Below, piece by piece: positions 1 through 64,000 of a stretch of DNA of 64,000 nucleotides. The position numbers were made by a program, and so were the translations under genes. The DNA is from Lactiplantibacillus mudanjiangensis. GTDB lineage: Bacteria > Bacillota > Bacilli > Lactobacillales > Lactobacillaceae. Location: positions 434,001-498,000 of the forward strand of contig NZ_BJDY01000003.1 in NCBI RefSeq assembly GCF_005405385.1, given 5' to 3'. How positions within the stretch are numbered: the stretch's first letter is position 1; each line of letters begins with the position of its first letter. Under the pieces are notes generated by a model. That model was not told the DNA's origin, ran no database searches, and worked only from the letters and a program-made list of their open reading frames with translations.

Positions 1-570
1 GTCATGATTGGTAAACCTTACCAATTAGTGAATGAAACACCGTATGTCGATAACGATAATATTTTAGCAGGGTCGGATGCGGCGCAATTTTTAGTCGATC
101 ATGGTCATAAAAATATTTGTTTCGTCTATAATGATTTAAAGAAGATGGTTCAAAATGATCGCATGCTAGGATATCAACGGGTCATGATGGACAATCAATT
201 GTTGATTAATTCGTTTGAGTTACCAGCACAAGAATATCCAGGTGGTCGGCAACTGGTGATCCAATATTTGACGCAACATCCTGAAATTACAGCATTTATC
301 ACGGTTGATGATATGTTAGGGTTACGAATTCAACAAGTCTTAAAATCATCAACGATGGTGGCAGATCGTGAAGCGTCAATTATTGGTTTTAATAATTCGG
401 TCTTTTCAGAAGCTGCCCATCCCGCCTTAACGTCAGTTGAAATTTTTCCACGTCGCTTGGGGCATGAAGCGGCTAAGATTGCGGTTGGACTTCAAAGCGA
501 TGATCATCTATCAACGAAATTGATTGTCCCACATCAGATTATTGAACGCCATTCAGTGGCAACGGTATAA
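1..570 (+). CDS. LacI/GalR-family regulator, C-terminal part (cut by window start)
   Basis: The reading frame is open from base 1 to the stop at 570, so this is the last 189 residues of a longer gene. It is the periplasmic-binding-protein-like effector domain of a LacI/GalR repressor: segments such as FITVDDMLGLRIQQVL, then ASIIGFNN and HPALTSVEIFP near the end match the C-terminal sugar-binding lobe. About 140 residues, including the DNA-binding helix-turn-helix, lie outside the window. It is 24 bases upstream of a second, complete LacI-type gene and probably shares its transcript. Position next to the maltose genes suggests a maltose or glucoside effector; this is inference. Confidence 0.85.
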   Translation, partial: VMIGKPYQLVNETPYVDNDNILAGSDAAQFLVDHGHKNICFVYNDLKKMVQNDRMLGYQRVMMDNQLLINSFELPAQEYPGGRQLVIQYLTQHPEITAFITVDDMLGLRIQQVLKSSTMVADREASIIGFNNSVFSEAAHPALTSVEIFPRRLGHEAAKIAVGLQSDDHLSTKLIVPHQIIERHSVATV

Positions 571-594
571 CATAGTTAACTTGGGGGTGTAAGG

Positions 595-1557
595 GTGACA
601 ACATTAACAGATGTAGCCAAACGGGCTAATGTGTCTAAAATGACTGTCTCACGGGTGATTAATCATCCAGAACAAGTTCGTGATGAGTTAAAACAAAGTG
701 TTTTTACGGCGATGCATGAATTGAATTATCGTCCCAATGTGGCGGCAAAAGCATTAGTGAATAATCGGACCCAAATTATTAAGTTATTTATTTTAGAAGA
801 TATGGATACCACGGAGCCTTACTATATGAATCTGTTGGCAGGGATCTCTAAGGAACTAGGTAAGGAGCAATACTCGTTACAATTAGTGACGAATCATAGC
901 TTTGATATTGGCGGTTGTGATGGGTATATTGTGACGGGAATGCGACATACAGATTTTGAATGGGTGCAACGGTTGACTCGACCAGTCGTCTTATTCGGGG
1001 AAAATCGCTTGGAGCTTGACTATTGCGATACTAATAATACGTTGGGAACGCAAATGGCAACTGAATATGCACTCAAACAAGGCTATACCAACATTGAATT
1101 TATTGGCATTAACGTTAAGGAGCCTTTTGAATACTCTCGTGAGGCGGGTTACTTAATGAGTATGCAAAATCATCAATTACCGACGACGATTCATCGTTTT
1201 AGCAATCATAGCCACCTGGCAATGGAATATATTGAAGCTAACTGGTCGGATCTGAAGGCCAATACGTGTTACGTATGTGCTAGTGATCGGTTAGCTTTCG
1301 GTATTGAAAAAGGATTGACGATTTTTAATGCCCGAGTTCCAGCTGATTTTGGTATTATCGGATTTGACGGTGTCTTCTTAAATCAAGTGGCAACGCCAAA
1401 GCTCACGACGGTACAACAACCGATTTTTGAGTTAGGGGTCCGTTGTGCGCGGATGTTATTAACTAAGATTGAAAAAGATGGTCAATCACAAGGAATTGAA
1501 CAATTATTGCCGACATTGTCGATTGCGGGGTCGACTCGTAATGACCAGGGAGATTAA
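595..1557 (+). CDS. LacI/GalR-family transcriptional regulator, maltose-locus repressor candidate
   Basis: Complete 320-residue LacI-family protein. Residues 1-25 form the typical helix-turn-helix and hinge entry (TLTDVAKRANVSKMTVSRVI), followed by the effector domain ending in GIIGFDGVF...PKLTTVQQPIFELG. The start is GTG at 595, placed by the GGGGGTG ribosome site just upstream. A rho-independent terminator follows directly, so regulators and enzymes are separate units. The downstream GH13 and ABC-transporter promoters carry GTTAYCGGTAAC-like palindromes, a plausible operator for this protein or its neighbour. The effector is not visible from sequence; maltose or maltodextrin is the likely class. 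Confidence 0.9.
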   Translation: MTTLTDVAKRANVSKMTVSRVINHPEQVRDELKQSVFTAMHELNYRPNVAAKALVNNRTQIIKLFILEDMDTTEPYYMNLLAGISKELGKEQYSLQLVTNHSFDIGGCDGYIVTGMRHTDFEWVQRLTRPVVLFGENRLELDYCDTNNTLGTQMATEYALKQGYTNIEFIGINVKEPFEYSREAGYLMSMQNHQLPTTIHRFSNHSHLAMEYIEANWSDLKANTCYVCASDRLAFGIEKGLTIFNARVPADFGIIGFDGVFLNQVATPKLTTVQQPIFELGVRCARMLLTKIEKDGQSQGIEQLLPTLSIAGSTRNDQGD

Positions 1558-1570
1558 AATTAACGGGGTA

Positions 1571-1596
1571 AGGGCGTTTATGAGAACGCCTTTTTT
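1571..1596 (+). terminator. Rho-independent terminator after the LacI gene
   Basis: GGCGTT / AACGCC stem with a six-base loop, followed by six T. A second AAAGAGATT / AATCTCTTT hairpin with T-run lies at 1616-1648 and may serve as back-up. Confidence 0.85.
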
Positions 1597-1786
1597 GTGC
1601 TGAATTGCCAAACTAAAAGAGATTCTTTACCAAATGAAATCTCTTTTTCCATAGAAAGGCTGGACGAAATAATAATCTATTGCTGTTAATATCTATGAGC
1701 AATGCGAAGTTGATATTAACATTGATATTCTACAAAGACTGTTATTTTCAATAAGTCCATTCTGGGAATATCAATCAATAACTAAG

Positions 1787-1838
1787 TATTTTAGTACCAT
1801 AGTACCTTGGTACTAAAATATCATAGTACTAAAGTACT
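1787..1838. repeat. Palindrome and AGTAC-repeat cluster in the 1597-2071 intergenic region
   Basis: A 13-base perfect inverted repeat (TATTTTAGTACCA / TGGTACTAAAATA, 1787-1799 and 1808-1820) with an 8-base spacer is followed by two further AGTACT boxes, so five (A/G)GTAC(C/T) boxes fall within about 50 bases. No gene is seen in 1597-2071. The cluster lies about 250 bases upstream of the GH13 gene. It could be an operator array or a cruciform; there is no T-run, so it is not a typical terminator. Confidence 0.6.
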
Positions 1839-1972
1839 GTTTCATCAAAGGATTGAGTGGTAGTTGCTAATATGTTTTTGCCTTAGTCATAATTTGGATG
1901 TCTTCTATGTCCGGGATACTTTATTTTCAAAAACAATTGATATCAGCCTGATTTTTTATACATAAACAAAAC

Positions 1973-1986
1973 TGTTACCGTTAACA
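1973..1986. promoter_or_regulatory. LacI-type operator candidate upstream of the GH13 pair
   Basis: TGTTACCGTTAACA, with TGTTA/TAACA half sites. It differs by one base from the GTTACCGGTAAC palindrome at 35366 and by two from GTTATCGGTAAC at 5196, all upstream of maltose-type genes. Confidence 0.55.
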
Positions 1987-2040
1987 CGCCAGACCCCCTT
2001 GTTTCCCAGTCAGATAATCGGTAGGCTAAAGTTATTGATA

Positions 2041-2054
2041 TGAAAACGCTTTAT
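2041..2054 (+). promoter_or_regulatory. cre site candidate (CcpA)
   Basis: TGAAAACGCTTTAT fits the cre consensus TGWAARCGYTWNCW at 13 of 14 positions. It lies 26 bases before the GH13 start codon at 2081, consistent with glucose repression. Confidence 0.6.
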
Positions 2055-2080
2055 TAATTGGGCTGAGGGGGGTGGTGATC

Positions 2081-3751
2081 ATGCCAAAATGGTATGACCA
2101 ACAAGTGATTTATCAAATTTATCCTAAGAGTTTTCAAGATACGAATAGTGATGGCATCGGGGATTTACAAGGGGTGATTCAGCACATTCCATATTTAAAA
2201 AAGCTGGGGATTACGACGGTGTGGCTGAATCCAATTTATGTCTCGCCACAAGTTGATAATGGGTATGATGTCTCAAATTATTACGCCATTGATCCGTCAT
2301 TGGGGACGATGGCGGATGTCCATGAGCTGATTAAGACATTGCATCAAAACGGCATGTACTTATTGTTGGACTTTGTGATGAATCATACGTCGGATCAGCA
2401 TCCTTGGTTCCAAGATGCAATTACGCATCCACAAGGTCTGTATCGAGATTACTATTTGTGGTCGGATGCACCCAAAGCTGGGCAGTTGCCGAATAATTGG
2501 GGGTCATTTTTTGGTGGCAGTGTCTGGGAGCCAGATCCTGGGGAGACCGATCAATATTATTTCCATCTATTTGATCGGCACATGCCAGATTTGAATTGGC
2601 AGAACCCAGAAGTCCGTCATTCGATGCTAGAAATCGCAAAGTTTTGGGTAAACCAAGGCATTGATGGTTTGCGGTTAGATGCATTTATTCACATTGATAA
2701 AGCTAATTTTAAACAAAACGTGCCGAATCAATCTGCAGAGCCAACGATTGCGGAAGCTTTTTATGCCCATTTACCGAAAGTCCAACCCTATTTAAGTAAA
2801 TTTTGCGGGGCATTGCGACAAATTAAGCCAGACTTATTCATCATTGGTGAAGCCGCTTCGGCGAGCCCAGAGTTGCTCATTGACTATAGTCGTCCGGCCA
2901 ACAATGAATGTGATGCAGTCATTACGTTCCGTTCATTAGTTGATCAAGAAGATCAATTAGATCCTAAGATTCCGGCTGAATTCCAACCAAAACCGTTAGA
3001 TATCGAAGGCATGAAAGCACAACTAACGACAATTCAAACCAAGTTAGCAGGCGTCAGTTTACCGGTCCTATATTGGAGTAATCACGATATGGCTCGTTTG
3101 GCAACGCGGTATGCCAGTCCTAAATATTATTGGCGAAGCTTGAAGTGTTTGGCAACAATGCTGTATTTGCAACGGGGGTTACCCATCATTTATTATGGCG
3201 AAGAATTGGGGTTAGAGAACTTAAACTTTACGAAGTTAGACACGTTCAACGATCGAACTGTGGCGCCATTTTATCAGGCCGCTTTGACGGCCGGTTATTC
3301 AGCTGAACAGACAATGACAATGTTAAATCATACGCATAAAATGGCAGCGCGTGGGCCAATGCAGTGGACAACAGCACAGCCGGCAAACGGTTTTTCAACA
3401 ACAACACCATGGCTATCGGGGATGACGACCAAGGTTGATGCGGCAACGGAACAAGCTGATCCTGCTAGTTTACTGAACTTTTATCGCCAACTTTTAAAAT
3501 TGAAGCAAACATCGCTTTTTACGCAAGGTGATGAAGTTATTCAAGACACGCCAGCGGGGATTTTCCAATATACACGGACACTAGGGTCAAAGACGGCTAC
3601 GGTGACCTGTAACTTGACGGATCAACCGATTAGTATGGCTAGTCCAATAATGACAGCAGTAAAACTACTAGAAGGTGAAGTTACTCATACTGGCGAAAAT
3701 GCCACCTATCAACCATGGTCCTTAACGGTGACCGAAACAAAAGGAGACTAA
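2081..3751 (+). CDS. GH13 alpha-glucosidase / oligo-1,6-glucosidase-type enzyme
   Basis: Cytoplasmic GH13 glycosidase of 556 residues, the usual length of the oligo-1,6-glucosidase/alpha-glucosidase group. It starts MPKWYDQQVIYQIYPKSFQD, with TIM-barrel markers NHTSDQHPWF. Catalytic triad: D200 in GLRLDAF (nucleophile), E257 in IGEAAS (acid/base), D336 in SNHDMAR. There is no signal peptide, so it acts on imported oligosaccharides. An in-frame GTG at 2072 exists, but the G-rich ribosome site (2065-2072) sits best before ATG 2081. The next GH13 gene starts 3 bases after the stop, so they form an operon. Exact linkage preference (alpha-1,4, 1,6 or other) cannot be read; HID after the nucleophile differs from the more common VINLI of the paralogue at 35461. 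Confidence 0.9.
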   Translation: MPKWYDQQVIYQIYPKSFQDTNSDGIGDLQGVIQHIPYLKKLGITTVWLNPIYVSPQVDNGYDVSNYYAIDPSLGTMADVHELIKTLHQNGMYLLLDFVMNHTSDQHPWFQDAITHPQGLYRDYYLWSDAPKAGQLPNNWGSFFGGSVWEPDPGETDQYYFHLFDRHMPDLNWQNPEVRHSMLEIAKFWVNQGIDGLRLDAFIHIDKANFKQNVPNQSAEPTIAEAFYAHLPKVQPYLSKFCGALRQIKPDLFIIGEAASASPELLIDYSRPANNECDAVITFRSLVDQEDQLDPKIPAEFQPKPLDIEGMKAQLTTIQTKLAGVSLPVLYWSNHDMARLATRYASPKYYWRSLKCLATMLYLQRGLPIIYYGEELGLENLNFTKLDTFNDRTVAPFYQAALTAGYSAEQTMTMLNHTHKMAARGPMQWTTAQPANGFSTTTPWLSGMTTKVDAATEQADPASLLNFYRQLLKLKQTSLFTQGDEVIQDTPAGIFQYTRTLGSKTATVTCNLTDQPISMASPIMTAVKLLEGEVTHTGENATYQPWSLTVTETKGD

Positions 3752-3754
3752 CAA

Positions 3755-5035
3755 ATGGCTAAAACAACTAACGTTGCATTACGTTCGCAACTCATTTATT
3801 CCATCTTTCCACGCAACTATACTGAACAAGGTGGTTTTAAAGCAATTCAAGCTGATTTACCAAGAATCAAAGCTTTAGGAACCGATATTATCTGGTTAAT
3901 GCCAATCTATCCGGTTGGTGAAAAAAATCGTAAGGGGGCATTAGGTTCACCTTACGCCATTAAAGATTATCGTGGCATCAATCCAGAACTTGGGACACGG
4001 GCTGATTTTGAGGCGTTAACGCAAGCAATTCATGAGCAAGGGATGCGCGTGATTTTGGATATTGTTTATAATCACACGTCACCAGATTCGTTGCTCGTGC
4101 AACAACATCCAGATTGGTTCTTTAAAAAGCCGAATGGCCAGTTTGGTAATCGCGTCGCCGATTGGTCAGATATTATCGACTTAGATTATGCTAATCATGA
4201 GTTGTGGGATTATCAGATCGAAACGCTCAAACAATGGGCGCAATTTGTGGATGGCTTCCGTTGTGATGTCGCGCCATTAGTGCCGCTTGAGTTTTGGCTA
4301 GCTGCCCGCCAAGCGCTGGCAGCTGTTAAGCCAAATTTGATTTGGTTAGCGGAAAGTAACGACCCACAATTCTTAAAACAAGTGCGTGATCAAGGTTTTG
4401 AAGACTTGTCCGATAGTGAACTGTATCAGGCTTTTGACATGGTTTACGATTATGATGTGATTGATGATTTACATGACACGGCTGCTGGCAAACGCTCACT
4501 AGCAGAATTTGCCCGGATTTTGATGAAACAAGATGTCACATTTCCACGTAATTACGTGAAAATGCGATTCCTAGAAAATCACGATGTGCCACGAGCAACT
4601 AGTTACTTGACCGATCCACAAACGTTACGCAATTGGCTGGCCTTTAATTTGTTTGAAAAAGGTAGTGGGCTAATTTATGCAGGTCAAGAGTTTGGTCAAG
4701 CTCACTTGCCAAGTCTGTTTGATGCCGATCCAGTGGCGCTAACTGGCCCACTAGATCTTAGTGATTTGATTCAACGAGTGGCCACACTTAAACATCAAGA
4801 GTTACTCACTCAAGGCGCGTATACGGTGACGGCGATTAATGACCAAGTTATGCAAGTGCAATATCGCTTAGGTGATCAATTGATCGTGGGACTCTTTGCC
4901 TTGCGACCATTCACTGGAACTGTTGCTTGTGAATTAACCGACGGCAAGTATCTTAACCAACTAACGGATACGATGGTTACAGTTAAAAATCATCAAGTAT
5001 TATTAACAAATGCCCCAATTATCTTACAAAAATAG
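3755..5035 (+). CDS. Small intracellular GH13 alpha-amylase-family enzyme
   Basis: Protein of 426 residues with a compact GH13 barrel and short C-terminal beta domain. Catalytic residues are D171 (GFRCDVAP), E200 (WLAESND) and D277 (LENHDVPR); the second-region NHTSPDS and the LMPIYPVG segment are typical of small cytosolic maltodextrin-acting amylases. No secretion signal. The AAAGGAG site lies just before ATG 3755. It is 3 bases downstream of the alpha-glucosidase and precedes the maltodextrin importer, so a role trimming imported maltodextrins is likely. The precise product (maltogenic amylase, glucosidase or amylase) is not determined. Confidence 0.85.
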   Translation: MAKTTNVALRSQLIYSIFPRNYTEQGGFKAIQADLPRIKALGTDIIWLMPIYPVGEKNRKGALGSPYAIKDYRGINPELGTRADFEALTQAIHEQGMRVILDIVYNHTSPDSLLVQQHPDWFFKKPNGQFGNRVADWSDIIDLDYANHELWDYQIETLKQWAQFVDGFRCDVAPLVPLEFWLAARQALAAVKPNLIWLAESNDPQFLKQVRDQGFEDLSDSELYQAFDMVYDYDVIDDLHDTAAGKRSLAEFARILMKQDVTFPRNYVKMRFLENHDVPRATSYLTDPQTLRNWLAFNLFEKGSGLIYAGQEFGQAHLPSLFDADPVALTGPLDLSDLIQRVATLKHQELLTQGAYTVTAINDQVMQVQYRLGDQLIVGLFALRPFTGTVACELTDGKYLNQLTDTMVTVKNHQVLLTNAPIILQK

Positions 5036-5046
5036 TCTCGATTATT

Positions 5047-5091
5047 CCCGTAAATAAAGCCCGATTTATCGGCTTTGTTTACGGGTTTTTT
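5047..5091 (+). terminator. Rho-independent terminator after the GH13 pair
   Basis: Long stem CCCGTAAA...TTTACGGG with inner AAAGCC/GGCTTT pairing, ending in six T. It separates the GH13 pair from the transporter operon. Confidence 0.9.
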
Positions 5092-5195
5092 ATGATTAAA
5101 ATGTGGCGAAGATATGAATTCCTGCAACCGATTGCACACAAATTAGGGCCAATCAGCGTTGATTTAACGGCCTTTTTAATTTCGGTATAAATCTT

Positions 5196-5249
5196 GTTAT
5201 CGGTAACATTGTGAAAAGGGTTGCGAAACCGCTTCCAAAAAGCCATAAT
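5196..5249 (+). promoter_or_regulatory. Promoter, LacI-type operator and cre site of the maltodextrin ABC operon
   Basis: Promoter TTGCGA (5221-5226), 17-base spacer, CATAAT (5244-5249). A GTTATCGGTAAC operator-like palindrome (5196-5207) lies just upstream, and a cre-like CGAAACCGCTTCCA (5224-5237, two mismatches) overlaps the -35 and spacer. This arrangement predicts both substrate induction and CcpA repression. Confidence 0.65.
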
Positions 5250-5303
5250 TGAATTTGTCATAAAGGTTATGGATCTTAATAAAATTAAGTAGGGGGTAAC
5301 ATC

Positions 5304-6602
5304 ATGACAATGGGTTGGAAAAAGTTAGGCGTTTCAGTAATGGCTGGCGCAATGGCATTAACATTGGTCGGCTGTGGTAATAGCAATTCTTCAAGTTCGT
5401 CTAACAAGAAAGTCAAGATTACGATCTTGCAAGGTAAGGTCGAATCAAACAAGCAATTTAAACAAATTGCGGCACGGTATCACAAGTTACATCCAAATGT
5501 TTCAATTACTGTTTCTTCAATCGGTGGGGGTACCGATTATGATCCAGTGCTTAAAACCCGGATTTCTTCTGGGAATGCACCAACGATCTTTAGTTTAGCG
5601 GGTCCTGCGGATGTTAAACAATTTGCTTCTCAAGAAGCTGACTTGTCAAACACCAAGGCTGCTAAAGCAGCTCAACCAGGAACCTTGGATGCGGTTAAAT
5701 CAAACGGTAAGACCGTTGGGTTACCATTCAACGTTGAAGGTTATGGGTTGGTTTACAACAAGAAGATCTTCAAGAAGGCTGGCGTGGATGCGACTAAGTT
5801 AACCACGATGGCAAAATTAACCGCTGCGGTTAAGAAGATTAACTCACAAAAGACTAAGCTTGGTATTAAGGGCGTCTTCTGTTTACCTGGTAAGGAAACT
5901 TGGATTCTTTCTGATCATTTAGCTAACTTATATGTTGGCCAAGAATTCGGTGGCAATGCCTTGAAGATGTACAACTCTAAGAGCATGAAGTTCACGGCTA
6001 ACAAAGAAATGAAGGCCATGATCGACTTACAAAAGAACTACTCTGTTGGTCCTGTCATGCAACAAGATTACTCATCACAAGTTAACCAAAACTTCTCACA
6101 AGGTAAAGTTGCGATGATTCAACAAGGGGACTGGATTTACTCAACTGTTGAACAAATCGATAAGAAATTTGCTCAAAATGACATGGGTATGATTCCAATT
6201 CCTGTTAAAGGCTACGAAAACAAGTTACCTGTTGGGACTTCACTCTACTGGGGTGTTAACAAGAACAAGTCAACTGCTGAACAAACGGCTGCTAAGAACT
6301 TCTTAGACTGGTTATACACATCTAAAGAAGGTAAGAAGTTAGTTGTTAACAAGTTACACTTTGTTCCTGCCTACAAAGGTTACAACGATGCTAAGATGCC
6401 AGATGCTTTGACTCAAGTTGTCTTCAAGTACTCACAAGCTCACAAGACAATTGGCTGGGCCTTCCCTGCTTACACCGGGACATCATGGGATCCAAACACT
6501 TTCCAACCAAACTTGCAAAAGTATCTCTCAGGCAAGCAAAGTTGGGACACAACAGTTAAGAATTCTATTAAAGGTTGGAACCAACAACAAGCCTCGAAAT
6601 AG
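5304..6602 (+). CDS. mdxE: Maltose/maltodextrin ABC transporter, substrate-binding lipoprotein
   Basis: Extracellular solute-binding protein family 1, 432 residues. The N-terminus has a lipoprotein signal with lipobox LVGC (lipidated C24) followed by a Ser-rich linker. The mature part begins KVKITILQGK and carries the MalE-type segments ITVSSIGGGTDYDP and GKVAMIQQGDWIY. It captures maltose or maltodextrins and delivers them to the two permeases encoded just downstream. Start ATG 5304 follows an AGGGGG ribosome site; ATG 5310 is an alternative. Neighbours (maltose phosphorylase, GH13 enzymes) support the substrate; binding itself is not read from the sequence. Confidence 0.9.
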   Translation: MTMGWKKLGVSVMAGAMALTLVGCGNSNSSSSSNKKVKITILQGKVESNKQFKQIAARYHKLHPNVSITVSSIGGGTDYDPVLKTRISSGNAPTIFSLAGPADVKQFASQEADLSNTKAAKAAQPGTLDAVKSNGKTVGLPFNVEGYGLVYNKKIFKKAGVDATKLTTMAKLTAAVKKINSQKTKLGIKGVFCLPGKETWILSDHLANLYVGQEFGGNALKMYNSKSMKFTANKEMKAMIDLQKNYSVGPVMQQDYSSQVNQNFSQGKVAMIQQGDWIYSTVEQIDKKFAQNDMGMIPIPVKGYENKLPVGTSLYWGVNKNKSTAEQTAAKNFLDWLYTSKEGKKLVVNKLHFVPAYKGYNDAKMPDALTQVVFKYSQAHKTIGWAFPAYTGTSWDPNTFQPNLQKYLSGKQSWDTTVKNSIKGWNQQQASK

Positions 6603-6650
6603 TGTGGATTAACTGAATTTCGAACAGTATTTCAGAAGAGGGGATTTATT

Positions 6651-7511
6651 ATGAAGAATCGAAGCTTATCGTTCTGGCTCTTTTTGACGCCAACCCTCGT
6701 TGCGTTAGCATTAGTCGTCTTTATTCCAGCAATCATGGGTGTCTTTTATTCATTCACTAACTGGGATGGCTTAGGCTATACTGAGATGCTCGGTTTTAAA
6801 AATTACATCACACTTTTCCATGATAGCGGCTTTTTAGCCGCTTTATGGTTTACGATCAAATTTGTAATTGTAACCGTAATCTTACTCAACGTGATTGGCT
6901 TGGCATTAGCGTTACTTGTAACGCAAAAGTTCAAGGGAAACAATTTATTACGGACCGTCTTCTTTATGCCAAACCTTATTGGTGGGTTGATCTTAGGATT
7001 CATTTGGCAATTTATTTTCACACAAGCATTTGATGCGTTAGGCAAGGCGCTCCATATGGCCTGGCTGACGGGATGGCTGACAGATGGCAAGACCGGTTTC
7101 TGGGGCTTAGTTATCGTGACAGTTTGGCAAATGAGTGGGTATATCATGATTATCTATATCGCTTACTTGCAAAACATCCCGAGTGAAGTGATTGAAGCTG
7201 CTGAAATGGACGGAGCCTCACCATGGCAACGATTCGTGCATATTACGTTCCCAATGATTGCACCAGCGTTCACAGTATGTATGTTTTTAACCCTTTCTAA
7301 TGGGTTCAAGATTTATGATCAAAACTTGTCATTGACCAATGGTGGTCCTTACAAGTCAACCGAAATGTTAGCGATGAACATTGTTAATACGGCTTATTCA
7401 GAAAACAACTTCGCGATGGCTGAAGCTAAAGCGTTGATCTTCTTCTTAATCGTTGCCGCAATTTCATTGTTGCAAGTTTACTATAACCGTAAGCGGGAGG
7501 TGGATCTGTAA
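6651..7511 (+). CDS. mdxF: Maltodextrin ABC transporter permease (MalF/MdxF-type)
   Basis: Membrane protein of 286 residues with about six transmembrane segments, starting with a helix at SFWLFLTPTLVALALVVF. The EAA loop that contacts the ATPase is visible (EAAEMDGASPWQRFVHITFP). It forms the channel together with the next permease. AAGAGGGGA lies before ATG 6651. The stop codon overlaps the next start by one base (TAATG), indicating translational coupling. Confidence 0.92.
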   Translation: MKNRSLSFWLFLTPTLVALALVVFIPAIMGVFYSFTNWDGLGYTEMLGFKNYITLFHDSGFLAALWFTIKFVIVTVILLNVIGLALALLVTQKFKGNNLLRTVFFMPNLIGGLILGFIWQFIFTQAFDALGKALHMAWLTGWLTDGKTGFWGLVIVTVWQMSGYIMIIYIAYLQNIPSEVIEAAEMDGASPWQRFVHITFPMIAPAFTVCMFLTLSNGFKIYDQNLSLTNGGPYKSTEMLAMNIVNTAYSENNFAMAEAKALIFFLIVAAISLLQVYYNRKREVDL

Positions 7512-8329
7512 TGAAAAAAACGAGTCGCTTCTTCTTAGGAATCTTAGGTCTCATTTTAGGCATTCTCTGGATCTTCCCGTTCTACATGATTTTGACGAAC
7601 TCCTTTAAAACGCCAAAAGGGATCTTCGCTTCAGTTTTGAGCTTACCCGGTAACGGACAAGCGACAACGGCGAACTACCATAATTCATTTAAGGCGTTGG
7701 ATTTCATCTCATCACTAGGGCATTCATTACTCATTACGGTTGTTTCTGTCTTGATCTTAGTTTTGTTTTCATCAATGGCGGCTTACGCCTTACAACGAAA
7801 CAAGAGTAAGTTAAGCGGTGCGATTTTGATGTTATTCGTTTCTGCGATGTTGATTCCGTTCCAAACGGTTATGATTCCATTGACAGCTAACTTTGGACAA
7901 GTTCACATGCTCAACATGTGGGGCTTAATGTTCATGTATTTAGGCTTTGATGCCAGTCTTTCGATCTTCTTATATCAAGGGACGATGGGCAGTATTCCAA
8001 TTGCGATGGATGAATCTGCCGAATTGGAAGGGGCCAACCGGTTCCAAATCTTCTTTAAGATTATCTTCCCAATGCTGACACCAATTACCGTGACTGTTGG
8101 GATCTTGAATATTATCGCCATTTGGAATGATTACCTGTTACCATCACTGGTCTTACCACAAAATCAATACACGATTCCGCTACAAATGTTCTTCTTCTTC
8201 GGTCAATATACGAAGCAATGGCATTTAGCGTTAGCTGGATTGACCTTGTCGATTATCCCAGTTATTCTCTTCTACATCTTTGCACAACGTTACATTATCA
8301 AAGGTGTTACCGATGGTGCGGTTAAGTAA
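7511..8329 (+). CDS. mdxG: Maltodextrin ABC transporter permease (MalG/MdxG-type)
   Basis: Membrane protein of 272 residues with six predicted helices and the EAA-type loop ESAELEGANRFQIFFKIIFP. Partner of the upstream permease, whose stop codon it overlaps by one base. Typical ending FAQRYIIKGVTDGAVK of MalG-type permeases. The pair is expected to be energised by the MsmK-type ATPase at 9072. Confidence 0.92.
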   Translation: MKKTSRFFLGILGLILGILWIFPFYMILTNSFKTPKGIFASVLSLPGNGQATTANYHNSFKALDFISSLGHSLLITVVSVLILVLFSSMAAYALQRNKSKLSGAILMLFVSAMLIPFQTVMIPLTANFGQVHMLNMWGLMFMYLGFDASLSIFLYQGTMGSIPIAMDESAELEGANRFQIFFKIIFPMLTPITVTVGILNIIAIWNDYLLPSLVLPQNQYTIPLQMFFFFGQYTKQWHLALAGLTLSIIPVILFYIFAQRYIIKGVTDGAVK

Positions 8330-8360
8330 TTAAAGTCTTTTGAATGAAAGGAGGATGCTA

Positions 8361-9029
8361 ATGTTAAATTTACAATCAAAGTTTGGTCAAAAGTTACTCA
8401 CGATTAGTAATTGGATTGCGGCATTAGTTACCATTAACTTGGTCTGGTTTCTGATTAACTTGCCTGTATTGGTGATGTTAATCTTAGCCATCAGTCTACC
8501 ATTGAATCAATTATTTGCGATGACCATGGTGATTGTGACGGTGATGTTAGCAACCTTCACTGTACCAGCTACAACCGCCGCTTATCAGACGGTTAGAACG
8601 TGGCAAATGACCGATAGTGGGTCGTTTCTCCGCGCAACTGGGATGGCCTATCTAAAAGCTTTGATGCACTGGCAGCCTAATGCGTTGATTGCAGTGTTGG
8701 CAAGTGGTTGGTTGATCTTATTACGGGTCACGACCGCCAATATTATGTGGCATGTAGCGACACTAGTTGTGGGCCTCGTGTTACTAACGCTTTGGAATGG
8801 TTGGAATTACAGTCAGTTCACCACCACGTCGATGGTTGAATTAGTGGTCGCTCACCCTGTTAAGTTAATCCTTTCCGCGGTGACAACAATTATCTTATTC
8901 GCTATTAATTTTGAACTCCGATTAATCTTTTGCATCTTGTTGTTCAGCATGTCATTATCAGCGCTAGCAACTTATCGCATTTTTAATCCGCGGGTCAAAG
9001 TAACCGAAGACAAGCAAGTGACGAACTGA
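8361..9029 (+). CDS. YesL/DUF624-family membrane protein of the sugar ABC operon
   Basis: Integral membrane protein of 222 residues with four to five hydrophobic segments; NWIAALVTINLVWFLINLPVL near the N-terminus is typical of DUF624 (YesL) proteins, which often accompany carbohydrate ABC importers. No biochemical role is established for the family. An upstream TTG at 8340 is in frame, but AGGAGG at 8349-8354 points to ATG 8361. It lies between the permeases and the ATPase, so it is co-transcribed and probably works with the importer. Confidence 0.75.
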   Translation: MLNLQSKFGQKLLTISNWIAALVTINLVWFLINLPVLVMLILAISLPLNQLFAMTMVIVTVMLATFTVPATTAAYQTVRTWQMTDSGSFLRATGMAYLKALMHWQPNALIAVLASGWLILLRVTTANIMWHVATLVVGLVLLTLWNGWNYSQFTTTSMVELVVAHPVKLILSAVTTIILFAINFELRLIFCILLFSMSLSALATYRIFNPRVKVTEDKQVTN

Positions 9030-9071
9030 TTAAAGTGAAATGAATAATGGAAATGAAGGAGCGTTTGCGCA

Positions 9072-10175
9072 ATGGCAGAAATAAAATTAGAACATATTTA
9101 TAAACGTTATCCTGGCAACGACACGGATTCGGTAACGGATTTTAACTTAGATATTAAAGATAATGAATTTATCGTGTTCGTTGGCCCATCTGGTTGTGGG
9201 AAGTCTACCACGTTACGGATGATTGCCGGGCTAGAAGATATTACTAAAGGTGATTTAAAGATTGATGATCAAGTGATGAATGATGTTCATCCTAAAGATC
9301 GGAATATCGCGATGGTTTTCCAAAACTACGCTCTTTATCCACAAATGACTGTTTTTGATAATATGGCTTTCGGATTGAAAATTCGGAAAATGCCAAAGGA
9401 TGAGATTCAAAAACGGGTTGACAATGCTGCCGAGATCTTAGGTTTGACGGATTACTTACAACGTAAACCAGGCGCTTTATCTGGTGGGCAACGGCAACGG
9501 GTTGCGTTAGGTCGGGCCATCGTTCGGGATGCGAAACTATTCTTGCTTGATGAACCATTATCTAACTTGGATGCCAAGTTGCGGGTCCAAATGCGGACCC
9601 AAATCGCCCAATTGCATCAACGGTTGAAGACGAACATGATATATGTGACTCATGACCAAGTTGAAGCGATGACGATGGCTGATCGGATTGTCATTATGAA
9701 TGATGGGAAGGTCCAACAAGTTGGGACTCCTGATGATTTGTATAACAAACCGGCCAACAAGTTTGTCGCTGGCTTTATGGGATCACCTTCGATGAACTTC
9801 TTCGATGCGAAGTTAGAAAATGGTCGGGTCTCTAATGGCAAAGGTTTGGATGTCGCTGTTCCTGAAGGCCGTCTAAAGGTCTTACGGGATAAAGGCTACG
9901 AAGGTAAGAAGATTACCGTCGGGGTTCGGCCTGAAGATATTCATACGGAACAAGTCGCACTAGAAGCAATGTCAGACGCTGTTGTAGACGCTAAAGTCGA
10001 AGTTTCCGAATTCTTAGGGACTGATTCAATGCTCTATTCACGGACTGGCGACACGGAATTCGTGGCCCAAGTTAATGCGCGTGATTATCATAAACCAGGC
10101 GAAGAAGTCAAAATGGCGTTTGAAATGAGCAAGGCTCATTTCTTCGATGACGATACCCAAGTCACGATTGAGTAA
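9072..10175 (+). CDS. msmK: Sugar ABC transporter ATPase, MsmK/UgpC type
   Basis: ABC ATPase of 367 residues. Walker A GPSGCGKST, signature LSGGQRQRVALGRA, Walker B LFLLDEPLSNLDAKLR and switch His in YVTHDQ are all intact. The C-terminal third is the TOBE/MOP regulatory domain of the carbohydrate-importer ATPases (SVGVRPEDIH-like segment). It powers the MdxEFG importer; MsmK-type ATPases may serve several importers. Ribosome site GAAGGAG precedes ATG 9072. A terminator-like hairpin follows, so expression of the phosphorylase downstream may be reduced. Confidence 0.92.
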   Translation: MAEIKLEHIYKRYPGNDTDSVTDFNLDIKDNEFIVFVGPSGCGKSTTLRMIAGLEDITKGDLKIDDQVMNDVHPKDRNIAMVFQNYALYPQMTVFDNMAFGLKIRKMPKDEIQKRVDNAAEILGLTDYLQRKPGALSGGQRQRVALGRAIVRDAKLFLLDEPLSNLDAKLRVQMRTQIAQLHQRLKTNMIYVTHDQVEAMTMADRIVIMNDGKVQQVGTPDDLYNKPANKFVAGFMGSPSMNFFDAKLENGRVSNGKGLDVAVPEGRLKVLRDKGYEGKKITVGVRPEDIHTEQVALEAMSDAVVDAKVEVSEFLGTDSMLYSRTGDTEFVAQVNARDYHKPGEEVKMAFEMSKAHFFDDDTQVTIE

Positions 10176-10208
10176 GTTAAGTGGCCAGTGGTCGCGTTAG
10201 TACTGCTG

Positions 10209-10246
10209 AAAAGAGTCTGGTGACAGGAATGTCTCAGGCTCTTTTT
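10209..10246 (+). terminator. Terminator-like hairpin between msmK and mapB
   Basis: AAAGAGTCTG / CAGGCTCTTT stem followed by T-rich sequence. Because mapB starts only 29 bases later with no clear promoter, this may be a partial, level-setting terminator. Confidence 0.7.
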
Positions 10247-10274
10247 ATTAGGGCCAATTAGGAGGACGTAAAAC

Positions 10275-12542
10275 ATGAAACGAATTTTTGAAGTTGATCC
10301 GTGGCACGTCATTAGTCATGAATTAGTACCAACGGATAAACGTTTGCAAGAAAGTATGACAAGTATTGGTAATGGCTACATGGGCATGCGGGGAATGTTT
10401 GAGGAGCATTATTCCAATGACACCTTAAAAGGCATCTACTTGGGGGGCGTCTGGTACCCTGATAAGACTCGGGTTGGTTGGTGGAAAAATGGTTATCCAG
10501 CTTACTTTGGGAAGGTCATCAATGCGGTAAACTTCATCAAAGTTAACTTGACCATTGATGGCGATCAAGTGGATTTAGCTAAAGATGAGATTAGTGACTT
10601 TACGTTAGATTTGGATATGCATACTGGAATCCTACACCGGTCGTTTATCGTTAATAAAAATGGTAAGCGGATTCAATTTGATATCGATCGGTTTGTCAGT
10701 GTTGCACAAAAGGAATTATTTGATGTCCATTACAATGTGCATAATCTGAGTGAAGAACCAGTTCAAATTGGCTTTATTTCACAAATTGATGCGGATGTTT
10801 TCAACGAAGATGCCAACTATGATGAACAATTCTGGCAAGTCTTGGACAAGAGCCATGCGGTGACTGGTGGCAGTATGATTGCTGAAACGAAGCCAAATGA
10901 CTTTGGCACACCACGGTTCACATTGGGCATGCAAATGTTGCATAAAACTGAACTACAAGGGGCCAATGCACCAGAAACGGAAAAGGCTGTCACTAATATT
11001 TTCCGCGGAACTTTGGCACCAGATGAAACCACGACTTTTGAAAAACGGGTCATCGTTGTGACATCTCGGGATTATGAGGATGTGCCAGCATTACGTAACG
11101 GTTTAGCTCAAATTAGTGAACAGGTGACAGCTCAAAGTTATGCAGATTTGCGCCAAGCTCATGCTGATTTATGGGCCAAACGATGGGAACTAGCAGATGT
11201 TGCCATCGGTGGTGACGATGCCGCACAACAAGGTATTCGGTTCAATTTATTCCAGTTATTCTCTACTTATTACGGCGAAGACAGTCGGTTGAACTTAGGA
11301 CCTAAAGGCTTCACCGGTGAAAAGTACGGTGGGGCGACTTATTGGGATACCGAAGCGTTCGGGGTACCGTTCTACCTCTCATTAGCCAAACCTAAAGTGA
11401 CCGAAAACTTGCTTGAATATCGGTACAATCAATTGGATGGCGCTTACCATAATGCTCAAATGCAAGGCTTAGATGGCGCGTTATTCCCAATGGTGACCTT
11501 TAATGGGATTGAATGTCACAATGAATGGGAAATTACCTTTGAGGAAATTCATCGGAATGGGTCGATGGCCTATGCGATCTTCAACTATACCCGCTACACC
11601 GGGGATGACACTTACTTGAAGACCAAAGGGATCGATGTTTTAACCGGGATTTCACGTTTCTGGGCTGACCGGGTACATTTCTCTGAACGCAAGCAACAAT
11701 ATATGATTCATGGGGTCACTGGTCCCAATGAATACGAAAATAACGTCAATAACAACTGGTACACCAACTTCATGGCCCGCTGGACATTAGCGTATACGTT
11801 GGCAAGTTTGAAGTTAGTTGATGCGGACAAACGAGCAGCGCTAGGTGTTTCAGCGGCTGAATTGGCTAAGTGGCAAGACATTGTGGATCGGATGTACTTC
11901 CCACATGATGATGATCTAGGCATCTTTGTGCAAAACGATACGTATTTGGATAAAGATTTGAAGCCTGTTTCATCCATTCCGGCTGACCAACGACCAATTA
12001 ATCAAAACTGGTCATGGGATAAGATTTTACGGTCACCATACATCAAGCAAGCCGATGTCCTGCAAGGAATCTACTACTTCATGGATGACTTTACCCATGA
12101 TCAAAAGAAGGCCAACTTTGACTTCTACGAACCATTAACGGTTCATGAATCTAGCTTGTCGCCAGCTGTGCATGCGATCTTAGCAGCCGACTTGCATTAT
12201 GAAGACAAAGCGGTTGAAATGTATGCACGGACGGCCCGGTTAGACTTGGATAACTACAACAATGACACGGTCGATGGCTTGCACATTACGTCAATGACGG
12301 GTTCTTGGTTAGCGATCGTCCAAGGCTTCGCGGGCATGCGGGTACGTGATGATACCTTATCATTTGCGCCATTCGTGCCTAAACAATGGGAACACTATCA
12401 ATTCCACGTCAACTTTCGTGGGCGGCTGTTAAAAGTTACCGTGGACCAACAAGGCTCAACAGTGGACTTGATTAGTGGTAAACCATTAACGATTGAATTA
12501 AATGGTCAACCAGTGGCATTAACGTCACCAGTGACCGCTTAA
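10275..12542 (+). CDS. mapB: Maltose phosphorylase (GH65)
   Basis: GH65 phosphorylase of 755 residues, full length for the family. It splits maltose with phosphate into glucose and beta-glucose-1-phosphate, saving one ATP. The general acid is E486 in [18 protein letters not shown]; upstream motifs [13 protein letters not shown] and [12 protein letters not shown] belong to the catalytic (alpha/alpha)6 domain. GGAGGACG precedes ATG 10275. It closes the maltose cluster, fitting import of intact maltose by the ABC system. A beta-phosphoglucomutase gene, which often follows mapB, is absent here and must be encoded elsewhere. Confidence 0.95.
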
Positions 12543-12640
12543 GATTTTGCCTAACTGAACTTGATCGCGACGTGTCCGAAACTTGTTACGGTCAAGTCCC
12601 AAAACCCTAGAATGATGCTGACTCATTCTAACCTACTCCG

Positions 12641-12673
12641 AGAGACCTAGCGTTTAGCTGGGTCTCTTTTTTT
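12641..12673 (+). terminator. Rho-independent terminator after mapB
   Basis: AGAGACC-TAGC / GCT-GGGTCTCT stem followed by seven T. A second small hairpin, AGAATGA / TCATTCT, precedes it at 12609-12629. Confidence 0.9.
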
Positions 12674-12689
12674 GCTAGAGAGTGGGACA

Positions 12690-12784
12690 GAAGTCGGGTA
12701 GTTAGCGAGCATTAACATTGATAGCCGAACAATCCTGGTTTTGGATTGCTTGGCTATCAGGGTTAAGCGGAACTAACTGACTTC
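12690..12784. repeat. Extended 95-base hairpin of unknown role
   Basis: Nested complementary blocks pair end to end: GAAGTC/GACTTC, AGTTAG/CTAACT, TTAA/TTAA, TGATAGCC/GGCTATCA, CAATCC/GGATTG around a short loop. It has no T-run and no open frame. It lies between the mapB terminator and the next promoter. It may be a structured RNA, a processed 3' end or a small dispersed repeat. Confidence 0.6.
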
Positions 12785-12845
12785 TGGCGCACGTTTCGGC
12801 TATGATTGATGAAAGGGTATTAAGATGATCAACAAGAAAGTTCAA

Positions 12846-12926
12846 AGAAACCGTTTACAAAAATTGAAAATTCTGATAAGCTATAGTCATTCGAATGAGT
12901 AGTCGTTCGAATGACTATGTTTTTTT
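12846..12926 (+). promoter_or_regulatory. Promoter with cre site and TTCGAA tandem operator/attenuator of the cellobiose-type operon
   Basis: Candidate -35 TTTACA (12854) and -10 TAAGCT (12877) with a 17-base spacer; a cre-like AGAAACCGTTTACA (12846-12859, two mismatches) overlaps the -35. Directly downstream, 16-base arms (12883-12898 and 12903-12918) form an almost perfect inverted repeat containing two TTCGAA cores, followed by seven T and then at once the AAGGAGG ribosome site. It may be a repressor operator, a terminator or both. Confidence 0.6.
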
Positions 12927-12941
12927 AAGGAGGACTGAATC

Positions 12942-13415
12942 ATGACGTCGACATCCAGTAAGGAAAAACTGAGTTTAACCAGTATGAATTTCAACCGTTT
13001 TTTGATTTTTCGTTATGTAACCGCTATTTTCTTTTTTACGAATTTGTACTGGTTGGTGATGGCAGCGACCACATCTACCGTGGGATGGATCGTGCCGCTG
13101 GTGTTAATGGTGGGTGCCAGCATTGTAATGGTCGAACAAGTCAGCAAATATTGGCGGCCATCACATCGTTTGGCTTGGACCAAACGGTATTATTGGGCAC
13201 AACTTGGCCTGAACGTTGGCTTAATCAGTACCATTTTGCTTGGTCATCGACAGTTTGCTTATGCGTTTATGACCGCACAAAGCGAACCATGGCTGATGGG
13301 GTGTTTAGGACTAGGCATGATCGTCAGTGGCCTGATGTTACGACGCGTTTATGTCATTGAACACGATCAAGATCGTTATTTACAACAGATTAAAAAGTTT
13401 GCGGCAAGTTTATAA
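12942..13415 (+). CDS. Small membrane protein of the cellobiose-type PTS operon, function unknown
   Basis: 157 residues with about four hydrophobic segments (FLIFRYVTAIFFFTNLYWLVMA; TVGWIVPLVLMVGASIVMV; YWAQLGLNVGLISTILL; PWLMGCLGLGMIVSGLML) and a charged C-terminus. It is preceded by a strong AAGGAGG site and is first in the operon, 22 bases before the PTS IIC gene. It is not a recognised PTS component, and I do not recognise a functional family. It probably influences or partners the permease; this is inference from position only. Confidence 0.7.
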   Translation: MTSTSSKEKLSLTSMNFNRFLIFRYVTAIFFFTNLYWLVMAATTSTVGWIVPLVLMVGASIVMVEQVSKYWRPSHRLAWTKRYYWAQLGLNVGLISTILLGHRQFAYAFMTAQSEPWLMGCLGLGMIVSGLMLRRVYVIEHDQDRYLQQIKKFAASL

Positions 13416-13437
13416 AAAAGACTGGATGTGAAATCTG

Positions 13438-16259
<2,822 letters not shown>

Positions 16260-16292
16260 TACGGTATAATTTGAATAACTAAGCACGAGTAA

Positions 16293-16324
16293 ACACTCAA
16301 ACGCTAGTAGTTTGGGTGTTTTTT
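16293..16324 (+). terminator. Rho-independent terminator after the 6-phospho-beta-glucosidase
   Basis: ACACTCAAAC / GTTTGGGTGT stem with a run of six T. The longest open frame of the next gene starts inside this hairpin, which argues for the later ATG 16355. Confidence 0.85.
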
Positions 16325-16354
16325 GACGAAGAAATTGAGGAAGGACACATAAAA

Positions 16355-17080
16355 ATGGCGCGATTAAGTAATGATGAATTAGTACAAGCGATCATGGCCG
16401 ATATTCGTCGCGGGGAACTGGCCGATGCTCATCGGAAGTTACCCGCAGAACCGGAACTCATGGCCCGCTACGATGTTACCCGTTATGCGCTACGTCAAGC
16501 ATTACAGGCACTTGGCACGATGGGCTATACGTATCAGATGCATGGGGTCGGGACGTTTGTACGAACACAACAAGCGGGTGATTCGATTGCTTTGGAACAC
16601 AGTGGCGGACTGTCCGCCGAGGCTGCTCGGATTGGTCGCCAATTGACGACTGCGACAGCGAGTAAACGAGAATGTCGAGTCGATCAAGCTGAATTTCGGC
16701 CAAATAATTATCAATTTGAGCCAGACGAACGGTTACTAGCGCTTGAACGATTTCGGGCGATGGATCAACAACCATACGTGGTGGAACATTCGTATTATTT
16801 GAAATCGGTCATTGAAGAGATTCCAGATAGTGCCTTATATGGCTCGTTATTTGAATTCTGCGAAGCCCAACAACATATCAAAATTGGCTTTATTGATCAG
16901 ATTATTATGAGTGAACCACTGCCCAAAGTAGCTGCTGACTATTTGCAATTGCCAGTTGGGGCACCATGTTTGGTGGTTCAAGATGAAACGTATTTGAGTA
17001 CTGGGCAGTTATTGGCTTTTTCGAAGCAATACTATGATTACCGGCAGGCTAAGATGTTTATGGTGAAGAAGATTCATTAG
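16355..17080 (+). CDS. GntR/HutC-family regulator with UTRA domain
   Basis: 241 residues. Residues 1-75 are a GntR winged helix (IMADIRRGEL...LPAEPELMARYDVTRYALRQAL...GVGTFVR); the rest is a UTRA ligand domain of the HutC subfamily, which senses small phosphorylated sugars in many relatives. ATG 16355 is chosen because TGAGGAAGGA lies at 16337-16346 and upstream starts overlap the terminator. It is placed right after the cellobiose-type operon and is the best candidate to bind the TTCGAA palindromes at 12883-12918. Confidence 0.88.
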   Translation: MARLSNDELVQAIMADIRRGELADAHRKLPAEPELMARYDVTRYALRQALQALGTMGYTYQMHGVGTFVRTQQAGDSIALEHSGGLSAEAARIGRQLTTATASKRECRVDQAEFRPNNYQFEPDERLLALERFRAMDQQPYVVEHSYYLKSVIEEIPDSALYGSLFEFCEAQQHIKIGFIDQIIMSEPLPKVAADYLQLPVGAPCLVVQDETYLSTGQLLAFSKQYYDYRQAKMFMVKKIH

Positions 17081-17090
17081 GTTGTCGTTT

Positions 17091-17502
17091 GGCTTGCCAC
17101 CTGCCGTTCGCCCACATTGAGCCGGAACGCTGTGGGCGGACCGGTTCAGCCAAAAAGCGGTCTGAACCGTCGTTTTGAACCACCCAACCCGTGTTTCAAA
17201 AGCGCCGGCCTCTAAGCGATAAATCGCTAAGAGTCTCCCACGGCTGGGCTCAATGTGAGCTCACTCTCGGTTATATGAGTGATCACAAACTTAATTAGTA
17301 TCCGCAAACTAACCGGAGTCAGCCAGTGATGGCGTCGGCCGTGAGAACAGCGTTAGTCCGGATGCTTTTGCCGGACTTTACGATGTGGACGACTTTTAAG
17401 ACTAGCGGTTTTGGCTAGGCTTAAAAGCGAGGTGGAAGCCCGCACTTTGGCTGGAACCGGTCCCCACAGCCGGCAGAATCACTGGCTGACGTAGGTGACA
17501 AC
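17091..17502 (-). repeat. Structured intergenic repeat, copy 1 (full length)
   Basis: About 410 bases with no gene, filling most of the 17081-17570 gap. On the minus strand it begins GTCACCTACGTCAGCCAGTG and ends GAACGGCAGGTGGCAAGCC; the same modules occur at 27700, 41611, 45251 and 62271. Internal inverted repeats include GTCAGCCAGTGAT/ATCACTGGCTGAC, GCTAG...TTAAAA arms, AGCGATttATCGCT and CGCCCAC/GTGGGCG. It is more GC-rich than the flanks. No transposase. Confidence 0.85.
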
Positions 17503-17514
17503 CCAATTCTAACT

Positions 17515-17562
17515 AGAAAGGCCCCACCATCACGAGTTAAGTCGCGATGATGGGGCCTTTCA
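17515..17562. terminator. Convergent terminator between the GntR gene and sacK
   Basis: AAAGGCCCCACCATC...GATGATGGGGCCTTT stem of about 15 base pairs; the T-run is short on both strands. It serves sacK on the minus strand and probably the GntR gene on the plus strand. Confidence 0.75.
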
Positions 17563-17570
17563 AATACGAT

Positions 17571-18437
17571 TTAAGCCTCACTAAGGGCGAGTTTGGCGAG
17601 TAATAACCCACCAACAACACCAGAGTTGTCACCTAAACCAGCTGGGACAATGTACTGGTCTAGTGCTGGTACTTCTTCGTAACCGTTTAAGTAAGCGGCG
17701 AATTTTTCACGAATAATTGGAAAGAGTTGCTTTTGCTTCATGACCCCACCATTTAAGATGATCGTGTCGGGAGCAAAAGAAACTGTCAAGTTCACACAAG
17801 CTTGGGCAATATAGTCGGCGACCGTAGCCCAAACTGGATCATCTTCGGCAACGTCTTTGCCGGCTTTACCAGTCCGTTTCCCAACAGCGGGACCCGCAGC
17901 CATGCCTTCTAAACAGATGTCATGGTAGGGGCAATTGTTTTCAAAATCATCGCCAGGTAAACGATTTAATCGCATGTGTCCAAGTTCAGTGTGGGTGCGG
18001 CCATTGAAGATTTCATTGTGACTGATGACCCCGGCACCAACACCGGTCCCAATAGTGACATAAATACTGTTAGGCACGTCCTTGGCAATGCCCATTTTAG
18101 CTTCACCATAGGCGGCTTCGTTGACATCGGTTGTCCAATAAAGCGGCACGTCGACGTGTTGTTTCAAGTGACCTAAAAAGTCAAAATCACCCCAGCCGGG
18201 TTTGGGTGTGGTTGTGATGTAGCCGTATTTTGGATCGTCAGGGTTAACCCCAATTGGGCCAAATGAGCCAATCCCAATCGCATCGACGGGATGTGCCTTA
18301 AAATACGCATCCACCGCCGCCATCGTTTCAGCAGGGGTCGTTGTTGGAATCGAAACCCGATCGAAAACGTTGCCCGTTTCATCACCTGTTGCACAGACGA
18401 ATTTAGTGCCGCCTGCTTCAATTGCACCTAAAATCAT
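17571..18437 (-). CDS. sacK: Fructokinase (ROK family)
   Basis: Protein of 288 residues. N-terminal MILGAIEAGGTKFVCATGDE is the ATP-binding ROK start; TTDVNEAAYGE, YVTIGTGVGAGVI and GHMRLNRLPGDDFENNCPYHDICLEG (zinc-type Cys/His cluster) identify the ROK fructokinase subgroup. It phosphorylates fructose released from sucrose. An open frame extends 30 codons upstream, but GGGAGGATTTTTAAT places the start at 18437. It is divergent from the GH32 gene; the promoter TTCACA-17-TATACT overlaps a cre-like site. Confidence 0.93.
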   Translation of the reverse strand: MILGAIEAGGTKFVCATGDETGNVFDRVSIPTTTPAETMAAVDAYFKAHPVDAIGIGSFGPIGVNPDDPKYGYITTTPKPGWGDFDFLGHLKQHVDVPLYWTTDVNEAAYGEAKMGIAKDVPNSIYVTIGTGVGAGVISHNEIFNGRTHTELGHMRLNRLPGDDFENNCPYHDICLEGMAAGPAVGKRTGKAGKDVAEDDPVWATVADYIAQACVNLTVSFAPDTIILNGGVMKQKQLFPIIREKFAAYLNGYEEVPALDQYIVPAGLGDNSGVVGGLLLAKLALSEA

Positions 18438-18485
18438 ATTAAAAATCCTCCCAAAGTCAATTAAAAGTATATACATTTTAATAAC

Positions 18486-18522
18486 AGTATACACTTTTTG
18501 AACGCTACTGTGAACGGTTACA
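18486..18522 (-). promoter_or_regulatory. sacK promoter with overlapping cre-like site
   Basis: On the minus strand TTCACA (18514-18509), 17-base spacer, TATACT (18491-18486). TGTGAACGGTTACA at 18509-18522 matches cre with two mismatches and covers the -35. Another cre-like AGAAAACGTTTTTA lies at 18533-18546. Confidence 0.7.
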
Positions 18523-18573
18523 TTCAAGTTTTAGAAAACGTTTTTATGGTTCCAATTATAGATATTTTATTTA

Positions 18574-18684
18574 AAATGTCAAACGTATGACATTTATATA
18601 AATTGCTATAAATTAGCATTTTTAAAAATAAATCAAGTTTAATAATGACTAACGATTGACATTTTAGCTAATAACTTTTAAGAT
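18574..18684 (+). promoter_or_regulatory. GH32 promoter with AAATGTCA/TGACATTT operator candidate
   Basis: Promoter TTGACA (18656-18661), 17-base spacer, TAAGAT (18679-18684). A perfect inverted repeat AAATGTCA-N6-TGACATTT lies at 18574-18595, and a third TGACATTT overlaps the -35 at 18657-18664. This suggests a specific regulator of the divergent sacK/GH32 region. Confidence 0.65.
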
Positions 18685-18723
18685 AACCATAAATGATAAC
18701 GGATACATTTAGGAGGATGCAAC

Positions 18724-20193
18724 ATGGTAACCACGACTTGGACCACCGCTGAACGTTATCGGCCATATGATCAGTGGCCGACTGAACAACTGACAACTTT
18801 ACGACAACAGATTGCGCAATCACATTGGCGCTTTGGCTATCACATTCAGCCAACAACGGGATTATTGAATGATCCCAATGGTTTTTCGTATTTTAATGGG
18901 CAATGGCATTTATTTTATCAGGCCTTTCCTTATGGTCCTGTACACGGTTTGAAGAGTTGGGAACACCTAGTCAGTGATGATTTAATGCATTGGGAAAAGT
19001 TGGGGCCAGCCTTAATTCCTGATACGCCATTGGATCAGCAAGGGGTCTATTCGGGTTCAGCGATTGCGGTCAAAGATCGACTCTTCCTAATGTACACCGG
19101 TAACGTTCGGGATCAAGAATGGGAACGACATCCAAAACAAAATGGCGCTTGGTTAACGACGACTAATCAAGTCACTAAGCTGACGACACCGTTGATTAGT
19201 AATCCGCCTAAAACGGTGACTGAACATTTTCGTGATCCCCAAATTATCGAACATGATGGCCAATACTATGCCTTCATTGGGGCACAAACGACGGATTTAA
19301 CTGGACATGTGATGGTTTATCAAGCGCCAGCAGTGACTGGACCATGGACATTAAACGGTGACTTACAGTTTAGCGATCAGCCGATGGGTTATATGGTGGA
19401 ATGTCCTAATTTGGTCTTTATTGATGACCGTCCAGTGTTAATTTTTTGTCCGCAAGGCGTGTCCGCAGATGTTTTAGCGAGTGAAAATATTTATCCGAAT
19501 GCTTATGTTGTCGGTCAAGCGTTTGATTGGGAGACGTTTAGCTTTATCGATCCTAGTCCATTGCAAAACTTAGATGCTGGTTTTGATGTTTATGCCACGC
19601 AAGCCTTTAACGCGCCGGATAGTCGAGCCTTAGCGGTGAGCTGGATTGGGTTACCAGATATTGCTTATCCAAGTGACCGTGAAGGCTGGGCAAACGGGTT
19701 AAGTGTGATCAAAGACTTACACTTAAAAAATGATCGCTTAGTTCAACAGCCAGTTGGCGTGAGCACCATTCGTCAGCAGGTGTTACAGGTAACCATGCCG
19801 CATCCAGTAATCCCACAGCAAAGTGAGCTGCACTTTACAGTGCCCGCCGATCAACAAGGTCAGGTGACGATTGTGACCGATATTACGACAAATCAAGGAT
19901 TAATCTTGAATATTGATACCGCTCACGGCGAATTAGTCGTTGATCGTGCTGGTACTGGTGAAGCCGTTGCCGCGACTTATGGCATGACCCGTACGGCCAA
20001 TCTGAATGCCCATCAACCATTGACTGGGCAGCTATTACTTGATCACAGCGTGTTTGAGTTGTATTTAAATGATGGTGCGACAGTGTTAACGGGGCGGATG
20101 TTTCCAGCAACTAATGCTGACTTTAGTCTGAGCCAAACTGGCTTTACGACGGCACTAGGTTGGCAAGGCTGGCAACTTGAATCAGTAAATTAG
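18724..20193 (+). CDS. sacA: Sucrose-6-phosphate hydrolase / beta-fructofuranosidase (GH32)
   Basis: Protein of 489 residues with a five-blade GH32 propeller and C-terminal beta-sandwich. Catalytic motifs are NDPNG (nucleophile D50), FRDP (D171) and EC (acid/base E226 in MVECPN). No signal peptide, so it acts in the cytoplasm on sucrose-6-phosphate or sucrose. AGGAGGATGCAAC precedes ATG 18724. The divergent fructokinase confirms a sucrose-type role. No sucrose PTS is adjacent, which is unusual for a sac cluster; entry of the substrate must depend on a permease elsewhere. Confidence 0.92.
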   Translation: MVTTTWTTAERYRPYDQWPTEQLTTLRQQIAQSHWRFGYHIQPTTGLLNDPNGFSYFNGQWHLFYQAFPYGPVHGLKSWEHLVSDDLMHWEKLGPALIPDTPLDQQGVYSGSAIAVKDRLFLMYTGNVRDQEWERHPKQNGAWLTTTNQVTKLTTPLISNPPKTVTEHFRDPQIIEHDGQYYAFIGAQTTDLTGHVMVYQAPAVTGPWTLNGDLQFSDQPMGYMVECPNLVFIDDRPVLIFCPQGVSADVLASENIYPNAYVVGQAFDWETFSFIDPSPLQNLDAGFDVYATQAFNAPDSRALAVSWIGLPDIAYPSDREGWANGLSVIKDLHLKNDRLVQQPVGVSTIRQQVLQVTMPHPVIPQQSELHFTVPADQQGQVTIVTDITTNQGLILNIDTAHGELVVDRAGTGEAVAATYGMTRTANLNAHQPLTGQLLLDHSVFELYLNDGATVLTGRMFPATNADFSLSQTGFTTALGWQGWQLESVN

Positions 20194-20334
20194 ATTGATA
20201 GGCGCAATTAACAAGTTATTACCGATCATGGCTCCGGATCAACTATCACTGAGGTTAGCCTCTTTGTAGTAAGGCGAAAATTGAATTTTAGTGAAAAGAT
20301 TAATGGGGTTTTACCCGTCAATTTTTAACCTGGG

Positions 20335-20366
20335 AAGAGTTTGGGACGAAAACCAAACTCTTTTTT
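20335..20366 (+). terminator. Terminator after the GH32 gene; repeated element
   Basis: AAGAGTTTGG / CCAAACTCTT stem followed by TTTT and then GCATCTCCGAATAG. The same hairpin and downstream block recur on the minus strand at 57328-57373. The rest of 20194-20608 holds only a GACAAAAG/CTTTTGTC hairpin (20398-20434) and no gene. Confidence 0.85.
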
Positions 20367-20608
20367 GCATCTCCGAATAGGTATAGTCGAAACGTGTGAC
20401 AAAAGGCGATGCTCGGTAGCAAACCGCTTTTGTCTTACTCCCGTATTTTTTGTAAATAGATTATCCTTTTTACTCGGATTTATACAAATCATTCTTTTTG
20501 TAATTAGTTAAGTGTTACGATAGCTATTAATATTTCAAGGATATGATCGTTAATCGGGTTTTGAAAGTTAAAAGTACTAGTTATGGTTAAATACAGAGGC
20601 TCGGGGGG

Positions 20609-21376
20609 GTGTTTAGTATATTAGACATACAGTATACAGATTATTTAGATTTTTTACAGTCGTATACGACCAGCGATCAAACAACCAAAGCTTTAATTTT
20701 AATTGGTTATGTTGAACGTGATTTTATTCGATTTTATCGTGCTGGACGTATTGAAGAGGGCTTAAAATTTGCACGCGATAATTTACAACGGTCACGAACG
20801 TTACTCAATCAATTGTCACCAACTGAAAAGGTCGTTCAATTAAACGCATTTGTGGATATTTTGTCATTTGAAGGAATTCAAAATCACGTGAATATTTATC
20901 AGTTTATTGAATTGCAGCTTGCTTACCATCAACGGTTAAAGACGCTACCGGTGACAACCAAAAAATATATGCCATTAGTCTATGAGATTGTTCGAGACTT
21001 TGGTCATCTCGCTCAGAAGGATGGATTATCGTATACGAGCCATCTGGAAGCAACCTTGGATGTTATTTATTATATTCATGCGCATTTACATCGTAAGGTA
21101 ACAGTCAAAAAAGTTTTAGAGCATGTGAACAAACGTTACAATCCACTGACGATTCAACGTGTGTTTACTAAAGAAATGAATATGTCGATTCGCGATTATA
21201 TCAATATGGAAAAGATACGTGAGGCTGAACGTTTATTGTTAGCCAGTAAGACACCAATTCAGAAGATTGCACATGAACTTAACTTTTATGATGCTGCTGA
21301 TTTTTCTAAAAGATTTAAACGTGAAATTGGAATGACTCCCCTAGAGTATCGTCAGCAGAATAGTCAAATTGATTAG
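20609..21376 (+). CDS. AraC-family transcriptional regulator
   Basis: Protein of 255 residues. The C-terminal third is a two-helix-turn-helix AraC domain (VTVKKVLEHVNKRYNPLTIQRVFTKEM...IQKIAHELNFYDAADFSKRFKREIGMTPLEYR). The N-terminal 150 residues are alpha-helical and do not show a sugar-cupin motif. The start is GTG at 20609 with GAGG nine bases upstream; no good ATG alternative exists. Position next to sacA and ahead of a lectin-like surface protein leaves its target open: both the TGACATTT sites at 18574 and the adhesin promoter are possible. Confidence 0.85.
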   Translation: MFSILDIQYTDYLDFLQSYTTSDQTTKALILIGYVERDFIRFYRAGRIEEGLKFARDNLQRSRTLLNQLSPTEKVVQLNAFVDILSFEGIQNHVNIYQFIELQLAYHQRLKTLPVTTKKYMPLVYEIVRDFGHLAQKDGLSYTSHLEATLDVIYYIHAHLHRKVTVKKVLEHVNKRYNPLTIQRVFTKEMNMSIRDYINMEKIREAERLLLASKTPIQKIAHELNFYDAADFSKRFKREIGMTPLEYRQQNSQID

Positions 21377-21378
21377 CA

Positions 21379-21412
21379 GCAACCCAACATTATTGTGGGT
21401 TGTATTTTTTTA
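21379..21412 (+). terminator. Terminator after the AraC gene
   Basis: CAACCCAACA / TGTGGGTTG stem with a short loop and a T-rich tail. Confidence 0.85.
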
Positions 21413-21524
21413 TATTGTTTATTGTTTTCTAGTACAAATTGCGTATTTAAACGAAAAATCGTTAGTATACTCATTAATAATTAAACGCAAGGATTAATAG
21501 GCTTAACTATAAAGGGATGAGGAT

Positions 21525-24062
21525 ATGAATACGAGAACCGTTTATCAACGTATTTTTTTGTTTTCTGGAATAGTCCTACTGGGAGTGGGATTAACAACAA
21601 CAATCAGTCAAGCTGACACTGATGAGCAGCAGCCGACTGTAAAGGCGATAACGTCATCATCAGAATTGGTTGAAACTGATCATTCAACCAGTGCCACATC
21701 TAGCACTAATTCTCAGAGTTCATCGACATCAGCAACCAGTGCCACATCTGACACTAGTTCTCAGAGTTCATCAGCATCAGCAACCAGTGCCACATCTAGC
21801 ACTAATTCTCAGAGTTCATCGGTATCAGCAACTAGTGCCACATCTGACACCAGTTATCAGAGTTCATCGGCATCAGCAACCAGTGCCACATCCGGCACTA
21901 GTTCTCAGAACTCACCAGCATCAACAGCCGGTGCGACATCGGCCGTCAAACAACCAGCGAGTCGCATTGTTAGTCAGGCTAAACCAACAGTGGCACAACG
22001 CCAAAGGGTAATGACAACTGAAATGCCTAAAGTCAAAGCGTATTCACATGTTGATAAAACCAATTTTGACCAATATTTTAAGTTAAATGGGGCCGCAACC
22101 TATGATTCACAAACGGGGATTGTCACAATTACACCGGATTTAAATAACCAAGTTGGTAATTTTTCCTTAAAAAATAAAATCAATATGCAGACAAGTTTTA
22201 CTTTAGTTGGGCAAGTCAATTTAGGTAGTCGTACATCATCCCAAGGTGGAGCAGACGGTATTGGATTTGCCTTTCATCGCGGCAATGTCACGGATATTGG
22301 CAATGCTGGTGGTAATCTTGGAATTGGTGGCCTAATGGATGCCTTGGGTTTTAAACTAGACACTTGGCATAATGGGGCAGCCATACCAACAGCAAATGTA
22401 CCAGGAGCACAAGTTGATGCCACGGATTCTAACGGTTACGGTTGGGCGGCTGACCCAGATGATGTTGCCCAATTCGGTAGTTTCATCACGACCGAATTGA
22501 GAACGGTTAAAACTAATCAGGGAGACGATGTTGATCGCTGGTGGGCCACAACCGATTTGAGTTCAGTTCAAGAACTATCAGCAAAAGATTTAGATGGGCA
22601 GTTTCATAAATTTGTTGTTGATTATAATGGCTCAACGCGGCAATTACGGATCTCGTATCATCAGAGTGATGGCAACCAATTAACTTGGACCAGATTGGTG
22701 CCAACAGATGATGATACAATGGCGATGATTGTGAGTGCCTCAACGGGTGGTGCCAAGAATTTACAACAATTCAAATTAATCAGTTTTGACTATCAACAGG
22801 CCGCAACAGTTAATGTTAAATATGTTGATTTGAATGGCAATCAATTGGCTCAAGCCCAAGTCACATATCCAGGTGGCGCCGTGGTATCTGGCAGCTACAC
22901 GACACAAAGCCTGGATATTCCAGGGTACCGTTTTGTCCGATTAGATGATGGTAGTGTGACGGGAAGTGTGAGTCTGCCGACTAGTGGCACGTTAGTCAGT
23001 GATGGCGATAATGGGACCGTGGTTTATGTATACGCACCAGATTATCAAGTCAGCCAGCAACAAGTAACTGAAACCATTAATTACGTAGACGAACAAGGCG
23101 TTTCAGTAGCGACAGCTTACAAGGCGCAACCGATAGTGTTTGTGACCATTGAAAATCCAGTAACCCAAGAGACTCATGTTTACTACGCGATTGGTCAAGT
23201 AGGTACTCCTGAAATTAGTGAAACAGGTGTGCCAATTAATCAAGCTGGTATTGAGTGGCAACTTGGTGATACAGCTAGCTTTGCAGCGGTGGCCCATCCA
23301 CAAGTTGATGGGTACCAAGTTATCACTAACAGCGCACCGGATGGTGACTTGATACAAGTGACACCGCAGGCAATCAGTAAAATGAGCCAAGATTTGCAGT
23401 TTACAGTGGTTTATCGACCAGTAAAGCCCGAAGAACCAACGAAGCCCGAGGAACCCACAAAGCCCGAAGAACCAACGAAGCCCGAAGAACCGACGAAGCC
23501 CGAGGAACCGACGAAGCCCGAGGAACCAACGAAGCCCGAGGAACCAACGAAGCCCGAGGAACCAACGAGACCCGAGGAACCAACGAAACCCGAGGAACCA
23601 GCAAAGCCCGAAGAACCGACGAAACCAGAGGAACCAACGAAACCCGAGGAACCGACGAAGCCCGAGGAACCAACGAAGCCCGAAGAACCAACGAAGCCCG
23701 AGGAACCAACGAAACCCGAGGAACCGACGAAACCCGAGGAACCGACGAAACCTGAAGAACCCACAAAGCCCGAGGAACCGACAAATTCTGATAAATCAAC
23801 GAATTCTAAAAGGACAGTGAAGTTGAACGACGACTCAGCTATAATAGATCAGCGTGCACCTAAACTGATCGGTACGATTACAAATAAACCATCGCTACCT
23901 TTAACACCGGACAAGTCAAAGTCGGCGAAGTCAAAAGAACAAGTTGATCATCATGCATTACCACAGACCTCAGAACGCTCGACCAGCTGGGGAACCATAG
24001 TGGGTATTTTGGTACTATTTATTTTAAGCTATGGTCAACAGTGGATTCGTCATCGCGATTAA
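21525..24062 (+). CDS. LPQTSE cell-wall-anchored surface protein with L-type-lectin-like and MucBP-like domains
   Basis: 845 residues. Order: signal peptide (about 1-31); Ser/Thr/Ala linker with five 16-residue repeats (residues 56-135); legume-lectin-like beta-sandwich (about 175-425: FDQYFKLNGAATY, QGGADGIGFAFHRG, FDYQQA); two MucBP-like modules (ATVNVKYVDLNGNQL; TETINYVDEQGVSV); twenty tandem KPEEPT hexapeptides; sorting signal L812PQTSE with membrane helix and RHRD tail. It is exported and linked to peptidoglycan by sortase. The domains suggest binding to glycans or mucus; the ligand is unknown. The long repeats may vary in copy number between strains. Confidence 0.88.
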   Translation: MNTRTVYQRIFLFSGIVLLGVGLTTTISQADTDEQQPTVKAITSSSELVETDHSTSATSSTNSQSSSTSATSATSDTSSQSSSASATSATSSTNSQSSSVSATSATSDTSYQSSSASATSATSGTSSQNSPASTAGATSAVKQPASRIVSQAKPTVAQRQRVMTTEMPKVKAYSHVDKTNFDQYFKLNGAATYDSQTGIVTITPDLNNQVGNFSLKNKINMQTSFTLVGQVNLGSRTSSQGGADGIGFAFHRGNVTDIGNAGGNLGIGGLMDALGFKLDTWHNGAAIPTANVPGAQVDATDSNGYGWAADPDDVAQFGSFITTELRTVKTNQGDDVDRWWATTDLSSVQELSAKDLDGQFHKFVVDYNGSTRQLRISYHQSDGNQLTWTRLVPTDDDTMAMIVSASTGGAKNLQQFKLISFDYQQAATVNVKYVDLNGNQLAQAQVTYPGGAVVSGSYTTQSLDIPGYRFVRLDDGSVTGSVSLPTSGTLVSDGDNGTVVYVYAPDYQVSQQQVTETINYVDEQGVSVATAYKAQPIVFVTIENPVTQETHVYYAIGQVGTPEISETGVPINQAGIEWQLGDTASFAAVAHPQVDGYQVITNSAPDGDLIQVTPQAISKMSQDLQFTVVYRPVKPEEPTKPEEPTKPEEPTKPEEPTKPEEPTKPEEPTKPEEPTKPEEPTRPEEPTKPEEPAKPEEPTKPEEPTKPEEPTKPEEPTKPEEPTKPEEPTKPEEPTKPEEPTKPEEPTKPEEPTNSDKSTNSKRTVKLNDDSAIIDQRAPKLIGTITNKPSLPLTPDKSKSAKSKEQVDHHALPQTSERSTSWGTIVGILVLFILSYGQQWIRHRD
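21690..21929 (+). repeat. Five tandem 48-base repeats in the lectin-like gene
   Basis: Each 48-base unit encodes 16 residues of the form SATSxTxxQSSSxSAT; units alternate between SSTNSQ and SDTSSQ forms, which suggests an ancestral 96-base duplication. Confidence 0.85.
23424..23783 (+). repeat. Twenty tandem 18-base repeats (KPEEPT) in the lectin-like gene
   Basis: 360 bases made of 20 copies of an 18-base unit encoding KPEEPT, with one R and one A variant. It forms a rigid, charged wall-spanning stalk. The long antisense open frames here are by-products of the repeat. Confidence 0.92.
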
Positions 24063-24094
24063 GAATAGTCGCTGTTGTCAGGAAATAAGCGTGT

Positions 24095-24159
24095 AAAAAA
24101 ATGCCACTCAAGATGTCACCATGACTAAGCATGGTAAACACCTTGAGCGGCACTTTTTT
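24095..24159. terminator. Bidirectional terminator between the surface protein and the ECF operon
   Basis: Large stem AAAAAATGCC-CTCAAG...CTTGAG-GGCACTTTTTT with T-runs on both strands, between convergent genes. Confidence 0.9.
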
Positions 24160-24994
24160 AGTTAAATGGATTCCAGAAACGACCACCATTAACTTTGAAT
24201 AAGCCGATTCCAATTAAGATGATGACAAGAACACATAGTAATGCCAAATAATCATTTGATTTAAACTTTTGAGCCATATACCAGGTCCGTTTTTTACCCT
24301 TACCAAAACGTCGGAGCTCCATCGCTTGGCTAATCACTTCAATGCGATCGAGACTAGAAAAAATCAACGGTAATAAAATCTGTATACTACCGCGCACCCG
24401 GGTCATAAAGGGTGCTTTTTTAGACATTTCAAAGCCCCGCGCTTGTTGCGCTAAACTAATGGTGCGGTAATCATTTTGAACATCAGGAATATAACGTAAC
24501 GCAATGGCAACCGAGTAACTAATGCGATAGGAGATGCCAATTTTATTTAAACTGGCCGCAAATTCACTAGGATTAGTCGTCATTAGGAAGATTAACGCTA
24601 ACGGCACGGCAAACGTATATTTTAAAAGAAGGTTAAATTCATAAAATAACTGTTCGGTTGTTAGATTGAAATAGTGTTGGCTAGAGCCCAGTAGTAAATG
24701 CTCGGTACCATAAATCGTGACTCCATAATGTGGGGCAAAGACATACACCATGACTAAATTCAAAACGGAAAACCCAATAATGACATTAACGACGAATTTG
24801 ATATCACGATAGTTGATTTTTGAAAAATGAAAGATGATTAAAGAGAAAACCATCACACCGATCAAATAGCGGGTATCATAAGTCATCATTCCGATAATGG
24901 ATAAGCCGACAAAGCAGAGTAGTTTCGTGCTACCACTGAGCCGATTCAAAAAAGTATGTCGATTATCGTAGCCAATCAATAATTGATTTTGCAT
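24158..24994 (-). CDS. ECF transporter T component (EcfT-like)
   Basis: Membrane protein of 278 residues of the CbiQ/EcfT family. Both Ala-Arg-Gly-type coupling helices are visible (AQQARGFEMSKKAPF and AMELRRFGKGKKRTWY), which insert into the ATPases. It has five to six hydrophobic segments. The start overlaps the stop of the ATPase gene by one base (TAATG). It forms the scaffold of an energy-coupling-factor importer with the double ATPase and the S component upstream. Confidence 0.9.
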   Translation of the reverse strand: MQNQLLIGYDNRHTFLNRLSGSTKLLCFVGLSIIGMMTYDTRYLIGVMVFSLIIFHFSKINYRDIKFVVNVIIGFSVLNLVMVYVFAPHYGVTIYGTEHLLLGSSQHYFNLTTEQLFYEFNLLLKYTFAVPLALIFLMTTNPSEFAASLNKIGISYRISYSVAIALRYIPDVQNDYRTISLAQQARGFEMSKKAPFMTRVRGSIQILLPLIFSSLDRIEVISQAMELRRFGKGKKRTWYMAQKFKSNDYLALLCVLVIILIGIGLFKVNGGRFWNPFN

Positions 24995-26697
24995 TAGCGG
25001 GCCTCCCGTTCGGCTTGGACAAACTTGGCAACGAATTCAGTTGGATTGAGCTGATGTTGTTCAGCTAATTCATATAAGCTAGTCTTCGCCAGTGACGCTT
25101 GATCGATAATTGCATCATTGGTCAAGACGTCGGCCGGGCTGGCATCCATCAAGATTGTCCCGTTGCCTAAAACAATGGTCCGATCGGTGTACTCTAACAT
25201 TAAATGCATGTCGTGGGTGATCAGCATAATCGTGATCCCCTGTTCCCGATTGATCTTGGTTAAGAAAGTCATCATTTCAGTGTAGTGCTGTAAATCTTGG
25301 CCAGCTGTTGGTTCATCTAAAATAATCATGGCTGGTTGTAAGACCAGAATTGCCGCAATGGTGACCCGCTTTTTTTGCCCAAAACTCAGCGCGGAGATTG
25401 GCCAGTGTCGAAATTCATAGAGGCCACAGACTTTTAAAGTGGCTAAGACCCGTTGTTCAATTTCATCGGGATCAACACCGCGCAATGTTAGGCCAGCGGC
25501 GACTTCATCGAAAATCAACGTCTTAGATATCATTTGATTCGGATCTTGCAAGATGTAGCCAATCTGGTCGGCGCGTTCTTTAACGGATTGATCTAATAAT
25601 GACTGACCGTTAAATAAGAGCTTGCCACTTTGCGGTGTTAAGAAGCCGGTGATCAAATTGCTTAACGTTGATTTGCCAGTCCCATTTTGGCCGACTAGAC
25701 TGATCATTTCGCCACGATTCAAGGTGACTGAAAGGTTATGAATGATTGGTCGTTGCGGGTCGTAGCCAAAATTAAGCTGATCAATTTCTAACAATGGGTC
25801 CGCGTGAACTTGAGGGACTTTTAAGTCAACACCCGCGGTCCACTGTTGCAAGGTTGCTGTTAAGTTAGGGACGGCTAAGTCTGCTAAACGATCTAAATGG
25901 GTACAATCAGCGAGATCAACGCCGGCCAGTTTTAATGCCGACAAGTAGAGTGGTTCACGTAAGCCTAATTGGGCCATTAATGAGGCCCGTAAAATGGCTT
26001 CAGGTTTGTCGTTAGCGACAATGGCCCCATCTTGCATCACGATGAGTCGGTCGATCGGTTGTTGTAAGACATCTTCGATTCGGTGTTCAATAATCACGAC
26101 GGTCAAATCTTCATCATGGGTTAACTGGTCGATTAAAGCCATGGATGCTTTGCCTGAAGCTGGGTCTAGACTGGCTAAAGGTTCATCGAATAATAGAATT
26201 TTACTGTTATCTATTAAGACCCCAGCCATCGAGACGCGTTGTTTTTGTCCACCAGATAGTTCTTGGGGCCGATGGGTTAATAAGTCGGTTAAATCGAGCG
26301 TTTGAGCCCACTTAGTGGTAGCTGCCTGCATGTCAGGCTGCGTTTGTTGGTCATTTTCCAATGAAAAGGCCATGTCTTCCACAACGGTCAAGCCAACAAA
26401 CTGACTATCAGGGTCTTGTAAGACCGTCCCAATGTCCATCGAGAGCTCGAAAATGGAGCTGGCGCTGATGTCGTGGCCATTGACAGTGGCACTGCCGGTC
26501 ATGGTTCCTTGGTATGATTGTGGAATCAAGCCGTTTAAACACCGACCTAATGTTGATTTACCAGAACCAGACGGGCCCGCAATGAGAACCTTCTCGCCGG
26601 GATAAATAGCCAGGTTAAGGTGTTGCAATGTGGGCTCAGTTTGACTGTTATATTGAAATGAAAAGTCTTTAAAGCTAATGATTGGTGCGGTCATCAT
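24994..26697 (-). CDS. ECF transporter duplicated ATPase (two ABC domains)
   Basis: 567 residues with two fused ABC domains. First domain: Walker A AGPSGSGKST, signature LSGGQKQRVSM, Walker B ILLFDEPLASLD. Second: GQNGTGKST, LSFGQKKRVTIA, MIILDEPTAGQD. This is the YkoD-like double ATPase of ECF systems that carry a dedicated rather than shared module. The start is ambiguous between ATG 26697 and 26694. It lies between the S and T genes. Confidence 0.92.
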   Translation of the reverse strand: MMTAPIISFKDFSFQYNSQTEPTLQHLNLAIYPGEKVLIAGPSGSGKSTLGRCLNGLIPQSYQGTMTGSATVNGHDISASSIFELSMDIGTVLQDPDSQFVGLTVVEDMAFSLENDQQTQPDMQAATTKWAQTLDLTDLLTHRPQELSGGQKQRVSMAGVLIDNSKILLFDEPLASLDPASGKASMALIDQLTHDEDLTVVIIEHRIEDVLQQPIDRLIVMQDGAIVANDKPEAILRASLMAQLGLREPLYLSALKLAGVDLADCTHLDRLADLAVPNLTATLQQWTAGVDLKVPQVHADPLLEIDQLNFGYDPQRPIIHNLSVTLNRGEMISLVGQNGTGKSTLSNLITGFLTPQSGKLLFNGQSLLDQSVKERADQIGYILQDPNQMISKTLIFDEVAAGLTLRGVDPDEIEQRVLATLKVCGLYEFRHWPISALSFGQKKRVTIAAILVLQPAMIILDEPTAGQDLQHYTEMMTFLTKINREQGITIMLITHDMHLMLEYTDRTIVLGNGTILMDASPADVLTNDAIIDQASLAKTSLYELAEQHQLNPTEFVAKFVQAEREAR

Positions 26698-26700
26698 AGA

Positions 26701-27261
26701 TTAACGTTCCTTTTTTAGGCTACCACGTTGGGTTCGCGTCCGAGCATAGAGGACTAATAAGATAGACCCAATGATGGCAACCGAGATTGAGTTGACCAAC
26801 CAAGTGGTAATGCCTTGTAAATAGACTTTAGTGGCTGGTTCATGATACACAATGATATCACCAGTTGGCGCTAAAAGCACCCAGCCGATGAAGTTGACAA
26901 TGACTTGATAAATGTTGAACCAAACTAGCTTGGCGGTCCCTAAAACACCGTCTTCAATTTTTAGCCGATTTTTAGCGAATCCAAAGGCGACCCCGATTAA
27001 GCCATCGACGATGATCCAGGTCCACCAAGGAGAACCGTAAGTGACGAAGTCGTTTAAGGCATGTCCAATAAAGACGGCCAAGCCAGCGGCAACGGGGCCA
27101 AAAATGGCACCTAACAAAGCTAAGAAACCAGCAGCAACATTGACTTGAGTATTGGGAATCCCGGTTGGAATGGCCACAAATTTCATGAGGACAAAGATGA
27201 TCGCCGCGCCGATCCCGGTGGCGACCACGGTACGAATGGAAGTTGATTGTTTATTTTGCAT
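26701..27261 (-). CDS. ECF transporter S component, UPF0397 family
   Basis: 186-residue membrane protein with about five helices. TVVATGIGAAIIFVLMKFVAIPTGIPNTQVNVAAGFLALLG-type sequence and HALNDFVTYGSPWWTW identify UPF0397, a substrate-binding ECF subunit. Start 27261 (MQNKQ) is set by TTAAGGAGTG; an open frame extends further upstream into the leader. A Met-type T-box precedes it, so the transported compound is probably methionine or a precursor; this is inference from the leader, since the ligand of the family is not known to me. Confidence 0.88.
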   Translation of the reverse strand: MQNKQSTSIRTVVATGIGAAIIFVLMKFVAIPTGIPNTQVNVAAGFLALLGAIFGPVAAGLAVFIGHALNDFVTYGSPWWTWIIVDGLIGVAFGFAKNRLKIEDGVLGTAKLVWFNIYQVIVNFIGWVLLAPTGDIIVYHEPATKVYLQGITTWLVNSISVAIIGSILLVLYARTRTQRGSLKKER

Positions 27262-27325
27262 AAGAACACTCCTTAATAAAGTATGAACGAATAATAGCGA
27301 GCACGACAATTAAAAAACAGACAAC

Positions 27326-27574
27326 AAAAAACGCGCCTGAAAGCCAATTGCTTTCAAGGACGCGTTTGCGTGTTACCACCTAGATTTCCCCACTGGGGCT
27401 TCTCTTGATTGTAACGAATCGCTCCGACAAAGGGCACCTAATACGGCGACCTTTGTAGCTTCTTCAAGACCATATTCAACGGTAATCGTCATCGTTTTAC
27501 ACCATCCACGACTCTCTTTGGACGACCGTTCGCTTACTCATCTCGTCACAGCTTTTTCTCATCTGAATTTAACT
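27326..27574 (-). promoter_or_regulatory. T-box leader of the ECF operon, probable Met specificity
   Basis: On the minus strand the leader shows stem I elements (GACGAGATGAGTA, AGAGAG), a specifier loop GAA-T-ATG-G flanked by AACGGT/ACCGTT and GAC/GTC helices, the T-box AGGTGGTAACACG (27381-27369), and a terminator ACGCG(T)CCTTGAAAGC / GCTTTCAGGCGCGT with T-run (27326-27366). Uncharged tRNA would allow read-through into the transporter genes. Specifier ATG predicts tRNA-Met. Confidence 0.85.
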
Positions 27575-27580
27575 TATTAA

Positions 27581-27609
27581 ATCATACGCCTAACCCCAAT
27601 CGGGCGCAA
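27581..27609 (-). promoter_or_regulatory. Promoter of the T-box/ECF operon
   Basis: TTGCGC (27609-27604), 17-base spacer, TATGAT (27586-27581), seven bases upstream of the T-box leader. Confidence 0.7.
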
Positions 27610-27699
27610 GCCAGAATATGACAATGAATTCGATTACATTGAAATAATTCGAAATTTAAAGGTGATGATTGCGATAGGAACCCTGAGTCCTATAGATAA

Positions 27700-27960
27700 G
27701 TCACCTCCGTCAGTCAGCGATTCTGCTGGCTGTGGGGACCGGTTCCAGCCAAAGATCGGGCTGCTACCTCGCTTTTAAGCCTAGCCCAAACCGCTAGTCT
27801 CAAAAGTCGTCCACATCGTAAGGTCCGGCCAAAAGCATCCGGACTAACGCTGTTCTCACGGCCAGCGCCATCACTGGTTGAGTGGTTCAGACCGCCTTTT
27901 GGCTGAGCCGGTCCGCCCACCGCGTTCCGGCTCAAGGTGGGCGAACGGCAGGTGGTAAGT
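27700..27960 (+). repeat. Structured intergenic repeat, copy 2 (internal deletion)
   Basis: Shares both ends with copies 1 and 5 (start GTCACCTCCGTCAGTCAGCG, end GGGCGAACGGCAGGTGG) but lacks about 150 bases of the middle after GCGCCATCACTGGTTGAG. It lies between the ECF T-box promoter and the end of the trehalose operon. No gene. Confidence 0.85.
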
Positions 27961-27988
27961 CAAGTCTAACGTTGATTTTACAATTTAG

Positions 27989-29986
27989 TTAAGCTGCACC
28001 TAAATGGCGCTTTTTAGGGGCCCGTTTAACAGTTTGCGCATCTTCATCTTTGAAGCCGAAGAGCCACGTTAAGGTGAATGAAACGACAATAGTCGCAATT
28101 GAAGCAATCCAGAAACCGGTAAAACTGAAATCCATGCCTTTCGGGTTGACGAACGAGGTGAACCCAATCAATGAGCCGGTAAAGCCCCACATGTTCACAT
28201 GCATCAGTCCGGTTAAGAAGCCGCCAACTGCCGCTCCGATACTGGCGGTAATGAAAGCCCGACCGTATTTCAAGTTAATCCCATACATAGCCGGTTCGGT
28301 GACGCCAGCAAATGCAGAGATCGTCGCTGGCCAAGCAAGTTCTTGAATGTTGGCGAGTTTTGACTTTAAGGCAATTGCTAAGACGGCGCCACCTTGGGCC
28401 ACCATAGTTGCTGAAACAATAGCATTTAAATAACTGTGACCGGTTGTTGCAATATCGTTGGCCACAATTGGAATAACGGCCCAGTGTAAGCCAAAGATCA
28501 CTAGAACTTGATAGAACCCACCGATGAGCAATCCAGAAATGGCGGGACTGAGGTTATAAACAGTCACGATTAAGTTGGCCAATCCAGTTGAAAGCACGGT
28601 AATGATTGGTCCTAAGAAAAGTAAGATGACGCCAGAAACGATCACAACTTCAAATAATGGCAAGAAAATCATTCGTAAGACCGTTGGAATAACACGTTTA
28701 AGCCAAGGTTCTAACTTGCTAGCTAACCAAGCCCCAGCAATCATTGGGAAGATGGAATAAGTATATGAGGCTAAATGAACGGGTAACCCGAAAAAGCTCG
28801 CGTTAATCGACATACCCATAAACGTGCTAATGGTTTTGCCACTAGCGGCGATGCTGACGAGTGATGGGTAGGTGAGTACCCCACCAACAATTCCCATGAT
28901 AACGGGGTCGGCACCTAGTTTTTTAGCGGCAGTGAAGCCAACAAAGATCGGCAAGAAGTAAAAGACTGAATCGCTCATCGCATTAATGATGACGTAGGTC
29001 GATGCGGTGGCGCTCACTAGTTTATAAGTCGTTAATAGGGCCAAGATTCCCTTTAAAATCCCGGAAGCCGCCAACAACCCAATCACTGGAATCATAGAGC
29101 CGGTGATGACCCCGATTAAACTACTGAAACCATGTTTGATTTTACCGCCGAAAGTCGTCGGTTGTTGTGCGGCGGCATTCGTATCGGCGACAACCTTGGC
29201 TGTTGCGGCATCGTTGGTGTATTCAGGCCCAATGAGTTTGACGACTGCGTCATACACATCGGTTACCGCTGCCCCGATGACGACTTGATACTGTCCACCA
29301 GCTTTAGCGACATCGATGACGCCTTTTAAGTCGGCAATGACATCATCATTAGCTAAACTTTCATCTTTCAAATAAAAACGTAAGCGAGTGATACAGTGAA
29401 TCAAACTATTGATATTTTCAACGCCACCAACATTTTCGACAATGGCCGTAGCCAGTTCATCATAGTGATCAACTGGTTTTAAACGACCTTGACGTTTGGC
29501 ATTGAAGGTGGCTGCATTCAACCGTCCCTTAGCGACTGTTTGACCAGCCGTTGCCTTGCCAGGAGTCACGTCGAGGTGAGCGAGTTTGTCAGTTGCATTG
29601 GTGACGGCTAACACGACCGTTGTTTGCTTGTTGCTAGCTTTAATCGCGTCCAAATCCATGGTCGCGACAACATCGCCAGCTTGAACCGTATCGCCGGCTT
29701 CAACATTGAGGGTAAAGGGTGCGCCACCTAAAGCGACGGTATCAATGCCAAGATGGACTAATACTTCAAGATGATTATCGGGGGTCGTGAAACCCAAAGC
29801 GTGTTTCGTTGCGGCGATCATAGTGACCGTGCCGCTAACCGGGGCGAGAACTTGACCGGAAGTGGGTTGAACCCCAAAGCCCAGACCCATCATACCGGTT
29901 GAAAAGACAGGATCATCGACTTGATTTAATGGAATCACCTCGCCTGTAATGGGTGTTGTGATTGTTACCGCTTGCATTTTAGCCAT
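27989..29986 (-). CDS. treB: Trehalose-type PTS transporter, fused IIA-IIB-IIC
   Basis: 665 residues. The N-terminal glucose-type IIA carries the phospho-His H78 in VHLGIDTV; IIB carries phospho-Cys C198 in HCITRLRF; the IIC membrane domain (about residues 280-640) follows. It imports trehalose as trehalose-6-phosphate. Most TreB proteins lack IIA; this one has its own at the N-terminus, as in related lactobacilli. AGGAGG precedes ATG 29986, 15 bases after treA ends. Adjacent TreA and TreR identify the substrate; other glucosides cannot be excluded from sequence alone. Confidence 0.88.
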   Translation of the reverse strand: MAKMQAVTITTPITGEVIPLNQVDDPVFSTGMMGLGFGVQPTSGQVLAPVSGTVTMIAATKHALGFTTPDNHLEVLVHLGIDTVALGGAPFTLNVEAGDTVQAGDVVATMDLDAIKASNKQTTVVLAVTNATDKLAHLDVTPGKATAGQTVAKGRLNAATFNAKRQGRLKPVDHYDELATAIVENVGGVENINSLIHCITRLRFYLKDESLANDDVIADLKGVIDVAKAGGQYQVVIGAAVTDVYDAVVKLIGPEYTNDAATAKVVADTNAAAQQPTTFGGKIKHGFSSLIGVITGSMIPVIGLLAASGILKGILALLTTYKLVSATASTYVIINAMSDSVFYFLPIFVGFTAAKKLGADPVIMGIVGGVLTYPSLVSIAASGKTISTFMGMSINASFFGLPVHLASYTYSIFPMIAGAWLASKLEPWLKRVIPTVLRMIFLPLFEVVIVSGVILLFLGPIITVLSTGLANLIVTVYNLSPAISGLLIGGFYQVLVIFGLHWAVIPIVANDIATTGHSYLNAIVSATMVAQGGAVLAIALKSKLANIQELAWPATISAFAGVTEPAMYGINLKYGRAFITASIGAAVGGFLTGLMHVNMWGFTGSLIGFTSFVNPKGMDFSFTGFWIASIATIVVSFTLTWLFGFKDEDAQTVKRAPKKRHLGAA

Positions 29987-30000
29987 TAGAAAAACCTCCT

Positions 30001-31650
30001 TTAAGGTTTTGCGAGTAATAGTGCGACAGATTGATAAGGGTGTAAGACTAATGATGACTGGACATGAACGTCATCATAATTTGATAACAGTACTTGCGCT
30101 GTTAGGGCCTCGTCTGGCAAATCAACGGTCGTGGCTGTATCGTAGAAGTTATTTAAAACTAGCAGTTTCTGGTCACCTAATGTGCGCCAATAACCAAAGA
30201 CTTGATCATGATCGAGCCGCCAAGTCTGATAATCGCCGTCCGCGATAATTGGGTACGTCTTACGTAAGTGGATCAGTTGTTGATAGTAAGCAAAGATCTC
30301 ACCATGATTGACTTCGTCCGCGACGTTGATTTGGGCTTGATTGGTGGGGCGCAGCCAAGGACGACCGGTGGTAAAGCCGGCTTTCTGACTGGCATCCCAT
30401 TGCATCGGTGTCCGCGAATTGTCACGGGCCTTGGTTTTGACAATGGTAAAGGCATCTTGATGGCTGTAGCCGCTATGCAACAAGGCTCGATAAGCATTTA
30501 ATGCTTCAATATCAACGTAATCGGCCATGCTGGTGTAGTTAGGGTCAGTCATGCCAATCTCTTCACCCATGTAGATAAATGGGGTGCCGCGCATCAAGTG
30601 AATCACCGTTGCCAACATTTCCGCGGATTTAGCCCGGTAGCGGATTGGATCACCAAAACGATCGATGGCCCGTGGTTGATCGTGATTATTCCAGAACAAT
30701 GCTTGCCAGCCATTCCCAGCTGACATCCCGGTGGCCCAACCATCTAGCAGATGCTTCAAACGAGGGAAGTTGAACGGCATTCGTGACCATTTACGGCCAT
30801 CGACGTAGTCGGTTTTCAGATGGTGGAAGTTAAAAACCATTGATAGTTCATGGTTATCAGGATTAGAGTAACCAATACTATTTTTAATCGTTGTAGAAGA
30901 CATTTCGCCCACGGTAATACTGTCAGGATCTTGTCCAAAACTGGCTTGGTTAAGTTCTTTCAAATAATCTTGGACTACGGGTGTATCAGTGTAGAGTGTC
31001 TTGCTAGCAACCCCAGTTGGCGCATCCACAAGGTCAGTCGCTTTACCCGTCACGTTAATGACGTCAAAGCGGAATCCTTGAACCCCTTTAGCGCGCCAGA
31101 AGTTGACGACCTCGGCACAAGCAGTGCGCACTTCAGGGTTATGCCAATCAAGATCGGCCTGAGTGGGATCGAAGAGGTGCAAGTAGTACAAGTCGGTATC
31201 ACCAAATGGGGCCCAAGCTGGACCGCCAAATTTGGATTCCCAGTTGGTTGGCAAGCTACCGTCCGCTTTGGCGGGACGTAAATAGTAGAAGGCTTGATAC
31301 TTAGGATCGCCAGCTAAAGCTTTTTGAAACCAAGCGTGTTGCGTTGACGTGTGGTTAAACACCATATCAAGCATTACCCCAATTCCGACTGCTTTTAATT
31401 CGGCGACCAAGTTGTCAAAGTCTTGCATTGTCCCAAAAGTGGGATCAATGCGGTAATAGTCTTCAATATCGTAACCGTTGTCGTTTTGTGGTGAGACGAA
31501 AAATGGGTTAAACCAGATCATGTCGATATTCAGTGATTTTAAATAAGGAATCTTTTGGATGATGCCTTTTAAATCGCCGATACCATCACCGTCACTGTCA
31601 TAAAAAGATTTAGGATAAACTTGATAGATCACTTGTTCAGATAATTTCAT
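30001..31650 (-). CDS. treA: Trehalose-6-phosphate hydrolase (GH13)
   Basis: 549 residues, full length for TreA. It splits trehalose-6-phosphate to glucose and glucose-6-phosphate in the cytoplasm. Residues: nucleophile D196 (GFRFDVINV), acid/base E249 (VGEMSST), D324 (NNHDQPR). The segment MIWFNPFFVSPQNDNGYDI is typical of TreA rather than oligo-glucosidases. GAGAGG lies before ATG 31650. Middle gene of a treR-treA-PTS operon. Confidence 0.92.
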   Translation of the reverse strand: MKLSEQVIYQVYPKSFYDSDGDGIGDLKGIIQKIPYLKSLNIDMIWFNPFFVSPQNDNGYDIEDYYRIDPTFGTMQDFDNLVAELKAVGIGVMLDMVFNHTSTQHAWFQKALAGDPKYQAFYYLRPAKADGSLPTNWESKFGGPAWAPFGDTDLYYLHLFDPTQADLDWHNPEVRTACAEVVNFWRAKGVQGFRFDVINVTGKATDLVDAPTGVASKTLYTDTPVVQDYLKELNQASFGQDPDSITVGEMSSTTIKNSIGYSNPDNHELSMVFNFHHLKTDYVDGRKWSRMPFNFPRLKHLLDGWATGMSAGNGWQALFWNNHDQPRAIDRFGDPIRYRAKSAEMLATVIHLMRGTPFIYMGEEIGMTDPNYTSMADYVDIEALNAYRALLHSGYSHQDAFTIVKTKARDNSRTPMQWDASQKAGFTTGRPWLRPTNQAQINVADEVNHGEIFAYYQQLIHLRKTYPIIADGDYQTWRLDHDQVFGYWRTLGDQKLLVLNNFYDTATTVDLPDEALTAQVLLSNYDDVHVQSSLVLHPYQSVALLLAKP

Positions 31651-31670
31651 GTTTTTAAACCTCTCAATGT

Positions 31671-32393
31671 TTAAGGTTGAACGCGGCGAGCAAAATCACG
31701 GAAACGAAACTTGTCGGCACGATGGCGTGATTCCGTAAATTGGAACGGCGTGGCATCTGCCAAGCTAGTCACACTACGAACGACGGCGACATAAGCTCCA
31801 ACTGGTAAGTCTAAGTGGGCTTGATCTTCGGCAGTCGCTGGTTCCATCGTGATTTCTTTAGTTGCATAGGCAATTTGCAGACCGAGTGTTTGCTCAAAGT
31901 AAGCGTAGAGTGACTTTTCGGCCGCTGCTCGCGGTAAATCGGGAACCACCGCTTGTAAGATATAATCTTTATCAATAATGTCAGGTTCGCCATCGATTAA
32001 GCGCACCCGCTTGATCGCGGTAACTGGTGCGGCGGTCATTTCGACGCCCAATGAGGTAAACATTTGGACGGGTAGGGGAACTTTGGTTTCAAAACCGTAG
32101 ACGATATTTTCGGTTTTGATTTTTAATTTTTGAGCTAATTCTTGATAACTCACAATCCCAGAAACGGGAAATTCGTATTGGCGATGTTCGATGACAATCG
32201 AGCCTTTGCCACGAATCTTTTGAATGTAGCCGGCTTCGGCTAATGCGGATAAGGCTTTGCGGCCAGTCTCGCGAGAAATGCCATAGAGATCGCAAAGTTG
32301 GTGCTCACTTGGCAAGTAAGTGCCTAGTTTGTAAACTTCCCGATCAATCTTCTGCTTTAAATCTTCATAAATTAACGCGGATTTGTTCGGCAT
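31671..32393 (-). CDS. treR: Trehalose operon repressor (GntR family)
   Basis: 240 residues: GntR winged helix (YLPSEHQLCDLYGISRETGRKAL...IQKIRGKGSIV) and UTRA domain. The expected effector is trehalose-6-phosphate. It is the first gene of the operon, with AGGAGG before ATG 32393. GTCTAGAC palindromes in and near its promoter match the TreR-type operator architecture, implying autoregulation. Confidence 0.92.
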   Translation of the reverse strand: MPNKSALIYEDLKQKIDREVYKLGTYLPSEHQLCDLYGISRETGRKALSALAEAGYIQKIRGKGSIVIEHRQYEFPVSGIVSYQELAQKLKIKTENIVYGFETKVPLPVQMFTSLGVEMTAAPVTAIKRVRLIDGEPDIIDKDYILQAVVPDLPRAAAEKSLYAYFEQTLGLQIAYATKEITMEPATAEDQAHLDLPVGAYVAVVRSVTSLADATPFQFTESRHRADKFRFRDFARRVQP

Positions 32394-32413
32394 GCGGTGC
32401 CGCCTCCTAAATT

Positions 32414-32463
32414 AGAAATCGTTTTCAAGAATGACTATATCACTTGTCTAGACATCTTGTCAA
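32414..32463 (-). promoter_or_regulatory. tre promoter with TreR operator in the spacer and cre at the start site
   Basis: TTGACA (32463-32458), 18-base spacer, TATAGT (32439-32434). The spacer holds the TTGTCTAGACAT-type palindrome (32444-32455). A cre (minus strand TGAAAACGATTTCT, 32427-32414, one mismatch) covers the expected transcription start. A second TTGTCTAGACTT box lies upstream at 32533-32544, allowing looping. Confidence 0.85.
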
Positions 32464-32545
32464 TAAGTGACTTAACAAACTTTATAAATGCTGCTTAATC
32501 AGTGATCGTTACTTGAATTTGGAATGTCTATCAAGTCTAGACAAG

Positions 32546-32585
32546 ATAAAAACACCGCCGATAACTAACGATTATCGGCGGTGCT
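32546..32585 (-). terminator. Terminator of the oxidoreductase gene
   Basis: CACCGCCGATAA / TTATCGGCGGTG stem followed on the minus strand by TTTTTATC. Confidence 0.9.
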
Positions 32586-32593
32586 TTTGACGG

Positions 32594-33505
32594 TTATTCA
32601 GTTTTAGCCACGACAATGCGGCCATTGTGTTCAACTGTTAATAACTCTTGAGCTTGGGTGAATCCAGCTAACGTGAACGGTAACTGGTAACCCACTTGCG
32701 TTTGAATTTGTTTGGTTTGCAATAGTTTGAATAATGTTTGCAGGACCGCTGTGTCTGAAATGGTATCCGTTGGCTGGACGGTTTTGAACACGATTGCCTT
32801 GCTCGTTGCGGGTAAACTTGGGGCCATTGACACGATCGTTGCATCAAACTTGGCCATCGCGAGATCGGTTTTACCATCGAGGCCATTAGGAGCGACGTTG
32901 ATGACGACATCACCGCGATTTGCCAGCACGTGCGCTGGATTTTGCTGATCATAGGCGACGATTTGCTGAACACCCAAAGCTTGTAACAAGCGGGTGTGAC
33001 GTTGTTCTGCGACCGCTAAGACTGTGGCGCCGAGACGTTTTGCTAATTGGACGACGAGTCGGCCCACACTACCGGCAGCACCTTTGACGATGACTGTTTG
33101 ACCGGGCTGAACATCCGCAAAGTAGTGCACAATTTTATAAGCCGTAATCCCTGGTGTAATCACACTGACAGCCTCTAAAGCCGGTAACTCATCCGGTAAT
33201 GGGACGAGCTTATCTTCGTCAACGATGACTTGTTCCGCGTAAGTCTGCGTGGTGTACGCAGCGACTAACGTGCCTAGCGGTAGGCCGGTCACTGAACTGC
33301 CGATTTGGCTAATTCGACCGACAACGTCATGTCCAGGAATTAAGGGTAATGTTAAGTGCCCCGTTAAATTAAGGTGATCGGCACGATTAATATTCACGGC
33401 TAAAGTTGTTAAGACAATCTGATCGGATGCTGGCATGAGATCTGGTTGTTCAATTGCGATAAGTGGTGCCGCGCCCCCTGAGTTGGCATAACCATAAGCA
33501 AGCAT
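32594..33505 (-). CDS. Zinc-free alcohol dehydrogenase / quinone oxidoreductase-like protein (MDR superfamily)
   Basis: 303 residues. N-terminal GroES-like domain (LIPGHDVVGRISQIG) and C-terminal Rossmann domain with the nucleotide-binding motif VKGAAGSVGRLVVQLAKRLGATVLAVAEQ. The structural-zinc cysteines of alcohol dehydrogenases are missing, as in NADPH:quinone oxidoreductases. Substrate unknown. The frame opens with a TTG at 33508, but ATG 33505 fits the GGGGGGAT site better. It stands alone between the tre operon and the antiporter. Confidence 0.85.
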   Translation of the reverse strand: MLAYGYANSGGAAPLIAIEQPDLMPASDQIVLTTLAVNINRADHLNLTGHLTLPLIPGHDVVGRISQIGSSVTGLPLGTLVAAYTTQTYAEQVIVDEDKLVPLPDELPALEAVSVITPGITAYKIVHYFADVQPGQTVIVKGAAGSVGRLVVQLAKRLGATVLAVAEQRHTRLLQALGVQQIVAYDQQNPAHVLANRGDVVINVAPNGLDGKTDLAMAKFDATIVSMAPSLPATSKAIVFKTVQPTDTISDTAVLQTLFKLLQTKQIQTQVGYQLPFTLAGFTQAQELLTVEHNGRIVVAKTE

Positions 33506-33618
33506 CAAAATCCCCCCTTGATTGGTACTAGTTACTAACGATTACCTCAATTGTAGCGAGAGCTGGGGGTAAATCACAAGTTAGAACCATTACTTTCGGG
33601 AGTTGGTTTGGTTACTGA

Positions 33619-35016
33619 TTAATCAGTAACGGTTTTTTGATGTTTGAGCCCCCAACCGGTGAACCCACTAATGATCGAAAAGACCGGTGACAAGAGACTG
33701 AAGAAGCAAAATGGCAAGTAAGCTAACGTTGGGACACCTAACGTGTTAGCGGCGAAGGCCCCAGCGACGCCCCAAGGAATCAAGTAGTTGATCACAGTCC
33801 CACCATCTTCGAGCACGCGACTCAAAGCAAGGTTAGCTAAGCCACGGTCATTAAAGGTTTTCTTGAAGGCTTTACCCGGTAAAATAACGGATAGGTATTG
33901 TTCACCGACAAAGATATTGACCCCAATCCCGGCTAAAATTGCGGCGGTGACAGTGGCACCGTTACCGTGCAAGCGATTAGCTAATGGGATCATAACCGTT
34001 TGAATTAAGTTGAATTTCATCAATAATCCACCAAGTGCGAGGGTTAACAGAATCAACGAAACGGTGCTCATCATCGCACTAATGCCACCACGCGATAAGA
34101 GCTGATCGACACCTTGATTACCAGTTTTAGCGACAAAACCACTTTCGATCATCGTGGCAATTTTTGCAAGTGACGTGTGTGGTTGTTCAATAAAGATCAT
34201 CACAATGGCGAGACCAATGTTTAAGAAGAGGGTTGGAATTGCTGGAATCTTCATGAAAGCACAGACAAACATCACTAGTAATGGTAAAACAGCCCACCAA
34301 GAAATGGAGAAGTTTTGATTTAAAACCGTTAAAGTTGTTTGAATTTTACCTAAATGTGACTCTGTTGCGGCCCCAGCCCCGATGACAGCGTATAGTCCAA
34401 GTGAGACGACAAAAGCCGGAATCGTCGACCACATTAAGTTACGGATATGATCGAATAAGTCACTTTCAGCGATCGCTGAAGCTAAGTTGGTTGAATCAGA
34501 TAATGGTGACGTTTTGTCTCCAAAGATCGCGCCAGAAATAATCGCGCCAGCAATTAAGGCTGGATTGATCCCCATCGTGGTTCCAATCCCGAATAGGGCG
34601 ATCCCGATGGTCGAGATAATGGTAAAAGCACTCCCAATTGAGGTCCCGATAATGGCACAGACTAAGAAGACTGATGGCACGAACCATTGTGCCGAGATTA
34701 AATGGAACCCAAAGACCATCATCGATGGAATAATGCCGGCGGCGATCCAGACACTGATTAATGCGCCGATAAGTAAGAAAATGAAAATTGGCACAATCCC
34801 AGTTTTGATACCATCAATAATGCCATCATGAATACTGTCCCAGTTGTGACCGCGAATCCGGGCCCATAAAATAACTAAGGCGATGACCAGCATGACTGGT
34901 GTTTGTGGGGATAATCCGAATTTGATGACGCCGAGTCCCATAATAGCTAACATTACGAGTAAGACGAGCAGTGCTTCGCCGAATTTGACCGTTGGGGCCG
35001 TTGAGTTTTTTTGCAT
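33619..35016 (-). CDS. NhaC-family antiporter, probable tyrosine-linked transporter
   Basis: 465-residue membrane protein with about eleven hydrophobic segments; FGLSPQTPVMLVIALVILWARIRG and GTSIGSAFTIISTIGIALFGIG are NhaC-family segments. Annotated relatives are called Na+/H+ antiporters, but a Tyr-type T-box directly upstream shows control by uncharged tRNA-Tyr, so tyrosine transport is a better hypothesis. Start 35016 (MQKNS) follows GGAGG; the frame is open five codons further. The stop codon lies inside a perfect 20-base palindrome (33611-33630). Confidence 0.88.
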   Translation of the reverse strand: MQKNSTAPTVKFGEALLVLLVMLAIMGLGVIKFGLSPQTPVMLVIALVILWARIRGHNWDSIHDGIIDGIKTGIVPIFIFLLIGALISVWIAAGIIPSMMVFGFHLISAQWFVPSVFLVCAIIGTSIGSAFTIISTIGIALFGIGTTMGINPALIAGAIISGAIFGDKTSPLSDSTNLASAIAESDLFDHIRNLMWSTIPAFVVSLGLYAVIGAGAATESHLGKIQTTLTVLNQNFSISWWAVLPLLVMFVCAFMKIPAIPTLFLNIGLAIVMIFIEQPHTSLAKIATMIESGFVAKTGNQGVDQLLSRGGISAMMSTVSLILLTLALGGLLMKFNLIQTVMIPLANRLHGNGATVTAAILAGIGVNIFVGEQYLSVILPGKAFKKTFNDRGLANLALSRVLEDGGTVINYLIPWGVAGAFAANTLGVPTLAYLPFCFFSLLSPVFSIISGFTGWGLKHQKTVTD

Positions 35017-35044
35017 AATTGCAACCTCCAAAATAAATTTAACT

Positions 35045-35310
35045 AAAAAAATCGTCCCTGTTGTTAATTAAAACAACAGGGACGATTGATTAAACCGTGG
35101 TACCACCCAGCTTGAACCCAACTGGCAAAAAGCCAGTTAGTTCCGCTCACTAGAAGGTAACGGTTCTAGTTATTATCCGCCGAGCGCACCCGGACGTGGG
35201 TCACCGTATTTCATTCGTGTTAGCCTGATCGGTTCGCAGCAACCACCGACTTCCTGACGCACAGCTAAACGACTACTTGGGAGTGACCTTCTCGTTCGTT
35301 CATTAAGTTA
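35045..35310 (-). promoter_or_regulatory. T-box leader of the nhaC-family gene, probable Tyr specificity
   Basis: Minus strand: lower helix GGTCAC/GTGACC encloses AAGTAG on the 5' side and GAA-A-TAC-G on the 3' side; T-box GGGTGGTACCACGG (35108-35095); terminator ATCGTCCCTGTTGTT / AACAACAGGGACGAT with seven T (35045-35087). The specifier TAC predicts tRNA-Tyr at the same offset from GAA as in the Met T-box at 27.4 kb. Confidence 0.9.
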
Positions 35311-35316
35311 TCTGTG

Positions 35317-35345
35317 ATCATAGCATGTTCTGAAAAAAGCGTCAA
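35317..35345 (-). promoter_or_regulatory. Promoter of the Tyr T-box transcript
   Basis: TTGACG (35345-35340), 17-base spacer, TATGAT (35322-35317), just upstream of the leader. Confidence 0.8.
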
Positions 35346-35365
35346 GCGTGGACTAATGGATTTTC

Positions 35366-35441
35366 GTTACCGGTAACATCAATACTGATGAACGCTAAGT
35401 TGCGAGATCATGGTAGAATACAATTAATGAAAGCGTAAACA
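35366..35441 (+). promoter_or_regulatory. Operator palindrome and cre upstream of the lone GH13 gene
   Basis: Perfect 12-base palindrome GTTACCGGTAAC (35366-35377), -10 candidate TAGAAT (35414), and cre TGAAAGCGTAAACA (35428-35441, one mismatch). The palindrome is shared with the maltose locus promoters. Confidence 0.7.
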
Positions 35442-35460
35442 GCAAAGGGGTGTCAAGCAA

Positions 35461-37149
35461 ATGGCAGATAGTCAGTGGTGGCAACAAGCCGTCGTTTATC
35501 AAATCTATCCACGGTCGTTTCAAGATTCAAATGGTGACGGGATTGGAGATTTAGTGGGGATCACCCAGCGATTAGATTACTTGAAACAACTCGGGGTCGA
35601 TGTGCTCTGGTTGAATCCGATTTATCGCTCGCCGGGCGTCGATAATGGCTACGATATTAGTGATTATGAGGACATCAATCCAGAATTTGGTACGATGGCG
35701 GATTTTGAAAGGCTACTAACACAGGCCCATCAACGCGGGTTGAAGATTATGATGGATATGGTGGTTAATCACTCGTCTGATCAGCATCCATGGTTCATCG
35801 AGAGCGCCAAGAGTCGTGACAATCCGTATTCAGATTATTATATTTGGCGTGATCCAGTTGATGGTCATGCGCCGACTAACTGGGGCTCATTCTTTAGTGG
35901 CTCAGCTTGGACCTATGTGCCAGCGCGAAAGCAATATTATTTGCATTCGTTTGCGGTTGAACAACCAGATTTAAATTGGGAAAATTCGGACTTACGGCAA
36001 GCAATCTATGACATGATGTCTGGCTGGGTGGCGAAGGGGGTCGATGGTTTTCGGCTAGATGTGATCAACTTAATCTCAAAACCCACTGGATTTGTTGACG
36101 GTCAACCGAATCCTGGTGAACCGTATGCGGATATCGGCCCGATTATTGCCAATGGTCACCGGCTCAGTGAATTCTTACAAGCGTTGAATACTAACGTTTT
36201 TGCTGGCCATGATTTAATCACGGTTGGTGAGACGCCGGCTGCAACGATTGAAGATGCCCAGCAATCGGCCGGACTAACAACGCATGAATTAAACATGGTC
36301 TTTGAATTTGAACATATGGGCTTGGATGGCAATCCTGATCCAGCCATGGGTAAGTGGGATGACCAACCCGTGAAACTGGTCGACCTCAAGCAGAGTTTGA
36401 GTAAGTGGCAAACGGGGTTGCAGGGCATGGCGTGGAACAGTTTGTATTGGAATAATCATGATCAACCGCGAATTGTGTCGCGGTTTGGTAATGACAGCCC
36501 ACAATATCGTGAAAAGTCCGCGATGATGCTAGCCACGATGCTACATGGCCTGCAAGGCACGCCATACCTTTATGAAGGTGAAGAAATTGGCATGACCAAT
36601 GCGAATTTCACGCAATTAAGTGATTATCAAGATTTGGAGTCATTGAATGCCTATCATCACTTGGTTGATGAGGAACAGCGGGTACCGGCGGCTAAAATGA
36701 TGACGTATTTAGCGAAAATGTCGCGGGATAACGCGCGGACACCGATGCAATGGGATGCAAGTATCAATGCGGGATTCACAACTGGTCAACCGTGGCTAGC
36801 GGTGAATGCTAATTACACTAATATTAATGTGGAACAAGCCTTAGCTCAACCAAAGTCAGTCTTCACATACTATCAACGCTTGATCCGGTTACGACATGAC
36901 GTGCCGATCTTTACGACCGGGGCGTATCAATTATTGGACGCTGATGATGATGCGGTTTACGCTTATTTACGAGTAACCGGTGATCAACGGTTGCTAGTCG
37001 TTTGCAACTTTACTGATCAAGTCCAACAACGAGACTATGCTGACTTACCAACGGATGCGGCCTTATTGATTAGTAATTATGAAGACGATCAAAGGGCTGT
37101 GTTACGGCCGTATGAAGCGAAGATTTACGAATTTACAACAGAAAATTAA
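35461..37149 (+). CDS. malL: Oligo-1,6-glucosidase / alpha-glucosidase (GH13_31 type)
   Basis: 562 residues, the standard length for MalL-like enzymes. Catalytic D200 (GFRLDVINLISK), E257 (TVGETPAAT) and D334 (YWNNHDQPR). The VINLISK context after the nucleophile is the oligo-1,6-glucosidase subtype, differing from the paralogue at 2081. It is cytoplasmic and hydrolyses isomaltose-type and short alpha-glucosides. It is single-gene, with AAAGGGG ten bases before ATG. Control by the maltose LacI regulator is inferred from the shared operator. Confidence 0.9.
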   Translation: MADSQWWQQAVVYQIYPRSFQDSNGDGIGDLVGITQRLDYLKQLGVDVLWLNPIYRSPGVDNGYDISDYEDINPEFGTMADFERLLTQAHQRGLKIMMDMVVNHSSDQHPWFIESAKSRDNPYSDYYIWRDPVDGHAPTNWGSFFSGSAWTYVPARKQYYLHSFAVEQPDLNWENSDLRQAIYDMMSGWVAKGVDGFRLDVINLISKPTGFVDGQPNPGEPYADIGPIIANGHRLSEFLQALNTNVFAGHDLITVGETPAATIEDAQQSAGLTTHELNMVFEFEHMGLDGNPDPAMGKWDDQPVKLVDLKQSLSKWQTGLQGMAWNSLYWNNHDQPRIVSRFGNDSPQYREKSAMMLATMLHGLQGTPYLYEGEEIGMTNANFTQLSDYQDLESLNAYHHLVDEEQRVPAAKMMTYLAKMSRDNARTPMQWDASINAGFTTGQPWLAVNANYTNINVEQALAQPKSVFTYYQRLIRLRHDVPIFTTGAYQLLDADDDAVYAYLRVTGDQRLLVVCNFTDQVQQRDYADLPTDAALLISNYEDDQRAVLRPYEAKIYEFTTEN

Positions 37150-37187
37150 TTAAAACGCTTGCATTCATTTTATGAACCGGTTACAAT
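37150..37187 (+). promoter_or_regulatory. Promoter and cre of the beta-glucoside operon
   Basis: TTGCAT (37159-37164), 17-base spacer, TACAAT (37182-37187). A cre-like TTAAAACGCTTGCA (37150-37163, one mismatch) overlaps the -35. Confidence 0.8.
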
Positions 37188-37201
37188 GTATAACATTAAC
37201 T

Positions 37202-37305
37202 AGGATTGTTACCGCTGCCAAGGTAGTGGGCAAAACCTGATAATTTTGTTTACCGTGATATACTAGAACTATCACTGGTTGCAAAATTATTGGGTTTTTA
37301 TTTTT
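37202..37305 (+). promoter_or_regulatory. RAT antiterminator and terminator upstream of the licT-like gene
   Basis: GGATTGTTACCGCTGCC...GGGCAAAACC is a LicT/BglG-type ribonucleic antiterminator (37203-37237). It overlaps the first arm of a large terminator (AACCTGATAATTTTG / CAAAATTATTGGGTT, then TTTATTTTT). Binding of the antiterminator protein would open transcription of its own gene. Confidence 0.9.
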
Positions 37306-37331
37306 GGACCAAGAGTCGAGGGGCGTGAGGC

Positions 37332-38177
37332 ATGCGAATTAAGAAAGTGTTCAACAACAATGTGTTGCTAGCAGAACAAGCCGGACATGAAGTCGTTTTA
37401 ATCGGTAAGGGATTGGGCTTTCAGAAGAAGACTGGCGATACCGTGGATGAGCAATTGGTCACCAAAACGTATGCACCGACTCAGGATAATTGGATTGCGA
37501 ACTTTCAGGCCTTGATGGCGGATATTGAGCCAGAGTATTTTGAACTGGCTTCGCAAATTATTGTCTTGGCTGAAAAGCAACTGCAAACGACGTTTAATGG
37601 GTACTTATTAATTTCGTTAACGGATCACATTCATTTTGCGGTCTATCGACAGCAACATCAAATGGATATCAAAAATGAAATTCTTTGGGAAATTAAACGT
37701 ATCTATCATCAAGAATATCAGGTTGGTCGTCAAGCGTTAACCTTAATTAAAAATCAATTCGATGAGCAATTGCCGGAAGATGAAGCTGGGTTTATTGCCA
37801 TGAAGTTTGTGGAAAATAGTCTGGCAGATTCTAATCCTGATCAAACCTTGGCGATGACTAAGTTAATCAACGATGTTTTAAATATTGTGAAGTATCAATT
37901 ATCATTGACCATGTCCGATGACAGTCTTAGTTTACAACGCTTCCTAGTTCATCTGCGGTTCTTTGCTGAACGACTAACGCTCAAAAAAGATGATCGGTCA
38001 CAAGGCGAAGATGATGAATTTTTGTATCAACATGTTTCACAAAAATATCCACGTGCGTTCGATTGTGTTCAAAAGATCGTGGCATTTATCGAGAAAACGG
38101 CCCAACAACCAGTTTCTTTGAACGAACAAGTTTATTTAACGATGCACATTCAGCGAATATTGAATGAAGCATCCTAA
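37332..38177 (+). CDS. licT: BglG/LicT-family transcriptional antiterminator
   Basis: 281 residues: RNA-binding CAT domain 1-55 (MRIKKVFNNNVLLAEQ...VVLIGKGLGFQKK), PRD1 (about 65-170, with the conserved SLTDHIHFAVYR histidine region) and PRD2 (about 175-280, ending YLTMHIQRI). Phosphorylation of PRD histidines by HPr and the cognate PTS controls its binding to RAT sites, two of which are present here. It is the first gene of the beta-glucoside operon and autoregulated. Confidence 0.95.
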   Translation: MRIKKVFNNNVLLAEQAGHEVVLIGKGLGFQKKTGDTVDEQLVTKTYAPTQDNWIANFQALMADIEPEYFELASQIIVLAEKQLQTTFNGYLLISLTDHIHFAVYRQQHQMDIKNEILWEIKRIYHQEYQVGRQALTLIKNQFDEQLPEDEAGFIAMKFVENSLADSNPDQTLAMTKLINDVLNIVKYQLSLTMSDDSLSLQRFLVHLRFFAERLTLKKDDRSQGEDDEFLYQHVSQKYPRAFDCVQKIVAFIEKTAQQPVSLNEQVYLTMHIQRILNEAS

Positions 38178-38183
38178 TATTAG

Positions 38184-38265
38184 GGATTGTAACTATTTAA
38201 TTAGGCAAAACCCAAGTCACTAATACCTACTTTAGGGGGTGGTAGCGACTTGGGTTTTTATTTTT
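38184..38265 (+). promoter_or_regulatory. Second RAT antiterminator/terminator, upstream of the beta-glucoside PTS
   Basis: GGATTGTAACTATTTAATTAGGCAAAACC (first 20 bases to 38203) is a RAT; it overlaps terminator arm AACCCAAGTC (38209-38218), which pairs with GACTTGGGTT (38247-38256), followed by TTTATTTTT. Two switches in series on one transcript should tighten control. Confidence 0.9.
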
Positions 38266-38279
38266 AAGGAGGAACTACT

Positions 38280-41601
<3,322 letters not shown>

Positions 41602-41610
41602 TTGCTGGGT

Positions 41611-41830
41611 TACCTACGCCAGCCAGTGATTCTGCCGACTGTGGGGACCGGCTTCAGCAAAGGTGCGGGCGTCCACCTCGCTTTTAAGTCTAGCTCAAAT
41701 CGCTAGTCTTAAAAGTCGTCCACATCGTAAAGTCCGGCGCCATCACTGGCTGGCTTCGGTTATCTTGCTAATCAGTGATTACCAGTATAGCCGAGAAGAG
41801 TGTGGCCACCGCATTTCGGTTCAAGGCGAT
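41611..41830 (+). repeat. Structured intergenic repeat, copy 3 (shortened)
   Basis: Starts CGCCAGCCAGTGATTCTGCC (from 41618), keeps the GCTTTTAAGTCTAGC / GCTAGTCTTAAAAG arms and CATCACTGGCTGGC, then jumps to CCACCGCATTTCGGTTCAAGG. About 190 bases shorter than copies 1 and 5. No gene in 41602-41936. Confidence 0.8.
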
Positions 41831-41894
41831 CTAGTTTTGATCGGTGAATACTTGTCATATCAATGACTGATGCTAAAAGACAATTTAGTTAGTC

Positions 41895-41932
41895 AAAAAA
41901 CGGCGATCCTCTAAAAAAGGATCGTCGTTTTT
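41895..41932. terminator. Bidirectional terminator between the bgl operon and the secreted-protein gene
   Basis: AACGGCGATCCT / AGGATCGTCGTT stem with T-runs on both strands. Confidence 0.85.
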
Positions 41933-41936
41933 ATGT

Positions 41937-43379
41937 CTAAAAGTTATTAGTCGTTGCTTTCAAGACTTCTGCCCCCCGATTAACGAGAAGATAAGCGCCG
42001 CCATTGGTTGTAAAGCTCAGCCCTTCGAATTCACGCGTTGTTTGAAACATCGTCGATTCGATGGCACTGCTCTTGAGGTGGCCGAGATGATTGACTGGTA
42101 ATGAGGTGATACTGCCGTTAGAGACTAAATAAAGTTGGTTGCGTTGCGGGTTGTAACTCATTGCTTGAGCAATGGTTCCCGGACTATACCGTAACCCTTG
42201 CATCACGAGATGGAACCGCACCGTGGTTTTGCCAATCTTACCAGCGAATAATTTAACTGATCCTTTCGGTGCCGACCCAACTTTGGGTGCCGAACTATAA
42301 AAGTAGGCCGTCCCATGATTATCAAAGGTTAAAACACTCCCCATGCTGATTTTGGAATTCAATTTAAAGCTAATCTTTTTAATCGGCTTCAAGGCTTTTT
42401 TTGATAATTGTTGTAGGTTGGCGTGCTTGCCGCCATGTCCAATAAACCATAGCTGGTGGTTATGGGGATTATACGCTAATGATTGCCCATGACCGGTCTT
42501 AAATTGTGGGCCAATTTTGACATGTTTTAATATAGCCCGATCTGTCGCGGTCAGCTTATTAACGGCTTTGTCGTGACTGGCACGCCGTAACCGAGCCATG
42601 TGATCATGAGTGATGCCGTAAGCTTTTAAGGCGGCAAGATCGTAATAGACCACTCGTCCGGTAGTGGCATAACTGTGGGTCGTTTGCATAATGTACATGC
42701 CTTGACCGTGTGGTGTCATCACCACACTTTGTGGATTACTGTAATCACCACTGGTCTTCATCGTAATGGGCAAGTAAGCCAGGGTCTTAAAGTCGGCTAA
42801 ATGATTCCCAGCGACGGCTTTAATGGTTGTGGCTGTTTTCTGGTAAGCCGAAGCTTGATAATCGCTACTACGGGCAAAGGGATAAGTGGTGACGTAATAA
42901 TCGGCATTGCGCAATGTTTTAAAATGTTTTGGATTAAACCAATCCAAGGCATTGCCATGTTGTTGATAGTGGCCTTTAGCTGTGCGTGTGGCCCGAATTC
43001 GATTGGGGTTCTTACCGATTCTTAAATAGGATTTGTTAATCCAGACAACGGTTGCCTTAGAACTCGTTCGAACCCCCAGCAAAGTCGTGGTCTTTTTCCC
43101 ACGTTTCAGCTTAAGTTGTTTGACACTCGTATAAGTCGTTCGAGTGGCTTTGGTTAAGCCGGCCGCCTTGGTTAACGTGGCCTTTTTTCCGTGCAAGCCT
43201 AAATACCAGCTAACATGGTGATATGCATGACTAGGCACGTAATAGTCCTGATGCTTAGTGGCTTTTAGCTTGCTGACATGATAAGTGGTCGTGGCTGCTT
43301 GTCCCGCCAATGGTGACAAGGCCACGTTTAATAATAGGCTACATCCAAGGAGTAGCCCGATAACTTTAATTTGTTTCAA
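41937..43379 (-). CDS. Secreted protein of unknown function, probable beta-propeller
   Basis: 480 residues with a clear signal peptide (MKQIKVIGLLLGCSLLLNVA, cleavage likely after AGQA). Residues about 30-150 are very basic (Lys/Thr-rich: KKATLTKAAGLTK). The C-terminal 300 residues contain repeated blocks ending in strands (GLRYSPGTIAQAMSYNPQRNQLYLVSNG; FEGLSFTTNGGAYLLVNRG), compatible with a propeller fold. No anchoring motif is seen, so it is secreted or wall-bound by charge. The start is TTG at 43379 behind GCGGGGGT; no in-frame ATG could replace it. Function not recognised. Confidence 0.75.
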   Translation of the reverse strand: MKQIKVIGLLLGCSLLLNVALSPLAGQAATTTYHVSKLKATKHQDYYVPSHAYHHVSWYLGLHGKKATLTKAAGLTKATRTTYTSVKQLKLKRGKKTTTLLGVRTSSKATVVWINKSYLRIGKNPNRIRATRTAKGHYQQHGNALDWFNPKHFKTLRNADYYVTTYPFARSSDYQASAYQKTATTIKAVAGNHLADFKTLAYLPITMKTSGDYSNPQSVVMTPHGQGMYIMQTTHSYATTGRVVYYDLAALKAYGITHDHMARLRRASHDKAVNKLTATDRAILKHVKIGPQFKTGHGQSLAYNPHNHQLWFIGHGGKHANLQQLSKKALKPIKKISFKLNSKISMGSVLTFDNHGTAYFYSSAPKVGSAPKGSVKLFAGKIGKTTVRFHLVMQGLRYSPGTIAQAMSYNPQRNQLYLVSNGSITSLPVNHLGHLKSSAIESTMFQTTREFEGLSFTTNGGAYLLVNRGAEVLKATTNNF

Positions 43380-43390
43380 AAATAAAACCC

Positions 43391-43441
43391 CCGCGAAAAG
43401 TGAAAACTACAATATCCATTGTAGCCGATTTTCAGCGGAGG
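43391..43441 (-). terminator. Hairpin between the LysR gene and the secreted-protein gene
   Basis: CTACAAT-GGAT-ATTGTAG stem followed by TTTTC on the minus strand, within a larger CCGCTGAAAA...TTTTCGCGG pairing. Probable weak terminator. Confidence 0.5.
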
Positions 43442-43454
43442 AACAGGTTTTTAT

Positions 43455-44348
43455 TTAGATTGAATCATCTTTAAAGGTCTCTTCGACAATATCCATGACA
43501 TCTTTGAATAAGCCAATTGGGAATTGATGAGCCCGGCGAATCATATTAATGTGCACACTTGGTGCTTGCACGTCGGTAATTGGAATTTCAACTAATCCTT
43601 TTTCAGGTTCAGCGCCAATATCAGAAATGAATCCTAAAGCTAAGTTTTCACGAACTAACCCGTTAATTAGGGTGCCGTTATCCGATTCAAACATCACTTG
43701 TGGTTCAATTGACAATTGTTCGGCTAGTTGATGGAAAACGAGCTTGCTTAAGTAAGTAGCGTTCAAAATAACGAACGGATGTTGAAGCGCGTCTTTGAAA
43801 GTTGGATGGTCCAACTTAGTCAGCTCGTGATCGGGACTGCAAAGAATCTTAAAGGTGAAAGGTCGCAGAGGGGTCACGGCTAGACGCTCGTCAAGTGTTT
43901 GATCAAGATTACAGCTAACGGCGATATCTAGTTGGCCATTCAAAACTTGTTTGACTAACTGGTTAGCGCCCATTTCAACTGTATGAATACTGCTAAGTAA
44001 GTCTTTTTCGACGATTGGTTTAGTTAAAGCGGGCAGATAGCGTTCGCTCACAGATGGTTCAATACCTAGTCGAAGCGTGTGTTGACGCAAATGACCGATT
44101 GATTCGTTAACATGTTGCCAATTAGCAATGATATCGTTAGCGGCTAACAAGAGTTGTTGTCCACTTGGCGTTAAGACTAAAGCTTTAGTTTTGGCTTGCC
44201 GAAAGAAAAGCGTCGTTTGAAAATGCCGTTCCAACCGTTTGATGGCTTGTGAGATGGTTGGTTGGCTGACATGGAAATCGGCGGCCGTTTGCGTATAGCT
44301 TTGTGTACTAATTAAGCGTTGAAAGTAGTACAAATCCTTAATATTCAT
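43455..44348 (-). CDS. LysR-family transcriptional regulator
   Basis: 297 residues. N-terminal helix-turn-helix (MNIKDLYYFQRLISTQSYTQTAADFHVSQPTISQAIKRLE) and a periplasmic-binding-like effector domain. The start at 44348 follows GGAGG; the frame extends 12 codons upstream. About 1 kb without a gene follows, so the usual divergent target of a LysR protein is missing, possibly lost. Target unknown. Confidence 0.88.
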   Translation of the reverse strand: MNIKDLYYFQRLISTQSYTQTAADFHVSQPTISQAIKRLERHFQTTLFFRQAKTKALVLTPSGQQLLLAANDIIANWQHVNESIGHLRQHTLRLGIEPSVSERYLPALTKPIVEKDLLSSIHTVEMGANQLVKQVLNGQLDIAVSCNLDQTLDERLAVTPLRPFTFKILCSPDHELTKLDHPTFKDALQHPFVILNATYLSKLVFHQLAEQLSIEPQVMFESDNGTLINGLVRENLALGFISDIGAEPEKGLVEIPITDVQAPSVHINMIRRAHQFPIGLFKDVMDIVEETFKDDSI

Positions 44349-44384
44349 TGAAATGCAGCCTCCATAAAAGTTGTTGTTAAACAT

Positions 44385-45029
44385 TAACCGTTAGAGTTCG
44401 CTTCCCAGGAACTTTTAGCTGCCGGTTATAAAAAAACATTATCAGTTAAGGGATTGTTGGATTGCGGTCGTTGATTAATAAAATTAGTAATTGACAGATT
44501 AATCATACCACGATTAAGCCCCTAAGTGCGGGATTTATGACACTAGGTGTCCCATTTTACCCCTTAAATTAGCAAATAGTTTAACCCGTTAAGTCATAAC
44601 CAAAGTTTATAGCGTGATAATTGAAATTGGTCTAAAACAGTATTTTGCAACAAATCGGTTAAATCACTATGATAATCACTTATTGATTAAGGTGCTGTTT
44701 TAACTGGTCTGACCTAAGCAAAAAAATAAATTGTTTTGCCCACAATAATAATCATTACTTGTCGGTTTAGTGATTAAGATTGATCAGTTGTTAAGGGGGT
44801 TAACCTATTAATGAACTAAATAACGCCGGCTTTTTTAGTGTGTTTTGCGTAACTAACTAATCGAATCAGTTTTTGTTAAGTGTCTAAGCTGATAGATTAA
44901 TTGGCCTTACGTATTGATTAAGGGGTCAAAGTTATAACTGATTTTAATAGCGCTACCAAAAACAGCCTAATAAATAGGAATTTTCCAAAAAATCGATAAG
45001 TATGAACTATCACTTAAAGGGGTGTTGGA
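44385..45029. other. Gene-free AT-rich stretch
   Basis: About 650 bases with no credible coding frame. It contains several copies of TTGATTAAGG-like sequence (44694 and 44916) and ATTAATCA-type palindromes. It may hold the lost partner gene of the LysR regulator, binding sites, or an RNA; none can be shown. Confidence 0.6.
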
Positions 45030-45131
45030 ATGAAGCCCCGCAGTTTGCTTACTTCTAGTGAAACTATAAGTAATTATAATACTGCACCACATGATTGTCA
45101 TGGAAAACGGCATTTAAAAGGATGTTTGTAA
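45030..45131 (+). CDS. Candidate 33-residue small protein
   Basis: ATG 45030 lies seven bases after AAGGGG (45017-45022) and opens a 33-codon frame: starts MKPRSLLTSSETISNYNTAP and ends CHGKRHLKGCL. It has two Cys and is basic near the end, with no hydrophobic segment. It could be a genuine small protein or the first codons of a gene whose remainder is lost. No close family recognised. Confidence 0.4.
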   Translation: MKPRSLLTSSETISNYNTAPHDCHGKRHLKGCL

Positions 45132-45250
45132 ATCTGATATAACAAATATTAATAATTATCTAAAGACTAAAAATTGTTTTTTTAGCAATAATTATTGATA
45201 GGACGAGTATTCATTGATCAAAAGTAGCCTTACTTGTCATCTATCGTTCC

Positions 45251-45384
45251 AGCTCCCACGGGTGGACTCATTCTCGGCTATATTAGTGACTACTAATTAA
45301 TTAGTATCTGCATGATAACCGGAGTCAGCCAGCGATAGCGCCGGTCCCCACAGCCGGCAGAATCGCTGGCTGACGGAGGTGACT
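45251..45384 (-). repeat. Structured intergenic repeat, copy 4 (short form)
   Basis: On the minus strand, GTCACCTCCGTCAGCCAGCG and CCGGCTGTGGGGACCGGCGC are joined directly to CTATCGCTGGCTGACTCCGG, so the central arm of the 5' module is missing; TACTAATTAATTAGTA and AGCCGAGAATGAGTCCA follow. Confidence 0.8.
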
Positions 45385-45440
45385 GTTTAGCAAACAATGC
45401 TAGTAGGTTCTCACCACCATAATTAGCTCTCAATCGCTAG

Positions 45441-46346
45441 TTAAATATTATTAACTGAAAGTTGTTTGCTCTGTGTGCGGACGAAGGTAATAAACTGATT
45501 AACTGCCGGTTGTGGTGTCGCTGTTTTTAGTGCGGCCATGTAAAGAATTCGTTGCCAGTTTGGGAAAGATAAAGGAATGATTTTAACTGGCATCGTCTGC
45601 AAGATGGACATGTTTGGGACCACCGCGATGCCAAAGCCATTGGCGACGAGGCCAGCAATCGCTTGATCTTCTTCGACCGAATAGGCACTAATCGGTTGGC
45701 CGCCACAGTCATTAAATAATTTAGTCATGATCGGATGCAAGCCACTGCGTTCAGAGAATGTAATTTGCGGATAGGCTAGGGTCTCTGTCAGGTTAATGCT
45801 TGAACGATTGGCCAAAGCGTGGTCGGTTGGGGTGATACAGACCATGGTCTGTTCAGCTACTGGGAAGAAATCCAAGTCGCTGTAGTTGTCGAGTTTGGAA
45901 CAAAAAGCGACATCATATTGCTTCGTACGCAACCCATTTAAAATGTCAGGTGATAAGCCGGTATCGGTGTTGAATTGAAACCGAATCGCCGAATTTTGTG
46001 TTGCTTGTAAGAAACGTTGGGCCATGTCTGGCAGCCATTTGATGCTTAATGTGCGTAGGGACGCCACGCGAATAACGGCCTTTTGTTGATTGAAGCTTTT
46101 AATGTCAGCAATGCTTTTATCAAGGGTAATTAATGAAGATTCCACACCGTTAGCAAAGAGCTTTCCGGCGGGGGTTAGTTCAACGTTACGACCAATTCGC
46201 TTAAATAATGGCAGATTTAATTCGTTTTCCAGCGAGTGAATGGCTTTCGTTAAACTTGGTTGTGTAATATGTAACAGTTTTGCAGTTTGAGTGTAGTTTT
46301 CAGTACGTGATAAGGCGACAAAATAGCGTAAATGATCTAGGTTCAT
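45441..46346 (-). CDS. LysR-family regulator of the hydroaromatic operon
   Basis: 301 residues with the LysR helix-turn-helix (MNLDHLRYFVALSRTENYTQTAKLLHITQPSLTKAIHSLE) and effector domain. Divergent from the five-gene operon starting at 46561, the classical arrangement for a LysR activator; the effector may be shikimate, quinate or dehydroshikimate (inference). AGGAGGT lies before ATG 46346. Confidence 0.9.
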   Translation of the reverse strand: MNLDHLRYFVALSRTENYTQTAKLLHITQPSLTKAIHSLENELNLPLFKRIGRNVELTPAGKLFANGVESSLITLDKSIADIKSFNQQKAVIRVASLRTLSIKWLPDMAQRFLQATQNSAIRFQFNTDTGLSPDILNGLRTKQYDVAFCSKLDNYSDLDFFPVAEQTMVCITPTDHALANRSSINLTETLAYPQITFSERSGLHPIMTKLFNDCGGQPISAYSVEEDQAIAGLVANGFGIAVVPNMSILQTMPVKIIPLSFPNWQRILYMAALKTATPQPAVNQFITFVRTQSKQLSVNNI

Positions 46347-46473
46347 GATGCACAGATACCTCCTGTTAAGGCTAGCTGTAGTAGCCCTGCTAGCGCTTAC
46401 TATAGCTAATATACCAGAATTAATAACTTTTAGCTATGGGTCACTGCGGTTAAAAGCAATTGGACGCCAATTT

Positions 46474-46487
46474 CAAAAGCGCTTACA
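46474..46487 (+). promoter_or_regulatory. cre-like site upstream of the hydroaromatic operon
   Basis: CAAAAGCGCTTACA matches the cre core with two mismatches at the 5' end, 74 bases before the first start codon. It suggests catabolite control of the operon. Confidence 0.5.
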
Positions 46488-46560
46488 TTAGACTTGTAAA
46501 ATAAATTATGTGAATTAAAGAGCATGCATGTTGAAAATCCACAATTTGGAGGAATCAATT

Positions 46561-47412
46561 ATGACGAAGACACATCCAATTACCATTAGTTCCTGGACTT
46601 TAGGTGACAAATGCAGTTTCGAAGATCGCTGCAAGGCTGCTAGTGAAGCTGGCTACGATGGGATCGGGTTACGAGCTGAAACCTACGTTGATGCGCTAAA
46701 TGAAGGCCTAACGGATCAAGATATTTTGGACATCTTAGCAAAATACAACATTCGGTGTACTGAAGTCGAATATATTGTGCAATGGTGTGAACCAGAACGG
46801 TCATATGAACAAAAATATAAGGAACAAACTTGTTTCCATATGTGTGACTTATTTGGCGTCAAACATATCAATACTGGGTTAATGGAAGATTATTCAATTG
46901 ACTATACCGCTGAAAAATTACAAGAATTAGCGGCTCGGGCTGGTCAATACATTATTGCCTTGGAACCAATGCCATATAGTGGGTTACCAAATTTGGATAA
47001 AACATGGAAGATCATGCAAAAAGCCAATTGCGACAATGTCTACATGTTACTTGATATGTGGCACTGGGTTCGCGCCAACCAATCTTATGATTTATTGACG
47101 AAAGAACAAGCGAAACGCGTGATTTCTATTCAAATCGACGATGCTTACACCCGGCCATATGCTGACTCAATCTTGCGTGACGAATCAATGCATGATCGTT
47201 TAGCCCCTGGTGCTGGTGATTTAGATACTGCTGGCTTTGTGAAGATGATCAAAGATGCGGGCGTTGATCCTAAAGTCATTGGGGTTGAAGTGATCTCTGA
47301 TGGCTACATGGCGAAGGGCATTGACTACGTGGCTGATTATACTTACAAACAAACGGTTGCCACGATTCAAAAAGCTTGGCCTGAAATTTTAAAAGAACCT
47401 GCAAATGCGTAA
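46561..47412 (+). CDS. 3-dehydroshikimate dehydratase-like TIM-barrel enzyme
   Basis: 283 residues, xylose-isomerase-like TIM barrel of the sugar phosphate isomerase/epimerase superfamily. Metal ligands visible: E135 (ALEPMP), D165 and H168 (LLDMWHWVR), Q191 (SIQIDD), E243 (GVEVIS). The E-D-Q-E set at these positions closely matches bacterial 3-dehydroshikimate dehydratases of the QuiC type, where a Gln replaces the usual His; S209 and R213 fit the substrate site. The expected reaction is dehydroshikimate to protocatechuate. GGAGGAATCAATT sets ATG 46561; an in-frame ATG at 46528 lacks a site. The two dehydrogenases in the operon would supply the substrate. Confidence 0.7.
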   Translation: MTKTHPITISSWTLGDKCSFEDRCKAASEAGYDGIGLRAETYVDALNEGLTDQDILDILAKYNIRCTEVEYIVQWCEPERSYEQKYKEQTCFHMCDLFGVKHINTGLMEDYSIDYTAEKLQELAARAGQYIIALEPMPYSGLPNLDKTWKIMQKANCDNVYMLLDMWHWVRANQSYDLLTKEQAKRVISIQIDDAYTRPYADSILRDESMHDRLAPGAGDLDTAGFVKMIKDAGVDPKVIGVEVISDGYMAKGIDYVADYTYKQTVATIQKAWPEILKEPANA

Positions 47413-47435
47413 TTATTGATTAGGAGGAACTAAAA

Positions 47436-48275
47436 ATGAGTGATAGTTGGTTAGGATTAAACGGTAAAGTTGTTGTTGTCACCGGTGCTGTTGGTGGCAT
47501 GGGAACAAAGTTCTGTGAAGAATTTGCTAAACAAGGTGCAAATTTGGCTTTAGTCGACATGATTGAAGATAAGACCGAGGCAGCTGCTAAGAAGTTAGCT
47601 GATCAATACGGGATTAAAACGGTGGCCGTTGTTTGCAACACCACAAATGAAGCCGAAGTTGATGCGGCGGTTAAAAAAGTCGTCGATACCTTTGGTCAAG
47701 TCGATGTGCTAGTTAACACGGCTGCAATTTTACGCTTCTCACCATTGGAAGACTTACGTTTAGATGAATGGCAAGCCGCCGTTAACGTCAACTTAACCGG
47801 TTACTTCTTGATGTCACAACGGTTTGGCCGCGTGATGATTCAACAAAAGCACGGGAACATGGTGCATATCTCAACCGTTGCCTCCCGCTATCCTGAAACT
47901 TACAGTGGCGCCTATAGTACCACTAAAGCCGGCGTTAACATGATGTCGAAGCAAATGGCCGCTGAATGGGGTCAATATGGCGTTCGCAGTAACTGTGTTC
48001 TCCCATGTTTAGTGAAGACACCTCTTTCAGAAAACTTCTATAGTGATCCTAAAGTTGAAGATGGTCGGAAACGCTTAGTTGCTAGCAAGCGGATTGGGAA
48101 CTTAGATGATATCGCCAACACCGTTTTATGGTTAGCTAGTGACCGTTCTGATTACACCAATGGTGGTGAAGTCACCGTCGATGGTGGCTTGAACATGATG
48201 ATTTCTGACATGATTCCAAAGCCCGGTGGTCGTCGTCAATATGCCATCGATCATCATCAACCTGCTAAAAAATAA
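47436..48275 (+). CDS. Short-chain dehydrogenase/reductase of the hydroaromatic operon
   Basis: 279 residues, classical SDR: cofactor motif TGAVGGMG, NTAA, and catalytic Ser-Tyr-Lys in STVASRYPETYSGAYSTTKAG. The unusual C-terminal tail (MIPKPGGRRQYAIDHHQPAKK) is longer than in most SDRs. Substrate not readable; quinate, shikimate or a reduced hydroaromatic acid is suggested by the operon. AGGAGG precedes ATG 47436. Confidence 0.85.
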   Translation: MSDSWLGLNGKVVVVTGAVGGMGTKFCEEFAKQGANLALVDMIEDKTEAAAKKLADQYGIKTVAVVCNTTNEAEVDAAVKKVVDTFGQVDVLVNTAAILRFSPLEDLRLDEWQAAVNVNLTGYFLMSQRFGRVMIQQKHGNMVHISTVASRYPETYSGAYSTTKAGVNMMSKQMAAEWGQYGVRSNCVLPCLVKTPLSENFYSDPKVEDGRKRLVASKRIGNLDDIANTVLWLASDRSDYTNGGEVTVDGGLNMMISDMIPKPGGRRQYAIDHHQPAKK

Positions 48276-48293
48276 CGATTTGCGTGAGTCGAA

Positions 48294-48325
48294 AGGAGAC
48301 TGGGACAGCTGTCTCGGTCTCTTTT
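48294..48325 (+). terminator. Hairpin inside the hydroaromatic operon
   Basis: AGGAGACTGGGACA / TGTCTCGGTCTCTT with GU pairs and a TTTT tail, between the SDR and the first dehydrogenase gene. Likely a partial terminator or mRNA stabiliser. Confidence 0.6.
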
Positions 48326-48351
48326 CTACATAAATGAAGGAGTGTCTTAAC

Positions 48352-49236
48352 ATGGAAAAACGAATTTCAGGAACGACTGGTTTATTTACCTTACTCGGCT
48401 CACCGGTAGGTCATTCGGGCTCGCCAGCGATGTATAACTTTAGCTTTCAACAACAAGGACTGGATTACGCGTACTTAGCGTTCGATGTCAAAAAGGATCA
48501 AATGGCTGAAGCGATGGATATGTTGCGGTTATTCAAGGTTCGTGGCAGTAATGTCACCATGCCTTGCAAGACCGTTGCGGCGACATTAGTCGATGACTTG
48601 TCACCAGCCGCCAAGATTGTTGGCGCGATTAATGTGATCGTCAACGATGACGGCAAATTAACGGGGCACATTACCGATGGACTTGGATTTGTTCGGAACT
48701 TAAAGGAAACCGGTGTGACTATTCAAGGTAAGAAACTCGTGGTTTTAGGTGCGGGTGGTGCGGCCACCGCGTTGCAAGTCCAATGTGCATTAGATGGTGC
48801 CGCATCGATCTCGATTTTTAATCAAGACGATGATTTTTACGCCAATGCCGAAGCAACCCAAGCCAAACTGAAAACGGCGACACCAAATGTAGACGTCACC
48901 GTTTATCCCTTAGCGGATCAAGCCAAATTAAAGGCCGAAATCGCTGCGGCTGATATTTTGGTAAATGCAACGGTGGTCGGAATGAAACCATTGGATGGGC
49001 AATCATTGATTGATCCTAGTTGGTTGCAGTCTGATTTAGTCGTGGCCGATACGGTTTATAACCCATTGAAGACGAAGCTGATTGAAGATGCCGAAGCCAC
49101 TGGTTGTACCGTCGCGCCGGGTAAAGGGATGTTGTTGTGGCAAGGTGCCGCGGCTTATACGTTGTTTACGGGCAAAGACATGCCGACTGACGAGTATCAA
49201 GCTTATGAAGCCAAACAGGCAGTTAAGCAGCACTAA
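48352..49236 (+). CDS. Shikimate/quinate dehydrogenase-like protein 1 (YdiB-type)
   Basis: 294 residues. N-terminal substrate domain with SPVGHSGSPAMYN and the catalytic Lys in NVTMPCK; NAD(P) domain with GAGGAATALQ; C-terminal GKGMLLWQGAAAY. It resembles E. coli YdiB (NVGM...LLWQGA) more than AroE. Odd: the conserved NTDG motif reads ITDG and AVNT reads AINV, while its neighbour keeps both. Start 48352 is set by AAGGAG. Confidence 0.85.
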   Translation: MEKRISGTTGLFTLLGSPVGHSGSPAMYNFSFQQQGLDYAYLAFDVKKDQMAEAMDMLRLFKVRGSNVTMPCKTVAATLVDDLSPAAKIVGAINVIVNDDGKLTGHITDGLGFVRNLKETGVTIQGKKLVVLGAGGAATALQVQCALDGAASISIFNQDDDFYANAEATQAKLKTATPNVDVTVYPLADQAKLKAEIAAADILVNATVVGMKPLDGQSLIDPSWLQSDLVVADTVYNPLKTKLIEDAEATGCTVAPGKGMLLWQGAAAYTLFTGKDMPTDEYQAYEAKQAVKQH

Positions 49237-49253
49237 AGAGAGGATGAACGATT

Positions 49254-50138
49254 ATGGAATCACGAATTGATGGACATACAACGATGTTAGGGTTATTTGG
49301 TTCGCCAGTCGGCCATTCGGGCTCGCCGGCGATGTATAACTACAGTTTCGAACAAGCGGGAATCAATGACGCCTACTTAGCGTTCGATATTCAAGCTGAT
49401 GAAATGGCGAGTGCCTTGTCGAAGATGCGGCTGTTAAATATGCGCGGTGCGAATGTTACGATGCCTTGTAAAAAGGTGGCGGCTGAATTGGTTGATGAAT
49501 TATCTCCTGCGGCCGAATTAATTGGTGCGGTTAACACGATTGTTAACAATGACGGTGTCTTAGTCGGTCATAATACCGATGGTGCTGGTTATGTTGAAAA
49601 TTTGCGGCATCATGGTGTCGACCCAACCGGTAAAACGATGACGATTTTGGGCGCTGGTGGTGCTGGCACAGCCATTGCGGTACAAATGGCGTTAGAAGGG
49701 GCCGCGGCTATTCGCATTTTTAATCCGAAAGATCCTTTCTTTGAAAATGCCGAATTAACCGCCCAAAAGATCATGGCGAAAGTCCCAGCTTGTCACGTTG
49801 AAGTTGGCGATTTGAACGATCAGGCTGCCATGGCTGCCTCAATTAAAACCAGTGATATTTTAGCGAATGCGACTAAAGTAGGGATGAATCCCCATCCTGA
49901 TCAAAGTAATATCAAAGATTTGAGCGTTTTGCGGCCTGACTTAGTGGTGACGGATACGGTTTATAGCCCAGCGGTCACTAAACTACTTGCCGATGCTAAA
50001 GCACAAGGGTGCACCACGATTGGTGGTAAAGGAATGCTCGTTTGGCAAGGGGCTGCCGCCTTCAAGCTGTATACCGGTCGAGAAATGCCGGTCGATGATG
50101 TCAAACGACTTTTCTTTAGTGATACTGGGGGTAAGTAA
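49254..50138 (+). CDS. Shikimate/quinate dehydrogenase-like protein 2 (YdiB-type)
   Basis: 294 residues, a tandem paralogue of the previous gene. It has SPVGHSGSPAMYN, NVTMPCK, GAVNTIVNNDG, GHNTDGAGY, the Rossmann GAGGAGTAIA and GKGMLVWQGAAAFKLYTGREMP. All canonical residues for shikimate or quinate oxidation are present. With the dehydratase at 46561 it would turn shikimate into protocatechuate via dehydroshikimate. The MFS gene starts 2 bases after the stop. Confidence 0.9.
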   Translation: MESRIDGHTTMLGLFGSPVGHSGSPAMYNYSFEQAGINDAYLAFDIQADEMASALSKMRLLNMRGANVTMPCKKVAAELVDELSPAAELIGAVNTIVNNDGVLVGHNTDGAGYVENLRHHGVDPTGKTMTILGAGGAGTAIAVQMALEGAAAIRIFNPKDPFFENAELTAQKIMAKVPACHVEVGDLNDQAAMAASIKTSDILANATKVGMNPHPDQSNIKDLSVLRPDLVVTDTVYSPAVTKLLADAKAQGCTTIGGKGMLVWQGAAAFKLYTGREMPVDDVKRLFFSDTGGK

Positions 50139-50140
50139 AT

Positions 50141-51364
50141 ATGGCCACAACGACTTCAAATAAAAAATATTATCCAACCGCGTTATCGCTATATTTTGCT
50201 TATGTTATTCTCGGAATTGCCTCGTCAATTATGGGCCAATATAAAACGGAATTTGCGAAAGCTTGGGGTGCCACGACATTATCTAATGGGACACTCGATG
50301 TGAGTATGGTGGTTTCAGTCATTGCGGCGTATGGCTTAGGGCGCTTGATTGCTTATCCATTTGCTGGGCCAATCTCCGATAAAGTGGGCCGCCGGTTCAG
50401 TGGCTTCATTGGGATTGCACTCTATGCGGCATTTTTCTTTGGAATGATCTCGGTACACAGTATGTGGTTTGCCTATGCCATTGGGATTATGAATGGGATT
50501 GCCAATTCGTTTTTGGATACGTGTGTGTCACCAACTGTCATGGAAATCTTTCCGAATGCGGCGTCAATTGCCAATCTGTTTACAAAATTTTCAGTAACGG
50601 TCGCGCAATTTATCTTACCGTTTTTGATTGGTTGGGTCGCGGCAGCTAACTTGTCTTATCAAGTGATCTTCATTGCTTGTGGGATTTTGATGGTGATTGA
50701 TGCTATTTTAGTATTGATTTTACCTTTTCCAAAAGCGAACAAAGTTGCCAAGTCGGCAGCTGTTAAGGGACAGCATCATTTTTCTGGCGCTGCCTTAGCG
50801 TCCATTCTCATCGGGTTTACGAGTTCCGCCACGTTTATGATTTGGTTGAACTGTAACCAAGAATTGGGCACGAGCTATGGCATTAAAGATCCAAGTATTT
50901 TGCAATCATTTTATGCGGTTGGGGCAATGATTGCGGTGCTATTAACCGCGCAATTCATTCGCATGGGACTCAAAGAAACAACCGTGTTGGTACTCTATCC
51001 AAGTATTTCAGTCGTCATGTTGTTACTTTGCTACGTCATCACGAGTCCATTTATTCTGTATGTTGGTAGCTTTGTGCTAGGTTACGCAGCGGCCGGTGGG
51101 GTCTTACAACTGGCCGTTTCAACCACAGTGACCTTTATGCCAGATAGTAAAGGGTTAGCGACCTCATTAGTCATGATTGCTTCCAGTGTGGCTAACTATG
51201 CGGTCTTATCACTGGCGGCCTATTTGACCAAGACGATGGGCGGTAGTGCACCACGGACTATTATCTTGTTGAATATCGTGATTACAGTAATCGGAATTGG
51301 CTTAGCATTAGTTGTAAAGCATCATGATCGACCGACGACCAAGACGGTCGCGGCTAAAGCCTAA
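50141..51364 (+). CDS. MFS transporter of the hydroaromatic operon
   Basis: 407 residues with about twelve hydrophobic segments and the MFS loop 2-3 motif GPISDKVGRRFSG. Likely imports shikimate or quinate (or exports the product); substrate inferred from the operon. The ribosome site GGGGGTAAG lies in the end of the preceding gene, indicating translational coupling. Confidence 0.85.
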   Translation: MATTTSNKKYYPTALSLYFAYVILGIASSIMGQYKTEFAKAWGATTLSNGTLDVSMVVSVIAAYGLGRLIAYPFAGPISDKVGRRFSGFIGIALYAAFFFGMISVHSMWFAYAIGIMNGIANSFLDTCVSPTVMEIFPNAASIANLFTKFSVTVAQFILPFLIGWVAAANLSYQVIFIACGILMVIDAILVLILPFPKANKVAKSAAVKGQHHFSGAALASILIGFTSSATFMIWLNCNQELGTSYGIKDPSILQSFYAVGAMIAVLLTAQFIRMGLKETTVLVLYPSISVVMLLLCYVITSPFILYVGSFVLGYAAAGGVLQLAVSTTVTFMPDSKGLATSLVMIASSVANYAVLSLAAYLTKTMGGSAPRTIILLNIVITVIGIGLALVVKHHDRPTTKTVAAKA

Positions 51365-51405
51365 TTAATAATAAGTTTGACCCTAACTATTATCGAAATA
51401 AAAAT

Positions 51406-51454
51406 AATACCACCGACATTTTGGGAGTTTCCTTAAACGTTGGTGGTATTTTTT
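51406..51454. terminator. Terminator at the end of the hydroaromatic operon
   Basis: AATACCACC / GGTGGTATT stem with six T on the plus strand; the minus strand has ATTATTTTTATTT, so it may also stop the small gene at 51479. Confidence 0.88.
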
Positions 51455-51478
51455 GATTACAGCGATTAATGGGTTGAT

Positions 51479-51685
51479 TTAATCATCAGTTGAGTTGCTT
51501 GTAGCCAGCTTAATCCGGCCAAAGATATCGAGACCGATGCCTAAAATAACCATGCCAGTGAAATAAGTCCGTAAAGTTGGATAAAGGACAGCGGGGCTAA
51601 CCTGTAACGTGATTAATGCGGCCCCAATCATGCTAATTAACGCGAAGATTAAGCGGCCATTCATCATGATGAATTTTTGATCCAA
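51479..51685 (-). CDS. Small two-helix membrane protein, function unknown
   Basis: 68 residues with two hydrophobic segments (RLIFALISMIGAALITLQV and LRTYFTGMVILGIGLDIFG) and a polar tail. The start is TTG at 51685, supported by GAGAGGA nine bases before; the internal ATGs are too far from it. Single gene converging on the hydroaromatic operon. No family recognised. Confidence 0.6.
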   Translation of the reverse strand: MDQKFIMMNGRLIFALISMIGAALITLQVSPAVLYPTLRTYFTGMVILGIGLDIFGRIKLATSNSTDD

Positions 51686-51814
51686 TGTTCAGTTCCTCTC
51701 TTGGTAATGCTGATAAACTTACAACTAATTTTGCCCATAGTATAAAGGCGATAACGGTTACAAGTCAAATTGTTTGACAGCATGCAAAAAAAATATTAAC
51801 TACGTTAATGATCA

Positions 51815-51857
51815 TTTACAATAATCGTTGTCGTTTGCGTATAATGTGGATTATAAT
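51815..51857 (+). promoter_or_regulatory. Overlapping promoters of the large adhesin gene
   Basis: TATAAT at 51840-51845 with TTTACA 19 bases upstream, and a second TATAAT at 51852-51857 with TTGTCG 18 bases upstream. Both lead to a 5' leader of about 60-70 bases. Confidence 0.6.
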
Positions 51858-51921
51858 AAGGTGTATCGTTAGTTTATATATCTATTAAACTAATCGACAA
51901 ATTTTAAAGAAAGGAGGAATA

Positions 51922-54900
51922 ATGATGCGATTAAAAAATTTTTTAGTTGGAACGGCGACTTTGTTAACGTTACTGGCAGCCAATACGGCGAAAGCTGATA
52001 CGACGAGTAATACCGCCACAACCGCGACGACCGATGCAGATACCGCGACAACTAGTGCGAAATCTGTGACGGCGGCCAAACAAGTGACGTTACAAAGTGG
52101 ATCAACAACCGATGAATCAACGTCCACTGATACTGATTCAACGAGTGGTAGTGGTCAAAGTACCAATACAAGCTCGGCGACAGATAGTAGCAGTAACGCG
52201 GATTCATCAACTAGTAGTCAAGATAATGTGTCTTCTTCAACTAATAATAGTAGTCATACTAGTTCATCAGTTGATGAAACACAAAGTAGTGATTCGACAA
52301 GTAACAGTAGTAATGATGGCACTAAGTCTAATGCGACTGATACGAGTTCGACCACTAACCAGGACACTAGTTCAAATGATAGCAGTTCAAACACTAACCA
52401 GGCCAACACTTCAAATAATCAAGGCACCACTGGAATTCAAGCAACCGATACGACGGTAGCTGATTCTGATGTGGACGTTGATCAATCAGCAAGTGATGTG
52501 CAAGCAGCTGCGACTGCTAGTCAAGTGCAGGCTAAGTCAAGTGAAGCTGAAACATCAAACCAACAATCCAATATAACGATGTATAGTGCCGTGGTTACCA
52601 GTTTAGATGGTCTTGGATCATTAAGTAATGGGACGATGTCATTTAAGAATTTGAAACTGGCCTTAAGTCGTTCAACGGTGGTTGTTAATGGCTTAGGTGC
52701 TGATGATGCAACGATTTCAGATGGTACCAATATTTATACAAGTTCAGATAGTTTGGACTATTACTCGACCTACTTTGTCCGTTACTACTGGTCAATTCCA
52801 GATGGTGAAGTAATTAATGACGGTGATACAGCCACAGTGACCTTACCAAGTAATGTTTTAACTACAGGGGCGACTGCCGGGACAACTTTTGATGTGACAG
52901 ATATGCATACGAATCAAGTGATCGGGACAGCAACAGTTATGGCTGATGGGACAACGGCACTACTAACATTTAATGATTACTATGCCAAAAATCCAGCTGA
53001 TAGTCGTCAAGGCACATTATCGTTTAATGTTCGTGGGACGACTAAATCTAGTGGTGACAGTAGTTTTGTCATGAACAAGGTTGGTTGGCTTGATAATAGC
53101 TCGACTAGTGATGGTCACACAGGCTATTGGCAAATTATCATTAATCCGAATGCTGAGACGTGGACGAATGTTTCGATTACTGATAATATCGGGCTTTATC
53201 AAACTTACAAGAATGATTTGTGGGTTGAGTCAGGTACGTATGTTAATGGTGGTATTACAAATACAACGAGGCTAACGGCTGGCGTGGATTACACATTAAC
53301 GGCTACCGGTAATGAATTAAAAATTACGTTCACTAATCCGATCACTACGGCGATTAATATTGAGTATTCTGTGGCATTAGAAGACAATCATGTTTATACC
53401 AATAATGCTACTATGGCTTATAAGCCAGCTGATGGTGAGAAAGATCCAGGAACTGGTGAAATCAAGACGACCACCGCAAATTCAACCGGTAGTTTTGCAT
53501 CTGGTGGTAACGGAACAGCAACGTCCATTGATAACATGGCGATTTTAACAAAAACTGATTCTGAAACCGGTGTTCCGGTTGCTGGGGCTGTTTATAGTCT
53601 GTATACTGCAGACAGTAATTCAAGATTATTGCGAAGTGGTATAACCACTGGTAAAACGGGTCAGGCTACGATTAATAAGTTAGTTTCCGGTAGTTACATC
53701 TTACGTGAAACTCAGGCGCCTGACGGTTATGCCTTGAATACTGATTCAATTAGTTTTGTCGTCTCATCACCAACCGCTAATTCTGATGGGACGTATACCC
53801 CAGTAACGGTTCAATTAACCACTACTGATACGCCAGTTGAACGGACGTCATTAAATGTGACGAAAGTTTGGACGGATGTGCCTACTGGTACATCGACACC
53901 TGCTGTGATAGTGACGTTGTATCGTAACGGTGACAAGACTGATCAAACGTTGACTTTGGACAGTACGAACAGTTATCAAGGGTCTTTCAGTAATCTAGCG
54001 GTTACGGATAACTTTGGTAAGGACTATACGTACACAGTTCAAGAAACGGTTCCTGATGGTTATACCAGCAGTCAAACGACGACTGGTGATACCGTGACGA
54101 TTACCAATACGTATCAGTACGGTCAGATTACGTTGACGAAGGTTGGTAGTGATGATGCAAACGCCGGTTTAGCGGGCGCCACTTTTGAACTACGTCAAGC
54201 TGATGGAACTGTTGTCGATACACAAACGACGGGAACTGATGGGACGGCCACGTTCACTAAGGTTGCTCAAGGAACTTATACGTTAGTTGAAACGCAAGCA
54301 CCAACTGGTTATCAATTAGCTAAGTCACAAACGGTCACGATTGGTGGTGCGGCTAATGTTTCGACAAATTATCAAGTTGCAACGACGATTATGGATACCA
54401 AAATTGCGACAACCAACATTACGGTCAACAAAGTTTGGGCTGGCGTGGCAAGTGATGCGACGACACCCGATGTGACGGTGACATTATATGCTGGTGGTCA
54501 GGCAACTGATCAAACCTTGACTTTAACTAAAGCCGATGGTTATACCGGTCAATTTACCAACTTGGCCACAACTGATACGACTGGTCATTCAATTACTTAC
54601 ACGGTTGTTGAAACACCAGTTGCAGGTTATACCACAAGCGGTGGTGACATCGTTGACGGTGTGGCAACATTTACCAATACGCTACAAACAAATAGCTTAA
54701 AGGTTACCAAAGTTGACAGCGAATCTGGTGCAGTTTTAGCCGGTGCCACTTTTGAATTAAAGAATGGGACGACGGTTATTGCTACTGCAACGACTGATGA
54801 TCAAGGTGTCGCAACCTTTACTGGTTTAACTTCTGGCACTTACACGTTACATGAAGCAACGGCCCCAACGGGTTACAGTTTGGCAACTGATCAAGCCGTA

Positions 54901-55977
54901 ACGGTTGATGCCACGAGTACCACGGCAGCGACAATTACGGTTGAAGATGTCAAAACGACCACGCCAGTTACCCCAACCACCACGATTACCGTGAACAAAC
55001 ACTGGGCGAATACGGCAGCTAATGCCAAGACTCCTGATGTTACGGTTACGTTGGTTGCGAATGGTGAAAGTACTGGTAAGACGTTGACCTTAACCACGGC
55101 TAACGGCTATACTGGTCAATTCACTGATTTGGCAACTGAAGATAGTGATGGTACGGCGATTAACTACACGGTTGTTGAAACGCCAGTTGCGGGTTATACG
55201 TTGACGGGTAACACCATGAGTAATGGTGTGATCACGTTAACCAATACCGCCGATGACGTTCCGGTAACGCCAGTCACACCAACTGGTAGCATTACGGTTA
55301 CTAAAGTTGACAGTCAAACGAAAGCCATTTTGGCGGGTGCGACCTTCAAGTTGGTGAACGCTACTGGTGAAACGGTTACGACTGGCACGACGGACGCTAA
55401 GGGTCAAGTTACCTTTAGTGATTTGGCACTAGGGACTTACCAAGTGATCGAAACGAGTGCACCAACTGGGTATACCTTAAATACCACGGCGCAAAACGTG
55501 ACGGTCTTAGCTGATCAAACGAGCACGGTGACGATTGAAGATACCGCAATACCAACTACACCGGTCACGCCTGATACGCCGAAAAAACCTAACGTGCCAA
55601 CCACACCAACGAAGCCGAGTGTCCCAACGACCCCGACAACGCCAAGTGTGCCAACTGTACCACCAGTTAAGGTTGTCCCAACGAAGCCTGGTGATACTTT
55701 TGGGGAATATGAAGGTGGGATTACACCAAACACTCCAACTTCAAAGACCAACAAGCCAACGACACCAACCACAACTGTTAAGACAACCACTACGACAATT
55801 AGTCAAGGTGCGACCTTACAGCCAAGTGTTGGTCAGTCAGAATCAGCGAACACAGCTACGAAGTCAACTTTGCCACAAACTGATGAACAAGCTTCTTCAG
55901 TTTGGACCTGGTTAGGCTTACTCAGCTTAGTATTAGTTGGTTTAGGCTATGGTTATGTGCGTAAGCAACAAGCTTAA
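51922..55977 (+). CDS. LPQTDE-anchored Cna/SpaA-type adhesin
   Basis: 1351 residues. Signal peptide about 1-25 (AKA cleavage); Ser/Thr/Asn-rich stretch 26-210; Cna collagen-binding-like domain about 215-520 (VVVNGLGADDATISDG...VTLPSNVLTTG...LTFNDYY); then alternating SpaA-type and Cna_B-type domains, four and three respectively (KTDSETGVPVAGAVYSLY; LNVTKVWTDVP; LTKVGSDDANAGLAGATFEL; ITVNKVWAGV; LKVTKVDSESGAVLAGATFEL; ITVNKHWAN; ITVTKVDSQTKAILAGATFKL); Pro/Thr linker; L1317PQTDE, helix, RKQQA tail. The K...E pattern suggests intramolecular isopeptide bonds. Ligand unknown; collagen is a family guess. ATG 51925 has better spacing to AGGAGG and may be the true start. Confidence 0.9.
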   Translation: MMRLKNFLVGTATLLTLLAANTAKADTTSNTATTATTDADTATTSAKSVTAAKQVTLQSGSTTDESTSTDTDSTSGSGQSTNTSSATDSSSNADSSTSSQDNVSSSTNNSSHTSSSVDETQSSDSTSNSSNDGTKSNATDTSSTTNQDTSSNDSSSNTNQANTSNNQGTTGIQATDTTVADSDVDVDQSASDVQAAATASQVQAKSSEAETSNQQSNITMYSAVVTSLDGLGSLSNGTMSFKNLKLALSRSTVVVNGLGADDATISDGTNIYTSSDSLDYYSTYFVRYYWSIPDGEVINDGDTATVTLPSNVLTTGATAGTTFDVTDMHTNQVIGTATVMADGTTALLTFNDYYAKNPADSRQGTLSFNVRGTTKSSGDSSFVMNKVGWLDNSSTSDGHTGYWQIIINPNAETWTNVSITDNIGLYQTYKNDLWVESGTYVNGGITNTTRLTAGVDYTLTATGNELKITFTNPITTAINIEYSVALEDNHVYTNNATMAYKPADGEKDPGTGEIKTTTANSTGSFASGGNGTATSIDNMAILTKTDSETGVPVAGAVYSLYTADSNSRLLRSGITTGKTGQATINKLVSGSYILRETQAPDGYALNTDSISFVVSSPTANSDGTYTPVTVQLTTTDTPVERTSLNVTKVWTDVPTGTSTPAVIVTLYRNGDKTDQTLTLDSTNSYQGSFSNLAVTDNFGKDYTYTVQETVPDGYTSSQTTTGDTVTITNTYQYGQITLTKVGSDDANAGLAGATFELRQADGTVVDTQTTGTDGTATFTKVAQGTYTLVETQAPTGYQLAKSQTVTIGGAANVSTNYQVATTIMDTKIATTNITVNKVWAGVASDATTPDVTVTLYAGGQATDQTLTLTKADGYTGQFTNLATTDTTGHSITYTVVETPVAGYTTSGGDIVDGVATFTNTLQTNSLKVTKVDSESGAVLAGATFELKNGTTVIATATTDDQGVATFTGLTSGTYTLHEATAPTGYSLATDQAVTVDATSTTAATITVEDVKTTTPVTPTTTITVNKHWANTAANAKTPDVTVTLVANGESTGKTLTLTTANGYTGQFTDLATEDSDGTAINYTVVETPVAGYTLTGNTMSNGVITLTNTADDVPVTPVTPTGSITVTKVDSQTKAILAGATFKLVNATGETVTTGTTDAKGQVTFSDLALGTYQVIETSAPTGYTLNTTAQNVTVLADQTSTVTIEDTAIPTTPVTPDTPKKPNVPTTPTKPSVPTTPTTPSVPTVPPVKVVPTKPGDTFGEYEGGITPNTPTSKTNKPTTPTTTVKTTTTTISQGATLQPSVGQSESANTATKSTLPQTDEQASSVWTWLGLLSLVLVGLGYGYVRKQQA

Positions 55978-55986
55978 GCTTAAAAA

Positions 55987-56035
55987 ATAACACGTTCGAC
56001 ATCCCAATGATGGGGTGCTGAACGTGTTATTTTTG
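55987..56035. terminator. Bidirectional terminator after the adhesin gene
   Basis: AACACGTTC-ATCCC / GGGGT-GAACGTGTT stem with ATTTTT on the plus strand and ATTTTTTA on the minus strand. Confidence 0.9.
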
Positions 56036-56055
56036 GTTATTGTCAGTTTAAATGA

Positions 56056-56187
56056 TTACCGGCGATTCTGGCGCGACGAGTCATCATGCCGAACACGTAC
56101 TGGTTGGGCAGCGGGCACGCGATTACCAGCGACCACTCCTGCAACAGCGGCTAAACCAGCCGCAGCTAATAAACCTGCTAAAATCAT
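56056..56187 (-). CDS. 43-residue peptide gene next to the RNPP-like regulator
   Basis: Minus-strand ATG 56187 follows GGAGG by eight bases. The 43-residue product has an Ala/Leu/Val/Gly-rich hydrophobic N-terminus (MILAGLLAAAGLAAVAGVVA) and a polar tail rich in Arg (RVPAAQPVRVRHDDSSRQNRR from residue 23). It has its own promoter (TTGCAA-17-TAAACT) just after the regulator gene. The layout recalls PlcR/PapR-type regulator-peptide pairs; equally it may be a small membrane protein of unrelated function. Confidence 0.65.
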   Translation of the reverse strand: MILAGLLAAAGLAAVAGVVAGNRVPAAQPVRVRHDDSSRQNRR

Positions 56188-56230
56188 ATCCAGCGCCTCC
56201 TAATCGTCTTAACATCTTCTTGATACTTGC

Positions 56231-56259
56231 AGTTTAGGTGATTTGAAGGCAGATTGCAA
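56231..56259 (-). promoter_or_regulatory. Promoter of the 43-residue peptide gene
   Basis: TTGCAA (56259-56254), 17-base spacer, TAAACT (56236-56231), 44 bases before the start codon and 16 bases past the regulator stop. Confidence 0.7.
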
Positions 56260-56274
56260 TCAATAAGCTAGTGA

Positions 56275-57117
56275 TTAGCGCGAATTTGAGTAATTCGTAA
56301 TTTTCTTAAGCAATTGTTGATTATTGTTGATCCGAGCAAAGGCGGTGGCATCATTTAATAAGTCTTGAACTTGCTGTGCATCGGTACTGAGCCGCGCTTG
56401 TAAGAACTTGATTTTGGCCACATAGAAGGTCACATGTGATTCGGCACAGATCTTGATCGCGTAAGCAAGCAAACGCTCGCTAATCGCATTTTCGCCAATT
56501 TCGGCGTAAAAGTTCCCAGTGTAGTAGGCGAGATTAACCACACGCCAAACACTCGCGGTAGTTTCTAATGATAAGCTGGGCAGTGCTTGGCGGACTTTTT
56601 CAAAGTAGTATTTTGCTTTGTCCGGTTCATGATTATTTTGATAAGCGATCCCGGTGCCACAGTAAGCGAGTTGTGTATAAATCGTGGCATGTTGCTCGTC
56701 TAGATCCGTGATGATTTGGTCGAAATTAAACAAAACGTCACTGATGGGGTGTTGATTCAACGCCGCGACATAACCTTTTAAAAAACAGTATTGAAGCTTG
56801 GTTTCCAAATCGTGCCGGGGTTTGTCGGTGATGCGGTTTAAGCGAGTTTCCGCATCATCGAATTCACTGGTGATTAAGTCGAATTCGATTTGGCCGAGTT
56901 CTTTTAAAACGGCCGCATCCGCGACACGTTCTGTTGGAAAGACATCTTCTAATTGAAGATGAAGTCGTTGACAGAGTTGCGCTACGATCCGAATCGCGGG
57001 CGCTTTCCCGTTGTTTTCAAATTTACTTAAAGTTGCTTGGGTACAGATGCCGTCAGAAAGGGCTTTTTGTGAGAGGCCGAGAGCCTTCCGGCGGGCAATG
57101 AATAATTCGATATTCAT
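56275..57117 (-). CDS. XRE-family regulator with TPR-like domain (RNPP/Rgg-like)
   Basis: 280 residues. N-terminal XRE helix-turn-helix (FIARRKALGLSQKALSDGICTQATLSKFENNGKAPAIRIVAQLCQRL), then about 200 helical residues with tetratricopeptide-like pairs (AYCGTGIAYQNNHEPDKAKYYFEKV; NLAYYTGNFYAEIGENAISERLLAYAI). This is the build of Rgg/PlcR/PrgX regulators that bind imported peptides. Promoter TTGACA-17-TTTAAT (57217-57189). The next genes are a small peptide downstream and an OppA-like lipoprotein upstream, consistent with a peptide-sensing unit; ligand unproven. Confidence 0.85.
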   Translation of the reverse strand: MNIELFIARRKALGLSQKALSDGICTQATLSKFENNGKAPAIRIVAQLCQRLHLQLEDVFPTERVADAAVLKELGQIEFDLITSEFDDAETRLNRITDKPRHDLETKLQYCFLKGYVAALNQHPISDVLFNFDQIITDLDEQHATIYTQLAYCGTGIAYQNNHEPDKAKYYFEKVRQALPSLSLETTASVWRVVNLAYYTGNFYAEIGENAISERLLAYAIKICAESHVTFYVAKIKFLQARLSTDAQQVQDLLNDATAFARINNNQQLLKKITNYSNSR

Positions 57118-57327
57118 TTATGTTTTCCTCCCTTGAAAGGTAATTACACTGACCATGCTGCCAAGCTTCGACGGCACTTCCACTTCTAATTAAACAATGT
57201 TTATATAATTTTGTCAATATCTGGAAAGTATACTTAATATTCTGAAAATATATGAATAATTGTGCTTGATTTTCCATAAAAATGGCACTAAAAATAGAGT
57301 GGGTTTAAAGACGATTTGGCTATAACT

Positions 57328-57373
57328 ATTCGGAGATGCAAAAAAGAGTTTGGATTTTATCCCAAACTCTTTT
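57328..57373 (-). terminator. Terminator after the oppA-like gene; same element as at 20335
   Basis: Minus strand AAGAGTTTGG / CCAAACTCTT followed by TTTT and GCATCTCCGAATAG, matching the plus-strand element at 20335-20380. Confidence 0.9.
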
Positions 57374-57377
57374 GAGC

Positions 57378-59039
57378 TTATTTCGTCATATAAGCCGATT
57401 TAAAGTTGTAGTTGATCCCAGCAGTGTTGTAAACCAAGCCTTTAAGCTTTGGATTGACCATTTGGGCGATCACGTTTTGTGACAATGGGGCAACCCCTTG
57501 ATCGGTACCAATCGTCTTTTCGGCGGTGGCTAAAGCGGCCCAGCGTTTCTTGGTGCTAGTCGTGCTGTTAGCGGTCTTGATGGCGGCATCAAAGGTTTTG
57601 TTTTGCCATTTCCCGAAATTGTAATCGTTAGTTGACGTCATGATTCCTAAGTCAGAGATTGGATCAGCGAAGTCTGCTTGCCATGCGGAGATAACCAATT
57701 GGAAGTTACCAGCAACTTCACGTGAGATCCGTGTCTTGTAAGGGACGGTGACACTCTTAACGGTTAAGCCAGGCAGTTCTTTTTCAAGTTGACCTTGAAC
57801 GTATTCGGACAGAGCCTTCATTTGGTCGGTGTCATCATGCGTTAATGTCAAAGTGAGTTTCTTCTTGCCGACTTCTTTTAACCCTTGCTTCCAAAGTTTT
57901 TTAGCTTTGGCAGTATCTTGAGTGACGGAAGATTTGACCTCGTTTTGAGTCGCGAAGTCTTTACCAGTTGTTGGATCGTTGGCTAAACCAGCGGTGACAA
58001 AACCTTTAGGTGTCACTGAACCATCGCCCAAGACATCGTTAACGAGTTCTTTACGGTTCAATGATAAGGACATGGCTTGCCGCAATTTCTTGTTGGCTAA
58101 AGCTTTAACTTTCTTTTGGTTGAATTCCAAGTAGTTCAAACGTGACGACTTACGGATTTTAAGTTTTGAATTGTTCTTTTCATTCTTAACTTGTTGTCCA
58201 GATAAGGTGGCCATGTCGAGTTTGCCACTTTGGAATAAATTGAAGGCAGTGGTTGTAGATTTGACCACTTGATCGTGAATCTTGGTCAGATGTACGTGCT
58301 TTTTGTCCCAGTATTGGTTGTTTTTAACCAAGGTCCAAGTTGAGTTGGTCCCATTCCAACCGGTCATCTTGAATGGACCGTTGTAAACCATCTTGCTAGA
58401 ACTAGTCCCATAATCTTTCCCATACTTTTCAACGGCATGTTGATTTTGTGGGAAGAACACGACAAAGCCCATCAATAGTTTGAAGTATTGCATTGGTTTT
58501 TCCAAAGTAACCGTTAGTTTGTATTTACCATCAGCTTTGATCCCTAAAGTTGACGCCTTAGCTTTACCGTTAGTGATCTTGTCGGCATTTTTGATGCCAG
58601 AATACAAGTAAGCGTATTGTGAGGCAGTCTTAGGATTAACCGTCCGGCGCCAGCCGTAAACAAAGTCTTGCGCTGTTACTTGATCACCGTTACTCCACTT
58701 GGCATTTTTACGTAGGGTGAAGGTATAAGTTAACTTGTTTTTAGAAACGGTGGTACTTTTAGCGATCCCCGGTGTCACTTTACTGTTGTTGCCTAAACGG
58801 TAGAGACCTTCTTGTGAGTTATTAATCATCGTCCCACTGATAACATCAATCGCAAGTGAAGGGTCCAAAGTTGATAAATCTTGGCCATTTTCCGACCAAT
58901 TAAGCACTTGAGTCTTGGCTAACTTACCGCTAGTGGCGCTACTACTCGAACTAGATGAGCTTTGATTTCCACAGGCGGTTAATAAAAGTCCGGCAGCGGC
59001 TGTGACGGTTACTGCGGCTGAAACTGTTTTCCATTGCAT
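57378..59039 (-). CDS. oppA: Oligopeptide-binding lipoprotein (OppA/family 5)
   Basis: 553 residues. Lipoprotein signal with lipobox LTAC (C23) and Ser-rich linker, then SBP family 5: LSTLDPSLAIDVISG, FTLRKNAKWSNGDQVTAQDFVYGWRR and RQAMSLSLNRKELVNDVLG. It binds oligopeptides outside the cell. No permease or ATPase is nearby, so it must dock on an Opp system elsewhere. The neighbour is an RNPP-like regulator whose peptide would need such import. Confidence 0.92.
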   Translation of the reverse strand: MQWKTVSAAVTVTAAAGLLLTACGNQSSSSSSSSATSGKLAKTQVLNWSENGQDLSTLDPSLAIDVISGTMINNSQEGLYRLGNNSKVTPGIAKSTTVSKNKLTYTFTLRKNAKWSNGDQVTAQDFVYGWRRTVNPKTASQYAYLYSGIKNADKITNGKAKASTLGIKADGKYKLTVTLEKPMQYFKLLMGFVVFFPQNQHAVEKYGKDYGTSSSKMVYNGPFKMTGWNGTNSTWTLVKNNQYWDKKHVHLTKIHDQVVKSTTTAFNLFQSGKLDMATLSGQQVKNEKNNSKLKIRKSSRLNYLEFNQKKVKALANKKLRQAMSLSLNRKELVNDVLGDGSVTPKGFVTAGLANDPTTGKDFATQNEVKSSVTQDTAKAKKLWKQGLKEVGKKKLTLTLTHDDTDQMKALSEYVQGQLEKELPGLTVKSVTVPYKTRISREVAGNFQLVISAWQADFADPISDLGIMTSTNDYNFGKWQNKTFDAAIKTANSTTSTKKRWAALATAEKTIGTDQGVAPLSQNVIAQMVNPKLKGLVYNTAGINYNFKSAYMTK

Positions 59040-59139
59040 ATATGTATCCCCCTAAATCTTTTTTATGATATGACAATGAGGATACATTAAATTTAGATTA
59101 AAATCAATAGTTAGTTTCTAATCTTTAACGTTCAGTAGA

Positions 59140-59187
59140 CACAAACCGCCCAACTTAGCGATGGATAACTAAGTTGAGCGGTTTGTT
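59140..59187 (-). terminator. Terminator of the serC-serA operon
   Basis: ACAAACCGC(T/C)CAACTTAG / CTAAGTTG(A/G)GCGGTTTGT stem of about 18 base pairs after the acetyltransferase gene. Confidence 0.88.
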
Positions 59188-59198
59188 AATAATTGGCA

Positions 59199-59633
59199 TT
59201 ATCGATGCCAGCGCATCGTATATTCAGGTTGGTTGGTGTCTTTATCAATTGCTTGAGCGTGCACGTGAAAGTCACTATGGTGATAAAAAGCAACGGCGAC
59301 ACGGTTGGCGACATAGACAGATAGTTCTAGTTTCGATTGTTGCTGTTTAGCCGTGGTTAACAAGGCCGAACCGAGCCCTTGTTGGCGCGCGCCGGCAGCG
59401 ATAAAAATACCAGCAATGTAGTAGTCTTGTAGACCTAAAAAGCCTTGAATTTGGTCTCGATCCGTAGCAACTAGGAGTTTGGCTTGTGGCAAAGCCTCAC
59501 GAACGGCCGGCGCTTGTTTGCGCCAGTAATCTGGACGGACGAACGGATGCGCGTCCAGATTGCCTTGTAGCCAAATCGCCATTAATCGGTCTAATTGAGA
59601 TTCGGTTGGGGCGGTTAATAAATTGATAGCCAT
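59199..59633 (-). CDS. GNAT-family N-acetyltransferase
   Basis: 144 residues. Acetyl-CoA site visible in IAAGARQQGLGSALLTTAKQ (R-x-x-G-x-G/A type), with a following FYHHSDF strand. Substrate unknown. It is the third gene of the serine operon, 12 bases after serA; a link to serine metabolism is only positional. AAGGAAACC precedes ATG 59633. Confidence 0.85.
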   Translation of the reverse strand: MAINLLTAPTESQLDRLMAIWLQGNLDAHPFVRPDYWRKQAPAVREALPQAKLLVATDRDQIQGFLGLQDYYIAGIFIAAGARQQGLGSALLTTAKQQQSKLELSVYVANRVAVAFYHHSDFHVHAQAIDKDTNQPEYTMRWHR

Positions 59634-59645
59634 TGATTGGTTTCC

Positions 59646-60815
59646 TTAATGATGGATTAACAGTCGGACGCGGGCGACTGCTGGAATTTGGTTTAACGCG
59701 TCGATAAGTTGCTGACTCTGAGCATGATCTAGGTCGTCGACATCAATGATGGTATAGGCGGTACCAGCTTTAGCCGCATTAGCCATGGTCGCGATGTTCA
59801 AATTAGCTGCGGCCAATTTTTGGGTGATTTGGCTGACCATATTAGGCACATTTTCATGAATCACCGTAAAGCGGTAAGCGGCATTGAATGGCACGGTTAA
59901 GGTTGGCAAGTTGATGGCATATTGCACGTTACCGGTTTCTAGGTAAGTCATGATGGTTTGAGCTGCTTGGGTGGCCCCATTAACTTCAGCTTCCAATGTC
60001 GACCCACCAATATGTGGTGTGACGGTGACAGCGGCTTGATTGGCTAATTGGGGTTCGCCAAAGTCTGTGTAGTAATGGGCGATGTGACCAGTCTTGATGG
60101 CAGCTAAAACGGCAGTGTTATCGACAATGCCGCCACGTGCGTAGTTGAAAAGTTGCGCATTTTCTGGCATTGCGGCGATTTCTTTAGCACCTAAGAGGTT
60201 CAACGTGTCTTCATTTTTAGGTACGTGAACGGTGACGTAATCTGCGTGTTTAACAGCCATTTCAATACTACTTGCCCGTTGAACTTGTTTGGCAATGTTC
60301 CAAGCGGCATCGGCTGACAAGTAAGGATCGTAACCGATGACGTTCATGCCAAGGTTTAACGCAGCATTGGCCACCAGTGACCCGACGTGACCTAAACCGA
60401 TGACGGCTAAGGTTTTGCCTAATAATTCAGTGCCATTGAATTGCGTTTTATCATGTTCAGTTCGTTGTGAGACATCAGCCTCGGTATGTTGGGCTGAGTA
60501 ATTAGCCGCGGCCATCAAGTTGCGTGACGCTACAATCAGTAAGCCAATGACGAGTTCTTTGACAGCATTGGCATTACTACCAGGGGTGTTGAACACCGCC
60601 GTCCCATTGGCAGTCGCAACGCCTAATGGAATGTTATTGACACCAGCCCCCGCCCGCGCGATGACTTTGAGTGACTGTGGCAAGGCTTCTTGATGCAAAT
60701 CAACGGAGCGAATCAGGTAGGCGTCAGGTTGATCAGATTCATTGAGTTGATAATCATTAGTGAATTGCGCAAGTCCGGCTGGGGCAATAGCGTTATAAGT
60801 CTTAACTTGATACAT
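59646..60815 (-). CDS. serA: D-3-phosphoglycerate dehydrogenase
   Basis: 389 residues. First step of serine synthesis from 3-phosphoglycerate. 2-hydroxyacid dehydrogenase fold with NAD motif VIGLGHVGSLVANAA, catalytic segments NYARGGIVD and TPHIGGSTLEA, and a C-terminal ACT domain (FTVIHENVPNMVSQITQKL) likely for serine feedback. Start overlaps the serC stop by one base. Confidence 0.93.
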   Translation of the reverse strand: MYQVKTYNAIAPAGLAQFTNDYQLNESDQPDAYLIRSVDLHQEALPQSLKVIARAGAGVNNIPLGVATANGTAVFNTPGSNANAVKELVIGLLIVASRNLMAAANYSAQHTEADVSQRTEHDKTQFNGTELLGKTLAVIGLGHVGSLVANAALNLGMNVIGYDPYLSADAAWNIAKQVQRASSIEMAVKHADYVTVHVPKNEDTLNLLGAKEIAAMPENAQLFNYARGGIVDNTAVLAAIKTGHIAHYYTDFGEPQLANQAAVTVTPHIGGSTLEAEVNGATQAAQTIMTYLETGNVQYAINLPTLTVPFNAAYRFTVIHENVPNMVSQITQKLAAANLNIATMANAAKAGTAYTIIDVDDLDHAQSQQLIDALNQIPAVARVRLLIHH

Positions 60816-61903
60816 TAGGCATTCTCCTTTTTATAAATAGCTTCGAAATCAGCGAGATAGTCAACGAGGGCTTGCACGCCCGCTTTAGGCATGGCGTTGT
60901 ATAGACTAGCACGCATGCCGCCAACCAAGCGATGTCCTTTTAAGTTTAAGAGGTTATGATCAGTAGCGCCGGCAATGACGCGTGCATCGATTGCGGGGTT
61001 GCCGGTAACAAATGGCACGTTCATTAACGAGCGATCAGCTGGTTTAACGGGATTGTTGAATAAAGTTGATTGATCCAAAAAGTCGTAAAGTAGGGCCGCT
61101 TTGTCATGATTACGTTTTGCCATGACGGTTAAGCCACCTTGCGCTTTGAGCCATTTTAAAACGAGTCCAGCGGCGTAAATTGCAAAGACCGGTGGGGTAT
61201 TAAACATGGACCGTTTGTCGGCAAATAGCTGATAGTCAAGCATACTTGGTAAATCCTTAGCGTGACCGATCAAGTCATCGCGAACAATCACGATTGTAAG
61301 ACCAGCAGGGCCAAGGTTCTTTTGCGCACCGGCGAAGATCATGCCGAAGTCTTGAACGTTGTAAGGTTGACCCAAAAAGTTAGATGACATGTCGGCCACT
61401 AATGGGACGTTACCCGTGTCTGGGAGTTTGGTGTAAGTCGTGCCTTCAATCGTATTGTTGGTAGTTAAATGCACATAATCGAGTGCTTGGTTAACGGGTT
61501 GATCAGGGTAAGGCAAGGCAGTGAACTGATTGGTTGCACCTGTTCCTAAAATGTCGACTTGGGTATGGACACGTTGGGCTTCTTCAGCGGCGCGACTGGC
61601 CCAGTGCCCGCTATCTAACAAGCCGATATGGTGATGATTGGTGGCCAAGTTCAATGGTGCGGCAGTAAATTGTAAGGTCCCACCACCTTGAAAAAAGAGG
61701 ACACGATAGTTGTCGGGAATCTGCATTAAGTCGCGTAGATCGGCTTCAGCGTCATTAATGACTTGATCGAATAACGCGGACCGATGGGACAGTTCCATAA
61801 TGCTCATGCCAGACCCTTGAAATGAAGGTAATTCGGCTTGGATTTGTTGGATCACGGGTTGTGGCATCACGGCCGGCCCGGCTGAAAAATTATAAGTTGT
61901 CAT
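60815..61903 (-). CDS. serC: Phosphoserine aminotransferase
   Basis: 362 residues, PLP-dependent. MTTYNFSAGPAVMPQPVIQQIQ start, PLP lysine in FAGAQKNLGPAGLTIVIV and LMNVPFVTGN are hallmark SerC segments. It converts 3-phosphohydroxypyruvate to phosphoserine. First gene of the operon, behind an attenuator-like leader. Phosphoserine phosphatase (serB) is not in the window. Confidence 0.95.
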   Translation of the reverse strand: MTTYNFSAGPAVMPQPVIQQIQAELPSFQGSGMSIMELSHRSALFDQVINDAEADLRDLMQIPDNYRVLFFQGGGTLQFTAAPLNLATNHHHIGLLDSGHWASRAAEEAQRVHTQVDILGTGATNQFTALPYPDQPVNQALDYVHLTTNNTIEGTTYTKLPDTGNVPLVADMSSNFLGQPYNVQDFGMIFAGAQKNLGPAGLTIVIVRDDLIGHAKDLPSMLDYQLFADKRSMFNTPPVFAIYAAGLVLKWLKAQGGLTVMAKRNHDKAALLYDFLDQSTLFNNPVKPADRSLMNVPFVTGNPAIDARVIAGATDHNLLNLKGHRLVGGMRASLYNAMPKAGVQALVDYLADFEAIYKKENA

Positions 61904-61938
61904 TAAAAATCCCCACTTTCAAAACTAAAAATTTACAA

Positions 61939-62150
61939 TAAAAAAAGTCCTAGTAGTCGAATTAGACCACGAGGACTGTTAAAGTCAGTAGATTAATCGC
62001 CCTCGCATGAAATGTTGGTTTAAACATCCATGTTTAGGCTTGATGTACACAAAACTAGGCCAACACAGATGAATGTGTAGACCAGGAGGAGACGATTAAG
62101 TTAGCATTACGATTGATTGTCATATCATAAGCACTCCTTACTTTCGTTAT
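61939..62150 (-). promoter_or_regulatory. serC leader with attenuator terminator
   Basis: From the start site near 62150 the leader contains a Ser-rich 22-codon frame (62123-62055), several possible hairpins (GGTCTACACA / TGTGTTGGCC; AAACAT / ATGTTT), and a strong terminator AGTCCTCGTGGTC / GACTACTAGGACT with seven T (61976-61939). GCGAGG just upstream could pair with CCTCGT of the terminator arm as antiterminator. No T-box motif is present. Confidence 0.7.
62055..62123 (-). CDS. Candidate serine leader peptide of the serC operon
   Basis: 22-residue frame, MTINRNANLIVSSWSTHSSV then LA. Five of residues 12-19 region are Ser (SS, S, SS) encoded by TCC TCC, TCT, TCA TCT. AAGGAG lies ten bases before ATG 62123; another ATG at 62128 would give only two codons. 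The position between a perfect promoter and an intrinsic terminator fits ribosome-mediated attenuation by charged tRNA-Ser. Confidence 0.6.
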   Translation of the reverse strand: MTINRNANLIVSSWSTHSSVLA

Positions 62151-62156
62151 GAGATA

Positions 62157-62185
62157 AATTTACCAAGTTGTTTTCACTTTGTCAA
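62157..62185 (-). promoter_or_regulatory. serC operon promoter
   Basis: TTGACA (62185-62180), 17-base spacer, TAAATT (62162-62157). Confidence 0.85.
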
Positions 62186-62270
62186 TACAGAAATATGAGA
62201 AAAATTGTGGCATAATTAAAATTAAGTGATGTTTTTTAATAATAGTTTTATGGCTAAAGTGTGCTAATTA

Positions 62271-62680
62271 GCCACCTTCGTCAGCCAGTGATTCTGCCAG
62301 CTGTGGGGACCGGCGTCAGCCAAAAAGCGGTCTGACACCTCGCCTAAGCGCCTAGCAAAAGCCACTAGTCTCTCAGGTCGTCCACGTTGATTTACCCGAA
62401 CTAACAACGTCTTCACGGCTGGCGCCATCACGGGCTGACTGCGGTTAATTGGTTGTAAAATAAGTGACACTTAATTTTGTATAACGGTGAGTTAGTTAGT
62501 CGAGAGTGAGTCCATGATGGGCCCAGCCGTGGGAATCTCTTGGCGGTTTACCGCCTAGAGATCGGTACTTTTGAAACGCGGGTTGGGCGGTTCAAAACGA
62601 AGGGCAAGACCGCTGTTTGGCTTGACCTGTCCGTCCACAGCGTTCCGGCTCAGCAGGGGCGAACGGCAGACGGCAAGTTT
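62271..62680 (+). repeat. Structured intergenic repeat, copy 5 (full length)
   Basis: About 410 bases with the full module order: CACCTTCGTCAGCCAGTGAT, GCTGTGGGGACCGGCGTCAG, CGCCATCACGGGCTGACTGC, GAGAGTGAGTCCA, GGGCCCAGCCGTGGGAA, GGTTGGGCGGTTCAAAACGA, and GTTCCGGCTCAGCAGGGGCG before GAACGGCAG. It fills most of the gap between serC and the mutase gene. No gene. Confidence 0.85.
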
Positions 62681-62735
62681 TAGCATTAGTCAATCTTTTA
62701 AATAACATAAAAAATCCGCTAAAGGAGCTTTTTAC

Positions 62736-63359
62736 ATGACAACTTTTTATATTGTTCGCCATGGTCAAACCACGGCGAATGCGCAGAACTTAAAACAAGG
62801 CACGATTAATACGGCGATTACCCATTTGAATGCGGTTGGTGAACAGCAAGCACAGGCTTTACATGCGGCGTTTGATATTAGTTTTGCCGACCGTTTAATT
62901 TGTAGTCCATTAGACCGAACCAAAGCGACAGCGGCTTTGTTAAATCATGGTCGCGAGTTACCGATGACTACCGATGATCGATTATTGGAAATCTCATATG
63001 GTCAATGGGATGGGCAAAAAAATGATGAGTTAAAAGCACGCTATCCACAATATTTTGATCAGGCGTTAAATGATGTCTTACCAACTTACGTTGAGGCTGC
63101 GACCGATGGGGAAACATTTGACCAGGTGATTGCGCGTGTGACGGCCTTTTTAACGGATACGGCAGCTAAGTATCCTGATGATCAAGTTATTGTCGTTACG
63201 CATGGCTTTACGGTCAAGGCGATGGTCTTAGCGGTGTTACAACCGACTGATCCGATGACGTTACCAGAACCAGAAAATACGAGTGTTACCAAGATTACAA
63301 TCGATTCAAAGACCCAACATCAATATTTGAGCTACTATAATCGTCAGATTGGTTTTTAG
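62736..63359 (+). CDS. Histidine phosphatase / phosphoglycerate mutase family protein
   Basis: 207 residues. Catalytic RHG motif at residues 8-10 (YIVRHGQTTANAQ), second His in VVTHGFTVKAM. Cofactor-dependent mutase-like branch, but many such small proteins are broad phosphatases; the true substrate is open. AAAGGAG precedes ATG 62736. The next gene starts 12 bases after the stop. Confidence 0.88.
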   Translation: MTTFYIVRHGQTTANAQNLKQGTINTAITHLNAVGEQQAQALHAAFDISFADRLICSPLDRTKATAALLNHGRELPMTTDDRLLEISYGQWDGQKNDELKARYPQYFDQALNDVLPTYVEAATDGETFDQVIARVTAFLTDTAAKYPDDQVIVVTHGFTVKAMVLAVLQPTDPMTLPEPENTSVTKITIDSKTQHQYLSYYNRQIGF

Positions 63360-63371
63360 GAGGACAACTTG

Positions 63372-63989
63372 ATGAAATATGAATGGCGTAAACAGGATAA
63401 AGTCCTCTATCTACCCAAAGCCGTGGCGACGCCAATAACGGTGCCCATGTTCAACTACTATACGATTAGTGGTCACGGGGACCCTAATGATACTGAGTTT
63501 AGCGAGCGCACGGCAGCATTGTACGCCGCAGCCTATGGGATTCGAATGATGCCTAAAAGTGGGGTCACTCCGGACGGCTACTATGAATATACCGTTTTTC
63601 CATTAGAAGGGATTTGGACACTTGATCCGGCTGATGTTCATGATGATGGCAGCTTTGATAAGGCTGATCTGCAATATAAAATCATGCTACGACAACCAGA
63701 TTTTGTCACGCCTAAACTCGCTGCCAGTAATTTAACGGCAGTGCAAGCTAAGAAACCGAATCCGTTTAATGCTGACGTACAATTTGAAATGTTAACTGAT
63801 GGTGACTGTTTACAAGTTTTACATGTTGGGTCGTATGATGATGAACCGGCAAGTTTTCAAAAATTAGCGGCCTATGCGGAAACGCATGACCTAAAAAGAC
63901 GAACATTAGCACATAAAGAAATTTATTTATCAGACCCCCGGCGGGCCGTTGCGGCTAAGCGCAAGACGGTTTTACGCTGGTTTGTATAG
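63372..63989 (+). CDS. GyrI-like small-molecule-binding domain protein
   Basis: 205 residues. The segments FNYYTISGHGDPND, YYEYTVFPLEGIWTL and LQVLHVGSYDDEPASFQKLAAYAE fit GyrI-like (SOUL/GyrI fold) domain proteins; no DNA-binding domain. Function unknown, perhaps binding of hydrophobic compounds. The frame opens at TTG 63369, but ATG 63372 fits the GGAGGA site. Second gene of a two-gene unit, ending 11 bases before the window end. Confidence 0.8.
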   Translation: MKYEWRKQDKVLYLPKAVATPITVPMFNYYTISGHGDPNDTEFSERTAALYAAAYGIRMMPKSGVTPDGYYEYTVFPLEGIWTLDPADVHDDGSFDKADLQYKIMLRQPDFVTPKLAASNLTAVQAKKPNPFNADVQFEMLTDGDCLQVLHVGSYDDEPASFQKLAAYAETHDLKRRTLAHKEIYLSDPRRAVAAKRKTVLRWFV

Positions 63990-64000
63990 GTAACAAGTGC

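Follow-up and report, generated by a model that had tools for sequence, protein, structure and literature searches.

Sequence comparison makes it very probable that the serC-serA operon of Lactiplantibacillus mudanjiangensis is under the control of a serine-specific, ribosome-mediated transcription attenuator that senses seryl-tRNA. The operon lies in a stretch of 64,000 nucleotides, referred to here as the window, and the comparison of related sequences shows a conserved reading frame, conserved Ser codons, a terminator, and two co-varying sets of helices in its leader. With such a switch, the serine genes would probably be on only when serine-charged tRNA is short.

The serC-serA leader

On the minus strand of the window, a short ORF with a ribosome-binding site stands ahead of an amino-acid operon, and an intrinsic terminator lies between this ORF and the first gene, as in attenuators of the trp/his type (Table 1). 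A first-pass annotation of the same DNA had proposed the promoter, the 22-codon frame with AAGGAG and five clustered Ser codons (the core of the ORF reads TCC TCC TGG TCT ACA CAT TCA TCT), and the terminator before serC, and all three were recovered. A promoter resembling that of the window was seen in most upstream sequences from the genus. The 219-nt leader (62150 to 61932) had a folding z-score of −3.85, with one of 200 shuffled sequences at least as stable, and its terminator is separated from serC by 36 nt. A simple terminator scan listed none (3.7 expected by chance); the serC-leader terminator probably escaped it because its stem contains an internal mismatch. The start of serA overlaps the end of serC, and the serA-like protein, which scored 248.5 bits against TIGR01327 (under the cut-off of 454), has two 2-hydroxyacid dehydrogenase Pfam domains above the cut-off, with ACT_4 just below it. 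A serC-serA fusion, suspected from long open frames, was discarded when one genome was checked and found to have two separate ORFs.

Table 1. Features of the serC-serA locus, in window coordinates
Feature	Position	Strand	Remarks
Promoter TTGACA-17-TAAATT, TG before the −10	62157..62185	minus	10/12 consensus matches
Shine-Dalgarno AAGGAG of the leader ORF	62134..62139	minus	
Leader-peptide ORF, 22 codons, MTINRNANLIVSSWSTHSSVLA	62055..62123	minus	
UCC UCC, conserved putative sensing codons	62085..62090	minus	predicted stall site
Segment 1 (GGUCUACAC)	62075..62083	minus	within ORF; partner, segment 2
Segment 2 (CAUCUGUGUUGGCC)	62058..62071	minus	ORF end; partner, segment 1 or 3
Segment 3 (GCCUAAACAUGGAUG)	62025..62039	minus	partner, segment 2 or 4
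Segment 4 (to GCGAGGGC)	61999..62015	minus	partner, segment 3 (protector) or 5 (antiterminator)
Segment 5	61965..61976	minus	terminator 5' arm and antiterminator 3' arm
Intrinsic terminator, segments 5 and 6, then T run	61940..61977	minus	−16.3 kcal/mol
serC, phosphoserine transaminase	60815..61903	minus	first gene under predicted regulation; NF003764 and TIGR01364 above cut-off
serA-like phosphoglycerate dehydrogenase	59646..60815	minus	second gene; TIGR01327 best model

Two further features of the locus were noted. In this species, a two-codon ORF (ATG ATA TGA, within ATGATATGA at 62120–62128, minus strand) overlaps the leader start and lies nearer to the Shine-Dalgarno sequence than the leader ATG does; inspection by eye showed none in the remaining sequences examined from the genus. 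Beside serC-serA, a divergent histidine-phosphatase gene occupies positions 62736–63359 (plus strand). Its product scored 94.7 of 350 bits against the phosphoserine phosphatase PspA, and its best match was the alpha-ribazole phosphatase model, both below the cut-offs, while no SerB match above the model cut-off was found in the genome of the window. This phosphatase could be the enzyme for the last, missing step of serine synthesis. By eye, two leaders of genus g4 (L049 and L055) also have a divergent gene start of this kind upstream.

A proposed six-segment switch

The leader can form two mutually exclusive sets of helices, namely 1:2, 3:4, and 5:6, or 2:3 and 4:5; helices 1:2 and 2:3 cannot coexist because segment 2 is common to both. 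We infer that the ribosome stalls, that tRNA charging is sensed, and that read-through ensues, in the following way. When seryl-tRNA is ample, the ribosome would run on to the stop codon, located where segment 2 ends, segment 3 would pair with segment 4, the 5:6 terminator would form, and transcription would halt. When UCN-reading seryl-tRNA is scarce, the ribosome would stall at UCC UCC and cover segment 1, so that segments 2 and 3 would pair and segment 4 would be free to pair with segment 5; with 4:5 formed, RNA polymerase would read through into serC-serA. Without translation, helix 1:2 would form and the terminator would result. The first-pass annotation had proposed that a ribosome stalled by uncharged tRNA-Ser prevents the terminator; a terminator that can be switched by alternative helices agrees with that proposal, although the switch apparently comprises six segments and not a single hairpin.

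In the columns of the genus alignment, UCC UCC occupies 1–6, segment 1 occupies 8–16, the late Ser codons 19–24, and segment 2 20–32. With its usual footprint, a ribosome halted at UCC UCC would cover segment 1 and largely spare segment 2, and a ribosome at the stop codon would cover segment 2. The predicted geometry of the leader fits the stalling model.

Distribution of the leader peptide in the Lactobacillaceae

When 301 genomes of the family were searched with SerC, 132 had matches; removing G116 and G256 (weak matches only) and adding six genus genomes gave 136 serC upstream sequences. A leader, defined as a short ORF with a Shine-Dalgarno sequence and at least three serines within eight codons, was found in 81 of the 136, from 14 genera, compared with a mean of 8.8 and a maximum of 12 in 20 rounds of shuffling; the Lactobacillaceae sequences are related, so that these counts are not independent, and in G009, G015, and G019 the search window was wider than in the other upstreams and in the shuffles. 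At least four serines within eight codons occurred in 59/136 upstreams (1.25 in the shuffles, maximum 2). The next most clustered residue was Asn, with 36 (three in eight) and 10 (four in eight) of 136.

The leader was present in all sampled serC-bearing members of 12 genera (g1, 20/20; g4, 9/9; g14, 11/11; g38, 13/13; g41, 7/7; and seven smaller ones) and was patchy in g17 (5/14) and g40 (1/8). By the same rule, it was absent from the serC upstreams of g2, g3, g8, g10, g48, g51, g54, and g56. In total, 55 of the 136 serC genes had no leader by the rule used, indicating that the leader is dispensable for serC in the family. Within Lactiplantibacillus, the leader accompanied serC in each of the 20 sampled genomes that have this gene, and G018, from the same genus, had neither a serC match nor a leader. 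DNA matches to the leader region were found in 21 of the first 60 genomes, 20 of them in Lactiplantibacillus, the genome of the window included; the named loci belong to Lactiplantibacillus daowaiensis, L. garii, L. plantarum EGD-AQ4, and Companilactobacillus mishanensis.

For the frame test, 57 cores were picked by nucleotide pattern, which avoided choosing them by frame. An ORF with an ATG and a Shine-Dalgarno sequence ran through the core in the Ser frame in 56/57 and in the other two frames in none, the nearest ATG being 11, 12, or 13 codons upstream of the core. The shuffles and the frame test together rule out a chance serine cluster. Peptides from other genera read, for example, SSSWST, VSSSWSS, ISSSLST, VSSKST, SSSRSCCS, and ASSSTQS. 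The SSSRSCCS leader (L134, G216) has two Cys codons (TGC TGC) inside the serine cluster; cysteine is made from serine.

A terminator was present in 79 of the 81 leaders, with the picks in G172 and G321 weak and probably the wrong hairpin, and none was found in the leaders of G200 and G300. Among the 20 Lactiplantibacillus leaders, there was no case in which the terminator was kept and the frame or its Ser codons were lost, the outcome that the first-pass annotation had named as evidence against itself. Its reading of the locus as a serine attenuator is supported, since relatives keep the frame, the Ser codons, and the terminator together.

Extra DNA separates the terminator from serC in three genomes, approximately 0.5 kb of it in G009 (L013) and approximately 0.15 kb in G015 (L020) and G019 (L019), and upstream of it the leader is intact in all three. 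In leaderless genomes of g2, g17, and g56, tRNA genes were seen upstream of serC (L201, L202, L205, and L206).

A strict pattern hit 35 of the 301 family genomes, at one place each, with three hits of the reversed-pattern control, and all 35 places were upstream of serC, within approximately 0.3 kb except in G009 (approximately 0.7 kb). Among 299 genomes of the phylum, the same pattern gave 8 hits besides that of the window itself and the reversed-pattern controls gave 12, so that a wider spread in the phylum was rejected. Model R1 found three Lactobacillaceae genomes, that of the window included, among 198 genomes of the order and only that of the window among 200 of the class; its filter scored 22 candidates per genome, so that weak relatives could be missed. 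R1 recovered 18 of 20 chosen leader-bearing genomes (missing G192 and G026), 15 of which had also been used to build it; in the five independent genomes, it was clear in G240 and G075, weak in G225 and G062, and missed one. The only additional R1 hit, in G225 (E = 0.12), seems attributable to chance.

Serine codons

A cluster of end-product codons that is conserved across relatives is a mark of trp/his-type attenuators, and it is found here. The five clustered Ser codons listed in the first-pass annotation are not equally conserved. TCC TCC and the TCN that follows Trp were kept in 20/20 genus leaders; at the TCA position, Ser was found in only 7/20 (Thr, Pro, or Leu in the others), and at the final TCT position in 17/20 (Thr or Ala in the others). 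UCC UCC, with the UCN that follows, are most likely the working codons, because the late TCA and TCT lie in or beside segment 2, which would need to be free for antitermination.

One Trp and one Thr codon are also present in the core of most leaders, and a translation-coupled attenuator could in principle sense a cue other than serine, through these codons or through a slowing of translation by antibiotics or stress. We consider this very unlikely, because in other genera or species the neighbouring Trp is swapped for Leu, Lys, or Arg and the core Thr for Ser, Ala, or Ile while Ser is retained, no other residue comes close to Ser in clustering, and the target genes make serine. Sensing of serine itself is the reading followed below.

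The Ser codons of the leaders were strongly biased. Across the 81 leader ORFs, Ser was encoded by 356 UCN and 18 AGY codons (95% UCN), compared with 597 UCN and 423 AGY codons in the 41 long ORFs of the window; UCC was the commonest Ser codon in the leaders (158/374) and the rarest in the long ORFs (66/1020), where the leaders represent 14 related genera and the background is the window of one genome, which may include a few shadow ORFs. In Bacillus subtilis starved of serine, ribosome density reportedly rose at UCN and not at AGC/AGU codons (PMC3862929, in excerpt), and the UCN preference of the leaders, as analysed here, agrees with this slowing. A wider proposal can be put forward tentatively, as a possibility somewhat short of probable: the leader would be a natural isoacceptor-specific serine sensor, the cell would read tRNA-Ser in two ways (a T-box at serS and a peptide at serC-serA), and the switch would occur in six-segment and compact architectures. 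On this view, the leader would be nearly all UCN, and most often UCC, because only the UCN-reading tRNA-Ser species would discharge early.

Alternative helices and covariation

Helix 1:2, formed in the genus by GGUCUACAC with GUGUNGGCC, contains serine codons. Tested leader by leader, it reached p ≤ 0.05 in 69 of 72 leaders (the nine without the S-[WLKR]-S anchor were left out), compared with 23/60 in an earlier, differently bounded test. In the segment test, from which seven compact leaders had been dropped beforehand and ten too-short ones were dropped within (n = 60), helix 2:3 reached this level in 54 leaders, and helix 3:4, the weakest, in 24. For the antiterminator, tested in 77 leaders (81 less two without a terminator and two with weak picks), 4:5 complementarity reached p ≤ 0.05 in 62/77, and a leader's own terminator arm exceeded the mean of the arms from other genera in 65/77. 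The 15 misses included all seven compact leaders (g7 and g17), in which the stretch from the stop codon to the terminator is only 35–37 nt; once the ORF end, which pairs with the terminator arm, was included, 3/7 reached p ≤ 0.05. These leaders look like a compact version of the switch, a suggestion that we make with modest confidence.

Of 62 references, the 20 from the genus were aligned. In these Lactiplantibacillus sequences, 98.2% of the cells of the terminator state were paired (slid controls, at most 42.1%), and 7/30 pairs had changed on both sides, a value reached by 0/500 shuffles. The read-through state had 93.4% of its cells paired (slid controls, at most 53.0%). Its covariation score and paired percentage were reached by 0/500 shuffles, while its 3/23 pairs changed on both sides, a weak signal, were reached by 92/500 and its further pair types by 95/500. 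The two parts of helix 3:4 had 91.3% and 97.1% of their cells paired, and seven of the eight pairs of helix 1:2 were invariant within the genus.

Across nine genera, 40 sequences were aligned (41 were picked, and G225 was omitted for its length). Helix 1:2 was paired in 83.6% of cells (slid controls, at most 46.6%), with 21 cells changed on both sides (slid controls, at most 8); 6/10 of its pairs had changed on both sides, which 14/500 shuffles reached and the slid controls did not (at most 4), and its further pair types were reached by 87/500 shuffles. Helix 2:3 was paired in 85.1% of cells (slid controls, at most 53.4%), with 30 cells changed on both sides (at most 19) and a covariation score of 0.271 (at most 0.108); 7/10 of its pairs had changed on both sides, which one of 500 shuffles reached and which slides of −3 and +1 equalled. 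Compensation in helix 1:2 can be followed directly: AAG pairs with CUU in some g4 leaders and GG with CC in others, and UCUUC pairs with GAAGG in g6 and g40 and UCUAC with GUAGG elsewhere, so that in g6 and g40 the change of a Thr to a Ser codon is matched by a change in the pairing partner.

RNAalifold recovered only hairpin 1 and the terminator from 36 sequences, and hairpin 1, the terminator, and part of 3:4 from the 20 genus sequences. By the pairing tests and the alignments, the leader has an antiterminator that is mutually exclusive with the terminator and shows covariation, with helix 3:4 and some covariation measures weaker. The first-pass annotation had suggested an alignment over lactobacilli as its check, and across relatives the Ser codons are kept and the alternative helices co-vary.

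T-boxes, Rfam families, and other readings

No Rfam family, the T-box included, matched the window at the gathering score, and the six hits in the leader region up to E = 10 were all below it; the leader could therefore be added to Rfam as a family. T-box control of serC was rejected by model and by motif: as the first-pass annotation had stated from the letters, there is no T-box at the serC of the window (no RF00230 match with the covariance model), a regular-expression search of 80 further serC upstreams found no T-box motif, and there was no T-box in 20 loci without a recognised leader. The RF00517 serC motif had no covariance-model match in the window or the leader region, and the His, Trp, Leu, and Thr leader families had no gathering match in the window and were absent from the six leader-region hits.

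These searches also bear on the reading in which the RNA is a riboswitch or is bound by a protein, with the conserved nucleotides forming an aptamer or a protein-binding site and the short frame present by coincidence. The core UCCUCCNNGUCUAC is conserved beyond coding need, and for the alpha-proteobacterial RF00517 the excerpt of its description reports no leader peptide (PMC1273637). Against this, the ATG, the Shine-Dalgarno sequence, and the frame were kept in 56/57 cores in the Ser frame only; the Ser codons vary synonymously between genera (TCC TCC, TCT TCC, TCC TCA TCA, and TCA TCA TCA); the double duty of segments in 1:2 and 2:3 explains part of the nucleotide conservation; and there is no Rfam match at gathering. 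We therefore regard this reading as very unlikely. Still less probable is that UCCUCC is kept as an anti-Shine-Dalgarno sequence hiding the ribosome site of the leader and not as Ser codons. UCCUCC is complementary to GGAGG-type sites, and some g4 leaders match over 7 bp by eye (UUGGAGG with CCUCCAA), but leaders of g6, g12, and g13 with TCC TCA TCA, TCA TCA TCA, or TCC TCA match more weakly and keep Ser. The two roles could coexist.

The genome of the window had 37 T-box matches, 11 of them above the family cut-off. One (L124, 1500–1760), below the cut-off and with a clear TGGGTGGTACCGCG, ends approximately 50 nt before serS, so that the cell seems to have two tRNA-Ser sensors of different kinds, the serS T-box and the serC-serA peptide. 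The peptide switch is found in T-box-rich bacteria whose genome has a T-box just ahead of serS, and the leader offers a test of why lineages pick one tRNA sensor or the other. It may also serve as a natural readout of the charging of serine isoacceptors, and as a serine-responsive switch for food-grade lactobacilli.

Comparison with known systems

The enterobacterial his operon attenuator has a six-segment layout. The serC-serA leader resembles it in the tandem end-product codons of the leader peptide, the terminator ahead of a biosynthetic operon, and the alternation of helices 1:2, 3:4, and 5:6 with 2:3 and 4:5; it differs in its serine codons, its genes (serC-serA), its occurrence in the Lactobacillaceae, and in matching no Rfam leader family at gathering. 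The first-pass annotation had regarded peptide-type serine attenuation as notable, and we found no recognisable report of a serine leader peptide in the open-licence literature, a body of text that leaves most subscription papers outside and so allows for a prior report.

Peptide attenuators have been described for His, Leu, Thr, Trp, Ile/Val, and Phe (PMC3766115, in excerpt). His leader peptides at hisS/hisZ in bacilli (PMC2965389) and in some other Firmicutes (PMC9413887), and the Leu-rich ilv leader of Staphylococcus aureus (PMC5794164), are, from the excerpts of these sources, peptide attenuators where T-boxes usually serve, as here, but for other amino acids and other genes. In the Ser T-box of Paenibacillus serA (PMC8002221, in excerpt), tRNA-Ser charging likewise controls serine synthesis via termination, but the RNA binds the tRNA directly without translation, with the specifier AGC. 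RF00517 also lies upstream of a serC-serA operon, but in alpha-proteobacteria and as a short hairpin thought to act on translation (PMC1273637, in excerpt). The SinR serine sensor of B. subtilis shares the slowing of ribosomes at UCN and not AGY codons, the leaders described here being UCN-rich, but it has no attenuator and works through the SinR level (PMC3862929, in excerpt). The class of mechanism is known, and serine as its amino acid appears to be new.
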